This document shows positions 1-64,000 of a stretch of 64,000 bases of DNA, piece by piece (within the stretch, counting starts at the first letter, position 1; every line of letters starts with the position of its first letter). Both the position numbers and the translations under genes were made by a program. The stretch comes from Patiria pectinifera (Eukaryota > Echinodermata > Asteroidea > Valvatida > Asterinidae). The notes beneath the pieces are model-generated. The model was not told the origin of the DNA. It made no database searches and saw only the letters and a program-made list of their open reading frames with translations. The stretch lies in NCBI GenBank assembly GCA_029964075.1, contig CM057147.1, forward strand, positions 26,495,513 through 26,559,512, in the 5' to 3' direction.

Positions 1-715
<715 letters not shown>

Positions 716-1256
716 CCACATATCCGACAGATCTCTAAGAAAACAGAGAAAGGTACAACCTGGTGAACATTTTTGATATAACTGCGTGTGCATTTAATTG
801 CCTGTAAAGTTTTGTAGGTTTTTCAGTTTCTGTATATTTTTGTTGCATATCAGGGTTAATGGCAATTTGTTTCATGGTTTTTTTTCCCGGATGTACATTT
901 CTCTCCGTAATTTTTGTTATCTCCTACAGTTCTCAAATAGGCTGGCCTTGGTGACAGCACAGTACATGTATAATATTCAGATACATTAAAGTAGGCCTAT
1001 ATAAGATTTGAGTCTTTGCATGGTGGAGTATCGGTATACGGTTTTGGTTTGCGGTTAGTCTCCTGACAATAACTAGAGCAGGCTAGTCAAAACATTGAGA
1101 CCAAAGACAAGTTCTGTTTGAACTTAAAGCAGGACTGTTCTTATCAGAACTAAAACTACTTAGCGAAAGGTGATAATAAGCAGGAAAAGTTCTTTTCAGA
1201 ACTAAATATCTTAGCAGTAGTTATTACCACATGGTGTTACTGCATATCGAAATGAT

Positions 1257-1324
1257 ATAGTAGTATTTTGTCTAGGTGAGGTTAGGGTAACCCTATAACC
1301 TCACCTAAAGCTACAAAATACTAC
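1257..1324. repeat. Imperfect hairpin
   Basis: AGTAGTATTTTGT and AGGTGAGGTTA on the left are mirrored by TAACCTCACCT and ACAAAATACTACT on the right around a very short loop. This gives a stem of about 25 bp with a small bulge. It is probably the relic of a foldback element. Confidence 0.6.
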
Positions 1325-1439
1325 TGTGCAGTAACCTGTAGTATGCATTTCTTTCCATACAAATGTGCACAACACATGTAGTATTCTGTGGTATATGGTC
1401 CTTGACCCCAAAGAGCCCTTATTCGGGTGTACACCTATA

Positions 1440-1690
1440 CAGCATGAGGGCTTACAATTAGTTTAAGGACTACTGTGATTTTCTTCGCTTTAGTCAGCCC
1501 TTGCCCATGCGGGCTCAGGTTTAATTTGTCCTGTTATTTTGTCATTTTGTCTTTCTTGTGTTATCTGTTTTCCTTGAAAGTTTTTGTATTTTTTTGTATT
1601 TTTAGCGTACTGTATTTTTATACCGTTGTTATATATATTGTGTTGTTTTTATCGATTGGCAAAATAAAAATGAATGAATGAATGATTCGT
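1440..1690 (+). mobile_element. Probable LINE 3' tail
   Basis: A T-rich tail is followed by AATAAA-like sequence and ends in a short GAAT tetranucleotide repeat near 1670-1685. That is how the 3' ends of many CR1-like or jockey-like non-LTR retrotransposons finish. No reverse transcriptase is present, so the family is a guess. Confidence 0.35.
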
Positions 1691-2836
1691 ACATACTCCT
1701 GAAATAGCACACAATGCAGGTTGGAGAACAGTGGTGTAGCCAGGAATTTTTCAGGGGGGCTGGAACATTTCATGGGGGGGGGGGCGTCATGTAGATCAAT
1801 GAATTTTTTTAGAAACTCAAAATCTCAGGTGGGGGACTGGGGGGCGACAAGGTTTCATGGGAGGGGGGCCGTGACCCCATGGCTATGCCACTGTTGGAGA
1901 AAAAAGCCTCAGAAATATTTATTACATGAGGCACCTACTGTACATGTTCAATTAAGGATAGTTTTATGATGGGAGCCATGTAAACGGTTTGGGCATACCC
2001 TTGGTAAAGAAATGTAATAAATTAATTAATTAATTAATTTAAAACCAAATACATTTGTAGACTGTTGCAATATGCATTTCCATAAACCAAAATACTTATC
2101 TCTATCAGCAGAATGTTGTTTTTTTTTAAATAAATGTTTTCCTGTTTTAGCTATTAATGAATGTATTCTTCAGACACATTATTTTATAATGTTAAATAAA
2201 GTGTACTGTTTTATTTTTTTCCAAAAACTAATGGATTTTGTTGCTACAATTTATGAAAAAAAAATGGGTTTAATTGGAAAAATACATTGATTTAAGATGT
2301 ACAAAATAAAAGGCACTGGGCCAGGTGCTAGGAAATTAGTCGTTGGTGAACTTGCATGACGAAAATGCGAAGAATTTGTTAGTGTAATCATGGTAATAGC
2401 TTGTGTGATTTTGGTATCGGTACAAATAAAAAAAATACTTTGGGAACAAAATCACGTAAAGTGGCATTCCCCCCCCCCCAAATAAAACCCCATAAATTGG
2501 GTGATTACAGGGCGTCTAGCTCTGACAGTGACTTTTGGATCTCATTTGATTGGATCATATTGACCTGAAGAAAATGTTTGTGCCAAGTCTAATAAAAATT
2601 GTGATGAAAAATGCAGTATGGTATGACCCCCCCAACCCCATTGATTTTCGGAGACAAAGTGTCTGAAGGAAAAAACTGAAAAAGAAAAAAAAAATTCTGG
2701 TGATGAACAGCCCCCCCCCCCCTGGCGTAAATTCCAGGATCAGCCCCTGATCACATATACAAAGAGACTTGAAGCGAATTGCTTCTCTGAATCAACTGAT
2801 CCAACTGATCAGAAATTTGTGGACTCTGGGAAGAGC

Positions 2837-2842
2837 TTTATT
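2837..2842 (-). promoter_or_regulatory. Candidate poly(A) signal for ACOX3
   Basis: This is AATAAA on the minus strand, about 840 nt beyond the ACOX3 stop. It is the nearest canonical hexamer I noticed downstream. The assignment is tentative because the hexamer is common in AT-rich DNA. Confidence 0.3.
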
Positions 2843-3678
2843 AGGCTTGTCTTGTCTTTTTGTTACAAAAAAGAACACAATAAGTTATAACAATTTCGAT
2901 TGCCGACTGACATAGACACACTATTGCCAAAGTCGCATTAAAATGATGATTTTAAAATCTTAAAATTTGAGTTTTTATCTTCTGATAAAAATATCATTGT
3001 CTAATTCACATACATGTAATTAAACACAAAATCCCCCAAAACCCTAAAGTTTAACCCTAAAGTGCCCAACTTAGAGCGTTTTTGTTAATTGTTCAAAATT
3101 CTGCCCAAAAAAAAAAGTAAATAAGTTTTACCCACTAAATTTGTTGTTGTTGCTTCTTCGGTATATCCTTGGTACATTGGAAAGTCAAAAGTAGTCACGT
3201 ACAATGTACATAGTGCTACACCCTGAAACACTGTCCTGCGCACAGGGGAATTCTGCACTTTTTGCAGAAAATACGAATGTCGGTGCTGCGATCTCTCGCA
3301 AGAACTCGAATGAAACAAATAAATACAGGTCGTACCTGAATGAAAATGATATTATTAGAAAGAGCAAAAGTGCCCCCTTGTGATAACATGCTTACTCTAC
3401 CTCGTACATGTACGAGGTTGGCACTGTCGAACTAACAAATATAACTCGTAAATGTACGACTTTGGCACTGAAAGAGTTAACTCTCAGTGGTCTAAGGAGC
3501 CCCGTGTGTGAGCTGTCGGCATACTACCTGAGCGCGAGACTGGTTCCACCTCAAAAAGGCTTCTACTTTACAAGGCCAAAGTATTCTACACAGTCTTACA
3601 CCGTAAGTTATACCAACAGGACAAAAGTTATCACTCTATTGTCCAAGAAGCAAACTATTTGCAATATTTCTAACGTCA

Positions 3679-3783
3679 TCACAGTTTTGCTATAACGGGC
3701 TTCTTAACGAATTCCTTCCACCACGACGGCCGCTCAAGACTGCCTGGCGTCTGCAGGAATGAAGCATACAGACGCTTGTACAC
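3679..3783 (-). CDS. ACOX3: ACOX3 last exon with PTS1
   Basis: The exon opens [11 protein letters not shown] and closes [15 protein letters not shown]-stop, with a second stop directly after. The terminal AKL fits the PTS1 consensus (S/A/C)-(K/R/H)-L for peroxisomal import. Vertebrate ACOX3 ends in SKL. Confidence 0.93.
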   Translation of the reverse strand: MYKRLYASFLQTPGSLERPSWWKEFVKKPVIAKL

Positions 3784-6700
3784 CTGCAGATAGAAAAAAG
3801 CAATACAAAATATCAAATTGTGATTGGTCTACAAAAAAAGGACAAAGCAATTTTATCTCTTTTTTCTGTGGGGGTGGGGGGGATTCCAACTTTTCTTGAA
3901 CTGGTATAAAGTGCATTATTATTTGGTGGGAGATAAATAAAAAATCAATTAGAAATTTATCAAAGTAGATACAGTCGACTCTCGTTAATACAAACTCGGC
4001 TGGACTAGCCAAAATGTTTTTTTATATCAGAATTTTGTTTTCAGAGGACCGATGGCAGCATTCATTGTGCACATAAATTCAGTTGGGACCGAGGCCCACC
4101 CTCGAAACATGATCAATCAAGAATATGCCTGAAAGGTACTTGTCATTGTGGAGAGTGCGAAAGTGATACAAAAAATCCAGACCTCTTTGAAACCTTTCAA
4201 ACTTCACAATGAGAGAGAAAAAACTACCTGTCCATCGGAGGCACCAAGTGGGGAATTCAGGATGAAGTCGGGTGGAGCAAAGACGTCAACAAGAGCCACT
4301 GCTTCATCTTTGAGCTGAGAACAGAGAGTCAGGATGGCGTTACGGATCAGACGGGCCGGACCGCTGCCAGAGAAATAACCACCTGGAAAGAGAATGGCTC
4401 CAGAGTGTCAATAATCAAGGGTCTGGATTGCCAACAGCGAAAAGTACACTGGCAGGCTTTTACTGGGTAAAAACTACCCACCTGGAAAGAGAATAGCCAT
4501 CATATCAGATTCTAATAACTGGGAGGGTGCATACATTTGGAAGGTGCTGACAAATTAAAATTGTTCCTTGAAATGCTAAAGCAATAGCTCTTCTATCTTG
4601 TGCCAGACTTGTGTACAAAGTCCGTTTCCCAGTCCAGGTTTGACAGAAATGCTACCCACTAATTTCAACGCGCGATGCGGTGCTTTAAATTTTTGAAGAA
4701 TCAAATTTTTAGGATAAAGTCTTTCAAAGATGAGATTTCGACGTCGCGTTGCTTGAATTTATAATGTGCGTACCTTTGTCTTCCCTTTTTAACACAAGAC
4801 GCAGGTATTGGTGGTGAAAAAAATGAGGCTTCTAGACTTTCCATATCGTACAGCCATCGAGCAGCCATGAAATTTTTTTTGTACGTGACGTGACGTGGAG
4901 ATAACGTGAGCGCATAGTGCGTGCAGTCTTCTGAAATACAAGCGCAGTACACGGAATATTCTATCAGCATTGTTTACGTATTCTACATGCCCAGGGGTTA
5001 GTGAAAGAACACACATGCAGCCCATGCAGTCAAGTTCGAGATCGAGTTAAATTTTTCCACACTGACACTGTCAGGTCCTGCTCAACCAGACAAGCCGTGT
5101 CTTACTTTGACTGCAAGAAATAGTGAACATACCTTGATAGAGAGTTGCCGCGTGTTTCTCCAGACTCCAGAGACCATACAAGGCCCCCAGCTTGAGAAGA
5201 ACCGGTCTGAGGGAGGGTTGGACATCACCGCTGTTGCAAAACCGCATGAAGATATCCAGAGCTGTATGCTGAATAATGCAACAACAACAAAAATCCATGA
5301 CTTTTCCACAAATTGTCCAGGACAAATTTAGTGCTTTCCATGACCAATTAAACGATCACGGTAGAATCACGTGAACACAGCTTGTGATATATTGTCCAAT
5401 CACATGATATACACCAAATGGACATGCAACGCACAAAAGTTGAGACAAACAAAACTTAAACGTACAAAATTCACTAGGGTTGTCTAAGGGGCGTGGCTAA
5501 CTCGCAAACGACGAAAGGTCAATTCCTCCCTGGTTTTGGCATCTCAGGAGCGTATTTACAATATACCTGTACTGACCAGTCAGGCATCACGCATATTTTT
5601 TGCTGTCACGTAAAGGCGCCTATTGGGAGAAAAACCCTCGTGGCACAGGAGAGAATCAACGCACAACTCTACTCACATGTGATCCGCGGCCGAGATTCGA
5701 ACCGTGGTCACCTTGGTGAGAGGCAAGCGCTTTACCCACAAGCCACCCATTTAACCAGCCTTGGCCATTTCTTCCAAGGATTAAATAAAAACTATGTTGC
5801 AGCACTGAATCTCTGTTTCCTGGGTACAGCCAAGTATTGTTCAGGATATTAGAAGACAAAGCGTTTGCACTGTTTCAGATATATACCTCTATGTAAGCGA
5901 TGGCAAGCGACCGGCAGTAGTAGACCTGACTGTCATTCCGTGCTGTGAAGGCGTCTTTCCCCTTTCCACTCTCGGTCTCCAACTTGGCTATACTCTCATT
6001 CAGGAGGTAGACCACGAGCCACTTGTAGGCTTCCAGAACGACTAAGTAAAGAGATACAAACATGATGGTTTTTGGTCAGTGCAGGAACTAATGTGGTTTC
6101 CACCTTGACCTTGAGCAAAGCTCCCAACAGAGGACATGCTCACATGCACACATGCAATTGTGCAAAATGGTACGACCAACAATCTTTTATCTTTTTTTTA
6201 AATTCACTCAAGTAAAGGGAGTAGTTGTGCACAAATCCCACAACTTTTCAATCAGACTAAAAGGTCAGATCATACTTCATACAAAATTCAGCGTGAAGCA
6301 AATTTGTGAGGCGCAAGTGGCGAATGTCAAAATTAAACTTCATTAGCTGACGTCACAAATTTCACATTGTTTTTGCTTTGAACACACCTTAATCCATCCA
6401 GGAGGGTATAGTTTTTCGATACTTTGCCATCGCCCCAGTATTAAATAGCCGTCACTCGGCGCACAGCCTTTCCTCAAGCCGCCGCTATCCGCTCCGTTCA
6501 CAAGTGCCCCCTCACCGGCGAAGAAAGTACAGTTGGTGGTGACCGACCGACGCCATCTTGCCTGACTGCAATTTTGCCATGACGCGCGGCCGTACCACTG
6601 CGTGTACATAGTACAAATCCCCTGGTGTACGTGCGTCACACACAAGGAACGGTGCGTGTCAACCGGCTAAATGTCCCGCCCATGGGACGTCATTGCTAGG

Positions 6701-9700
6701 TAAAAGGGTGCCCTCTTTGTTAGCGCACGGAGCCCATAGCAGTCAGCCGGTGAGGAGGGGTAAACGGTTCAAGAACCTGACTCAGCCATTTACTCTGAAC
6801 AATCCAATCAAACATTTGGATCTTATTCCAAGATTCAAAAAAGTTGAAGAAGACAAACCAAATTCTGAAAATTGCTCTCACCCTCTGGTGACATGACCTC
6901 ACTTTCCCTGGTGCACCCAAACTGATAACGCTGAATGGACTCCATATCATCCAGAAAATCCACCGTTTCCATGGGGGACCATATCCTCTCACCATCTGGA
7001 GATGTGACAGTTGAAAGAATGAGGGATCACAGATTACTGACTTTTAAGGAAATATACAACATTTGCTTTTGCTGTAATTTTCAGAAATGGATGGATTTGG
7101 GGTGGGGGGGGGTTAGTATTTTATAGGAAATATTGTTACACTGACTTGTTTGAAGTTTTGTGGTCATAGATGCTGGAAAAACCAAGAAAAACAATCATGC
7201 TCCTGTAGTCTAGAGCTTCCTGTAGTCTTGTAAGTTTTCTTTCAGCAAAACGAAAACAAATCACATAGGGATGTGTGTGAATTGTTTTTGTTTTGCTGAA
7301 AGAGTGCACACCATTTTTGTGATCCACGGACAGACTTTAAAACGGGGGTTGTGTTTAAAATTCCATAACTTGAAAAGTACATAAGTGATTTGAATGATTC
7401 TTGTACTACAATAAAGCTTATGAATTGGGCTTTCATATCCTAGATTTTGAAAGTGCTACATGCAGATCTTCAATAAAACAAAAGTCCCGACATTTGGGTT
7501 TCGTTTTTTTTTACTCACCCTTTTTTTTAATACACATCCTGTAACAATGGAACTGCCTACATCCATATCAGCCCTCAGAGGCCGGGCCCCCCTTGGCAAG
7601 CAATCCCCCCTCCCCCACAGGCAGAACGGCAAAAGCCATACGTATGTACTTTTTATGGTAGTGGGACCCCTAGTTGGTACTTTGTCCCTCCCTGGTGCTC
7701 GGGGCTGGAGACGGTGCGGGCCCCACCCCAGGCTGGACTCGAACCCACAACTTGCAGAGTTACACTTAAAGGGAATTTACATCATTGGCTTTTGCTGTAA
7801 TTTTCAGAATGAATTATTTGGGGGTAAGTATAACAGATCAAATATTGTTACACTGACATGTTTGAAGTTTAGTGTTTCGAAAATGCTGGAAAAACCAAGA
7901 AAAACAAAAATGTTCAAGTTGTCTGGTTCCCTGACTCCACTTACCGTAAGATGAAATGGATCACAAAAGCCGGAAAATTGTAAGGTTAGGGAACCAGTCT
8001 GAGCTGGCCTGCACCCGTCGTTTATGAACATGGGACCAATAGCAAACAAAGTTTGGACTGAAAAAAAATGGTAAATTTGGAGCAGTAATTGAAAAATAGT
8101 TAGGTTTTTCAAACCGTTGGAAATGTATACACAAGTACCATTTTTCTTGAAAATGCCCGACTTCACACCAGGTGCCATAATTTTACAGGATGCTTTAGAC
8201 TGTCATTTACCAACATCCTAGTAAGGTATTTTGTAACAACTTGGTAGTTTTATTTTTCGATGTTTGCAAATGTTGAATTTTCCCTTTAAGACCTTGAGCT
8301 CAGTGTCTCGGACCACCAGGTCATGGTTCTCTGCTTACAGTTTGGTAAATCCAATATTTCTCAGCACCCACCTGCTTTCTTTGCTTGCACTTGACTGATA
8401 AGATAGTTACTGGTCTGTATCAGTAGGACGTTGTTGTCTCCTTCGTAGGTGCAGTTGGGATCGTGGTCGTTACGCAGCTCACCTAAACCACTGGCTATAA
8501 AACATACAAGGCAGACAAACTTGTAAGACGTACTCTCGTTGCTCTCTAATAACAAATCTGATTGTAGCTTTCGTGCACCGACAGATCTGCCCAGCCAGTA
8601 GACTGGTTCCCGGTTCCTACATGTACATTATCGAATCTGATAGTGGAGCAGGAATCAGTCTATTATACAGGAACTTTAGTATGGTCGGGCTGCAAATAGT
8701 AAGATGAATTCTTAAAAATTTTGTATTTAAACATGGTCGATTCGACAAACTTTCTAAAAAAAAAATTGAAATACATTAAAGCCATCATTTGCAGCTATCC
8801 AAAAAAGTAACTGGCGTAATTATTGTTGAAAAACATACTGGTTGAAAGATAGTAAGGGGACTAAACTCCCTGTGAAATTATCCTTTCTGGCAAGCTCTCA
8901 TTTTAAAGAAATCAACGAAAGAAGGCATTTCCAACGGTGCTTCTTAAGAAGCACCGTAGGAAAATTTAAATTAGTTGTTTGTTTTGTTATTCGGCGCAGT
9001 GCGCACAAGCATTGGAACGACGTACAGGCGCGCGCGGTTGCTATAATTCGTCGGATCAGTGCGCGACATCGCGTAAAGCTGTAATTCAAAACAATTCGAA
9101 ACATGATTTAGCAACTTTTGATTTTAAATTGAGATCCTAGAATGCTGTTTTTCTTGGAATTTGAAGCTAAAGCTGAGCTGAAACTTCATCAGGTTAGTTG
9201 TTCAGTATCCTTCATTAGATTTTGAACAGTTTTGTTGCTTCAAACGAACAAAATGCACTAATTACAAATGATGGACTATAGCTTTAACTGCTTGTGTACA
9301 AATTCTGCTACATGTGTTTCTTTGCTTACGGTATTCCAAGCCACGAAATTGGGCATTTTTCAAGTGCTTAACAAAAAGATAAAACTTTGCTAAATGGCTA
9401 CGGCTTACCCCATAAGAAGCCATGTCCCCCGCAAGCCTCTCTGCACTCTTGTATAGCGTCTCTGGCTGCCCAGGCTGCAATGGACTTACCGGCGCTAGAG
9501 TATGCATGCACTTCACGACTGAACCTGGCCTATTGACGAAACAGGATGAAAACAACTTCAGTCTTTGTTAGGCTTTTGAATTTATTGGGGTAATATTTTT
9601 TTTTTTAAATAAAACTTTATATTTCTACGGTTCTCATATTTTTGCCTCTGAAGTAGGGTCAGTTGGTCTGACAAAAATTAAAAATCTGAAGAAAAAATCA

Positions 9701-12700
9701 ACTGTAGTTGCACCAGTATTAATGACTCACTAAAATGATGCCAAGTGCATATTGCATCTTATTTTCTCCAATGAGATTATCACGGTTAGATAAGCAATCT
9801 TTGCAGAATGTAGTTGACTGTTACCACGGAAACCACTGCAGTAAATCTAAGGATAAACATGGTCTGGTTCAGGTTTCAACTCGGGAACTAGTCTGTCAAC
9901 TTCCAATGCCTCGGAGAGCTAATATAAACTATCCACCCTCAAACCATGTTTTATTTGTACAGTCGACTCTCGTTAGTACAAACTCTGTTAATACAAAATT
10001 CTGGTCATAACTAACATAAAGCCTTGGTCCCGACTGTGCATTTATGTGCACAATGAATGGGACTGATGCTCCTCTTAATACAAAATTCTGATATAACAAA
10101 CAATTTGGCTAGGTCCAAATGAGTTTGTTATAACGAGACTCGACTGTATACTATGTTCCATTGCCATTTTCAAATCACACAAAGACTGATTGCCTTAATT
10201 AGATATTTATTTCTGCTTCTTTTTTTCAGTCTTTTTTTTTCGAGGGGGTTCCAGACAGCATCAGTGGTAACAACATCTTTGTTTTTTCTTAGGTTGGGAG
10301 CCAAAAATACGGTCGCTGGGAAATGAGAACCAAAGAATAAAAAACGGATGCTCTGTAAGAGGAATATCCTAGTTCCTTGTTCTCCAACATGGCTAAAACC
10401 CAGCATGACAAGACAACAGTGTCCTCTAGACTCACCTGTCTCTCGCTCTTATCCCCCAAGAAGTTACCCACGACAAACTCATGGTACTGATGTCCCAGGT
10501 AGCCTGCAAAGCTGTGAAGGACGTACATGGCAGCAATGTACGGAAGCAGACGCCATTGCTGTGAGGAGACAAAGACATCAAAAGTCATTGTCTATAACAT
10601 TTCTATGGTGCCAGATAATAGAATTTGTACACAAGTACTCCTTAAAGAGGTTGTGGAATGCTCGAAGACATTTCCGTCATTTTTCGGGTATATGTAGCCT
10701 AAGGTGTGATGAAATAAAAACGACTATTGTTTCTGTCATGAAATGAGTACAAAAGGTACTTTTGAGAGCTGTTTTTCAAGTCCTGTCATGCCTGTTTCGA
10801 CCCGAACGTGCAATTTGTGTAAAAGTCGTCGTTGCGGGCAGCAAACAAAACAGTTTATTGCGTCACGATTTACTGTGTTTTGTTTGCTGCCCGCAACAAC
10901 GACTTTTACACAAATTGCACGTTCGGGTCGAAACAGGACCTGAAAAACAGCTCTCAAAAGTACCTTTTGTACTCATTTCATGAAAGAAACAATAGTCGTT
11001 TTTATTTCATCACATCTTAGGCTACATATACCCGAAAAATTACGGAAATGTCTTCGAGCATTCCACAACCTCTTTAACATTAGACACTAAGGTAAAAAAT
11101 TCATGTGTCCGTTTTCCATGAGCGTATTGCGCTATGTGTTCAACAGTTGCTTATCCGTGATGTGTACTCTGTATGTATTTTCTTTGCATACTTGATGGAC
11201 ATGAAAGTTCAAATAGACAGCACACAGCAGTTTTTGGGAGTAGCAAAATCTTGGCATTCTTTAAAAAAAAAAATTGGAGATAGTGCAAAAACAAATTTCA
11301 TTTAGGCCCTTTCACATCGGCATTTTCGTTCCTTGTGCAATAACATATTCTCACATCACGTATTCGCGTGAGAACAAGCATGTACAATGATGCGAAGACG
11401 TCCCTACCTACAGCCCATGGGTTCTACATTTAGTAAGGCTGGCTTGACTGCAGTCCTTAGTTATTTATTTTCGTAAGAGTGTAAACTCTAAACGACAGTT
11501 TTAAGTTTTCACAAAACGACCAGCACAAAAATAATTTCATGTTTCACCGTTGCACTAGTCAGCATGTACTTTAGATTTTTTGAAAGTGAGAGGTTAATTT
11601 TTGGCACGATTTTTCTCTTTCACGTCAGGCAATTTATCAATTTCCATAAATTGATATATATGCTAGTAACAATTTTACAACAACACTTTTTGGGGGGTGA
11701 TTTCCTTAAGAAATCAGGTACCAAAAATAATAACAAAATTTTAGAATGTTTGCACCTTCATTTTCCTATTTAAGAGTTCCAGAAACACGCCACCAAGGGG
11801 TGAACTTTCAGGCTGTATTGACCTCATAAAAAGGCAATCGACTACTTCTACAAAAACAGAGGAAATGTAACGTTACCTGCAGTTGATACTCTATGATAGG
11901 AATTTCCTCTGTATCAGTCGGGCCAAACTGTTTGCGGATAGCAGAGTAGCGTACAGCAATAGTCAGAGCCTTCTTGAGGTTGATGGTCACCATACTGATG
12001 ATCCCTACACGGCCGGCTGACAGAGCACCTAGCGCTGAGCTGAACCTCTTGGTTGGGTCCTACATATGAGAGACGGAAGAAAGGTTAACAAGTTTGAATG
12101 CATTTGACAGAATGGGCTCCGTGCAAAAGTGCCCCTTCAACTGTACGAAAGAGAGAGTTGGGCGAGACCACTGGGAGGGAAATTCGAATGCATTCCGGAC
12201 AAGGTCCGATGCTCATGGGAAGATAATATGTGTACATGTATTGGTATCGCACAATGACGTCATTTCCTACAGACCAGCCACGTGCATCTGCATTTTCAGC
12301 GTCAACTTGCATAACGCGCATCGGCTGCATCATATTTCGAACACATTTCGAACAACAAGCGCGCGTGTTTGGAACATTTTCAACACTGCGCAATGCCGAC
12401 TTGATTGCGTAAAATACACAGTTGCAGTTCTCCTACAGAGATGGCCGTTTTTGAGAGGGACCTATATACATTCAAATTGTGGACACTGAACAATATAGGA
12501 TAATAGGGTCCACGATTGACCGAAGGGCCACAATGTTGGATCATGTACCAACCTTGTGGGATGTCTTCATAAAAAAATTAAGTATGAACAAAAGAGGGAC
12601 AATAGGGGGTCCAAGATGTACGGCGTTTACACAGATGAGTGGATTTGCACTTGTTCTACACAACCCCCAGGACAGACACACAAAGGGAGAACAGCAGATC

Positions 12701-15700
12701 CTTTCCGTCCTCAGGAGTTGGTTTTTTTGTTCAAAATGGTCCTCTGTACATGTAGTAGGTCTGTGTGCTTAGTCTTTGGGAGAGTGTTATACTACAGGGA
12801 CAAAGGAAAACACAAAGCATTGTCCTCGGGAGTACAGTAAAACAAGAGTGTATACACATGTGGTGCGTCCCCTCCACTGGGCTCTCAAAAGTGTTAAAAA
12901 AGCACACTCCCTTGTTCAGCTGCAAAGCACAAAAACACATTTGTTATTAAAGCAAAAATGACCGATTGGCTCGGTTGATTTTTGCTTCAACAAAAAAGGC
13001 TGCTGCTCTTCTGCATATCAAAAATGTGGGCAGACTTACCTTGTATGGTGTGACGTATTTGCCTTCAGGCGTGACATCACTGGCCCTGTTTAAGAGGTTG
13101 ACTCTCGGAATACGATAATTGTCAAAAGACACAAAGCTGTAAGCAGAAACAAACACGTTCAAAGGATAGCAACCTAGTAATAGTTATTGCCAACATTAGG
13201 CCAAAACTAAAAACTTCATGCACATTACTATGTAAAAACCTATTGAAAGGCACATTACGACACATCCTAAAAATCTAAATGAAACCTGATGTCTTTGAAA
13301 ATAGTGTCAGAAAAGTTTCTCATCGACCCTCTAACTAAAAGGAATTCCCGCTTCGAATCGAGTTCCCGTCACTGGAGATTTTTTGCACGCCAAACAAGGC
13401 AAAGCCCAGTGTGAAAACACACCATGGTCACCTCACACACAAAACGGGCGCTGGGATCCAATGGGGCAGTAATTCTCCGTTTTAATCTTAAATGTACAAA
13501 GGATCATTTGCTTTGTCTGGATTGTTTTTGTTTGAAGCAAGATAATTACTTATAATCTTAAGTAGGGGGCCATAAAAACTAACCCGCTAAACTAAGCCCA
13601 GTGGCTACTCTACATTTTGAGAAAATATATTTTGGTTTTGTAACTGGATTTCACTGCTAATGCACATTAAAAGAAGAGTTTGCCAGCGGGCACACTTTTT
13701 TCAAAACCAAATTCAGTGATTGTTTTCTTGTGAACAATACCATTTCGGGTGGAATAACTTCACAGGATATATAGGCCCAGCCCTACCTTCACTTGACTTT
13801 TCCATGTTTGTTTCCTTGGAATATCAACTTTCCATGACTCCTCGTCAGACCAAATTTCTGGAATTGATCGGCGATGTGTTTTTTTTTCAAGCATGGATTG
13901 TACAGACAAGGTGGGTACTATTTCGCTTTTTTGAGTCCTCATATATCTTGGCGTCCTCCATCATTTGCCTTGGCCCCCTGCCCCCCATCATTTGGAGTCG
14001 AGTTGCCACGAAAATTTGAGGCCGTGTGGCAGAAGAGGGCGCTGTTGTAGCTACTGCGAAAAATTTTGGAGAAAAGAAATATTGACGCGCATGATCAAAA
14101 TCGAGGCGCGCACTGACCAGAGATCGACTTTTTTGGGAGCTTAAAATAACAAATATTCCATGATTTCTCCACAAAATTCCATGACAGCTTTCAATTCCAC
14201 GATTTTCCATGACTGTACAAGCCCTGACAAAATGCACGAAAATCCTTACATTCACATGCAGCATTAAGGGTATCATCATGTCTATAACCAATGATTTACC
14301 AGTGACGATTAACCCTGGTCCTCACCCATTATCCAGTCCGTTCTGGCCCATCTTCTTGCCCATGTCGCCCACCACCAGTCCGGGGTAGCTCCGGAGTGTT
14401 TTGGGATCCCTCAGGGGTACGACGAAGGGGTGCAGTCCGTGACACAGCCCGTCGGGGGTGTAGAGCTGGGCGTACATCAAGGCATGGGTGGCGGTTTTAC
14501 CCATCAGTCCCACCCAGCATTTGGTGGCTTCAACGTCGGGCGTATTGATGACAAATTCCTGGTCAAGAAACAACGGGTAGAGGTACGGTAGAAACTAAAT
14601 TTTGGAACAAAAGGGACTGGCCTTGATTAAAACAGCAGTTTTAAGTGTGTTTCGAAATCCAGAGCATTTCAGAGCCCTTTGTAGATTATTGGGCCACATT
14701 TTTATCATTGTGGCCATTCCGTAATCTTAACCTAATCCTCCAGGGTATTTTTGCTAGAAATCCTGCTATTATAGCAGCAACATGCAAAACTTGTGTAAGT
14801 GACAACCTGTCCAGTGTAGCAAGATCCATCAGGCCAAAAGTCTCAAGGCCAAAATGCATCAGCGTATGTATATGCGGTCACCGAATGCAGCAGGATACAA
14901 TTGTGTTCAATGAAACTAGCTCTCATTGTTTCAGAGCTGGCCATCCATGCACTGGTGCTGGTAGCTGAATGCATCAAAGTGCACCAGGCTTTTACACCTG
15001 ATGCACTTTGCTGGCACGGTTCTAGGGTTACTAATAAATGAATAATTTTTGCTGGACACAAAGAACCACCCTATAGTCCTCCTGATTGACTGAGTCACTG
15101 ACAATAGAGAATGTAATAATCTAATGATTGCATGTCCAACTTGGAAAATTTTCTACACCTTTATGGAACATCAACAAAATTTGCAACCAAACAATTGCAT
15201 CCTCTTCCGAGTGATCCCCGTTTGCTATTTCCCGGGATTGCAGCATTGCTAATGTTGCTAGCATCGTGACTTATAAGGGCGTGATCCCTCTCTGTATGGC
15301 ATGTATACAGGTTATGGCTTCTGATTGGTCTCCTTCAACAAAGATATTGACAAATTAGGGAACCGCCAATAAAGGGCTGGATAGCTCAGTTGGTAGAGCA
15401 CCGGAACGGCAATCCGGAGGTCACAGGTTCAAGCCAGGCTCCAGTCCATTTCTGTGTTCAACTTCAAAATAAATCAACAAAAAACAGAGTTGCTTTAGTA
15501 GTCTTTTGAGTGATGAGATGGACTCAGGGAATCGAAACTCTGTCTTTACGTTTGCTATATGTTTCCGTTCGTTATTTTTGCCAAATACAAAAATAGAAGA
15601 AGCACTTGTGCTCGGCCTGGAAGACTGAATAACACGTCACTAACCTGAGATTTGGGATCATATGTCGCGGTGGTTCTCACTGCTTTGGTGTTGCTGCCGT

Positions 15701-18700
15701 GTGAGAGCTCCGTCATTGAGAAGCAACCACAGATCTGTTGGTCAAAAAAGGGAAACAGTCAGAAAAAAAAATCAGAAAAATATGTTGGTGCAGGGCAAAA
15801 TCCTCGATTGAAATTCTATCCTTCCAATGCACATTCCATCCGATAAACAGTCAGAAGCTTAACACTTGAATTACATTGTCCAATGAAATCATTGATCCAT
15901 AAAACCATGCAGAGAAGAGCTGGATGATTTTGGACGGTCTGAGAAGTAATTGGCAGGGCATTTTGGGGGCAGTGCTGGGACTAATCAGTTACGACGCAAG
16001 GATTTCTTGGTCTTGGCTTCATACTGATGTAGGCTTCAGCTTCAGGAGATTGGTTAATCAGTTAATCCATATTGGTCAGCCAGCTAACGCCAGAGGACGT
16101 GTAAATATGATCTGGCAATGTAGGGTATATTCGCAGGGGCAGGACGGGTTACATCATCAAGCTGTGGTGGAAATGTCCAAACGTCAGTGGTTCCCATTGT
16201 TTTTGTACACATCGTGTGTTTAAACTTGAACTTGGCCGCTGCACTTGGCGTTGTAGCAAATATTGCTCCATGGCACGGCCTCAGAGTGTTGCAACTATGA
16301 AGTTACAGTGAGAAATGACTCTCAAAGTCAGTATTTGTGGTGTTTGACTTGATTCTAAAATTTGACCGACATGTTTTGTCTTTTTGAAAAATTGTGTTTT
16401 TCAGCCAAAAATATTCCTGTTGTCAAGTGGTTAATGCTCTGCTTCAAGAAAATGAAATCTGTGCCATGACGCCAAATTTGAGATTATTTTCACCTGATTT
16501 TGACATAAAATGCATAACTGTAAACGTGATTCTGAGCAACAGATGAGAAATTGAGGGCAAGAGATAAAACTGAAGCAGGAGGTATTCCCCTACTGAACTT
16601 GATTTGGGCCATTTCATAAGTCTGACCAAAATAAGCTGCTTGTCAAAAGCATCCAGCTGTGCCAATGCAACAAGATAACCAACTGTACCTTGGTCAAGGG
16701 AATTGCGCAATGTCTTTTACAGAATCACTGATAATGCACTGTAATAATTGGTGTCTGTTGTTGATTTTGATCTGCGTCACGATTATACCATTAAAAGCAA
16801 GATCCTAGATCGTTCATGCTATAGAGAGACCACCAGTGTTGAAATGGACCTAATATGAAGTTGGCAATTTATTCAAACTTATAAGAACTTAAAGATCTAT
16901 ATCACAGAAAATAACTCCTTTGAAAACAGAGTTAAGGGGTCTAATTCTTTTTAAAATGCACGTCTGACTTTACAGGAAAGAAATGTAATAGAATAACTTG
17001 GGAGATCATCCTTACTTACAGCTGAGAAGCTGAATTGCGAAGGATGCGGCTACGACGTGGTCGAGCCAAGGGCATGTAAAGGCGCCTTAGGCAGCTGCCA
17101 TATGACCCATGTCTATCTGACCACAGCCCACAGGCAGAGATCGAAAGTGTTTTTGCAGAGGGAGGAAAACCAGAGTGCCGGGAGGAAAACCGGAGTGCCG
17201 GGAGAAAAACCCTTGTGGTACAGGAGAGAATCAATGAACAACTCTACTCACATACGGTCCACGGCCCCCATGCCAGGAATCGAACCCCGGCCACATTGGT
17301 GAGAGGCGAGCACTTTACGCACTACCCACCCATGCCACCCATTAAATATGTAACATTAAAACACAACTTTGCAAATTGAAACGTTTGGTATTAAAGTCGA
17401 ACATTAGTCGAAGTATTTTAGAGTAAACTTTGAAATATTTATGATCCAGTCTCAATTATTTTTCAACAAATTTGCATGTCGGACTAATAGTATGGTTTTA
17501 TGCTTACAAAAAAGGGTAGCATACTGACACTATTTTACAATTTTAGACCAATTAAAGACCAATTTGGAAGGGGGAATAAAATCACATTTATGATCAAAAT
17601 GATGCAATTTTTGGGCATTTTACAGCATTTTACACTTACTTCAAATGTAGCAGATTGGTCCCTAAATTTGAGGTGGCGCTCTGTTCCTGAAGTCATGATT
17701 GATCCTCCAAACATCTGCAAGAAGATATGCCACAGGAATCACAAATCACAAGTTATTTCTAGCATGTCCAGGGTTAAATGCACTTTTGGGACTAGTTCAA
17801 TGATAAAATCACGTACTAGCACACTTAGGGCAGTACAAATTCATTGATGTATCGATAACTTCAATACGATATTCACCCAATTACATCATTATGAAATTGA
17901 ATCAAACTCAGTCATGTCAGTAAGGCCCACTATTGTATCTTATATAACCGACATACAGATCCTTGTCATTTGATTGGTGGAACTCACATCACGTGACATT
18001 TGTTATTGCTCCCATTCGCGCCAGGGCTCAAAAAGTCCCAATCGCCCATGGGGAATGGGAAATACTATTCAACAGTTAGGATCATTCTTGTTCCATGATG
18101 CGGTATTGGTTTGCAAATGCATGCTCGTGTGCTCGTTCAGCATTGCGCGTAGCGCGTATTGTTCCTGACAAGCATCGTCAAGCTGCTGGCACTTAGACCA
18201 GCAGAATTCCAAGCATACCGCAGGTGTGCGCAATAGCTAGACTGGTTCTCTGTCCCCATTGTCCTTCAGACTTCAAATATGGGGACAGATACGTAGCTAG
18301 CAGTGAATCCAGAATGCATTAGGAGTTATATGCATGACGTGCATAAGTCTGAATCTCGCCTCCTGATATGCATTCAAAATCACAACGGGAATGTTCGCGC
18401 GCAACCAGCCTATTGCAAAAAGTGTAATAGGGGCATGAATGTACAATTTTGGATGTGATGAGCCTCGGTTTTGCTGAATTCAAAAGTGTCTCTGGCAAAT
18501 ATCAATAACGAGAGGGGCATTTATTGTTCAGTATTTAAAACCTATGCAGTTGAAATACTTGAAAGTTGTCTTCGAGGAGACACTTTTTAGCGTACTTTTT
18601 GTGGTTAGACAAGAGTGAGTTTTTTTGATAATCATGTGTTCAATCACCGTCCATTCACAGAGCTAAACAGTGATTTGAAAATAAACAATCATGATGCGCG

Positions 18701-21700
18701 CACGCAAAGGTGATCCAATCAATGGCTTTAAATGGGAGCTACAATCCCGGCCAAAATTGTTGGGACACTTCCTGAGCCTGCCACGGTCACTCACTCCCCG
18801 CTCCCCCGGTCAATGTTGTCCTCTCCAGCTGATGGAGCACACACCGCGCAATGAGAGATGGGGGCCGGGGGGTTGGGGGCCCAGCGGGATTTGGCCAGGA
18901 TTGTAGCTGCTGGTCCCCATATATTTATATATTTAGGGGGGGGGGGGCGGAAAACAGTCTACGCAATAGCTTGATATGAGGTGTACTAGGAATGTTCCAA
19001 AAACTAGACTTGATTCATCTTGCTGATAACACCCTCTTGTTTTATAGGGGCTGGGATTGGCTTCATAAGGGAAACAAAATCACAAATCCAGTCTTGAACG
19101 AAGACTACGCCTCACCTGGTAATTGAGGATGTACTTGGCACTGAGGGACCAGTTGTACATGCCTAGCCCATTGATCAGCCACTGCATGTTGTTGATCTGT
19201 TCTATCAGTTTATCCCACGGCATCAGGTTGAGCCCCATCAGGTGTTGGAGGCGGGCCTGGGTGGCCTGGCGCTCCTCAGCCATGGTGCTGTCGGCCGACT
19301 GGTGCTGGAAGACGGGCTCATTCTCCATCATGCTCCATAACTTATGCTAATGAGAAAAACAACAGACGCTATATATGATATAATTATTTGTTCCTCCTCA
19401 GCAATATTTGAGTGGTCGGGCACAACCCGACCACTCTCTATTATTGTTACGATTAATATTTTTTTTTTTTTTCATACGGCACGTTTCCGCGGGTTTTCTC
19501 TTAAACGGTATATGGTATGAACTTGTAACTTACAACATATATCGGCCCTCATCCATAGTGGTGCATATTACTCTGACGTCATGATGACGTCATCGGGTGT
19601 CAAATTACAAGCAAATTTCGTTGAAAAAATGATGATATTCTTTCACCTATAACTCTTGAACAAAACAATCAATTGTTTTCCAACCTTGTAATCAGATAGA
19701 CCATTAATAGATAAACATTTTTTGGCGCGTACGTTAACTCGCTTGACCTTTACTTCCGGGTCTACCGGAAGGTCAAAGTTAGGTCAATTCAAATCGAAGA
19801 CTTTAGCCTGAAATCAAAACAAAGCAACAATTCTTCCAAACGGTTTACGGTATGATCATAAAACCTTGTGTGAACTTGTACCATGTAACGAAGATGTTGT
19901 AAATTTTGTATCGTCATCATGACGTCATCAGGTATCAAATTACAAGCGATTTAAGGGGAACTTTTGACAAAATAGTTTGCGTTATATATTTCAAACTAAA
20001 TAGAGTATCGTGTTTGTTTTTTTCGTGAGGTTGTAGACTATGCCGTGAGAAACATTTCTTGTTCCTGGACACAAGACCGCATGACCTTCACTTCCGGTGT
20101 TACCGGAAGTGCAATAAAAACCGAACACAACTCAAAAGCGGAAGCATTTTACTACACACATTAAATTAGGAAAGTGTTTAGTGAGGAATGTCAGGCAAAT
20201 AAAACAGTGTGATGACGTCATCTTAGCGGCACATAAAATAGTGTGTGCTTTCTTTAATTTGAAAACCATCCGTTCAAATTTTACCAAATCGCCCCTTGAT
20301 ATTCTTTGATTAACCACATATAACTTGGCAAGGTTTCAAATTCATGACGTCATCAGACCGGAAGTTACTTCTATGAGAATTTGAAAACAATAATATTTCA
20401 AATGTAATTTCTATCAATTGATCCATGTCGATCTTAGCCCCCAAAAAGATATCCATAACAATGTTCACCTTTGCTTCCAAATACTGTGTCGTCATCAAAT
20501 CAGAGGGTGGGTGTTATGAATACATACGTTATTTTACTTTACAATGAACATCACTTTCCGTTTTGAAAAATGACGTCATCGACCAAGAAATAACTTGCAT
20601 GTGTACATAGAATAATTTTGAATGCTTACTGAAATTGATCACACCGTTAAAGATGCATTTTTTTACTTGAAGATAAAAATAATTGATTTTACTGGAAATA
20701 ATTTTATTTCGAAATCCTTTGTTCTTACATCATGTACATAAAAATATTCATAACTTAAAGGAAACATGCAGTGGAAATTCAGCTCATCTTGTTTTCATGC
20801 ACATTATTATGTGTTGCAACAATACATGCAAGATCTTAATACTTGTTTTCATTGGAAGTGACAAGAAAGTGGTAGTTTTTCAATTATTAGTAAATCCTTT
20901 CATCAATATATAAGAGGGCGCTATTTTGCTTTTGTCACACAAGGTACTCCTTGCCAAAGGTGTCATGAACAGTACAAAAATTTGTCCTTCAAAATTACCC
21001 ACAAAATTTTTTTTGAAGAAATATTTGCCACTACGATTGTCCAAATAAGCTGTTTTACCGGTACATGATAAACAATAAAAAGTGGAATTTACTCCAAGAA
21101 AATAAAGAAAAGTTTGACATATATTTGTATACACAAAGCTATGGAGACACTATGGTTCTGCCTTGAATGACATCACGCTTTGGCTCATGAATATGGAAAT
21201 TTTCATTAGCATCAAAGCCTAAATGTTGAAATTTCTCTCTTTTACTCTCTCTCTATCTCTTTTAGACTTTAGCCTAAAATCAAAACAAAGCAAAACTTCT
21301 TCCATACGGTTTACGGTATGATCATAAAACCTAGTGTAAACTTGTACCACGTTACGAAGATACTATATATTTTGTTACGTCATCATTACGTCACCCTTGT
21401 GCTATTTTTTAGAACACGCGTAAAAACATGTTTTTAGAACTTGCAAAATTGTAATTTTTACCCTATTTTCAGGATTTTTGTCCCTCAAAAAGTCAACTTG
21501 CCAGGATTCTCAGAATATTTTCCTTCTGGATTTAATCAGAGCCAACATTGGTCTTTCAATATCTGGTGAGAGAAGTTTTTGGGAATCGTCCCTCGCTAGT
21601 TTTGCTCTCATACCTTAAATGCAGACGATGAATCTTTTGTGCCATTCTTTCGTTAGCTCGGAGCAGAATTTTATTAGCCCATGCACAGACAAAGAAAAAC

Positions 21701-24700
21701 ATTAAAAATGAATTCATTTATAGATGTTAAGCATATGTTGCATAAAACTCAAAACTCCATACTGAAGTCTACCGATACGGTTTCTATTTTTGAGCTGCCA
21801 TATTTTTTTATGTGCAGCTCCAGACATGCGCTTCAAAAACTAGTACATATGTACCTGTAGGCCTATGTCTGCCGAGTCAGCAACAAAGTTCATATGGTCT
21901 CAGAGTAAACAGCGATCAAACTTTTTTTTATTGCTTTTTATAACTTGGTTGGTTGTCAAGAGTACAAAGCAGGAAGACAATTCCTTTAAGGCATTTTCAG
22001 CAAAGATGTGTTAAAGTTTCAGTCTGTTGTCCTGTGTGGAGAATATATATATATATATATATATATTATTTAGTTGTATTCAATAGAGAGAGCCAACGAA
22101 CTGAACCTTTTGTGATATGTGCTCAACAACTCATTCCTCAGACTTCAATTTTTGTTGTTGTTGAGTGATCGGGCCGATCTCGATCACCCTTTGTTTCTGT
22201 AAGATATATTTTTTGTTCATGGTGTAATTGGGTGATCAAGCACAACCCGATCACCGTTTAGTAAACTAAATCACAGCGCTTACATTATTATTACCCCTGA
22301 TCATTGGGCCTGTCATTTACTCCTGGGTGGAGAGAAGCAATGAGTGACAAAGTGCCTTGCCCAAGGGCACACGCACCATAACCCCAGGCTGGACTCGAAC
22401 CCAAAACCTGCCGAATTACCCGCAGACCACGAATTCAATACTCCAGACCACGAGGACGGCCACGGCACTCAACAGATATCAAACTAACCACCGGTTATGT
22501 GTTATTTTGCAGCATGTTTTTATTACTACAATGTAGTACTATTTGCCCTAAATAAATGTTCTTTTGTTCAGCCTTCGGCCGACATTGCATCTTTTGGACA
22601 AAAAAAACAGAGAAAACAGCCCCCAACATGGCATGCCATTCACATATTGAACTATGAATAAATTCAGACATGACGGCTTTTGCTCGCACGATACCACGAT
22701 CAGTGGTGTATGGCCCCGCAAAGGAGTTGTCAATCCCCCTCCCCCCGTGTGCTTATCGCGGACAGACCATCTACAAGACAAGCTTCAATAGTGTTCTCAA
22801 ACTTAAACTTGTGTCTTAACTGAGCTGTCTAGGAACAATAAAAAAAAAAATTAACAGGTAAACACTTGCTCAACTCCTAACATTCCGTTAACGACGTAAA
22901 TGGAAAGTTTACAATTTGTTTTCCTGAAAATCAAATCGTAGCGAGGATTGTACAACAATTGGTGATATCAACGACATTTGTTGATCAGACAAAGTATTAC
23001 AAATTTTCATTCTAGTTCATTTTTGTTTTGTTTTTGGGAATCGTCCCTCAATAGTTTTCCTCTCATACCTTAAATGCAGACAATGAATCTTTCGTGCCAT
23101 TCTTTCATTAGCTCGGAGCAGAATTTTATTAGCCCATGCAAAGACAAAGAAAAACATTAGAAATACATTAATTTTTAGATGTTAAGCATATGTTACATAA
23201 AACTCCAAACTCCACACTGAAGTCTACCGATACGGTTTCTATTTTTGAGCTGCCATATTTTTTATGTGCAGCTCCAGACATGCGCTTCAAAAACTAGACC
23301 ATGTCTTCCGTGTTTTATGTAGGCCTATGTCTGCCGAGTCAGCAACAAAGTTCATATAGTCTAAGAGTAAACAGCGATCAAACTCTTTTTTATTGCTTTT
23401 TATAACTTGGTTGGCTGTCAAGAGTACAAAGCAGGAAGACAATTCCTTTAAGGCATTTTCAGCAAAGATGTGTTAAAGTTTCAGTCTGTCGTCCTGTGTG
23501 GAGAATATATATTATTTAGTTGTATTCAATAGAAAAAGCCAACGAACTGAACCTTTTGTGATATGTGCTCAACAACTCATTCCTCAGACTTCAATTTTTG
23601 TTGTTGTTGAGTGATCAGGCCGATCTCGATCACCCTTTGTTTCTGTAAGAAATATTTTTTGTTCATGGTGTAATTGGGTGATCAAGCACAACCCGATCAC
23701 CGTTTAGTAAACTAAGTCACAGCGCTAACATTATTATTACCCCGATTATTGGGCCTGTTAGGCGCAAGGAAGCTAATTCAAACACAATAACCATCCATGC
23801 TCTGACAGGTAGCCATTTACTTCTGGGTGGAGAGAAGCAATGAGTGACAAAGTGCCTTGCCCAAGGGCACACGCACCATAACCCCAGGCGGGACTCGAAC
23901 CCACAACCTGCCGAATTACCCGCAGACCACGAATTCAATACTCCAGACCACGAGGACGGCCACAGCATTCAACAGATATCAAACTAACTACCGGTTATGT
24001 GTTATTTTGCAGCGTGTTTTTATTACTACAATGTAGTACTATTTGCCCTAAATAAATGTTCTTTTGTTCAGCCTTCGGCCGACATTGCATCTTTTGGATA
24101 AAAAAAAACAGAGAAAACATCCCCCAAAACGGCATGCCATTCACATATTGAACTATGAATAAATTCAGACATGACGGCTTTTGCTCGCACGATACCACGA
24201 TCAGTGGTGTATGGCCCCGCAAAGGAGTTGTCAATCCCCCTCCCCCCGTGTGCTTATAGCGGACAGACCATCTACAAGACAAGCTTCAATAGTGTTCTCA
24301 AACTTAAACTTGTGTCTTAACTGAGCTGTCTAGGAACAATAAAAAAAAAATAACAGGTAAACGCTTGCTCAACTCCTAACATTCCGTTAACGACGTAAAT
24401 GGAAAGTTTACAATTTGTTTTCCTGAAAATCAAATCGTAGCGAGGATTGTACAACAATTGGTGATATCAACGACATTTGTTGATCAGACAAAGTATTACA
24501 AATTTTCATTCTAGTTGAGCGACCACTCTTTGAGTGGTCGGGCACAACCCGACCACTGTCTGGAATTGTTCTCATAAATCTTCTTTCTTTCCATCTTTTT
24601 ATTCCGGACAATACTTCTCCGCAGGTTTTCTCCTAGATGGTTTATGATATGAACTTGTAACTTTCAATATACATCGACCCTCATCCCAAGTGGTGCATAT

Positions 24701-27700
24701 TACTCTGACGTATCCATGACGTTATCAGGTGTCAAATTACAAGTGATTTTAGAGGAAAACGAGGCCAATTACTTTCACCTTTAACTCTTAAACAAAATAA
24801 TCAATTATGTTCCAACTTTGTAATCAGATAGACCAAGAGTTGCTAATCATTTTTTGTCGTGTACGTGAACTCGCTTGACCTTTACTTCCGGGCCTACCGG
24901 AAGATCAAAGTTAGGTGAATTCAAAATGAAGACGTTAGCCTGACATCAAAACAAAGCAACATTTCTTCCAAACGGTTAACGGTATGATCACAAAACCTTG
25001 TGTGAACTTGTACCACGTCACAAAGATGTTATAAATTCTGTTACGTCATCATGATGTCATAAGATATCAAATTACAAGCGATTTAAGGCAAAATTTTGAC
25101 AAAATAGTTTGCGTTATATCTTTTGAACTAAATAGAGTATCCTGTTCATTTTTTCGTGAGGTTGTAGACTATGCCGTGAGTTCCCAGACACAAAACCGCT
25201 TGACCTTTACTTCCGGTGTTACCGGAAGTGCAATAAAAACTGAATATAACTCAAAAGAGGAAGCATTTTACTACAGACATATATTATGAAAGTGTTTAGT
25301 GAGGAATGCCAGACACAAAAACAGTGTGATGACGTCATCATCCGAGAGGGCGCCCCCTAGCGGCACATAAAATATTGTTTCTTTTCCTTACTTTTAAAAC
25401 AATAGGTTCAAATTTTACGAAATCGACCCTTGATATTTCCTAAAATCCAAAGGGATTTTCCATTCTAGTAAGAAAATACTCACCTCTGTTTACCTACATT
25501 TGCATATCAGCGCGCATGCGCACAAACATTCGCTGAAAAGAATAGCGCCCAAGCCACACCCTCATTGTCCACTGCATGCCCCACACCCACAAAGGACCCT
25601 GTAACATAATAGCTCGTCCTAGTTTTTTTTTTTTTTTTTTTAAAGGGAGGGATGGTAAACAGAGGTGAGTATTTTCTTACTAGAATGGAAAATCCCTTTG
25701 GATTTTAGGAATTCCATTACAGAAAATACCTCACCTCTGTTTACCTACATTTGCAGAGTAGCACCGAAAGTCTCAAGGGGGGGAAGGGACATGCAGTGGT
25801 TCTTGAAAGTCTAAACTAGGCCTACATGCAATTCTAAATGGCATGAAAAGGTTGCTTAGACATACCCGGGTGCTGCCTATCTATTCTAAAGGAGCTTTGC
25901 GGGCTTTGCGGGCTGCTGATTGTGCAGTTTCCTGGAAGACTTTCTGCTAATGCAACCCTCTGCTTGCACCACAGCTATAAGCAAGGTGTCACAGTGTAAG
26001 GGTTCTTCCAGCAGTCCGCTTTTCTGATACCTGAAAAAGAGAGTCCTGTTCCCTGTATCTGAAAAGGAAGCTCCAAGCAGTTGAGTTCAGGAAGTTGTCA
26101 CGCTGGGTGTTTCCTGAGCTTGAGATTTTGATCCTCGATTTCGGGAGGGCACTCTTTGGTGGCACCGACAATTGAGTGATCATGGTCACAGAGGCTTGAA
26201 GATGATGCTAGATGACTGTACGAGCATTTGCTTGATGATGAAGCCTCTTGAAGGCTCGGTGCGAGCATTGTAGTTCTGCAGAGCTCGCATGGGGCACCAC
26301 CATATCCTTTGCTACTAATGGAGAGGATGTCAACTTGGCCGGAAATATCAGGTCTGAAAATAAGTTGAATTATTCCGTGCGTTGAACTTCACCCATGGAA
26401 TAAAGTAAATGCAGTCACGTGCCAATGGCTATGACCTAGTAACTTAGTGAAATTCCCTTCTTAAGGTAAGCTACTGCAGCAACCAGTAAGAATATGGGTT
26501 TTGCAACCTGACAAAAGGAGAGTTGCAATGTACCTGTTGGTTCCGCAAGGGGCCAAGGTGAGTGACCCAATGACGATACTTGGATCCAAAGGTGGTAGGC
26601 CTATCTACCGGTACTTTACAGTAGGCGGTCAACTGATAAACCTGCCGTGTATCAGAGTGATTTTGAGGAAACTGTAGATGTATCATTGGAACCCTGATAG
26701 AGGACTACAATTATGGCTCATCAGTAACCCTGGACAGTAGATATCTGAAACTGGATTGAAAGACTGTCAGCGAAATCCCAAATGAAGGTGTAGATGCAGA
26801 TCGGGGATTGGCAGCTACTATCATACCCCATGGGGAATCAACTTGCTTCTGACTGTAAAGACTGTAGCTTTCAGATAATGAAAGCATCCAGGTACAAGAT
26901 GGAGAGTACATGTAGCTGTGTCTGCTTGTAGAATTACTGTTGTGAGACCAAGGTGGTCTAGGATTAAAGGGATTATGGCTGCTGTAGCCAAAAAGGAGCT
27001 ACATGTATGAATTCCTGCCGCGTTGAAGCTGAAGGATTCTGCTAGATCAGAGGACTATAGGATGAGTATAAACTTGGTGAAAGGCTGGAATTGGAAGCTG
27101 GTGGCCTGGAAGGGATGCAAATACCTGTAGATAGGTGCAAGTACTGGTAGCAAACTGAGAATGTTGAGGACCTTTGTCTGAATACTGACGGGAGAAGAAT
27201 CATTCTGTTGAAGTGAATTCAACACCTTCTTTCTGTCCAGGTGAAACGTTAAAGCAACAGCCAACTGGGTGTCTCTAAAGTGGACAGGCAAGAAGAAAGA
27301 GCGAGTTCCCCGGAAGAAGCATGTAGTAAACTACATCTGAACTGTGGAATTGTCCATCCGGACCAAGACAAGCTTGATTATGACTTTGGGTGAGCAAATG
27401 CAAGGTCTTGAGCACTGTCAATAGCTCTAGTGAAGGAATGCAACTGGCTGTCTATAGTTGGCCAAGTGCTAGGTAATGAAAGACCATACAGATGGAATCT
27501 CAAACCCTGTCCGAGGTACCCAATGCGATGGTAGAATATGTAGTTACCCGGTACATAGTCCTTAAAGGTGCAGTAGGTCATAGCTAAGATGGGTAACTGG
27601 AATCCCTTTGGAGGAGACCCTTAGCATTGATGGGAAGACAAAGGAAAGGCTGTGCAGAGCTTCCGTGTGTCATGCACCAGGGAACTAGGTCCATTATCAA

Positions 27701-30700
27701 GATGCCAGAAGGTTCGAATGTCATCACGTTGTGTTGAACCTTTCCCAGTAAAGCCTGAAACAAAGTTGAAGGAGCTTAATGCTGAAGATGAAAAACCACC
27801 TCAAGTGCGAGTTAGGTAGACTGTTAAAGGCTAAACTGGAGATACAGTTACATGTAAGGTCTGCTGTAGCCTAACATCTAAGTACCACAGCAAATAGATC
27901 TGTTTTGCTGTAAAGGAATGTTGTAACAACGGTGATTCTTATAAAGGAACCAAAGGAGCTGTGAAAATCCAAAGGTCTGTAGCGAAACCCTGTAGGTATG
28001 CAGAACTCCAACTTCCGATGATCCATGCATGGGTACTGTACAAGGACATTAGTATCCCAATGATTGATGGAAGCAGCAAACCAACCGTCTCAAGAGACTG
28101 GAGAGAAGTAGAAAGCATTTCCAACTGAATTCCTTGTTGCATGTCGAGTCTGATAAAGGGCCGCCATTCGTCAGACTGCTACTGACTGAGAAGATTGAAG
28201 TAAGCCGAAACCTGATCCAGTTGGAAGTATCCTGGTCTAGATCATTCCTTAAAGAAAGATAACCTTCTGTAAAGCAACAAACAAGTGCATGTTGAGGCAG
28301 AAGCTCGTGGTCAGGGATAACTGAGGTAGACAAGAATTCTGAACAATGCTTCGAAGAAGTGTCTGACAACCCCTTTATGTATGAAGTTACATAAACCACA
28401 TCTGGCCGGATTGTAGGACAAATACTTGTTCTAAAGACTCGAAGCAGTGGGGATATGTCGAGATTCTGCTGTAAGCCAAGGATGAAGAGAAGGCCGGTCT
28501 ACAAACTCCTAGCTGAATCATGCTGGTTTGAGACCCGTTGGAGACCGACGTAGAGGATGTACATGCATGCCAAGCACCTATGAGGATTAACTTATCTCAA
28601 AGTATGGAATCCTGCACCATAAAGTCTTGCTATATAACCTGATGTTATGCCAAGAAACATTCATTCAAGACAAGAATGCCAAATAGCCAGAATTAGCAAT
28701 AAGTCCAAAAGCAATTCCACCAATCTAGACAATAAAGCAGAATGATAAAATCTCCAATAAAACTGTATCAGTTAAGGGAGATATCATGGCAACTTGCAAG
28801 GGCACCAGACAAAGAAGAGTAAGAGTAAGAATCCTTGGTCTATTGTAAAATCAACGAACCATCCCAACAGGTTGATGAATATATAAACAGGCCAGCTAAG
28901 CAAGATATTCAATGATAGAATATCAAGAATCCGAATAAGGAATCCTCCTACACAACAAACCCCAACCCAATCGTATATATTGGGAAGAAGCAGGGAAAGA
29001 ACGCTGCATCCAGACGCCAGTAACGTTTGAGTACCACTACCATTTTTTTTAAAATCTTGTAATGATATCAAACTAAGTGGCATCAGGTTGCATCCTACTA
29101 AAAGTACTATCCAAAGGTAGCTTGAGCGTAGAAACATGTGAGTCTGTAATAAGAACATGCTCAAAAGGACCAACCCACTGTTATAGGATGGAGAAACTGA
29201 AAGCTTACCGATAGCCGGTCGAGTGCTGCTAATGGAAAGGCGGCAAGGCTGTAGTGTTATCATGCATTTTCACAGAATAAATAACATTATAAGTGAAAAC
29301 CCCGAAGGTAATCTCGAACATGGGAGACGACTCCAAAGAATGAGTAATCACAATCCAATCGGCCCGAATGTCCGAAGTCAATCCTCCGTCTGAGTCCAAT
29401 TGAAAACGCAAGTTGGAACCGCAAACATTCTATCAATGGGAAAAGTGGGCTGTGAAGGCTTAGATTTACGAGTACCAGAATCTCTGCGATATGAAGGTCG
29501 AGTAGATTCGACTGGGGAATGGGTTGGAAACTGAAGGATCTTACCCACTTCCGTCATCGTAAGATTAGCCCGTTGGACATTGGAGCATGGAGGAAAAATT
29601 CCTCCATGATTGGAGAGACTATCTTCATCCACTGTCTAGCCCGAGGAAAAGAAGACCTTGAAGGAGATCTAGAATGCGAGTGTCGGCTTCGATGACCAGA
29701 ATCCGACCGTGAGTAATCACGATCACGACGAGAAGAACGATGTCGGCGCCGATGTCGATCGTCGGAGTCCGAACGGGACCGCGCACGAGACCGGGAACGG
29801 CGCCGTGAATCGCGGCGTTCTCTCCCCGCCCGGCTGGTGTGTTCACCGAAGCGTTGCGGAGAACGGAGTCTTTGTCCTGTGAAAGGTACACCATGATCTT
29901 GTGGAGAATGTGAAGAATTACCCTGATAAGATGTGTAATGGTGTGAAAATCCCATCGGAAAGGTCTGGGGATAAACCCGCGGGTCGTAGGCTGGAACACT
30001 GAGTGGATACGGAGTGCGAGTATTGTGGTCGAAGTGACGAGGATCGTTCGGGAAAAAGACCACATGTGAGGCTCCGAATGATGAAGAAAATCTCGCCGAG
30101 ATTCGCTTGTAAAACTAGGTTGAGAATACGAACCCGTAGTATGGCTGACTGAAGATGATGGTGGTGGTGGTGGTGGTGCCCCAAGCCTCTGTGACCCGGC
30201 GGGGCTGGTCGGATTACCGAGGAACCTTTGGGTTTCGAACGCCAAGCCCCGCCGTCCCGCCTGCGGCCTGCACATGCGAGTCGACCTGTTGTTCCGAAGC
30301 GTGCACGTGCTCTTGCAGACTGCCGTAAGAATGCGGGATTTGTTGGGGAGTGGCCGTAATTCTCATTGGAGAATTCTTTGACCATGTTGACCCCCGGAGA
30401 AATTCCAACTGCCGAACCCGGGAGATTGGACCCAGTCGTACCAGAGGAATTATCACGCTTGGATTGAGTAGAGGGTGACTTTCCAGTAGAACGGCTTGAG
30501 ACAGTTTTCTTTTTGTTTTGGCGGAGTCCGCCATTTTGTAATCACAGCGAGAACAGCTAAAAATTGTACGTCTTCACGCTACGCGTCGCTGAAAAAACTA
30601 GGACGAGCTATTATGTTACAGGGTCCTTTGTGGGTGTGGGGCATGCAGTGGACAATGAGGGTGTGGCTTGGGCGCTATTCTTTTCAGCGAATGTTTGTGC

Positions 30701-32845
30701 GCATGCGCGCTGATATGCAAATGTAGGTAAACAGAGGTGAGGTATTTTCTGTAATGGAATCTTTGATTAACCACAGATAACTTGGCAAGGTTTCAAATTC
30801 ATGACGTCATCAGACCGGAAGTTACTTTTATGAGAATTTGCCAACGATCATATTTTAAATTATATTCTATCATTTTATCCATGTCGTACATCTTAGCCCA
30901 TATAACGATACCATTACAATGTTCACTTTTTGCTTCCAAAAACTGTGACGTCATCAAACCGGAAGTTCGGTGTTATGAATACATTCACTTACATTTTCCA
31001 AATTTTCATACGTTATTTAACTTCACAATGAACATCCACTCCGAACTAAATCAGTATTCACTTCCCGTTTTTGACTAATGACGTTATGAAGCCAGAAATA
31101 ACTTGTATGTGTACATGGAATGTTTACTGAAATTTAATTGATTGTCCTGGACAGGATTTAATTTCCTGATACTTTGTTCTTACATTAGAATACTCATAAC
31201 TTAACTGGACAGTTTTTCATTAAAAAGTTGTCTACCCGACCACTCTGCGTTTGTAACAACAAATGCGAATATCTAGTTATTTTTTGTTTTCCTTCCTAAC
31301 CCTCCATCATGCTTAACAGATAAAATGGGGGAACGAGCTTGTTTATATACAAAAAGATTGCCGTGGAAATTTCACTTTTTTATGATGCAACCAATCCAAC
31401 AAAGAGTCTCAACCTGAGCCCAATAAGCCATTTGCGAGTTAAATTTGAATAAAATCTGGAACGTTGACTTAATCCAATGCTTTGCATGTTTCAACTTTGC
31501 AAAGAGACTGTTACTATATCACATGATTGGGGGCTAGCCCAGGTTGGACGAAGTCTTCATTGCAATACGACTAACGTCCAGGACAAGACTTTTCTACATG
31601 AAATCATACAACATTTTTACCAGAGTTTTGTTATGTTTTACCTCGTTAAATAGAAGCTAATATTTCACGCCTACATACTCTATGTATCCTTATCTGTTGG
31701 GTTGCTGGGTTCAGGAATTCCATATGCGATGCTGACTAACGTTAATCAGGAAAATAAACTCCAAAGCAACGTTAAACTTGTACGTGTCTGTAGTCGCTTT
31801 TCATCAGTTTATTCCCAGAGTCGTACGTCATGTACAATGTACGTACAAATGTACGTGCGTACAATCCGAAAGCGCGCACGCACGCTAAGCGCCCTCATTT
31901 GTTTAGTTTTGGTTGGAACCGTGACGTCACTCCAGCCAACCGATGTCAGGAAAACGCTCAACCAATGACCAAAGCCGAAACGTGTTTCCGGTAACTGGCG
32001 CGAAAACATGCTCGGTCATTGGATTAGCGACCGCACCTTCAAGTAAGTGCGCGTGCGTATGAGGGTGGTTACCAAGCAAATCGCGCGTGCGCACTGCATA
32101 TTCATGCGGCATAGTCTGTCCCCCGGACTAGATGTGATATGAGCGTCGAGAATAATTGTCCGGTCTAGGGAACCAGACTACACGCTGCACAGTACAGACG
32201 TACATGATGTACGACTAGAATAGACTCGGCGGTGAGAAACTGATGAAAAGAGACTACACACGTACAAGTTTAACGATGCTTTCGAGTTTATTTTCCTGAT
32301 TGACGTCAGTCAGCATCGCATATGGAATTCCTGAACCCAGCGTACTAACAGATAAGGACACATAGAATACTACGACGTAAAAATTAGCTTCTCCAACAAG
32401 GTAAAAATATTAAAATTATTGGTCAGAAATGTTTTCGTTCGGTTGTGAGCACATGTGTACTCAGGACTCCCTCCGTAACGTAGGGAGGAAAGGGAGTCCA
32501 CCAGGGCTAGATTGGGGGCAAGAATTTTCTGCAACAGTAAGCACTGTTTTTTTGCTAACTCAGTAAAAGGACAATAGGCCAGACATTCAGCTTCAGCAAA
32601 TAATGTAACAGGGAGAAAGGTGAAGAAGAAGAGAAACGGGAAGGGGTACTTCCAATTTAAACAAAAAAAAAAAACTTTACCTGAAATCTAATTTGATCTT
32701 CTCCCTGCATCAGAAGCTTCATATCCTTCCAGTCAAAGGATGCCTTCTGCCGGTAGAGGTCTAGGGGACCGGTTGGCATGTCGGGCACCAGTTTGGACCA
32801 ATCCGCTGGGACGGCCGGACCCTCCGAAACTGCTGTAGATTCCAT
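3679..32845 (-). CDS. ACOX3: Peroxisomal acyl-CoA oxidase 3 (pristanoyl-CoA oxidase), complete, 15 coding exons
   Basis: This is an FAD-dependent peroxisomal enzyme that oxidises branched or long acyl-CoA to trans-2-enoyl-CoA and releases H2O2. It catalyses the first step of peroxisomal beta-oxidation. Exons in transcript order: 32681-32845, 19116-19346, 17640-17714, 15645-15734, 14326-14558, 13040-13136, 11877-12059, 10436-10558, 9409-9529, 8372-8494, 6882-6995, 5887-6041, 5133-5268, 4228-4382, 3679-3783. All junctions are GT-AG and phases chain without a break to 701 residues; vertebrate ACOX3 is about 700. Landmarks are [11 protein letters not shown] near 120, [16 protein letters not shown] near 164-179, [16 protein letters not shown] near 250-265, [17 protein letters not shown] near 340-355, CREACGGHG near 428-436, and NCTYEGDNN with the presumed catalytic Glu near 457. 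The C-terminus is AKL, a PTS1 signal. DPKTL and DVTPEGKY favour ACOX3 over ACOX1. Intron 1 is about 13.3 kb and full of mobile elements. Confidence 0.96.
3971..4100 (+). mobile_element. Truncated Tc1/mariner-pogo-like MITE
   Basis: It starts with TACAGTCGACTCTCGTTA, the same terminus as the full element at 9959-10149, and shares internal GTGCACATAAAT sequence with it on the opposite strand. The other end is not found. It lies in the last ACOX3 intron. Confidence 0.55.
5610..5755 (-). mobile_element. tRNA-derived SINE
   Basis: On the minus strand there is an A-box-like TGTGGGTAAAGCGCTTG and a B box GGTTCGAATCT about 45 nt apart. The body contains GTAGAGTTGT and TTGATTCTCTCCTGT. The same body occurs at 17085-17335, so this is a dispersed family. 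It lies in an ACOX3 intron. Confidence 0.75.
6440..6740 (-). repeat. Dispersed repeat, copy 1
   Basis: The block includes AAATGTCCCGCCCATGGGAC, GGCAAGATGGCG-like and GTACTATGTACACGCAGTGG-like stretches. They recur in the opposite orientation at 49833-50090 inside PIGS. It is a transposon-like repeat; no termini were defined. Confidence 0.6.
7766..8289 (+). mobile_element. TTAA-flanked MITE (family 2)
   Basis: It is bounded by TTAA on both sides, with termini related to TTAAAGGGAATATACA. The whole element recurs inverted at 43387-43917. TTAA target duplication suggests mobilisation by a piggyBac or Kolobok transposase. It lies in ACOX3 intron 10 or 11 and has no coding potential. A partial copy seems to lie at 7040-7225. 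Confidence 0.7.
8372..8494 (-). CDS. ACOX3: ACOX3 exon 10 (catalytic glutamate)
   Basis: The exon carries [18 protein letters not shown], which holds the active-site Glu of the acyl-CoA oxidase family. It follows exon 9 with the CGGHG motif. Splice sites are TTATAG and GCAG|GTGGGT. Confidence 0.95.
8776..9287 (+). mobile_element. TTAA-flanked MITE (family 1), intact copy
   Basis: TTAA flanks both ends and the termini are inverted around CATCATTTG and CAAATGATGG. It is closely related to 34019-34576 and to the element split at 34727-38820. It contains a GC-rich stretch with GCGCGCG near 9030. It supplies the uninterrupted sequence used to define the nested insertion at 34812. Confidence 0.75.
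9959..10149. mobile_element. Tc1/mariner-pogo-like MITE
   Basis: The terminal inverted repeats are TACAGTCGACTCTCGTTA on the left and the reverse complement of TACAGTCGAGTCTCGTTA on the right, 17 of 18 matching. TA at both ends could be the target duplication. The 190-bp length and the CAGT start fit pogo/Tigger-type non-autonomous elements. It sits in ACOX3 intron 8. Confidence 0.75.
10642..11077. mobile_element. Near-perfect palindromic TTAA element
   Basis: TTAA AGAGGTTGTGG opens the element and its reverse complement closes it. The two arms, about 205 nt each, are almost identical over their length around a short centre near 10860. The left arm has a small insertion near 10790 and single-base changes. 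The long palindrome explains overlapping open frames on both strands, none of which is a real gene. It lies in ACOX3 intron 7. Confidence 0.85.
13880..14140 (+). repeat. Dispersed repeat (TTGACGCGCATGAT family), copy 1
   Basis: The segment runs from TGGATTGTACAGACAAGGTG to GACCAGAGATCGACTT. It matches 33425-33705 in the same orientation with scattered changes. Its class is unknown. Confidence 0.65.
15373..15447 (+). tRNA. tRNA-like sequence, probably a pseudogene or SINE head
   Basis: GGCTGGATAGCTCAGTTGG is a good A box with D arm. An anticodon stem CCGGA/TCCGG encloses ACGGCAA, and GGTTCAAGCC resembles a B box. The acceptor ends GGGCTGG and CCAGTCC pair. However, position 33 would be C rather than T, the T stem does not pair, and there is one extra base. 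I therefore read it as tRNA-derived rather than a functional tRNA gene. It lies in an ACOX3 intron. Confidence 0.5.
15645..15734 (-). CDS. ACOX3: ACOX3 exon 4 (acyl-CoA oxidase signature)
   Basis: This 30-codon exon encodes [16 protein letters not shown] followed by [14 protein letters not shown]. It is the highly conserved TELxHGSN segment lining the FAD and substrate pocket in acyl-CoA oxidases. It is flanked by CAACAG and CAG|GTTAGT. Confidence 0.95.
17085..17335 (-). mobile_element. tRNA-derived SINE, longer copy
   Basis: The minus strand shows an A-box-like head, B box GGTTCGATTCC and the same GTAGAGTTGTTCATTGATTC body as the copy at 5610-5755. A tail of repeated CCGGTTTTCCTCC-type units follows. 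It lies in an ACOX3 intron. Confidence 0.75.
19404..20800 (+). repeat. GACGTCA-rich repeat, copy A
   Basis: The repeat opens with the hairpin at 19410-19436, then carries several GATGACGTCATC motifs and CTTCCGG/CCGGAAG inverted pairs. It matches copy B (24518-25437 joined to 30761-31260) through most of its length. Copy A spans uninterrupted the site where copy B is split by the DIRS element (near 20300). The class of the repeat is unknown; no protein is recognised. Confidence 0.75.
19410..19436. repeat. Perfect hairpin in repeat copy A
   Basis: GAGTGGTCGGG and CCCGACCACTC flank a short CACAA-type loop, an 11-bp perfect stem. Related hairpins occur at 22231-22255, 23677-23701 and 24532-24557. 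Confidence 0.85.
21250..21410 (+). repeat. Fragment of the GACGTCA-rich repeat
   Basis: GACTTTAGCCTAAAATCAAA and GGTTTACGGTATGATCATAA match the interior of copy A near 19800-19880. This is an internal fragment without the ends. Confidence 0.6.
21571..23003 (+). repeat. Tandem duplication unit C1
   Basis: It begins GTTTTTGGGAATCGTCCCTC and is repeated almost entirely as unit C2. C1 carries a TA microsatellite (near 22028-22060) absent from C2 and lacks about 55 bp of the embedded SINE that C2 has. Hairpins lie at 22163-22188 and 22231-22255. Confidence 0.85.
22300..22475 (-). mobile_element. tRNA-derived SINE within unit C1
   Basis: The minus strand has TCGTGGTCTGGAGT, the B box GGGTTCGAGTCC and a tail CCCTTGGGCAAGGCACTTTG. 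A conserved tail of this kind is shared by many invertebrate SINEs. An internal deletion relative to the C2 copy is evident. Confidence 0.75.
23031..24513 (+). repeat. Tandem duplication unit C2
   Basis: Second copy of C1 in direct orientation, highly similar along its full length. It ends CATTCTAGTT immediately before the hairpin that opens repeat copy B. The SINE (23745-23970, minus) is more complete here. Confidence 0.85.
23745..23970 (-). mobile_element. tRNA-derived SINE within unit C2
   Basis: Same head and B box as the C1 copy, plus the segment with CTGTCAGAGCATGGATGG that C1 has lost. Confidence 0.75.
24518..25437 (+). repeat. GACGTCA-rich repeat, copy B, left part
   Basis: Starts with a triple complementary motif (GACCACTC, GAGTGGTCGGG, CCCGACCACT) at 24521-24557. 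It then follows copy A until GATATT at 25437, where the DIRS element interrupts it. Confidence 0.75.
25438..25631 (-). repeat. DIRS inverted terminal repeat (left on this strand)
   Basis: Shares TTTACCTACATTTGCATATC, GCGCATGCGCACAAACATTC and GGACCCTGTAACATAATAGC with the reverse complement of 30588-30760. The outer edge (TCCTAAAATCC...) is unique to this end. Confidence 0.85.
25655..25756. repeat. DIRS internal complementary region
   Basis: 25656-25710 is the reverse complement of the left edge of the element. 25711-25756 is the reverse complement of the right edge. The two are joined without a gap, as in a template for circle-junction synthesis. It lies next to the 3' end of the minus-strand element. 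Confidence 0.85.
29300..30534 (-). pseudogene. Gag-like ORF of the DIRS element, frameshifted
   Basis: A first frame begins [20 protein letters not shown] near 30534. The better-looking frame (29554-30063) is rich in proline, histidine and tyrosine and then enters an RS-rich basic tract ([20 protein letters not shown]). It continues in another frame with [18 protein letters not shown]. At least two frame changes are needed, so it is broken. Basic, SR-like tracts fit the nucleic-acid-binding role of DIRS gag. There is no homology I can name beyond position and composition. Confidence 0.5.
30588..30760 (-). repeat. DIRS inverted terminal repeat (right on this strand)
   Basis: Reverse complement of the inner part of the left repeat. 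It ends GTAATGGAAT at 30760, whose complement opens the second half of the internal complementary region. Confidence 0.85.
30761..31260 (+). repeat. GACGTCA-rich repeat, copy B, right part
   Basis: Resumes CTTTGATTAACCACAGATAA exactly where copy A continues after GATATT. It ends near 31226-31245 with CCCGACCACTC, half of the hairpin found at its left end. Confidence 0.75.
31635..32410. mobile_element. Foldback element with about 190-bp inverted ends
   Basis: Left 31635-31830 and right 32200-32405 are inverted copies sharing CAGGAATTCCATATGCGATG, AGGAAAATAAACTC, GTTAAACTTGTACGTG and TTTTCATCAGTTT. The centre is GC-rich and unrelated. It lies about 270 bp into intron 1 from ACOX3 exon 1. No target duplication could be fixed. 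Confidence 0.7.
32681..32845 (-). CDS. ACOX3: ACOX3 exon 1 (start codon)
   Basis: Translation begins MESTAVSEG and runs into [20 protein letters not shown], the N-terminal start region of ACOX3. The exon ends IRFQ at CAG|GTAAAG, phase 0. Exon 2 continues [13 protein letters not shown], as the family expects. No other in-frame Met precedes it in the exon. Confidence 0.92.
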
Positions 32846-33424
32846 CCTCTCACGTTTAAAGATCTTCAGATACTTCTAACGCTGCTCAGTCTGTTGATTG
32901 GATGCTGTTTTGAAAGAGGGCATTTCAAATTTGAAAACGACCTTCATCTTAGAAAGTACAAAATGATAAAAAAGTATTTAAAATGATAAAAAGAAAACCT
33001 AAAAGAAGTGAGGATTGTATTTGTCATACCACACAGGCACTCAGTGCAGATCAACCTGTGGTTCACAAATGAATGATCAAAATCGAAGTATTGTACCGGG
33101 TAGATAGCCCGAGGCCTTGTTAGATATGGTGCGACACACAATGGGATACTGATAAGTGCCCATCCAATTAAAATTCTTGGTCTCTACAAGTACATGAACC
33201 TCTATCTAGGCAAGGGGCTGCATTTAGGTCAAGCGCTAAGCCCCATCAGATAAATACCCACATGTAGTTTATCACATAGCAGTCAGAGTCCACTTTGATC
33301 ATGTAACAGTCTACTGTTATTTCACTTCTTTTCCAAGTAAGGCCAAAAAAAAAAAATATTCGGTCTCTGGTCAGACCAAAGTTCCGGTATTGACGCGGGG
33401 ACGCGGCTTTTTCTTTTCTTATTT
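32846..33424. promoter_or_regulatory. ACOX3: ACOX3 upstream region (5' UTR/promoter expected)
   Basis: This sequence is directly upstream of the ACOX3 start codon. No TATA box or other clear core element stands out, and I see no other gene in it. The assignment rests on position alone. Confidence 0.3.
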
Positions 33425-33705
33425 TTTCTTCAAGCTTGGATTGTACAAACAAGGTGGGGTACTATTTAGCTTTTTTGGTGTCCTCATGTACATTGGTGTC
33501 CTCCATAATTTGCCTTGGTGCTCTCGATCATTTGCCTTGGTGCAATTTCCCATTCCTTGGTAATCTTTGGTAAAAAAAAATTGAGGAGGTGCGGCAATAG
33601 AGATCGCTGTTGGAGCTACCACGGAACATTTTGGAAAAAAAAAAGATTGACGCGCATGATTAAAATCGACGCACGCGCTGACCAGAGACCCACTTATTTT
33701 TTTGG
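33425..33705 (+). repeat. Dispersed repeat (TTGACGCGCATGAT family), copy 2
   Basis: Direct copy of 13880-14140 with a few small insertions, including TGGATTGTACAAACAAGGTG and GATTGACGCGCATGATTAAA. Confidence 0.65.
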
Positions 33706-34018
33706 CCTAACAGTTGTGGACATAAAAATTAAATGTGCACACTGGAATTGAAAGCAATATTTCTGCAGCTCACATTTCCTGTTTCTATAGGATCGAAGGA
33801 CCTAAAAGCAGACCCAAAAGACTCTGAGGCTGACAAGTTAGTATTTACATGTTGTAAGAAAATAATTATAATACACATGTACCCCTTTCTACTAACTTGT
33901 ACTTCATCGTCTTCGCATTTAGTCATGTTAGTACTTATGTGTTTACTTTCTTAGAGTTTAGGCATGCACTCTCCTGAAGACAGTCAGAGCATACTGACCC
34001 GAACGTCTTACTTGCACT

Positions 34019-34576
34019 TTAAAGGTAGAGAACATCATTTGCAGCTGCCCAAAACAGTAACTGACCAAATTATTGTTGAAAGGCTTACTTGGATGTAATG
34101 GCACAAAACTCCCTGTGAAATTATTCTTTCTGGCATGCTGTCATTTTGAAGAAAACAGGAAAAGAAGGTCACTTCCAAAGATGCCTCTACAGATGCATTT
34201 TTGGAAATTTCCGTTAGCAATTTGTATTTAATTCAGCAACTCGAGCGCGCAAGCGTTGGCGCGACGCACCTGCGCCCGGGGTTGCTATAATTCGGCGTGT
34301 GTGACACAATACTATGTGCGTGTTCAGTGTGTGACACATCGCACAGCTGCACTCGGCTGGACGCTGACTTCCGGCGCAATTCAAAACATGATTTGGCAAC
34401 TTATGAATTGAAATCGAGATCCTAGAATATTGTTTTCTCAGAATTTACAGCATTCACTGAGCTAAAACGTCATCAGGTTAGTTGTTAAGCATCCTTTTCA
34501 GATTTTGAGCATTTTTGTTGCTTCAAAGGAAAAAAATGCACAAATGAGAAATGATGTACCAGTACTCTACCTTTAA
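34019..34576 (+). mobile_element. TTAA-flanked MITE (family 1), second copy
   Basis: TTAA-bounded, starting TTAAAGGTAGAGAACATCAT and ending in its inverted form. The interior matches 8776-9287. It lies between the divergent ACOX3 and PIGS genes. Confidence 0.72.
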
Positions 34577-35167
34577 AGACTAAAATTATAAAATGGCATA
34601 AGCTTTCGTAGCTCTACAGCTAATTCATCAGTCACAATGCAGAGAGACATCCTAAGTCAATAACACATGTGTACTGTTTGGGGGAAGATAGTTCAAACAA
34701 AGGCTGGTGGTATGACTCATATAGAGTTAAAGCTATAGTCCATCATTTGCAGCTATCCGAAAAGTAACTGGCGTAATTACTGTTGAAAAACAAACTTGGT
34801 TGAAAGATAGTAGTGGACCAGCCAAACAAGGAAAAGTCCTCTAGAAAAAAAATTCACGGCATTTTTGGGTAATAGTTGGCATCCATGCTAGATCAATTCT
34901 CTGAACCATTACAAATAAGATGTGGGTGGATGCCACCATCAATTTTGGATTTTAAGGTCATTTTCAAGGTCAAATGAGGTCAAATAAGGTCAAATTTCAA
35001 ATTTTTACAATTATGTAGCAAATTTTATCTAGACTAATAGATCTATCCACTTAAACTATTTTTATTATCATGTACATATCCCCAGCTTGTTAATTTCATT
35101 AATAAAATGTTCATTTTAACACACAACAATATGGCATTAGGAAACACAAAAGTGTGATTTTCTTCAA

Positions 35168-36448
35168 ATGTGTATATCTAAGTTGGGGTCCTTTATGGAC
35201 ATTTCAAATCATATGGGCCAGCAGTATACCATCATAACAGCTGACCTGCCACTGTGTAGCAGGGGCAAGGAACTCGTATGGGCGAATCCCAAGTTCGAGA
35301 AAGTAATTTTTCTCTTGGGAGGACTCCATGTCTGCTTCAACTTTTTGAAATTAGCCATTGGTCAACACATGGAAAATGCTGGCCTTGATGATGCTGGACT
35401 GAAGCAGGTGTGCAAGCAGCCAACTATGCTTGATGGCAAAGCCTACTACACTGTACTGCTGTGAGAAGGTACCAACTTGTGTGTGAAGCTCTGTAGCACA
35501 TCAAATGGGAAATGTTTGAGTCCTGGCTGGTTGAAAATGGTCATGAAAATGATATGGGAGTGAAAAAAAAACTTACCCCAAAATGTGGCTAAGTTATTAA
35601 CAAAGATTGATGTCAGCAAAACAGAGCAACTGTGTAATGCCGTGGAACAGCTGTCAAATTTTCTGAACAGTAAGAGTGTTCAAGGTCTCATCAAAGAGTT
35701 TGACAAGAAGCAGTCTAACAATGCAAACTTCACCTTGTGGTCAACATACATGGAAACGGTGGAGGTCCTACTTGACTTCATCAGGGCAGAGAGAGATGGT
35801 AACCGGACTCTTCATATTGAAGCCTTTGCAGCAATACTGCCATGGCTCACCATACACGACCACACAAAATATGCAAGATGGGATGGGGATTAGTCTATCT
35901 TGCAGACATGAAACTCCTTAAGGAGACAGAACCAGATGTTTATGCTGAGTTCATCGATGGTAATTTTGTTGTGAAAAGATCCCACAGGCGCTTAATTCAA
36001 CCAGGTTCCCGCTGATCAAGCAACTGAGTGAATGCAGAATGGAATAATTGGCATTACACGGAATGATCAAGCCAGAGACAGGTTTTGCATCACATGGTCA
36101 GAACGATCACGCATCACGCAGGACACGAGATCTCTCTTCAACCTGGAAGATGAGGAGAAAGAAACCACCTTCGTCTGTACTGATAGTCTTCACTCCAGGA
36201 GAAAGCGTGATGTTGACGATGTGAAGAAGCTTGTAACACAGCTAAGAAGATTTGATATGTTTCAAATACACGCAACCTCGACCGAAGAAGATGGAGACGA
36301 CCTGGATGAAAAAGACATCCCTTTGGTATCATTGGCAACAAGAGACACTGCACCAAGTGACGTAGTGAGCGATCTACTCACAGATCAAGATGGAGGATAT
36401 CAGCACCTTCTCACCACTGTCAAGCAACTCCTGATAGAAAAAATGTAG
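35168..36448 (+). pseudogene. Transposon protein, N-terminal and middle fragments, frameshifted
   Basis: Three successive frames form one broken protein. 35168-35464 holds YTIITADLPL then VIFLLGGLHVCFNFL. 35585-35893 holds a stretch ending RDGNRTLHIEAFAAILPWL and HDHTKYARW. The region from about 35900 to 36448 holds GNFVVKRSHRRF then GITRNDQARDRF. I recognise this motif order (LGGxHxxxNFL, RxGxxxLHxxxxxxxLPxF, HxxYAR, GITRxxxAxxR) from long uncharacterised proteins common in cnidarian, echinoderm and fish genomes. Function is unknown; frameshifts and stops separate the pieces. Confidence 0.6.
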
Positions 36449-36689
36449 GGTTTCAGAACGTTATTAGAAAACATTACTCAAAAAGCTTCGCTGACCTATA
36501 CAAAGCAAGCGTTTCCACCAAGTATAATGTACAGCAAACTATCAAAGCTGACAGAAAGTAACTCCAGAGACTGCTCAATGCTGTTGTTACTGCAGGTCAG
36601 CCATTAGAAATGCCAGTAATACTGAAGCACGAACTATCCGTAATTCCTGTGTCTTTGGCAAAGGCTGGAGCTGAAATGCACTCTGAATT

Positions 36690-37830
36690 CTGACAAGAAG
36701 ACGTGTGTGCTGGTTGATGGCCGTGCACTCATCCAAGCTCTTGGGAAGCCTCAAGGGTGTCAGACGTTTGGCAACTATGCTGATGTGTTTGTACAGAGTG
36801 TGGCACATCACTTTGGAGAGCACACAAGGAGAGTTGATGTGGTGTTTGATCGGTATATTGGGGAAAGCTCAATAAAGGCAGTGACCCGTTTAAAGCGACT
36901 GGGCAAGGAAAAGCCAATTCGGCAGCTCATTGATGGACGCCATGTGCAACTTCCACATGTTTGGAGGCAATTTATTGCATTAGATGAAAACAAGGCCAAT
37001 CTTGCTAAATTTCTGTCCAAGGCCCTCATGGAGAAAGGAGCTACCAGAGAGGTACGAGCTGGTAACAGGAGGCGGGTTCTCTGATATAACAGAAGCAAGG
37101 TGAACCAAAAGAGGGGACACTGAGCTTCGAGGAAACCATGAAGAGGCCGACACAAGAGTAATACTCCATGCATGTGAGGCTGTCAAAGAAGGATATCAGA
37201 GATTGCTGCTTGTCTGCAGAGACACAGAAGTCATGTTACTTCTGATTCATTTCCTTAATTCAACCCAAGCTGAAGTATGGATGATCGCTTGGACAGCCCA
37301 GAAGAGGGAATGCTACCCACTAAATGCCATATCTCAGAGACACAACCTGTGAGGGATAACGTGCTTAGCTTTCATGCAGTGGCAGGTTGTGATATACAAC
37401 CTCCTCGTTTACTGGCAATGGGAAAACGTCGTGCTGGAAAACCTTCCAACACTCCTGAGGCACTCCGGAGTTGTTAACTGTTATCCATGCCGGGTTGCAA
37501 CTTTTTGGGAAGGCCAAGAAGACCTTTTAGGCACTTCAGCCAACAAGAGATGCCCTGGAACTCCACACTGTGCGTGCAAACTACCAGGCAAAGATCTGGT
37601 TCCAGGCACACCAGGAACACATCGATATATCTTCTCCTATTGATACTTTAAGCTTGGAAGATGGAGTCAGGCTGCCTTAAAGCGGTTTGGACACGGTTAC
37701 CTCCTATCCCAAATGCCTGTCTAGAGCTTGTACTTGTGGTTGCGAATCCAAGTGCAGAGCAGCCCGATGCACAAGCTTCCGAAGGATGTGGGTGTCATGC
37801 CACTAGCTGCTGCAACCCAGCTAGCCAAGG
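36690..37830 (+). pseudogene. Transposon protein, C-terminal PIN-like and GCD(T) fragments
   Basis: 36707-37084 begins MLVDGRALIQALGKP, then VDVVFDRYIGESSIKAVTRLK. The spaced acidic residues (LVDGRAL, VVFDRY) suggest a PIN/FEN-like nuclease fold; this is inference. Shortly after, in another frame, a segment reads EEADTRVILHACEA then DTEVMLLL. Then comes FHAVAGCD followed, after a one-base shift, by SSFTGNGK-type sequence. EADTR and GCDTxSxFxGxGK motifs usually close this uncharacterised family. The frames are broken in several places. Confidence 0.55.
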
Positions 37831-38820
37831 CTAATGAACCAGTACAATAATACAGCTGTACGTAAACACATCACATAAGATATATCCCCTATTTTTCGAG
37901 TCTTACATAATATATTATAATATATTAATATCTTTACAGTGAACCATCACAGTAATGACCGAAGTGCCAAGTATAATTTGAAGGAAAAAATCACACAAGT
38001 ACATATATACATAGATGTATGTATATTTCTATATGTTAGGTGAAAATAGTACCTTTTTTTCTGGTAATGTTATATATGGAGGTGAAAAATTTAATTCAAC
38101 CTGTTAACTACAACTGCCTGGTGTGCCTAACTGTAGGATAAAAATATTTTCTGAACAATACTTACGCTAGTAAGTTCCAAAATCTTTCAAAATACAAACA
38201 AAATACAAATTTTACTATATTTGACCTTTGACCCTCTAAATGACCTTTGGGGTCAAAATCCAGGGTGGCATCCACCTACATTTTCTTCCCCATGCTATGA
38301 CTGATTGATCTAACATGGTTGCCTGCTATTACCCAAAAATGCCGTCCAAAGTGAAATATGTCGTTTTGGCTGGTCCACTATAGTAAGGGAACTAAACTCA
38401 ATGTGAAATTATTCTTTCTGGGAAGCTGTCATTTCGAAGAAATCAACGAAAGAAGGCATTTCCAACGGTGATTCTTAAGAAGCACCGTAGGAAAATTTAA
38501 ATTAGTAGTTCGTTTTGTTATTCGGCGCAGCGCGCGCAAGCATTGGAACGATGCACACGCGCGCGCGTGGTTGTTATAATTCGTCGGATCAGTGCGCGAC
38601 GCTGCGTATAGCTGCAATTCAAAACAATTCAAAACATGATTCAGTAACTTTTGATGTGAAATTGAGATCCTAGAATGCTGCTTTTCTCGGAATGTACAGC
38701 TGAAGCTTAGCTGAAACTTCATCAGGTTAGTTGCTCAGTATCCTTCATTAGATTTTGATCACTTTTGTTGCTTCAAACGAACAAAATGCACTAATTACAA
38801 ATGATGGACTATAGCTTTAA

Positions 38821-41800
38821 TCCTTGTACTGTGATAAAAATAGCCAGATTGTCTATTCAGTCCTTGTTGAATGTAGTTCAGGGTGTGAATAATCCTTTGT
38901 TCAGTAACATGACATGACTTCAGTTTGTACAAAGGCCTTTCTTCTTGGGGTTGGTATAAATGTCCCACTTCAGTCAGCAGGGACTAAAGTCTGAGTATCA
39001 CCAGATGTCCAAAGAGCCCTTTGTCCGGTCCAACATCTAATATCTAAGCATGCAGATTTATGCGACCCCGCGCATTCCGAAATCTGGACTAACTTTTTGA
39101 TTGGTGGATTCGATTTGCAGTTGGTTTTGTAATACAACTGCCCGGTGCACGTAGATCTACAAAACCTGGACGCGACCCTGATTGGCCAGCTCTATTATTG
39201 CTTATCGTGTAACATATTGTCACACAGCGTGTGACCGCATATTTTTTTTCAATTCACAGCGTAAAGAGAATAATAGATGTCGTGTCTAGGTTTTATCCAT
39301 GACGAGAACCGATAAGGGGCCTATAGAAAGCGCCCACTGAATGGTCAGAATTCTGAGGTCAAGACGCAGTCCTTTTTGCATAATTAGTCGTTGAATCAGC
39401 TCACATATCATATACCTATTGCATAGACAATCAGCAGGAAAGAGCAGCTGAATTTTTATGACTTATTTATTTTGTTCAGGCTTACCTGCTTACTTTGCTT
39501 GAAGAAAAATGAAGTCACTATACAAAGCAATGACAGCTAAACCGAGGCCACGTATCGTTGAAAGAACTTTGCCCACCACACAGGAACGAGGCACACCTAA
39601 TGACCTAATATAGAGGGTCATCCCCAGCACTAGCACTGAGCTGTCTGAGCATGAGGAGAGCAAAGTCCAAGGCGTGATTGATATCGGTTGGCTTACACAA
39701 TGTACATCATGTGATGTCATGCCACAAGCATTGTTTGAAGGGGAATGACCTTATCAGCCCATACTCACCTGCGTTCCAACTTACAAGCATTAGGTGTCCC
39801 ATACGAACTTGAAGGAGTGACCTTCATAATTTTATAGTGTCCTGGTACAGCCCAATTGGGCTACAAAATTAACCTGCTTTGAATGAAATTTAAAAGTAGG
39901 ATATATATCTAAAGGGTATACATTTAAAAGTAGGATAAAAACATCCACACAACTAATATGGAAACATGCATTGTCAGCCTGGTTATTACTTGGGTCAATA
40001 TTGGTCAAGACCCCCATTGGTTTGTACACAGTAGGCCAGGAGGTGAGGAAGAAAATTTTGACCGTTTGTGACCTCTTAAATAATACTATTAGGAGGGTTT
40101 TTAATTAGTTATTTTTGTGTTATTCCTGCATTATAAATGCGTGCGAGAACGACTTTTGTTTTGGGGTCCACATTCATCCGTAAAGTGTTCGCCTTTTGCG
40201 GACGTGTTGGAAACCACATTTTGTGCATATTGGTGATTGGTCACCACTGTTCGCAAGCACAGTGCTGTGTAACTTGTAAGTGTGTTATAGACACACACGT
40301 GTATCCTAGATTGACTGAAAACGACTGGAAAATTCTATTCGTACTCCGTCGTGTCCAATGCAAGCAACCCGTTTTCTTTTTTTCTTTTTTTCCCCCAAGA
40401 ACGGTAAGACATTAGGTTTTAAACCAGCTGTTTGAAATAGGATAAGTAAACAATCCAAAACATGATTAACGTTAGTCATGAACATGATGAAATTTTCGGG
40501 GATTTCAGGACTTATATTAGCCCGACTGCGTCTGGCCGTACAGTACTATCGCAAGCTCTGTAGTACCGCCAGACGCTTAATGCTTCCCCACAGACTGAAT
40601 TTTTTTTCACTCTGATGTAGCAATTTTGCTACATATTTTGATCGAGATTATCTTTTCATCCAGGACAAAAATTTCCGAAGTTAAGGTTCTTAGTCGTAGA
40701 GGAACTCATACCTTTTTGAAAAAACATTCAAAATGGCAGCAGCGTTGTAATGTATGCATTATGCGGGCGTGCTTGGGCAAGATAATGAATATGCATCATA
40801 GTTTATGACGTTTTTCGGACGCGCGGCGCGGCTGGCCATACAAACACGAGGTCATGAACTAAATAATGCATATTCATTACCTTGCCCAAGCGCGCCGGTA
40901 ACAGAATGCTGTGGACGCGTACGGTTGATTTCTTATGCATTTTTAAATATTAAAAGTGTCACAATTTAATTGCCTATAAATACACACCGGATGACGTCAT
41001 CATGACGTCATCATTACACAATGTTGTTTGAATTAGGGTCTTTGCTTGGACAAAGATTGGTGCAAATGAATTACTGGCAAAGAGTCAAAAATGACCTTTG
41101 AAAATCGAAAAAAAATTGTGATTTCTGTGTACATAGTCTATGGGAAAAATTAAATATTCAAAATTCTATAATAAATTAGTCGATGACGTCACCATGACGT
41201 CAATCTTCGGGGCACATCTTCAGATGCTGGTCTAACTAAGTGTGTGCCGAGTATAAAGTCAATCGGATTGAGTTTAGTGCCCAAAGTGCCTTCCACTGTA
41301 AAAACGTGTACAAATGCTATAGGGAATGGCTGAAAAAGAAGAAGGGGAAAAAAAAAAAAAAAAATTTACGAAAACAAAGGCTGTTTTGGCAAAAGTGCCG
41401 AAACAGCCAAAAGTGGCATCATCACTAGACATCAGGATTACAAGTACAACATTCTTTCCAAATCAAAATCCAGTTTTGCACTAAGACAAGAGTTATGTTT
41501 ATCATAAGGACATTAGCTTCTAATCACCGATATGCTGATAAAAAGAACAATGCTATCAATATCATCCCACTTACAGCAGCGGCTGTCACGTCAACGTACG
41601 GCCGGCTGGGTCCGCGGGTTAGTTATTTACGCTGCAACACAGCTACAGCGCGCGCTACGTACGTAGCGGATTTACAGTGCATTTGCTGGTCACACAAAAG
41701 AGCGCCACCAAGAGTAGAGTTCGTGGCATATTAATTAATAGTCTGGCGAATTAAAGTATACAATCCATAAAAAAGTGCATGTATTAACGTGACGAGTGGG

Positions 41801-41874
41801 ACTTGAATACGGGTACAAGATCTCACGTTCGATTGTTGTTTGGGAGAATTTTTATCGTTTTTAAGTTTGGTGAA
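38821..41874. other. PIGS upstream interval
   Basis: No gene is firmly supported. It contains a foldback pair (40765-40901), a short hairpin near 40515-40580, a minus-strand open frame (39490-39720) of unknown status, several GATGACGTCATC-type motifs near 40990 and 41180, and CpG-rich sequence with GCGCGCGCTACGTACGTAGC near 41650. The CpG-rich stretch could be the PIGS promoter region. Confidence 0.45.
40765..40901. repeat. Foldback pair
   Basis: GCTTGGGCAAGATAATGAAT and its near-complement (ATTCATTACCTTGCCCAAGC) flank about 70 bp of CG-rich sequence. This gives a potential 30-bp stem. Confidence 0.65.
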
Positions 41875-41914
41875 ATGGCTGAAAAAGAGTCTGATAAGAA
41901 GGCGGGAAATGATG
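41875..41914 (+). CDS. PIGS: PIGS exon 1 (start codon)
   Basis: ATGGCTGAAAAAGAG opens a 40-nt coding exon ending ATG|GTATGT. Joined to exon 2 it gives [21 protein letters not shown] prefer this start over the in-exon-2 Met because the donor is good, the phase fits (G + AC), and PIGS proteins have a short polar N-terminus before the first membrane helix. If this exon is 5' UTR only, translation would start at 43949. Confidence 0.8.
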
Positions 41915-44900
41915 GTATGTGACACACGCTAGAACTGGGATAAACCATAGAAAAACGATTTCAAATCGTTCAATTTAACGCCGTAAAAATTATGCACACG
42001 TTGGAGGATCGCGATCAGTGATCAGCATGTGCATGAGTCTGGCGAGCGCAATTTGAGTCCCCCACGCAAGTTTAAACTTGCGCGCGCAGGTTTAAACTTG
42101 CGCGAGGGACTCCCGAAGCACGCAAACTACACTGCGCCATTTTAATTTGCGTGCGCAAGTTTAAACTTGCGCAAAGGCAATCGCAACCTTTTTTTGCGGG
42201 CGGGTTTTTCATGGATGAAGATTTTTTTTTGGCAGTGTATATTTTGCCGGAGACGGCAAACCTTTAGTAAACGTTAGTTTGCCGGATATGCACTGAACAT
42301 GCGCAGTTACTGTTTTTTTGTACTTAAACATTTTCCGGTGACAAGTTTTAGTCTGGCTCCATGCCAAAATTATCGTTGTTACCTCGTATTCACAAGATGG
42401 GATTCAGACCATTTTATATTTTCGGACTTTATTTCCCTTTTAAAAAAAATCCTCCAGAGCCACAAATCTGAAAAAAAAAAAATGTAAAACTCTGCAAAAA
42501 ATGTTTGAGACATGTTAAAATAATAAAAGAAGAATATTCTTATTTATTTGGGGATGAGAAAAAAAACCTTACAAATGTGGTGCGGTCGGAATCGAACGCG
42601 AGTCATCCCGCTTACTAGAGCCTTTGCTTAACCATTACACCAATCGTGCTACACAACTTTTGGTGGGAATTTAATACATCTTATAATTCAGCCCTATTTT
42701 AAAGAGTACAGCGCCCTCTGTTGATATGGATTGCCGCCGGCAAACCTTTAGTAATCGTTAGTTTGCCGTCATTACCTCCGGCAAAATACCCACTATCTTT
42801 TTTTTCTTCAAAACACGAGTACATGTAGCTTGAGTAACTCCAGCTGACATGTTTCATATTCATTCATGCTTATCGCATTAGAGTTGGAGTTGCTCAAGCT
42901 AGATCCGAATATGAATTTTCATTTTTATGTGACACTGTGTGCCAGGTAATCAGAGCCACCATATATAACTTCAAAAGTTATATAGCAGAAATTTGCTCGT
43001 CATCAGTCATTTGAATTTTCATCAGCAATGTCAGATGGGAACGAGTACTATTTCCAGCCACGTGATTGTGTCCTGGTCCAGTCCCACTAAAGCCTTTGAA
43101 AAAGGCGATAAGTTGGGTCCAAGTTACTCGGACTACATGGTACTCTGCAATCATATTCTAGACATTTATCATTATTTTATAGACTAGGCCTAGGCTAGGC
43201 CCAATTAGAAATAACACTATTAAATGTTAGGCCCAAGTTCATGTCTGTTTAAAAACAAATGACAAAGATCAAGCCTTTGTCTCAGAAATAAGACGGCGGG
43301 CAAACTACTTCCAGAAGTGTAGGGCTCTACTGTACGTACAATATACATGTTCATGTAGAGTCAGATCTTTTTGTCAAAAGCTTGTCTTAAAGGGAATATA
43401 CAACATTTGCAAACACCGAAAAATAAAACTACCAAGTTTTTATGAAATACCTTACTAGGATGTTGGTAAATAACAGTCTAAAGCATCCTGTAAACTTATG
43501 GCACCTGGTGTGAAGTCATTTTCAAGAAAATGGTATTTTTGTAAAAATTTCCAGCGGTGGTCGGCCGACCACCGTTGGAAAAACCTAACTATTTTTCAAC
43601 TACTGCTCCAAGTTCACCATTAATTCAGTCAAAATTGTGTTTGCTATTGGTTACATGTTCATGAACGGGTGCAGGCCAGCCAGACTGGTACCCTTACCTT
43701 ACAATTTTCCGGCATCTCTAACTTGATCCATTTTATATTAAGTGGAGTCAGGGAACCAGACTACTTGAACAGTTTTGTTTTTCTTGGTTTTTCCAGCATT
43801 TACGAACACAAAACTTCAAACATGTCAGTGTAACAATATTTGATCTATTATACTACCCCCTCAAATAGTTCATTTCTGAAAATTACAGCAAAAGCCAATG
43901 ATGTATATTCCCTTTAACTTGACTTGTTCATTTTTTTTTTTAACAGACATGTCGTCGGATGAAGTGCGAAGTCCAATGTACGCTGCCTTGGCAGTAGCTT
44001 TCATTGCTGTGGTTATCGGCCTCCCGGTATGGTGGCTGTCAACAACTACGTACAGAGCGAGTCTTCCTTATCAAGAAATACAGGAGCTGGCAACAGCACA
44101 GGTGAACAAAATGTTCTAGAGGCTGTGTCTAAAAATGCAGTTTCAAGAATCGTCGTCACATTGGTCTTCAAACATCACAAGCGATAAAACCTCAGTTTAA
44201 AAGTTAAAAACATTCAACAAAGTCCTCTTGAAGGCCCATCTTTTTAAAAAAGTGGATTTTATAAATCATATTGTTTTCCTGAGCAGGCTTGTTAAGATAT
44301 TGTGTACTACAGTTGTTAATAGTTGTTAAAACAAGTGGATTTTATAAATCATATTGTTTGCCTGAGCAGGCTTATTAAGATATTGTGTACTACAGTTGTT
44401 AACAGTTGTTGAAACAAGTATTCTGTGTCATTTTGTTTGTTGTTCCAAACAGTCAGAATACACAATAAATTGCTTTTTTTACGAAACGGGTTTTAGGGTC
44501 ATTGCGTTTAAATAGTGATATTGTTTGGTTTGAACGGATTGAGCAATTTCAGTAATTTTCTCATCTAATAATAGCTTATGAAATTGGCTTTCCATTCATT
44601 ATTTTGTTTGGTGCTACATTTTTTTTTTAGATATGAAATATATTTTTGGGGTTTGGGTTCCGCTTTTTTGACTCCTCTGTCCAGGCTTACAATGCAGGAT
44701 TATGATGTTCCATGCCATGATATGAAGTCTTGCATGTATTTCAGTGCCAAAAAAAATACTTCTAAATTCTTTCTGTTGCAGACAAACTGCCTCATCCCAG
44801 TCGCAATCGTTTCCTGCCTCAGCGAGGAAGAAAGAACAAATCTTGACAACTTTCAAGCAGAGCTGAATGCCTTATTGCAGTCAGGTAAGCATGTGCTTCA

Positions 44901-47900
44901 AGCCCTTGGAAGGATGTTCAGTTCCTGACTGGGGGGGTTGGCTGAAGGGTCATATTCCCCAACCTGAAATAGACCGATTCCAACCCATGATGTTTAATCC
45001 TAACCCTGCTGAATCCAACAGGGTCCAACTATGTCATACACCCGATGGAGCCTGTTGGATTGAGCAGTTAACCCCTGGTGTACATTCCTGATGCAAAATG
45101 TTGGATTCAGCAGGCAACTGAACCGCATTATAACGCCAAGTTGGACTCTGTTGGATTCAGCAGACAACTGAAAATGAGGCACAGTGGATTGAACAGGAAA
45201 GTCCGGTTGGACTCTGTTGGATTTAGCAGGGTAGTCCTGAGGAAGTACTAGGGGGTTAGGGTCAATCACAGCTGTATTGAGGTATAACAACAAGTCAACG
45301 CGCGCAGTTTCATATGATGGGAACCCCTCCGGAACATTGGAACATACATTTCAAAAAAAAATTTAAAAAAATTTGAGTTGCAACCTAAAATGTGTTTGGT
45401 CACATGTTTGAATATTCTACTGAGTTTTGAGTCTCTTTTCATTGTCAAGAAGAGAAATACGGAAGTATTGAGTTATGTACGAAGGTTCAATGAATTTTTA
45501 GAATTGATGTGAATTGAGGAGGTTTTGGGGGAAAAAAAACATTGAAATACAAATGGAGTAAAAACTTTTACTTTTGAATTGAGTTTTTTTCCATTTGTTT
45601 TGTTTACAACCATTTTGTAACAGATGAAAGATCAATACTGAGCATTCAGTACACCATCGACTGGCAAACATGTTCCCTGCAAGAGCAAAAGATTCTTGAA
45701 ACAAGCACATCTTTGGCAGGTATGTCAGGATTAGCCCAGTTACACAATGCAACTACTCATCTTTATGTGAATGTTTTCGATCCTTCAAACTCCATCAGAA
45801 GGTTTTTGGTAGATTTTGTAGGATTAGAGAGAAAGAGCATAGCTTGTTCACATGCGGTATGATCCGTAAAATCATTTGAGTTATGAAAATGTTAGATTTT
45901 GAGAGAGTGTTCACGACATTTTTTTTTTAATAAAAAAGATGTATCAAGCTGTGAATTTTTATCAACTCAAAGTGTTTGATGCAGAGAAGATGAAAGATTG
46001 ATTAGTATTTCTTGTGGTACGAAAACCTACCAATAAAAATTTTAACCATGTGTCGGTTTTGCAGATCGCTTCACACAAAAAGATTAGGTTAACCCTTTTG
46101 TCACTGAAGCGCCCGAAACCGTCCTGCCTATTACTCCCTGTGGCGCCCAAAACTGCCCAAGCACTCTATGGTTTTATTGATTCTACAGTGAATAAACACA
46201 ATGTAATACAATGTAGTACAGGTGCGAATAGTCAATTTAAAGTTGCATGTCAATTTTTTTCGACAGAACTTGACCAAAGCCTCAGCGCGTCCAAAGACAT
46301 CCCGCACGGCCAGTTCACGATCTACCTCGTTTCTCAGGGATACAAGCTCCTCCAATCAGCTGACAGCTTCGTAGGGACGGGGCGGGTTGCTGTAGCAACA
46401 GTTAAAGGTGAGACTTGAAGGTGATTCCTTGACTGCATTTCCTCTACCGTCTTCATCCCAAAATCTCATTGCGTGGTTGTATACAGGGTGAGTAAAAAAA
46501 ACGAAACCCAAATGTTGGGACCATTGTTTTAGTTGGGACCCTGTATTGTATGAAATTTCAGATTCCAGTGTGGCGTCCCTGATCCGGACAAGATTGGTCA
46601 ACGAGGGCGCTATGACAAGAGCCTATCTGAATGCGGCAGGGGCACGACTTGATAAGGTGAGACCGTCAAAATCAGTCCACTGATGCAGAGAGTATGAGAT
46701 CTATCCACACTCCTGGCTAACCATTACTTGTTGATTTTTTTTTAGTTGATGTTACGTTTTGTTGATTGCTGTAATGTGTTGATACCAGACTGATGCAGAC
46801 AGTATGAGATCTTTGCCATCCACACAGGGAAAGGAATTATCCATTGGCTAGCTGTACTTTTTTACTATGTTAGTTGACTAGTTGATGTCAGGTCTGTTGA
46901 TTGCTGTAATGTGTTGATACCAGACTGATGCAGACAGTATGAGATCTTCGCCATCCACACAGGGAAAGGAAGTATCCATTGGCTAGCTGTACTTTTTTAC
47001 TATGTTAGTTGACTAGTTGATTTCAGGTTTGTTGATTGCTGTAATGTGTTGATATCAGGCTGATGGGATCTTTTCGATCTACATAGGGAAAGGAATGTAT
47101 CTGTTGGGTAGCCATTAGTTGATCAGCTAAATAGTTGATATTACAGTTTGTTTTTGCTGAAATATGTTGATACCAGGCTGAGATACCAGTGTGAGATCTC
47201 TGTTATCCACACAGGGAATAAATTATCCGTTGGCTACCCATTAATTGATCAGCCGATTAGTAGATTAGTTGATTGCATGTTTCTTTTTTTTTAATTGCTC
47301 AATTTTGTTGTCACCAGGCTGATGCAGACAATATGAGACCTCTACTATCCACACAGGGCAAGAAATTGTCCGCTGGCCAGCCATTAGTCGATCAGCTGAT
47401 TAGTTGATCTTGATTGCACGTTTTGTTGATTGTTCTGTTTTGTTGCCACCATGCTGATGCAGACAGTATGAGATCTTTGCTATCCACACAGGGCAAGGAA
47501 TTATCCATTGGCTAGCCATTAGTTGATTCAGCCAATTAGTTGATTAGTTGATTGCATGTTTTGTTGATTGTAGTTTTTTTTGTTGACACCAGGCTGATGC
47601 AGGCAGTATGAGATCTTTGCTATCCACACAGGGCAAGGAATTATCCATTGGCTAACCATTAGTTGATTTGGCCAATTTGCTGATTTAGTTGATTGCATGT
47701 TTTGTTGATTATTCTATTTTGTTGCCACCAGGCTGATGCAGACAGTATGAGATCTTTGCTATCCACACAGGGCAAGGAATTATCCATTGGCTAGCCATTA
47801 GTTGATTTGGCCAATTTGTTGATTAGTTGATTGCATGTTTTGTTGATTGCACCATTTTGTTGACACCAGGCTGATGCAGACAGTATGAGACCTCTACTAT

Positions 47901-50900
47901 CCACACAGGGCAAGAAATTATCTGCTGGCCAGCCATTAGTTGATCAGCTGATTAGTTGATCTTGATTGCACATTTTGTTGATTGTAGTCTATTTTGTTGA
48001 CACCAGGCTGATGCAGACAGTATGAGATCTCTGCTATCCACACCGGGCTATGAGCTATCCTTCAGTCTTCTCAACCCGCAGCCAGACACGTACAACGCTC
48101 AGTGGAACATACAGGAAGCGGTACAAGGTGGGTCTATGAACATCAGACTTTGACTGTAATTTAATGCTTTTCCGAATATCCTAATACTCAAGCATCATCT
48201 AAATATGGATTAATATTATTTTTTTTTAACTTCACACCAATTAAAATTGAAAATACAATCTATAAATTCTTGTAAAGCTTGGAATTTGCTCGATTTTTGT
48301 TAGTTACCATTAGCATGTCTGACCAAAGTATATTCTCAAGTCAATGGAAGTCTTTTGAGGGGCGAGACAATTTATTCCACAGTTAAAGGAACTTCTATTG
48401 GAAAATCCAATGTGGACCATTTCAAGGGAGCACCAAAGCTTTGTTGCACTGTGAGTAGATTTTATAACATGGTACATAGTGTTTTGGCAATTTAAAATTG
48501 CTTTTATCGTTCACCCAATTGCAGCCTACCTGAGTCCCTTCCTCCACAAACTCTCGGAGTTTGCCGAGTTCACCGTCAATTCCCAGGTACTGTACTTCAC
48601 TGGTCTCTCCATCAAACCCAAGCACAACGAGCCTGACGACAGCTACCGTGTATCCCAGAATGCACTGCCACTCGTCATTAACCCAGTAGAGGCCAAACTA
48701 GGTAAGAATTCAATACATTTATTATTAAGGTTATAAATGTGTGCTGAGTTAGTATTAATCACTCTGTTTAAGACCGCGTAGAGTCTGGGTGCTGATAATT
48801 ACCCGAGCCGAAGGCGAGGGTAATTATCAGCACCCAGACTCAAGACTCTTTAACACAGTGATAAATACCGACCGAGCACACATTTATTCCCATTCATAAA
48901 TACCTTTTCCGTCAAAAAATTTAACAATTTTGGTCAAATAGTTCAACAAGTTTACTTTACCATTGCTGGGTCTGGGTCAATGCCACAATCATTAACTAAT
49001 GATGAAATATGTATAATTTCTTTAATTCATTTTTCAGGGTCCCATGTTTCGACCAATCCAAGTTTGAATTTTCTTCTGTACATCCCACGTTCACGCCACC
49101 TGCCTCTCTACATTACTGACAACACAGGTATGTTGAGCACTTCAATTTCAAAAATAAAATACAGAACAAGTAAGGCCGAGCTTGAATGACTTGGTTATGA
49201 CTTGAAATTACACACATGTCAAGTGGAAGCAGCTTCTGTGATCTTTTGTGATCAACAATTCGGGCCATTCACAGTGCAGTACGCCACCAAGAGTTTGTCC
49301 TGAAGAGTCCATTTTTCAAGTTAACAGTCGACAAAACATGGCCTATTTGAACAAGTGTCAGTAGACAACTTGAGCTAATTTGTTAAAGATTTGGGCACAG
49401 CGTTCTGCCGCCTTACAAAAAAACACCATATTGATAAACTAACAATTTCAAATGTCACGCGCTGCGAATTTGTCGACCATCTCCCACAATGCACTGGAAA
49501 AAATGAACTCTCCGTGGCAAACTCTTGGTGGCGCACTGCATTGTGAATCGCCCGAATTCTGCAAAAATGGCATCCACCCCTTCTTTGTGTTGTATTTCTT
49601 TTTTATTTGTGTACCCCCCCCCCCTTTCCCCCAGGAGAGCCAGTGGTCACCAATGCATTTCTGAGCCCGCGCTGGGGCGGTGTCATGATCCAGAACGTCC
49701 CCAAACCCAGCGAGAATGACACCTTGCCATTAACTGTGGAGATCGACACGCGGCGAGCCATGGAGGTCTTCCTGGCACAGCTCAGATTGCTGATTGGAAT
49801 CCCGCACCAGGTGGGTATGGGCTCTGTGAGCCAACGAAAGAGGGCGCTCTTTTACCTAGCAACGACGTCCCATGGGCGGGACATTTAGCTGGTTGACGCG
49901 CATCGTTCCTTGTGTGTGACGCACGTACGCTAGGGGATTTGTACTATGTACACGCAGTGGTACATGCATACATGGTACGGCCGCGGGTCACGACAAAATT
50001 GGAGTCAGGCAAGATGGCGTCGTTCGGTCACCCCCAACTATGCTTTCTTTGCCGGTGAGGGGGTACCTGTGAACGGAGCGGATATGGCTCAACTGAAAAG
50101 ATTAGCGTTTGAATTTTCTTGGGGTTTTAATGAGGTGATTCTAATGCATTGTAAATCAAAGTTTGTAGTCATACATGGTTCTCTGTAAACAAAAAAAAAT
50201 ACGTCGGTGAAGGGCAAAGCCCAATATTGAATTGAAATGCAGATAGCATTTAGTTACATTTGTAAACACGGCATGCAACAGGGAATTTAGAAAAAACGAG
50301 GAAATTCCAAACCACACAAGACTTTGTACAGTGTTTTTTCAATTTGTAATGGCATTCCTGAGAAATAAAAACGAGGAAATCGGCGGATCCGAGGAAAAGT
50401 TGCATGCCTGTAAACATTAATAGTTTCAGATCCCACATCCTTGATATATCATGGTCATTCATGACGTACACTATTAGTACATTTCCACAATTCAGCCTTC
50501 CATCTTCCACAATCTTTAAATCAAGTTATTTTATAATAATCATGGTAAAAATTATGTTAAATTACATAAAATTAAGCATGTTTCAATTTTCCTTTACTTC
50601 AATACCTAAAGGAATTTGTATCTCCAAAATATGTACAAATAAAAGTAAATACTCTTTTCTTTCAGGTTGTTCAGGACAAAAACATCATTTTGGCATCACC
50701 TGATAAAAGTGGAATTACTGATTGGGTAAGATTTATTTGTTGTTTGATTTATTTGTTGTTGTCAGATATTATTGCAACACTTTTCAAAAAAATTAATAAA
50801 AAATCCTGGTTTCCCCAGAAATTATTTGTTACTTCTGTAAATCTACAGGGTATTATTGAGAAAAATACTTTTTTTTGTCAAAGTGAATGTGACATGGGCG

Positions 50901-52669
50901 ATATTGGGATTACTGAAAAATGTGCATGGCAATGGACGCTTATGCTATCCAGTCAGTTTATTATATTGCATTAGGAACAAAAGGCCGTGGCTGAACGTCC
51001 TATCCGGAACTTTTGGCTTGGTATGGGATACAACTACATAAGAACAAGCTGACATAAAATTAACCATATCTCTAGGAACCCATTTCTGAAACGTCCTAAC
51101 TGTCTGAATTTATAAAGTCCGGTAACACTCTTCTTTGCAGGAGTATGACGTGCTGTTGAGAAGTAGAACAATTGAGAACCTGGCCACGGCCAGCTCCACC
51201 CTCGTGTCTTTGGCTCAGCTGTTGAATCAGATTGGGAATATCGTCATACGTGATGATATAGCTGATCAGGTAAGTAGATGAGCTAATTTCATAATATAAG
51301 TTATTTCCCATATATCTCTTATTTAGTAACAGTCAGGGGCGTTGCCAGATGGATTGGAATTGGGGGTCGATAACAAATTTGCCGACAGACCCTCTATGCT
51401 GAAAGGTAGCCAAGTTTTATTTTTAATTAATTTTTTTGCTGTCAGCCAGCCGCTGCAAAATCAAAGAGCACTTGAAAAGGAGGGGGGAGGGGAGCAGGAC
51501 GCCAGTTTACTGTCAGGACACTGTCCACAGCAGATACTATTGGACAGTCAGGTGGCGCTCTTTGTTTCAACGTGTATGGTGACGGACACAAATGTTACCA
51601 AAAAGGGAGGTGGTGGGACAATGACACCCCCACCCCAAGCAGTACTTGGTACTTGGTTTGTTCTTCTCCTAAGGACTTCCACAAGGGAGTATAACTAGGC
51701 CAGAAACACCGGGGCAAACCGCTTCTCTTAGCGATAAGTGTTACTGGGTTCTTTTACGTGCATTAGGCCCTGTACAACACATGGGACCTCCGGCTTATGT
51801 TCCATCCGAAGGACAAAGCAATAATGGTTAAGTGCCTTGCTTAAGGGCACAAGTGTCCGGGCCCGTGCTCAAACCCACGTCACTGTTGCCTCTGAAACAC
51901 CAGAGCATGAGTCCGGTGTTCTTAACCGCTAGGCCATGACACTCCACTGAGAAATAGTTTCTTGTCAAAATAACTCCATGTGAATGTACCTAATTTGACA
52001 CTTGTTAATGTTGTGATCATGCCCCATTTTGCAGGTTTATCAGGCAGTCTCAGCCATCAAGCAGGGCCACGCCTACCTCCAGGGAGGGAACCTCTACAGA
52101 GCCTTCCATGACAGCAAGAGGGCCATCGCTGCATCCGAGAAAGCATTCTTTGATCCGTCCCTCTTAGAACTTCTTTACTTCCCCGATGACCAAAAGTAAG
52201 TTCTAATTGAGCAAGTAGCCTAATACGAATCAGGGCTGAGATATATCTTAAAATTAAAAAGGCCAGATTTTGAAAAACCGGTTCCATGCAGATTTATGGA
52301 CTCCTTGCACAAGTACTTCCTCAATGCCTATAAAGAGTAGGATAGGGAAAGGCGCCAACAAACATTTGGACGATGGGCAAATTTTTTGAGCAACTGGTTA
52401 TCTTGAAAATGCAAAAGGCGACAGACTGACTGTTGAGTGCTTTGTCTCCCTATGGATCATTTAAGTGAATGTTGTTTTATAATTATGAGGCAACTAGCCC
52501 ATAATAAATTGTATTTACTTTCTGCATTTGTTTTGTAATGATTGTTATTTCGTCCCACAGATTTGCCATCTACATACCGTTATTCCTACCCATCGGCATT
52601 CCCGTGTTTAGCTCATTCTACAAAGCTTTGAAGTGGATGAAAACCAAGACGAAAGCGAAACAAGATTGA
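41875..52669 (+). CDS. PIGS: GPI transamidase subunit PIG-S, complete, 14 coding exons
   Basis: PIG-S is an ER membrane subunit of the GPI transamidase, which swaps a protein's C-terminal signal for a preassembled GPI anchor. Exons: 41875-41914, 43947-44101, 44782-44884, 45624-45719, 46267-46407, 46562-46656, 48007-48127, 48525-48701, 49038-49127, 49635-49810, 50666-50725, 51141-51269, 52035-52195, 52561-52669. Every junction is GT-AG and the phases chain to 550 residues; human PIGS is about 555. Landmarks are an N-terminal membrane segment ([20 protein letters not shown]), [111 protein letters not shown], and a C-terminal membrane helix before a lysine-rich tail. The fold places most of the protein in the lumen. 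Intron 6 is unusual (see 46657-48006). Confidence 0.96.
42060..42175. repeat. Clustered palindromes around GTTTAAAC
   Basis: GCAAGTTTAAACTTGC and close variants occur three times, two nearly adjacent (42067-42101) and one at 42153-42172. Each is self-complementary. They lie in PIGS intron 1, probably as remnants of a foldback element. Confidence 0.7.
42239..42787. mobile_element. MITE with TATTTTGCCGGAG ends, carrying a tRNA-like insert
   Basis: The ends are inverted (ATTTTGCCGGAG and CTCCGGCAAAAT). Each also carries an internal hairpin (GGCAAACCTTTAGTAA... CGTTAGTTTGCC) at 42252-42284 and 42737-42768. TA at both borders fits a Tc1/mariner-like target. Inside, 42579-42660 is tRNA-like on the minus strand. 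It lies in PIGS intron 1. Confidence 0.6.
42579..42660 (-). tRNA. tRNA-like sequence (SINE head or tRNA pseudogene)
   Basis: The minus strand shows GGTGTAATGGTTAAGCA, an A box, and GTTCGATTCC, a B box, about 40 nt apart. The acceptor ends do not pair well and the T stem is weak. A functional tRNA is unlikely. Confidence 0.45.
43387..43917 (-). mobile_element. TTAA-flanked MITE (family 2), inverted copy next to PIGS exon 2
   Basis: It opens TTAAAGGGAATATACAACAT and closes with GATGTATATTCCCTTTAA, with TTAA on both borders. The interior is the reverse complement of 7766-8289. Its right border is only about 30 nt from the exon-2 acceptor, so the branch point may lie in or just beyond the MITE. 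Confidence 0.75.
44254..44418 (+). repeat. Tandem duplication, two units of about 80 bp
   Basis: AGTGGATTTTATAAATCATA through GTACTACAGTTGTTAA is repeated once with few changes. It lies in PIGS intron 2. Confidence 0.8.
45004..45233. mobile_element. Small foldback element
   Basis: CTGCTGAATCCAACAGGGTC at the left is mirrored by GTTGGACTCTGTTGGATTTA at the right. Internal copies of TTGGATTCAGCAG lie between. About 230 bp in PIGS intron 3; the TSD was not resolved. Confidence 0.55.
46657..48006 (+). repeat. PIGS intron 6: tandem array of exon-7 start plus acceptor
   Basis: About ten diverged units of roughly 135-140 bp fill the intron. Most contain TTTTGTTGACACCAG then a close copy of GCTGATGCAGACAGTATGAG, which are the 3' splice site and first bases of true exon 7 (48007). 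Homology to the exon runs about 54 nt and then changes to intron-like TTGGCTAGCCATTAGTTGAT. Unit starts are near 46680, 46788, 46923, 47060, 47178, 47321, 47453, 47594, 47737 and 47870. In the exon-7 frame the best units run into an in-frame TAG after about 20 codons. Confidence 0.88.
48007..48127 (+). CDS. PIGS: PIGS exon 7, the genuine exon beyond the array
   Basis: [20 protein letters not shown] continues into [18 protein letters not shown], matching the conserved PIGS lumenal segment. Only this unit has CCGGGCTATGAG and an open frame to a GT donor (CAAG|GTGGGT). Confidence 0.93.
48729..48889. mobile_element. Palindromic foldback MITE
   Basis: A perfect 24-bp stem beginning GAGTCTGGGTGCTGATAATT surrounds a 14-nt loop near 48815. 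Imperfect arms extend outward to AATGTGTGCT and AGCACACATT. It lies in PIGS intron 8. Confidence 0.75.
49833..50090 (+). repeat. Dispersed repeat, copy 2
   Basis: Inverted relative to 6440-6740; shares GTCCCATGGGCGGGACATTT and GACGCACGTACG-type stretches. It lies in PIGS intron 10. Confidence 0.6.
51700..51945 (-). mobile_element. tRNA-derived SINE, third type
   Basis: The minus-strand head reads TCATGGCCTAGCGGTTAAGA with a degenerate B box GGGTTTGAGC. Then come GCCCTTAAGCAAGGCACTTA and a body with GTACAGGGCCTAATGCACGT. This is a leucine-tRNA-like head with the widespread AAGGCACTTA tail. It lies in PIGS intron 12. Confidence 0.7.
52561..52669 (+). CDS. PIGS: PIGS last exon (C-terminal membrane helix)
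   Basis: [20 protein letters not shown] forms a hydrophobic helix followed by a lysine-rich tail and TGA. The acceptor is TCCCACAG and the split lysine codon joins phase 2. Confidence 0.95.
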
Positions 52670-52807
52670 ACATTATTCTCTCATATTGAAAAGAGTTTTT
52701 GTGTTTTTTGTTAAAGATACTTTGAAATGTGAAGGGTTTTGTACAAATGGGGATTTATGGCAGAATCTACCGATGGAACTAGGGAAAAGATTTTGCAGAT
52801 ACACTAT

Positions 52808-53134
52808 GGGCCTTTTCACACTGTTGTCTCATCACCTACACGTGGTGAAATCCACATGGGTCTGCCTTGAGTAGGAATGGTCCTAACGAACGCGTGTGGG
52901 CAAGGCATACCATTCACACTTTCTCTAGTTTGTTGACGGGTCGGCTGTAAAGTTAAATTTTCTACCTGGGCAGAGCCTCTCAACCCTGGTCCCAACCAGG
53001 GTTGGATTTTACCCGTGCAGAGCGCTGGATTTGTGTGGAAACCGTGCTGAATTCTTGTAAGTGTGACAGGGTTTCCTGAAATCTGTGTTTGACCCGGGTA
53101 CAAGACGGCTGATTTTTGGATAGTGTGAAACCCC
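52808..53134. mobile_element. Inverted-repeat element in the PIGS 3' UTR
   Basis: GGGCCTTTTCACACT at the left and AGTGTGAAACCCC at the right are imperfect inverted ends. The interior CAACCCTGGTCCCAACCAGG resembles the flanks of the minisatellite element at 62555-63480. Confidence 0.45.
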
Positions 53135-53148
53135 GTATGTGGGTTGGC

Positions 53149-53154
53149 AATAAA
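53149..53154 (+). promoter_or_regulatory. PIGS: PIGS poly(A) signal
   Basis: AATAAA lies 480 nt after the PIGS stop, in GGCAATAAATGAAAC, just beyond the repeat element. It is the first plus-strand canonical signal I see after the stop. Confidence 0.6.
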
Positions 53155-56100
53155 TGAAACATGTTTTTGAAAACTAAAGCTCTTCGAAGTTTATTTTTTG
53201 GTTATAAAATATTTTTCCCTTAGTTGTACTTAACTTTCCACTATGCAAAGCCTCAGATCACGTTTGCTCAGGGTGTGTAACAAAAATCCAAATATTTCAC
53301 ACTATTCCCACAGTCCGGGCTTCATGCAGCAAAAGGGTTATCAATGGAATGGTGTAGTGTGAATTTGGACTTTTATGAAATGTGGACTCGATTGTACTGC
53401 ACATGTCTAAGTAAAGATGGCTAGGTCAGTGACAGGTCGCGTGTGAGGGTTAAAGTCAAAATAAGGTCAACTCAACGAGACCAGATTTCATAGAATTCCA
53501 AATGTAATATGCCACTGGTTCATAAGTTGGGAACACATGCAATTGGGGGGGGGGGGGGGGCAACTGTGGGTGCTTGGCACCCCCAACGTTTAGGATGGGG
53601 GTGCTGGAATACATACTAAAGTATCCGTACCCCCTGGCCAAAAAATGTGTTCCAGTAGGCTTGAACACATGGTGTTCCCTCTGAAATTGAAGTTTGGTTT
53701 TACAGTGAGGAAATAATGGGGTATTTATGATTTCTAGTTACTTTGTTGGATAGACATAATATTGAGTAGAAATCCGGTAGAAATGATGTGTTAGGGTTAA
53801 GGTCGATTCGTACACGCCGCGAAAGTAAACTTAGCCTAACGTTTCTGACATCTAAGCAAGTGTTCGTGCTGCGAGTCCACTAGTGCTGAGCACATATAAA
53901 CTTTGCTGAGGTATGTCCTGACTGAATGCTGCATGACGGCGGATTAGCTTTGATGATTACAGGAAGTATGAACTGGTCTTGAAGGAGGGCTACAAAATAA
54001 TAGGCACATTTGCAATACATTTTTGGAAGCGAACTAAGTTACTTTTTATTGCATTGAGAATGTTAATCAAGTTTTTTTTTAAATATTTAAGAATGTCTGA
54101 AATTATAGCAGTTTCAAAAGATATGCAATAGTATGTTTTCTTTGCACTGATTTTCTTCAGAAGTTTTAGAATCAATGATTAAAATTTGTAATACAATCTG
54201 ATAAGTACAACTAGTCTCGAATACTAGTTAGCAAAACGCACTGTAAATATTGAAATAAATAATTAAATACGTTGATAGAAATTGGAATGAAACGTACAGC
54301 CCTCTTATAAGAATTCGCAAATAAGATCAAGTCATTGTTATAAATAATTTTCTCACTGCATATTAATTCAAACTACACGATGTCACACATTCACACACTC
54401 CTTGGAAGAACTACTGTAGTAATTATACACGTGCATTTTAGGTGCATGATAAAGTGTCGTACTCAAATTGTTCCCTTTTCTTTTCAAAAACTTGAAAGAA
54501 TTACCACAACTGGACACCAATTTTGTGCGACCTTTTAAACGTTCTTCTATTCTAGCCCAGTCAATTGTATAAAATATACATATGCAATTATGTGGCCTTG
54601 CATTCATAAAAAATGTTCGACCTAACTGATACAAGAGCCTATTTATAAGAAATACTAAAATCGTTGTCTTTTCTTTTCAAAAGCTTCAAAGATTTACCAC
54701 AATTGGACACCAATTTTGTGCGACCTTTTAAACGTTCTTTCTACTCTAGCCCAGTCGATGGTAAAAAATCTACATGCAATAATGTGACCTTGCACTCATA
54801 AAAATGTTAGGCCTAACTGATAAAAGTGCCTTTTTATAAGAAATACTAAAATCGTTCTCTTTTCTTTTCAAAAGCTTAAAAGATTTACCACAATTGGACA
54901 CCAATTTTGTGCGACCTTCTAATCGTTCTTTCTACTCTAGCCTAGTCAATGGTAAGAAATCTACATGCAATAATGTGGCCTTGCATTCATAAAAATGTTG
55001 GGCCTAACTGTTAAAAACTGACCAAACGTATTACAGTCACTACAGTGGCATCAGCCAACAGTTTTAATGACAGAACCTGATTATTTTTTTAAGGTTTAAA
55101 ATGTTTAATCCATGTAATCGTCTTTTATACCATGCAACAGCTTTTCATGGATTGGTCTTGAGCTTCTTGTATAAAAACTACAATCATAAAAATCTAAATA
55201 TCATTTATTAATGCCAAAAATAAAGTTATTTCAAAATTTCAAATGTAATTTTGAATGGTATGTGTCAACAATTATGTATAATTTATTTTGGTGTGATTAA
55301 CTAGTGCTAATATCTTATAACTACATGTAACACTAAATTTTGCAGATTTGCAATGTTTCTAAATTCAGAAAAAGTGCTAAATCTATACGAGAAATGGGTT
55401 ATTATGACAATTGCAAAAAAAAGAGTTATCACTCGTTACTCTGTGTACTAAAAATAATTCTTTTTGCTAAAACACAGTAAAAGTTATTTAACATTGTGTC
55501 ATTAAACAGCATTGGCAGCTAAGTAAAAACAAATGGCAGCTTAAACCATTAAAAGTATTTAAAATTGCACCCTGTACACACACTTCACACAATAGAGACC
55601 ATTAGAAATGATGCGTGTGCGCGATACGTATCCGACTCGAAAAAACAAAAGGTGCTTGTAAAAAATCACCATTTTGCATGGTTGTTTCATCTTTCAGGGA
55701 ATTCTGCCCCCAAGATCTCGGCCATCGAGTGACGAAAAATGTTGAAACTCGGTACATGCATAGAGCAACTCATCATGAACATACCCAAGAAACTTCATGA
55801 CTATAGGTCAAAGGGTTTTGGAATTATGGCTAATTAATTATTCATATGTACGAATGGCAATTCTGCTCTGTGTACACGACGTATATGGGAAAATTATGCG
55901 CCGCCGCACGGCAACCCATGGTCAGATTTTTATTTTTTGGGGGGGGGGGAGGCAAGGCCAGCATCCCCTGGATCCCCCTTTGGGTACGTACCCCGCACCC
56001 ACACCACTCCTAATGGTCCCTATTAACTTACATACATGTCTTTTAAGTGCTCTGTGATCTGAAAAAAATATTATAATGCTTTCAAAAAAAAGTGAAAGAC

Positions 56101-57427
56101 AAACATATATACATCATAATTTGTAACAATGTTGACCTAGTTTCGTGAGTAGCATATTAGCAATTGAGTATCACACATGATCAGAATTTTCGAAGGAAAG
56201 AAAAAAATTGTGCACCTTGATGAATCTTTGGTCTTTGGTTTTTTTTACTCAAAACAAGCAGCCTCAGGACAAGCTACACAAGCCGTCTTTTGCTGGAATT
56301 GAACTTCCATGGGCGTCAATCGGAGGGGGACGGGGGGACAAGTTCCCCCACTTTTTAAAGTGGGGGGGATATATTGTTGTTTTCCCCGTCCCCCACACTT
56401 TTTTCATCCCCGAATACTATTGCCTACTATAATGATTCTATAGCTCAGAATACTCCAAACTCTAAAAGTAGTTTTAGTGGTCGGAAATTACCTCAGGTCA
56501 CACCACAGAGCGTCTATAATCCAATTTGTTGGGGGCCCTTAAGGGGGCCCTGAACCCCACGCCGTCACGGCTTCGCACTCGCATTTGTGCTCATTGACGT
56601 ATGTCCCCCTCCCCCTCCCAACTTTTGAGAAGCGATTGACACCCTTGTCAGATCTTACAACAAAGTTCTTCATTTGAACCTATTTTTGGCATAATGGAGA
56701 TTACAAATAACCACACGAAAAGCATATAACCTGAACGAGGCAACTGCTTGTGATGAAAAGTCGATATCAGTTTGAATACATAGACATGTAATGACGGCAG
56801 TGCTGATAAGCAGTCAGAACTGAAGTGACCACGGCAGCTGCATGCTGGCAACATTTTCAGCCTTGTAATTTTTTATAGCAATGCAGGAAAAGTTTAACAT
56901 TTTGTACATTCTGACCACACACTTCAGCTGCCAAGTTTGTGAAAGTGGATAATGATTTATGAAAAAAAGTTAGTGTATTTGTGATAGGTAACAGGTGCAT
57001 GTATGCCTATACTTATCTTCAAGTAAACTTGAATCCTCGATCCTGATTGGTGGATCCATAGCAACAAACCTTGCTACATATAACTTGTAGCACGGCAACA
57101 GTCCTTACCGCACTCCGAGTATTGCGCTTTTCTAAGATGCGCGTGCCATTCCATACAAACACACACGTCAACGGTTTGTGTACTGGGTGCATGTTAATCT
57201 TTTTTAGTGCGTTAAGTTTGCTTGAAGATAAATTCGTTATTACGTTCGCGCTCGTAAACATGGAAAATATAGTGCATATCTGTGGTATGTGGGACACAGA
57301 CGCACTACATTATTCCGTGTTCCACCCGCGCTCGCAGGATAACTAATAATGTATATTACAATTCAATTCACAAATCCAGTCCCAAATAACAGTGGATGAA
57401 CAACAACAAAGGAATGTTTTGTCACGG
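53155..57427. other. Intergenic region between convergent PIGS and GDPD
   Basis: Mostly AT-rich with G-run low-complexity sequence (53546-53570, 55940, 56325-56395) and the 190-bp tandem repeat. I found no gene; the open frames are short and without known domains. Confidence 0.5.
54470..55015 (+). repeat. Tandem repeat, three units of about 190 bp
   Basis: Each unit includes CTTTTCTTTTCAAAA, ACACCAATTTTGTGCGACCT, CTAGCCCAGTC, and ATGTGGCCTTGCATTCATAA. Units start near 54475, 54668 and 54858. Units 2 and 3 are closest to each other. Confidence 0.85.
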
Positions 57428-57433
57428 TTTATT
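57428..57433 (-). promoter_or_regulatory. GDPD poly(A) signal
   Basis: AATAAA on the minus strand lies about 120 nt past the GDPD stop, in a plausible 3' UTR position. Confidence 0.6.
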
Positions 57434-57553
57434 TCAACAGCTTGCAACTTAGCTTGGGACTGGATGACTTACAATGGACTTTTGGTCTGTCACAAGTACC
57501 TTGACTTCAACACTTCAAAAACCCACAGTCCCTATCTATTTACTGGTACCAGT

Positions 57554-57742
57554 CTACTTTTCCACTCCGTTATCAAACGTGTGATAGTTGTCGTTATTTT
57601 GCTGCGACTGTCCGTCCTGCCAGTGGCCCTTCTCACGCATGTACTGGGCCAGTTTGACGGGGTAGTCGGTCATGATGCCATCCACGCCTTTACTCATGGC
57701 CCTGTCCCACTGTGTCTCGTAGTTGAGCACCCACACGTAAAC
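57554..57742 (-). CDS. GDPD1: GDPD last exon
   Basis: Starts at GACAG|GTTTAC in phase 0. It encodes VYVWVLNYETQWDRAMSKGV and DGIMTDYPVKLAQYM, then a polar tail and TAG. WVLN carries the end of the TIM-barrel; MTDYP is the family's closing motif. Confidence 0.9.
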   Translation of the reverse strand, partial: VYVWVLNYETQWDRAMSKGVDGIMTDYPVKLAQYMREKGHWQDGQSQQNNDNYHTFDNGVEK

Positions 57743-60700
57743 CTGTCCAAAAAAAAAGATGAGCAAGTACTCGTAAATTGCCCCATTCAGTGTTCTGTTC
57801 ACAAGTACCAATGCATATCTGTGTACAAATTCCAAGCACATGCTTTTTGAGCAAGGTTACGGGGAAAAAAAATCTGTGACTGGAATTACGACTAGTGCTC
57901 GAAATGCTTGAATTTGAGATCACAAATTGTGTACCCGAAATTCCTGATTGCACGATACAGCAGTTTTTCAAGGTGTACACGTATGTAGTTGGGTATTCTA
58001 CGAATTTGAGGTCCACTTTTTTTATCCCACATCCACGTTACATCTTTGAGTTTATAATTCTGATGCACTCCTTCATGCTGTCATCCTGCAACTCCAAAAG
58101 TGATTATGAATAGCAAACTAACCTTCCCAACAATTAAAATATTGTTTGAAGTCATTCGTAATGATACTTGAATAGCAAATTGCAAAGAACGAAGGTAAAC
58201 AGGCTAAGGGGAATGTCACACTTTGGGCCCTTAATTTATGGAATGCCCCACTTACGTCAACTATGTTACGATCTTTCCAACTACTGTATTACCATTAAGT
58301 GGGAATTGCACATTCTAAGCCTAAAAGAGTGCAAACCAGATGAAAGGGTTTATTCAAACTAAACATCTTATTCTTTAAGACTTTCAATCGCTCCCTCTAC
58401 ACGCCCACCTTGATTCCTCGCCTCTGCAGATGCCTGAACAAGACCCTGTTGATCAGCAAGAAGTCCAGCATCCATAGCAGGGCTTTCTGCCATCGCTTCT
58501 GGAGGTCACTGGCGGTGCCAAGGATTTGAAAGAAAAAATGAGTGGAAAAAAACTCTTTGAGAACAGAGTTCACTGAATTAATTAGATGGAAAAAAACAAT
58601 GCACTTTGGCGTTCAAGATATACATGTATTGGCTTGTCTCTAGTGAGTGCCATTTTGAGCCAAAATATATTATCTGTATTAACCACTTCGCGCCGGGATT
58701 ATTTTGACATTGACCGGACCCAATCGCAGAATTGTTTTTCACGAACCTCGATGCAAGATGGGTTCAGGCCGACATCTGCGGGTAGCACACCCTGATATTT
58801 CCGGCCTCGCTCGCTGCGAGTGGGTCGCAGACAGGTATTTCCAGCCTCACTCGTTGCTTGTTTATCCGTCATCCGTTCCGGATACCGCAAAACGTTTGCG
58901 TGTATACATGTCATCCGGCGCGAACTGGTCAACAAACAGCTAATATATATCTCATATTCAAAACTTTTTGCAGGGTTTTTCATTTTTGCATGAATTTTTG
59001 TTGTACGGCACAGGAGCTGGCCAACCACTAGACTGATTGAAAGTAATTTCCTGGAACTTATTTAGAATTCATAAATACCTGATGAGACAGTTTACCCCGC
59101 TTCCTATTGGTCGAGAGCCCGTCACATTGGTGGTTCTAAACTAAACTGCCATTTAAACACAGGTCAGCGATGCTTAAGACCAGTGTTTAAAACTGCTCTC
59201 TGCGCCACACATGCGCAGTACCCACGGCGCGCGTCAGCCAGCTACCGCCAGCTGCTTCAGAACCACTGATATGATCTCCATATAAAGCATGGCCAAGTTC
59301 TGGCAAGGACCATAAGTCAACTAGTGGTTGATTTGTGACGTACCTTACGCCTGCGCACTAATGGCAACGTGCGAACATCTCTAGTCAAACGCTGGTCAAA
59401 ATGTCATCGCAAAACTTCTGGATCCTGGCTCTCTGCTAGCGTTATGAATGCGCGCAGTTTTGGTTACCAGCGATGCAACCAGCCCCAGTAGGTTGGTTCC
59501 AAATAGTCGTCTAGCGTAGTCAACCACCGTCGACTAGACTGAGTTCGGGCAAGCATTAGTCAAACTATGGTTAACCATTGGTCAACTATAGTCCTTGAGC
59601 GAACTTGGCCTGTGATGTTGAGAACATCGCGCAGGCGTTGCAGACCATATAAGCGGCCTGATCTAAACATGGAGTAAAATGGTAGAACAAATTGTCTCGC
59701 GCTGTAAACTGTCTCAGGTTGAAATTTTTGTCAAGTATTCGACTTTGTATGGCTTTTCATCGAACAGGTATTGATGAATGGGGATAATGGTGCGATTGAG
59801 CAGTTATAAACGTGATATTTAAAATCGGTTAGGGGCCTTGTTGGTGATTATAGTCCTTGCCCTCAGTCATTATCAGACCTCTTACTGGTTTTAAACCACA
59901 TATTAATAACAGCTCCATCAAACTACCGGTATGATCCCCTTATTAAGGAACAATGCCTAAAAATGATATTTTTATAAGTAAAAGCCAAACATAAGAAGAA
60001 AACTTTGTAGATGAAACACAAAATTAAAGAATAAAACCCCAAAAGTTCAAGTTAACCAAAAATGGAAGAAGGAAGTTCAAAACAAAATCAAATTTGAAAA
60101 CAAAACAAACAAAAAAACAATTCAAATTAAAAACGAGGAAACTATTCTTTAGTAATGAAAGCGATATGTGTTTGTCAATGCATTAGTAATGGTTACGTAG
60201 GTGAACATGTAAAGGCAGAGATCACAACACAGGTTGTTAAACTCATTCAAAATTAACAGCAATGTTACATGGATATTTTGCAATGTTATGGGTTTGAGCA
60301 CTTTGACATAATTCTATGGGAAGAGAAATGCCAAATTTTTTTAGTGTTTTTTTTGGTGGAGGATTTGTCGTTTGTAAGTCTGAAAAAGGAAAAACCTTTA
60401 TACCCAAGAATCCTTGTAAGAGTATTTGCAGAGCTGAGTGCAACTGACACAGAACACGACAAACATTTGAGTCAATCAATTTGCAGACAGGTGTAATTGA
60501 TGTATGTGACTGTTAGGGTCAGATGGTACAGGTGGTTCATTGTAATACATACACTACAGGGCCCAATTACATGGCTACATGTGCTTACCGTTAGAGCAAA
60601 ATCTCTACTAAATGCAGCAGAAAATTCTGTGTTTACAGTAAGCGTATTTCAGGGGTAAGCAAGGATTTGTTGGCTCCTTCGCATGCGTACATCCCGTAAC

Positions 60701-63700
60701 TAAGGATTCTGTGCTTACAGGCTTAGCGCAGAATTTTTCTGCTAGCGTTGTTATTCGCAAAATGGTGATCGTAAGCGCGGAATTTTGTGGTCCGCAGGGC
60801 CATGAATTTGGGCCCTGGTCTCTAACCTGAAGAGTATCCATTATATGTGCCGTAAACTTTAAGTTGCTAGAATGTGTTTGGGGAAATTTGCTGAACTGAC
60901 GTAGGAAATTTGCATCAAATTAAAAGCTTTTAGGCTGTGGCCTGCTTGTTTCAGTGCAGAACAGGGATTGGCATATTATACATTGTACATGATGAACAAA
61001 TCTTGCATGTCAATTGCATGTTATATTAGACATGGAAATTGTGGGTTTTGACCATAGAGCTATATTAAATTACTAGAGCGCTAACTCCCCATTCTTGCGC
61101 GCGGAGACGTTTTGAAGCCATCCCGGGCGCAGACATATTGAATTCATGTGCGCGTTTGAAGAACATAATAAAATTAGATGGATTGAATTTTGAAAGTGTA
61201 CTCTACATGCAACGCGCAAGTAGAACATACGCAAACAACTTAAGCGCGTCATGACAGTTCAAAAAACGTCACGGCGAAAAGCATCTGCAGCGAATACGCG
61301 CACGTGTTGTGCTGCTTGCGCAGAGCAAAATGACACGCTCATTTGCTGATCGTGCGTTTCGGTTTTGGGCGTATCGGCTTCGATAACGCACCGGTATGGA
61401 GTACAAACGCAGATATGCAAATAGCCGTACAAAATCCATACAAAATTTCTAGTTCTCCATAGGTTTGTGTACAAACATGGATGCGCCCATCAGGCATTAC
61501 TTTGTACATCGAGTTAGCGCTCTAGTAATTTAATATAGCTCTATGGTTTTGACGGTCATGTACAAGAACAAATTTGTCTAATTGTTTTTATGCAGACATT
61601 CAGTGGAGCATTGCTAATTGCTAATTGTCGAATAAGCAAGGGAGCTGTGGGCCTACACTTTGGACACCATTTTATAAAGAGCCCCGAACACCATAAGCCA
61701 ACATACAAAAGTACATCAATACATACCATCTACACAGCCATGCACTTTCACAAAGAATTGAAATGTTGACTAAAATGGATCGATCAAAAGCCGGAACCAG
61801 GTGATGGTGCATAAATTGGAGTTTTTGCAAGAAGGTGCTACATGTTTTACTAATAACAGCATAGAATAACAGCATGTCCTACACATGGTGGTCCAGAGAT
61901 AATAAAGCGAAAACTTCTGATTTCACTACATGTGGCTACAGGCTGCAAAAGCATGACTGGTACTAAGACTACACTACGCATGTGTGTTGTATCGTCACAC
62001 GGAAGGTCCATATCTCACATAAAAAGCTAAAAAGCTGTTAAAGCTAGTACCAGGCATTCAAGATGAAAGCAGCAAATTTCAAGAACATTCCGAACACCTT
62101 CTAAAACCCTCCAACCTTGAAATTTGAACTCTCACCAGTTTTAAAGATAGACATTTTTTAGTCAGCCCCAACACCGTAAAACAGCGCCACCAAGACAAGA
62201 GAAAGAGAAAGACTACACAAGTGACAAATCCACACACCACCCAAGCCAAGCATCTTACAAGCTCTTGATCAATTCTCTTCCCATGGGAATCTCCAGGAAT
62301 TCCTCCTCGAAATCAAGGAACGGCAGGAGGCCAACGTAGAAGGCCCCCAGCATTTTAAACGCCGTCTTCATGCTCATAATCGTCGGGATTTGCGGCGCCT
62401 GTACATTTTCGTTTCCCAGTAAGTTTTATTTAAAACAAAAAAAAAGGAAAAACAATTAATGAGAATTAATAAATTAACATGACTCACACTGTTTACCATT
62501 TGCTTGCCACCTTCCTTTACCTTGTGCTATTGACCTGTTTTGATGCCACAAAAGGACTTTTCACACTAGACAAATCTTGGGGTTGACGCAGGGTTGACGC
62601 AGGGCCGGGTTAAAAACATGCGGCGTTTCACGATCACACTTTTAACCCTGTGCCAACCCTGCATCAACCCAGCGCCAACCCTGTGCCAACCCTGCGCCAA
62701 CCCTGCGCCAACCCTGTGCCAACCCTGCGTCAACCCAGCGCCAACCCTGCGCCAACCCAGCGCCAACCCTGCGCCAACCCTGCGCCAACCCTGCGTCAAC
62801 CCTGCGCCGACCCTGTGCCAACCCAGCGTCAACCATGCGCCGACCCTGTGCCAACCCTGCGTCAACCCTGCGCCGACCCTGTGCCAACCCAGCGCCAACC
62901 CTGCGCCAACCTTATGCCAACCCAGCGCCAACCCTGTGCCAACCCTGCGTCAACCCTGCGTCGACCCTGCGCCGACCCTGTGCCAACCCTGCGCCAACCC
63001 TGCGCCGATCCTGTGCCAACCCTACGTCAACCCAGCGCCAACCCTGCGCCGACCCTGTGTCAACCCAGCGCCAATCCTGTGCCAACCCAGCGCCAACCCT
63101 GCGTCAACCCAGCGCCAACCCAGCGCCAACCCTGCGTCAACCCAGCGCCAACCCTGCGTCAACCCTGCGTCAACCCTGCGTCAACCCTGCGCCGACCCTG
63201 TGCCAACCCTGTGTCAACCCAGCGCCAACCCTGTGCCAACCCTGATATTGACTTCACCCCGGGTTGAACTCAACCCTGCTCCAGACCAGGGTTGAGATTT
63301 TCAACCCGGATCAAAACTCTCGCCAGGGTTCACAACAGTAGCAATGGAGCAAAATAAGCTTGGTTTACATAAAACAATGTGAGGTTTAAAAATCAAAAAC
63401 TCAACCCGGGGTGGCATTGAGTTTGAACAGGGTTGAGTTTAACCCCGGTTGATGAGAGGCTCTAGCGTGAAAAGGCCTTCTATGTGTGGTGAAATTACAC
63501 ACCGACTGTGGAGTTAGTACACTTGATATAAACGCAAACCTGTGATGTATCCCATCATGCAATTACATGTTCACCATGACAACCACGGACAGAATGAGGT
63601 GAACGGAAAATCTACTGAACAATCTTACAAATTGAATTTGATGACCGAATCTAAAGGGATTTCAACAAAGGTCTCTTTGAGAGGCCAGAAGGGCAGGAGT

Positions 63701-63768
63701 CCGGAGTAGAAAAGTAGCACCAGCTTGCCGATGCCTCCTATGCTGAATATGAGGGGATGGACGTGATC
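57554..63768 (-). CDS. GDPD1: Glycerophosphodiester phosphodiesterase (GDPD1/GDPD3-like), 3' part; continues past right edge
   Basis: Vertebrate GDPD1 and GDPD3 are ER-associated lysophospholipases D that cleave lysophospholipids to lysophosphatidic acid. Exons recognised in transcript order are 63629-63768 or 62259-62398 (alternatives), then 58409-58508, then 57554-57742 with the stop. Joined through the alternative exon they read FYxGLLPF...EIP...IK, QKALLWMLDFLLINRVLFRH, RRGIKVYVWVLNYETQWDRA, GVDGIMTDYPVKLAQYMRE. The order and spacing match the C-terminal half of GDPD1/3: WVLN and GxxGIMTDYP are the late GDPD-barrel motifs. The N-terminal catalytic exons with the HRG and GENT motifs lie off the window. 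The C-terminus has a polar extension (GQSQQNNDNYHTFDNG). GDPD1 and GDPD3 cannot be separated here. Confidence 0.88.
58409..58508 (-). CDS. GDPD1: GDPD penultimate exon
   Basis: Acceptor CGCCAG|TGACC, donor AAG|GTGGGC. It encodes DLQKRWQKALLWMLDFLLIN then RVLFRHLQRRGIK. It begins with the last base of a codon, which both alternative upstream exons supply (phase 2). Confidence 0.88.
58680..58935. mobile_element. MITE with ACCACTTCGCGCCGG-like ends
   Basis: TTAACCACTTCGCGCCGGGA on the left and CCGGCGCGAACTGGTCAAC on the right are inverted with two mismatches. About 255 bp, in a GDPD intron. Confidence 0.55.
59084..59717. mobile_element. Possible MITE with GAGACAGTTTAC ends
   Basis: GAGACAGTTTACCCCGC at the left and CGCTGTAAACTGTCTC at the right form short inverted ends. 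The interior has dense GGTTGACTA/TAGTCAA motifs in both orientations (59315-59600). The termini are tentative. Confidence 0.4.
61053..61545. mobile_element. hAT-like MITE with 35-bp perfect inverted ends and 8-bp TSD
   Basis: CATAGAGCTATATTAAATTA opens the element; the 35-bp terminus is repeated without mismatch in inverted form at 61511-61545. GTTTTGAC flanks both sides (61045-61052 and 61546-61553). An 8-bp duplication points to hAT-type mobilisation, though the end is not the usual hAT consensus. 493 bp, in a GDPD intron, no coding capacity. Confidence 0.82.
62259..62398 (-). CDS. GDPD1: GDPD alternative exon A
   Basis: 140 nt, GTACAG|GCG to TT|GTAAGA. It encodes IPTIMSMKTAFKMLGAFYVG then LLPFLDFEEEFLEIPMGREL. 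Same length, start phase 0 and end phase 2 as exon B, and homologous to it (FYxGLLPF, EIP, IK). It supplies the hydrophobic segment thought to contact the membrane in GDPD1/3. Confidence 0.85.
62399..63628. other. GDPD intron between the alternative exons
   Basis: It contains an inverted-repeat element (about 62555-63480; TTTTCACACTAG and CTAGCGTGAAAA ends) that carries the 11-bp minisatellite in its centre. Confidence 0.6.
62640..63245 (+). repeat. Minisatellite of an 11-bp unit
   Basis: About 55 copies of CCAACCCTGCG with variants (TGTG, CAGCG, CGTCG). Because 11 is not a multiple of 3 and the unit has few stops, three plus-strand and two minus-strand frames stay open through it. The resulting NPAPTLCQP-like repeats are artefacts, not proteins. 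Confidence 0.95.
63629..63768 (-). CDS. GDPD1: GDPD alternative exon B
   Basis: 140 nt, CTCCCAG|GAT to TT|GTAAGA. It encodes HPLIFSIGGIGKLVLLFYSG then LLPFWPLKETFVEIPLDSVI. It is homologous to exon A. Including both would shift the frame (46 codons + 2 nt, then a phase-0 start). Confidence 0.85.
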
Positions 63769-64000
63769 CTGGGAGGAGGGTTAAAGGTTAAAGTTCAAGA
63801 GACAAGTTTACATCGGCAAGGTGTTTTACGTTTTCAAGGTTGGAAGATTCCTGCGGCAACTCGATCAAAACTGAACTAAACCACTTTGCAAAAGAGTTAG
63901 TGCGACTTAAGACCTAAAGTAACTTCTCAGCTTAGTGCTTGAGAGGAGGCTAGATTGATTTAAGACTAGATTGACCTGAGGTACAGTGAGGATTCACCAG

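Follow-up and report, generated by a model that had tools for sequence, protein, structure and literature searches.

A boundary-spanning minisatellite fills one intron of PIGS in Patiria pectinifera

We analyzed a 64,000-nt stretch of the Patiria pectinifera genome, referred to below as the window, that carries a PIGS gene (Table 1). The conceptual PIGS product matched the Pfam PIG-S family (E = 1.2e-142) and the human-type PIGS chain 7wld_S (E = 4.7e-126), and a search of the genome with this protein returned 13 matches for the 13 coding exons, all at one locus. This whole-genome protein search found no second PIGS copy or haplotig. In the same genome, a COX1 search returned no match, and bindin matched with an E value of 1.0e-33. 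Bindin is not known outside echinoderms. The B18 region of bindin is described as identical between sea urchins and sea stars (PMC4063459). Matches situated at or past 2.8 Mb occurred on 18 contigs with numbers from C1 to C22, which would agree with a sea star complement of 22 chromosomes (PMC10015122, PMC12961294). The open reading frame (ORF) at 48001-48150, which corresponds to authentic coding exon 6, matched Pfam PIG-S by itself (E = 5.1e-7). The first-pass annotation had given the numbers 6 and 7 to the exons flanking the intron described here. Counting from the ATG at 43949 places this intron between coding exons 5 and 6, and the earlier numbering would require one noncoding exon upstream of that ATG.

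Table 1. Features of the PIGS locus and units of the intronic array (positions in the window; a slash marks the exon-intron junction)
Feature	Position	Strand	Remarks
PIGS coding region, 13 coding exons, 536 aa	43949-52669	+	Conceptual CDS with GT-AG introns
Coding exon 5 (exon 6 of the first-pass annotation)	46562-46656	+	Donor AAG/GTGAGA at 46657, score 10.5
Array-bearing intron, 1350 nt	46657-48006	+	98% is array
Unit 0, truncated exon-like remnant (46680-46719) and spacer	46680-46788	+	
Unit 1, 135 bp, exon-like head then spacer	46789-46923	+	AG kept, score 2.7
Unit 1 weak donor-like CAG/GTCTGT	46892	+	Score 6.1, 103 nt past acceptor
Unit 2, 135 bp	46924-47058	+	AG kept, score 2.7; identical to unit 1 at 130/135
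Unit 2 weak donor-like CAG/GTTTGT	47027	+	Score 5.1, 103 nt past acceptor
Unit 3, 118 bp, degenerate exon-like head (44 nt)	47059-47176	+	AG kept, score 3.7
Unit 4, 141 bp	47177-47317	+	AG kept, score 2.6
Unit 5, 135 bp	47318-47452	+	AG kept, score 9.1, above authentic
Unit 6, 140 bp	47453-47592	+	Acceptor lost (CCAT)
Unit 7, 139 bp	47593-47731	+	AG kept, score 8.1, above authentic
Unit 8, 138 bp	47732-47869	+	AG kept, score 10.0, top among units
Unit 9, 137 bp	47870-48006	+	AG kept, score 6.8
Authentic coding exon 6 (exon 7 of the first-pass annotation)	48007-48127	+	Donor AAG/GTGGGT at 48128

The intron had been described as a tandem array of about ten units made of the intron end and about 54 nt of the exon start, and both TRF and alignment confirmed such an array at this place. 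TRF reported it at 46742-48048 with a period of 135 and 9.7 copies. The array consists of one truncated unit and nine full units (118 to 141 bp), followed by the authentic exon start at 48007. Each full unit joins an intron tail of about 80 nt to an exon head of about 54 nt, and the first 54 nt of authentic coding exon 6 constitute the exon part of the repeat unit. The array had been said to begin at 46657, which we correct to about 46680, where the truncated first unit starts.

We searched the whole window by alignment with a query that combined the final 22 nt of the intron with 59 nt of the exon. Ten matches scored at least 40 on the plus strand, namely, the authentic site and nine upstream matches with scores of 48 to 120, and no match reached this score on the minus strand. 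The degenerate unit at 47059 scored below 40 and was recognized by reading and alignment. Within the window, the best match outside the array scored 35 on the plus strand and 28 on the minus strand. As a chance control, 200 Markov resamples of the intron peaked at 35, versus 48 to 120 for the nine upstream matches, and the remaining 11 PIGS coding introns, examined in the same way, gave scores of 12 to 22.

We also searched the 613.5-Mb genome. The first query gave 72 matches, six of them at the PIGS array locus, while the remainder came from a 54- to 60-bp piece at about 46480-46535, which lies in the preceding intron, outside the array. A two-unit query gave five matches, all within the array, in a search that skips very common words; a dispersed repeat as the source of the units was ruled out by this query, which matched the PIGS array locus alone. 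The protein search with PIGS listed none of the decoy units, so a search of that kind is unusable for counting similar arrays elsewhere.

Tandem repeats are easily misassembled, and the Gb6 array of amphioxus seemed aberrantly assembled in the draft genome (PMC3087553). The assembler could thus have made the PIGS array or much of its length. However, the units differ pairwise by 4 to 30% (70 to 96% identity) and by indels, one is truncated and another is degenerate, and such differences would hardly be created by an assembler. The genome search also places the unit at one locus only. Based on this divergence, we consider an assembly artefact very improbable, with the copy number being that of the assembly as it stands. 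These results bear out the earlier view that PIGS carries a natural minisatellite with exon sequence and 3' splice signals, and they show turnover inside the array.

We scored splice sites with an approximate matrix of human splice-site frequencies, which is not a trained tool and in which small differences are not meaningful. The acceptor AG is kept in eight of the nine full units. The first-pass annotation had most units repeating the acceptor sequence; the exact sequence GTTGACACCAG occurs at 47582, 47859, and 47996 (the authentic site), and the other seven sites carry variants; the site preceding 47453 has a terminal CAT in place of CAG. At least one branch-point-like TTGAT or TTAAT lies 24 to 46 nt upstream of the acceptor in every full unit, and the spacer of unit 9 holds a TTGAT together with the authentic acceptor. 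The authentic acceptor scored 7.0 and was exceeded by three of the nine unit acceptors (47318, 47593, and 47732). Eight of nine second AGs inside the units also scored above it (7.2 to 7.8), as did an AG at 48082 within the authentic exon (7.8). For comparison, 5% of all AGs in the window (n = 3743) reached a score of 6.2. Since unit acceptors can outscore the authentic one, silence of the array is not guaranteed. Retention of the AG does not appear striking, given that 37 of the 83 columns of the spacer show no variation between units.

Donor-like sites showed a different picture. The best one inside the array scored 6.1, versus 7.1 to 12.6 for the 12 PIGS donors, and seven of the nine full units lack any donor-like site above 5, with weak ones in units 1 and 2 alone. 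The sole strong donor (48128) lies 121 nt past the authentic acceptor.

Use of an upstream unit had been predicted to run into a stop codon, and this held for all nine full units, each of which reaches an in-frame stop between codons 6 and 30. The 22-residue reading given earlier for such use is exact in two of the nine (47453 and 47732), the other seven yielding variants, and one of these two, at 47453, lacks the AG. Early stops are nonetheless ordinary, since random AGs give similarly early ones, at a median of 15 codons and within 35 codons for 81% of 2576 AGs. Variable sites occur in every codon position of the exon-like copies (10, 5, and 7 of 18 sites), and these counts gave no sign of selection on the decoys. 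Mismatch among units averaged 0.135 in exon-like columns and 0.227 in spacer columns (P = 0.023), and the greater conservation of the exon-like part could hint at constraint. When the units were compared to poison exons, stops were present in nine of nine full units, and only units 1 and 2 could conceivably form a cassette, which would be flanked by a weak acceptor and a weak donor.

These features can be read as a regulatory decoy array, in which the extra acceptors would attract U2AF and U2 and slow or redirect splicing. The amount of productive PIGS mRNA would then be set by the number of units or by splicing factors, and decay would remove the rest. The retained AGs, the branch-point-like motifs in all nine units, the three acceptors above the authentic one, and the weak donor-like sites at cassette distance in units 1 and 2 are consistent with this reading. 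There are also human precedents in the OGT decoy exon with its weak 5' splice sites (PMC12017769) and the ABCA7 variable-number tandem repeat (VNTR) (PMC5954066). However, the OGT decoy is described as requiring its 5' splice sites (PMC12017769), most full units of the PIGS array have no donor-like site above 5, and the two units that have such sites have weak acceptors (2.7). Neither the AG retention nor the early stops seem out of the ordinary. We therefore consider a dedicated decoy function unlikely, and the suggestion that the array regulates PIGS output found no support, given inner donors of at most 6.1, variation at all codon positions, and ordinary early stops. The proposal that the array acts as a copy-number rheostat, with unit number and homogenization setting the loss of PIGS pre-mRNA to unproductive splicing, appears more doubtful still. 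On the rheostat view, every unit amounts to an almost complete 3' splice site, with several rated above the real one.

The distribution of differences between the exon and the units is informative about the history of the array. At exon-head columns 37, 42, 47, and 48, the exon's base is absent from all nine units, and at column 44, it is present in unit 4 alone. No column among the first 37 separates the exon from the units in this way (Fisher P = 0.0075 with four columns and 0.002 with five). All separating columns thus fall in the 3' portion of the exon head, which suggests that the units stem from a single founder that had diverged beforehand and that the start of the exon has been homogenized with the array. 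The block from unit 5 to the unit 6 head and the block from unit 9 to the exon head, four units apart, are identical at 163 of 174 columns (94%). This block and the near identity of units 1 and 2 (130/135) suggest multi-unit exchange, as judged from the alignment.

Such repeats have relatives in amphioxus, where "mirages," minisatellites across intron-exon boundaries, are reported without disturbance of splicing (PMC3087553, PMC3902484). The PIGS array resembles them in its boundary-spanning tandem units, in a splice signal present in many but not all units, and in concerted evolution within the cluster from which the boundary is partly excluded. The closest likeness is the mirage of the globin gene BflGb6, with tandem copies of the intron 3' end and the 5' part of the next exon, a splice signal in many but not all units, and a cluster boundary that escapes homogenization (PMC3087553). 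Its units measure 150 to 160 bp versus 118 to 141 bp in PIGS, their identity is 81 to 100% versus 70 to 96%, and there are 6 and 3 copies in two amphioxus haplotypes versus nine full units and a remnant (PMC3087553). BflGb6 is a different gene in a different phylum, and the PIGS array, unlike the BflGb6 mirage, fills the entire intron (PMC3087553). The amphioxus Adh3, TnC, and PGBD5 mirages are likewise tandem repeats over exon-intron boundaries with mRNA reported as undisturbed, but the genes and phylum differ, and the units are 10 to 72 bp in Adh3 and 60 and 108 bp in PGBD5; somatic instability is reported at Adh3 (PMC3087553 and PMC3902484).

Human comparisons are more distant. The ABCA7 intron 18 VNTR is also an intronic minisatellite that includes its exon's splice site, but it has 25-bp units and lies on the donor side; its report describes use of the next repeated site, which retains one unit and shifts the frame, and an association of VNTR length with exon skipping and lower expression (PMC5954066). 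The OGT decoy exon, within a retained intron, is similar in placing splice-site-like sequence inside an intron and in that its inclusion would give nonsense-mediated decay, but it is a discrete exon that needs its weak 5' splice sites, whereas seven of nine PIGS units have no donor-like site above 5 (PMC12017769).

The minisatellite of the human interferon-induced gene 6-16 (IFI6) reportedly gives multiple splice donor sites to its transcript, according to the title of a 1995 study. Judged by that title, it shares with the PIGS array the repetition of a splice site, which in IFI6 is the donor.

An intron-gain model has been proposed for the mirages of amphioxus globins (PMC3087553), and one PIGS unit could analogously be in the course of recruitment as an alternative exon, the units being equipped with acceptors, branch-point-like motifs, and exon sequence. 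However, even weak donors occur in units 1 and 2 only, a cassette of 103 nt would change the reading frame, and a stop is reached in each of the nine units. We regard the start of a new exon or intron as the least probable of these explanations.

We conclude that the PIGS array is probably a neutral boundary-spanning minisatellite, or mirage, driven by unequal exchange and mostly silent through exon definition. The order of events that we infer would begin with a tandem duplication that took in roughly the last 80 nt of the intron and some 54 nt at the start of the next exon. The upstream copy, now intronic, would have drifted and then been amplified, and unequal exchange or gene conversion would turn the array over, reaching about 36 nt into the real exon. 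Splicing would normally select the last copy, as the only one with a strong 5' splice site (48128) at an ordinary exon distance (121 nt), and the other copies would be removed within the intron. Occasional use of an upstream unit would lengthen the exon by 137 to 1218 nt, or units 1 or 2 might instead form a 103-nt cassette with their weak donor. Upstream use would bring a stop within 30 codons and probably nonsense-mediated decay, as leakage and not as dedicated control.

We sampled the genome for the frequency of such arrays by running TRF on 20 loci of 10 kb (200 kb) from contigs C1, C2, C4, and C6. This gave 107 rows, 19 of which had a period of at least 40 and merged into 16 arrays covering 4.4% of the 200 kb, with over half of that contributed by one array in locus L033. 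Minisatellites are therefore frequent in this sample, and edge-crossing ORFs were found at 15 of the 16 arrays. The window's own arrays had five edge ORFs, of which the two scanned were the PIGS control and 54386-54676. No second mirage was found, in that none of 48 edge ORFs matched Pfam at an E value of 0.01 while the PIGS control did, in a weak test given that short exons often miss Pfam; routine occurrence of such arrays in this genome is thus not established. Among the articles surveyed by title and the opening of the abstract, we found no report of a boundary-spanning minisatellite in echinoderms.

The PIGS array belongs to a known kind of repeat, which the cell most likely splices out silently, and is not a new type of switch. 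If the rheostat proposal were true, individuals would differ in GPI-anchoring capacity. As a mirage, the array widens the range of boundary-spanning minisatellites beyond cephalochordates to an echinoderm and bears on how such repeats make introns longer and alter the opening codons of an exon. It also offers a natural experiment, in which the chief difference among similar acceptors of a single intron is how far they lie from a donor, and lets one ask directly how the spliceosome selects among near-equal 3' splice sites.

The intron between PIGS coding exons 5 and 6 holds a real, well-preserved minisatellite that spans the intron-exon boundary, of a kind already described. The PIGS product matched Pfam PIG-S (E 1.2e-142) and the PIGS chain of the solved structure 7wld (E 4.7e-126), and a 613.5-Mb genome search returned 13 matches for its 13 coding exons, all at the PIGS locus. 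In the same 613.5 Mb, a query of two array units matched solely inside the array. Each unit begins with about the first 54 nt of the exon (the exon-like head), followed by an intron tail with TTGAT-like or TTAAT-like motifs and then the next acceptor. Aligned across the window, the boundary segment gave nine upstream matches scoring 48 to 120. No score exceeded 35, either in the rest of the window or among 200 resampled versions of the intron, and the 11 remaining PIGS coding introns, tested likewise, scored 12 to 22. A chance origin of the array matches is excluded. The preceding PIGS intron contains a 54- to 60-bp piece (46480-46535) with dozens of genomic matches, often paired on opposite strands about 300 to 500 bp apart, a pattern that probably marks a short nonautonomous transposon with this piece as its terminal inverted repeat.

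Features of the PIGS array and of the surrounding window
Feature	Position	Strand	Description
tRNA-Ala gene	15374-15448		Anticodon GGC (ARAGORN); Rfam tRNA match 15375-15447
Overlapping open frames	29554-30541	-	One Arg-Ser-rich, as in SR-type splicing proteins; Pfam search negative at E 0.01
PIGS coding region	43949-52669		13 coding exons, 536 aa, GT-AG introns
Array intron	46657-48006		1350 nt, after coding exon 5; 98% tandem array
Shortened remnant (unit 0)	begins 23 nt past intron start
Nine full units (1 to 9)	between remnant and 48007		118-141 bp each
Second acceptor-like AGs	46828-47909		Nine sites, 39 nt from acceptor in 54-nt units
Authentic exon start	48007		Directly behind last unit

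Arrays of the same layout have been published as "mirages" in amphioxus papers; PMC3902484 describes a PGBD5 case and cites globin, Adh, and TnC. According to PMC5954066, a 25-bp intronic VNTR in human ABCA7 takes in the exon 18 donor, one of its units can be retained, and its length is associated with exon 19 skipping and reduced expression. The genome at hand is marked as echinoderm by a bindin match (E 1.0e-33), and among papers screened by title and abstract opening, none reported boundary-straddling arrays in echinoderms. An interferon-induced minisatellite with multiple donors has reportedly been found. Minisatellites are common in a 200-kb genome sample (16 arrays covering 4.4% of bases, with a single array supplying over half of that), so finding one across a splice site is not very surprising; the 48 edge ORFs of the sampled arrays included no second boundary-spanning case. 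Downstream of PIGS, 54460-55016 is a minisatellite of 2.9 copies of 191-bp units, and the one scanned edge ORF of its two had no Pfam match. Another array, at 62644-63244 (54.6 copies of the 11-bp unit AACCCTGCGCC), keeps three + frames and one - frame open, would encode a proline- or glycine-rich repeat, and is probably noncoding.

Full units are 70 to 96% identical to one another, with 130 of 135 columns alike between units 1 and 2 and 130 of 139 between units 7 and 8. The block running from unit 5 into the unit 6 head matches that running from unit 9 into the authentic exon head at 163 of 174 columns. Similarity at a spacing of four units is the kind of trace that unequal exchange or conversion leaves. 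The exon head differs from the unit consensus at six columns: units are divided at column 24, the exon base occurs in none of the nine at columns 37, 42, 47, and 48, and at column 44 it occurs in unit 4 only. None of the last five lies among the first 37 columns of the head (Fisher p = 0.002; 0.0075 for the four strict columns). These patterns suggest a founding duplication of the boundary segment, drift of the upstream copy, amplification of units out of that drifted founder, and exchange that extends about 36 nt into the authentic exon. The column pattern could also owe something to purifying selection acting on that exon.

The exon-like copies show no coding constraint, since all three codon positions vary among units (10, 5, and 7 of 18 sites at positions 1, 2, and 3). 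Mean mismatch was somewhat lower in exon-like than in spacer columns (0.135 versus 0.227; p = 0.023). Conversion from the exon could account for this difference, as could a poorly aligned T-rich spacer; constraint is possible.

The first-pass annotation had read the upstream units as decoy 3' splice sites that might regulate PIGS output. The acceptor AG it saw repeated is present in eight of nine full units, but the unit at 47453 has CCAT; its predicted peptide is exact in two units, one of them without the AG, and differs in the other seven. That upstream units meet a stop held for all nine in a reading-frame check (codons 6 to 30). These stops are no sign of design, because AGs elsewhere mostly do likewise: 81% of 2576 AGs in the window's first 43 kb reach one within 35 codons.

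Splice sites were scored with an approximate matrix of human frequencies, a blunt tool that gave 7.8 to an AG (48082) within the authentic exon itself and placed the authentic acceptor at the 96.6th percentile of window AGs. On this approximate scale, the authentic acceptor scored 7.0, fourth lowest of 12 PIGS acceptors (0.4 to 16.7), and three unit acceptors scored higher (47318, 9.1; 47593, 8.1; 47732, 10.0). Donor-like sites in the array reached at most 6.1 (46892) and 5.1 (47027) by the same human matrix, against 7.1 to 12.6 for PIGS donors. Both lie in the spacers that follow the unit 1 and unit 2 heads, 103 nt past weak acceptors (2.7 each), as joined acceptor-donor sites (TCAG/GTCTGT and TTCAG/GTTTGT) in a recursive-splice-site layout with both sides weak (2.7 and 6.1; 4.6 and 5.1). 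A cassette from unit 1 or 2 is conceivable but unlikely given weak donor-like sites and acceptors alike.

Exon definition, an established principle of splicing, would favor the last copy because the authentic acceptor lies 121 nt from the strong donor at 48128, and upstream copies are farther (258 nt for unit 9, 396 nt for unit 8). If an upstream copy were chosen, the exon would extend to 48127 and meet an early stop with seven exon junctions downstream. Early stops with junctions behind them are standard targets of nonsense-mediated decay, and such transcripts would be predicted targets. Judged from sequence, a regulatory decoy role for the array is possible but improbable. The OGT decoy exon requires its weak 5' splice sites (PMC12017769), whereas most array units have none. 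Every full unit also carries a second AG within its exon-like head, scoring 7.2 to 7.8 except in unit 3 (6.2). At this position the authentic exon reads CCG; an acceptor there, if present, would remove 13 codons in frame.
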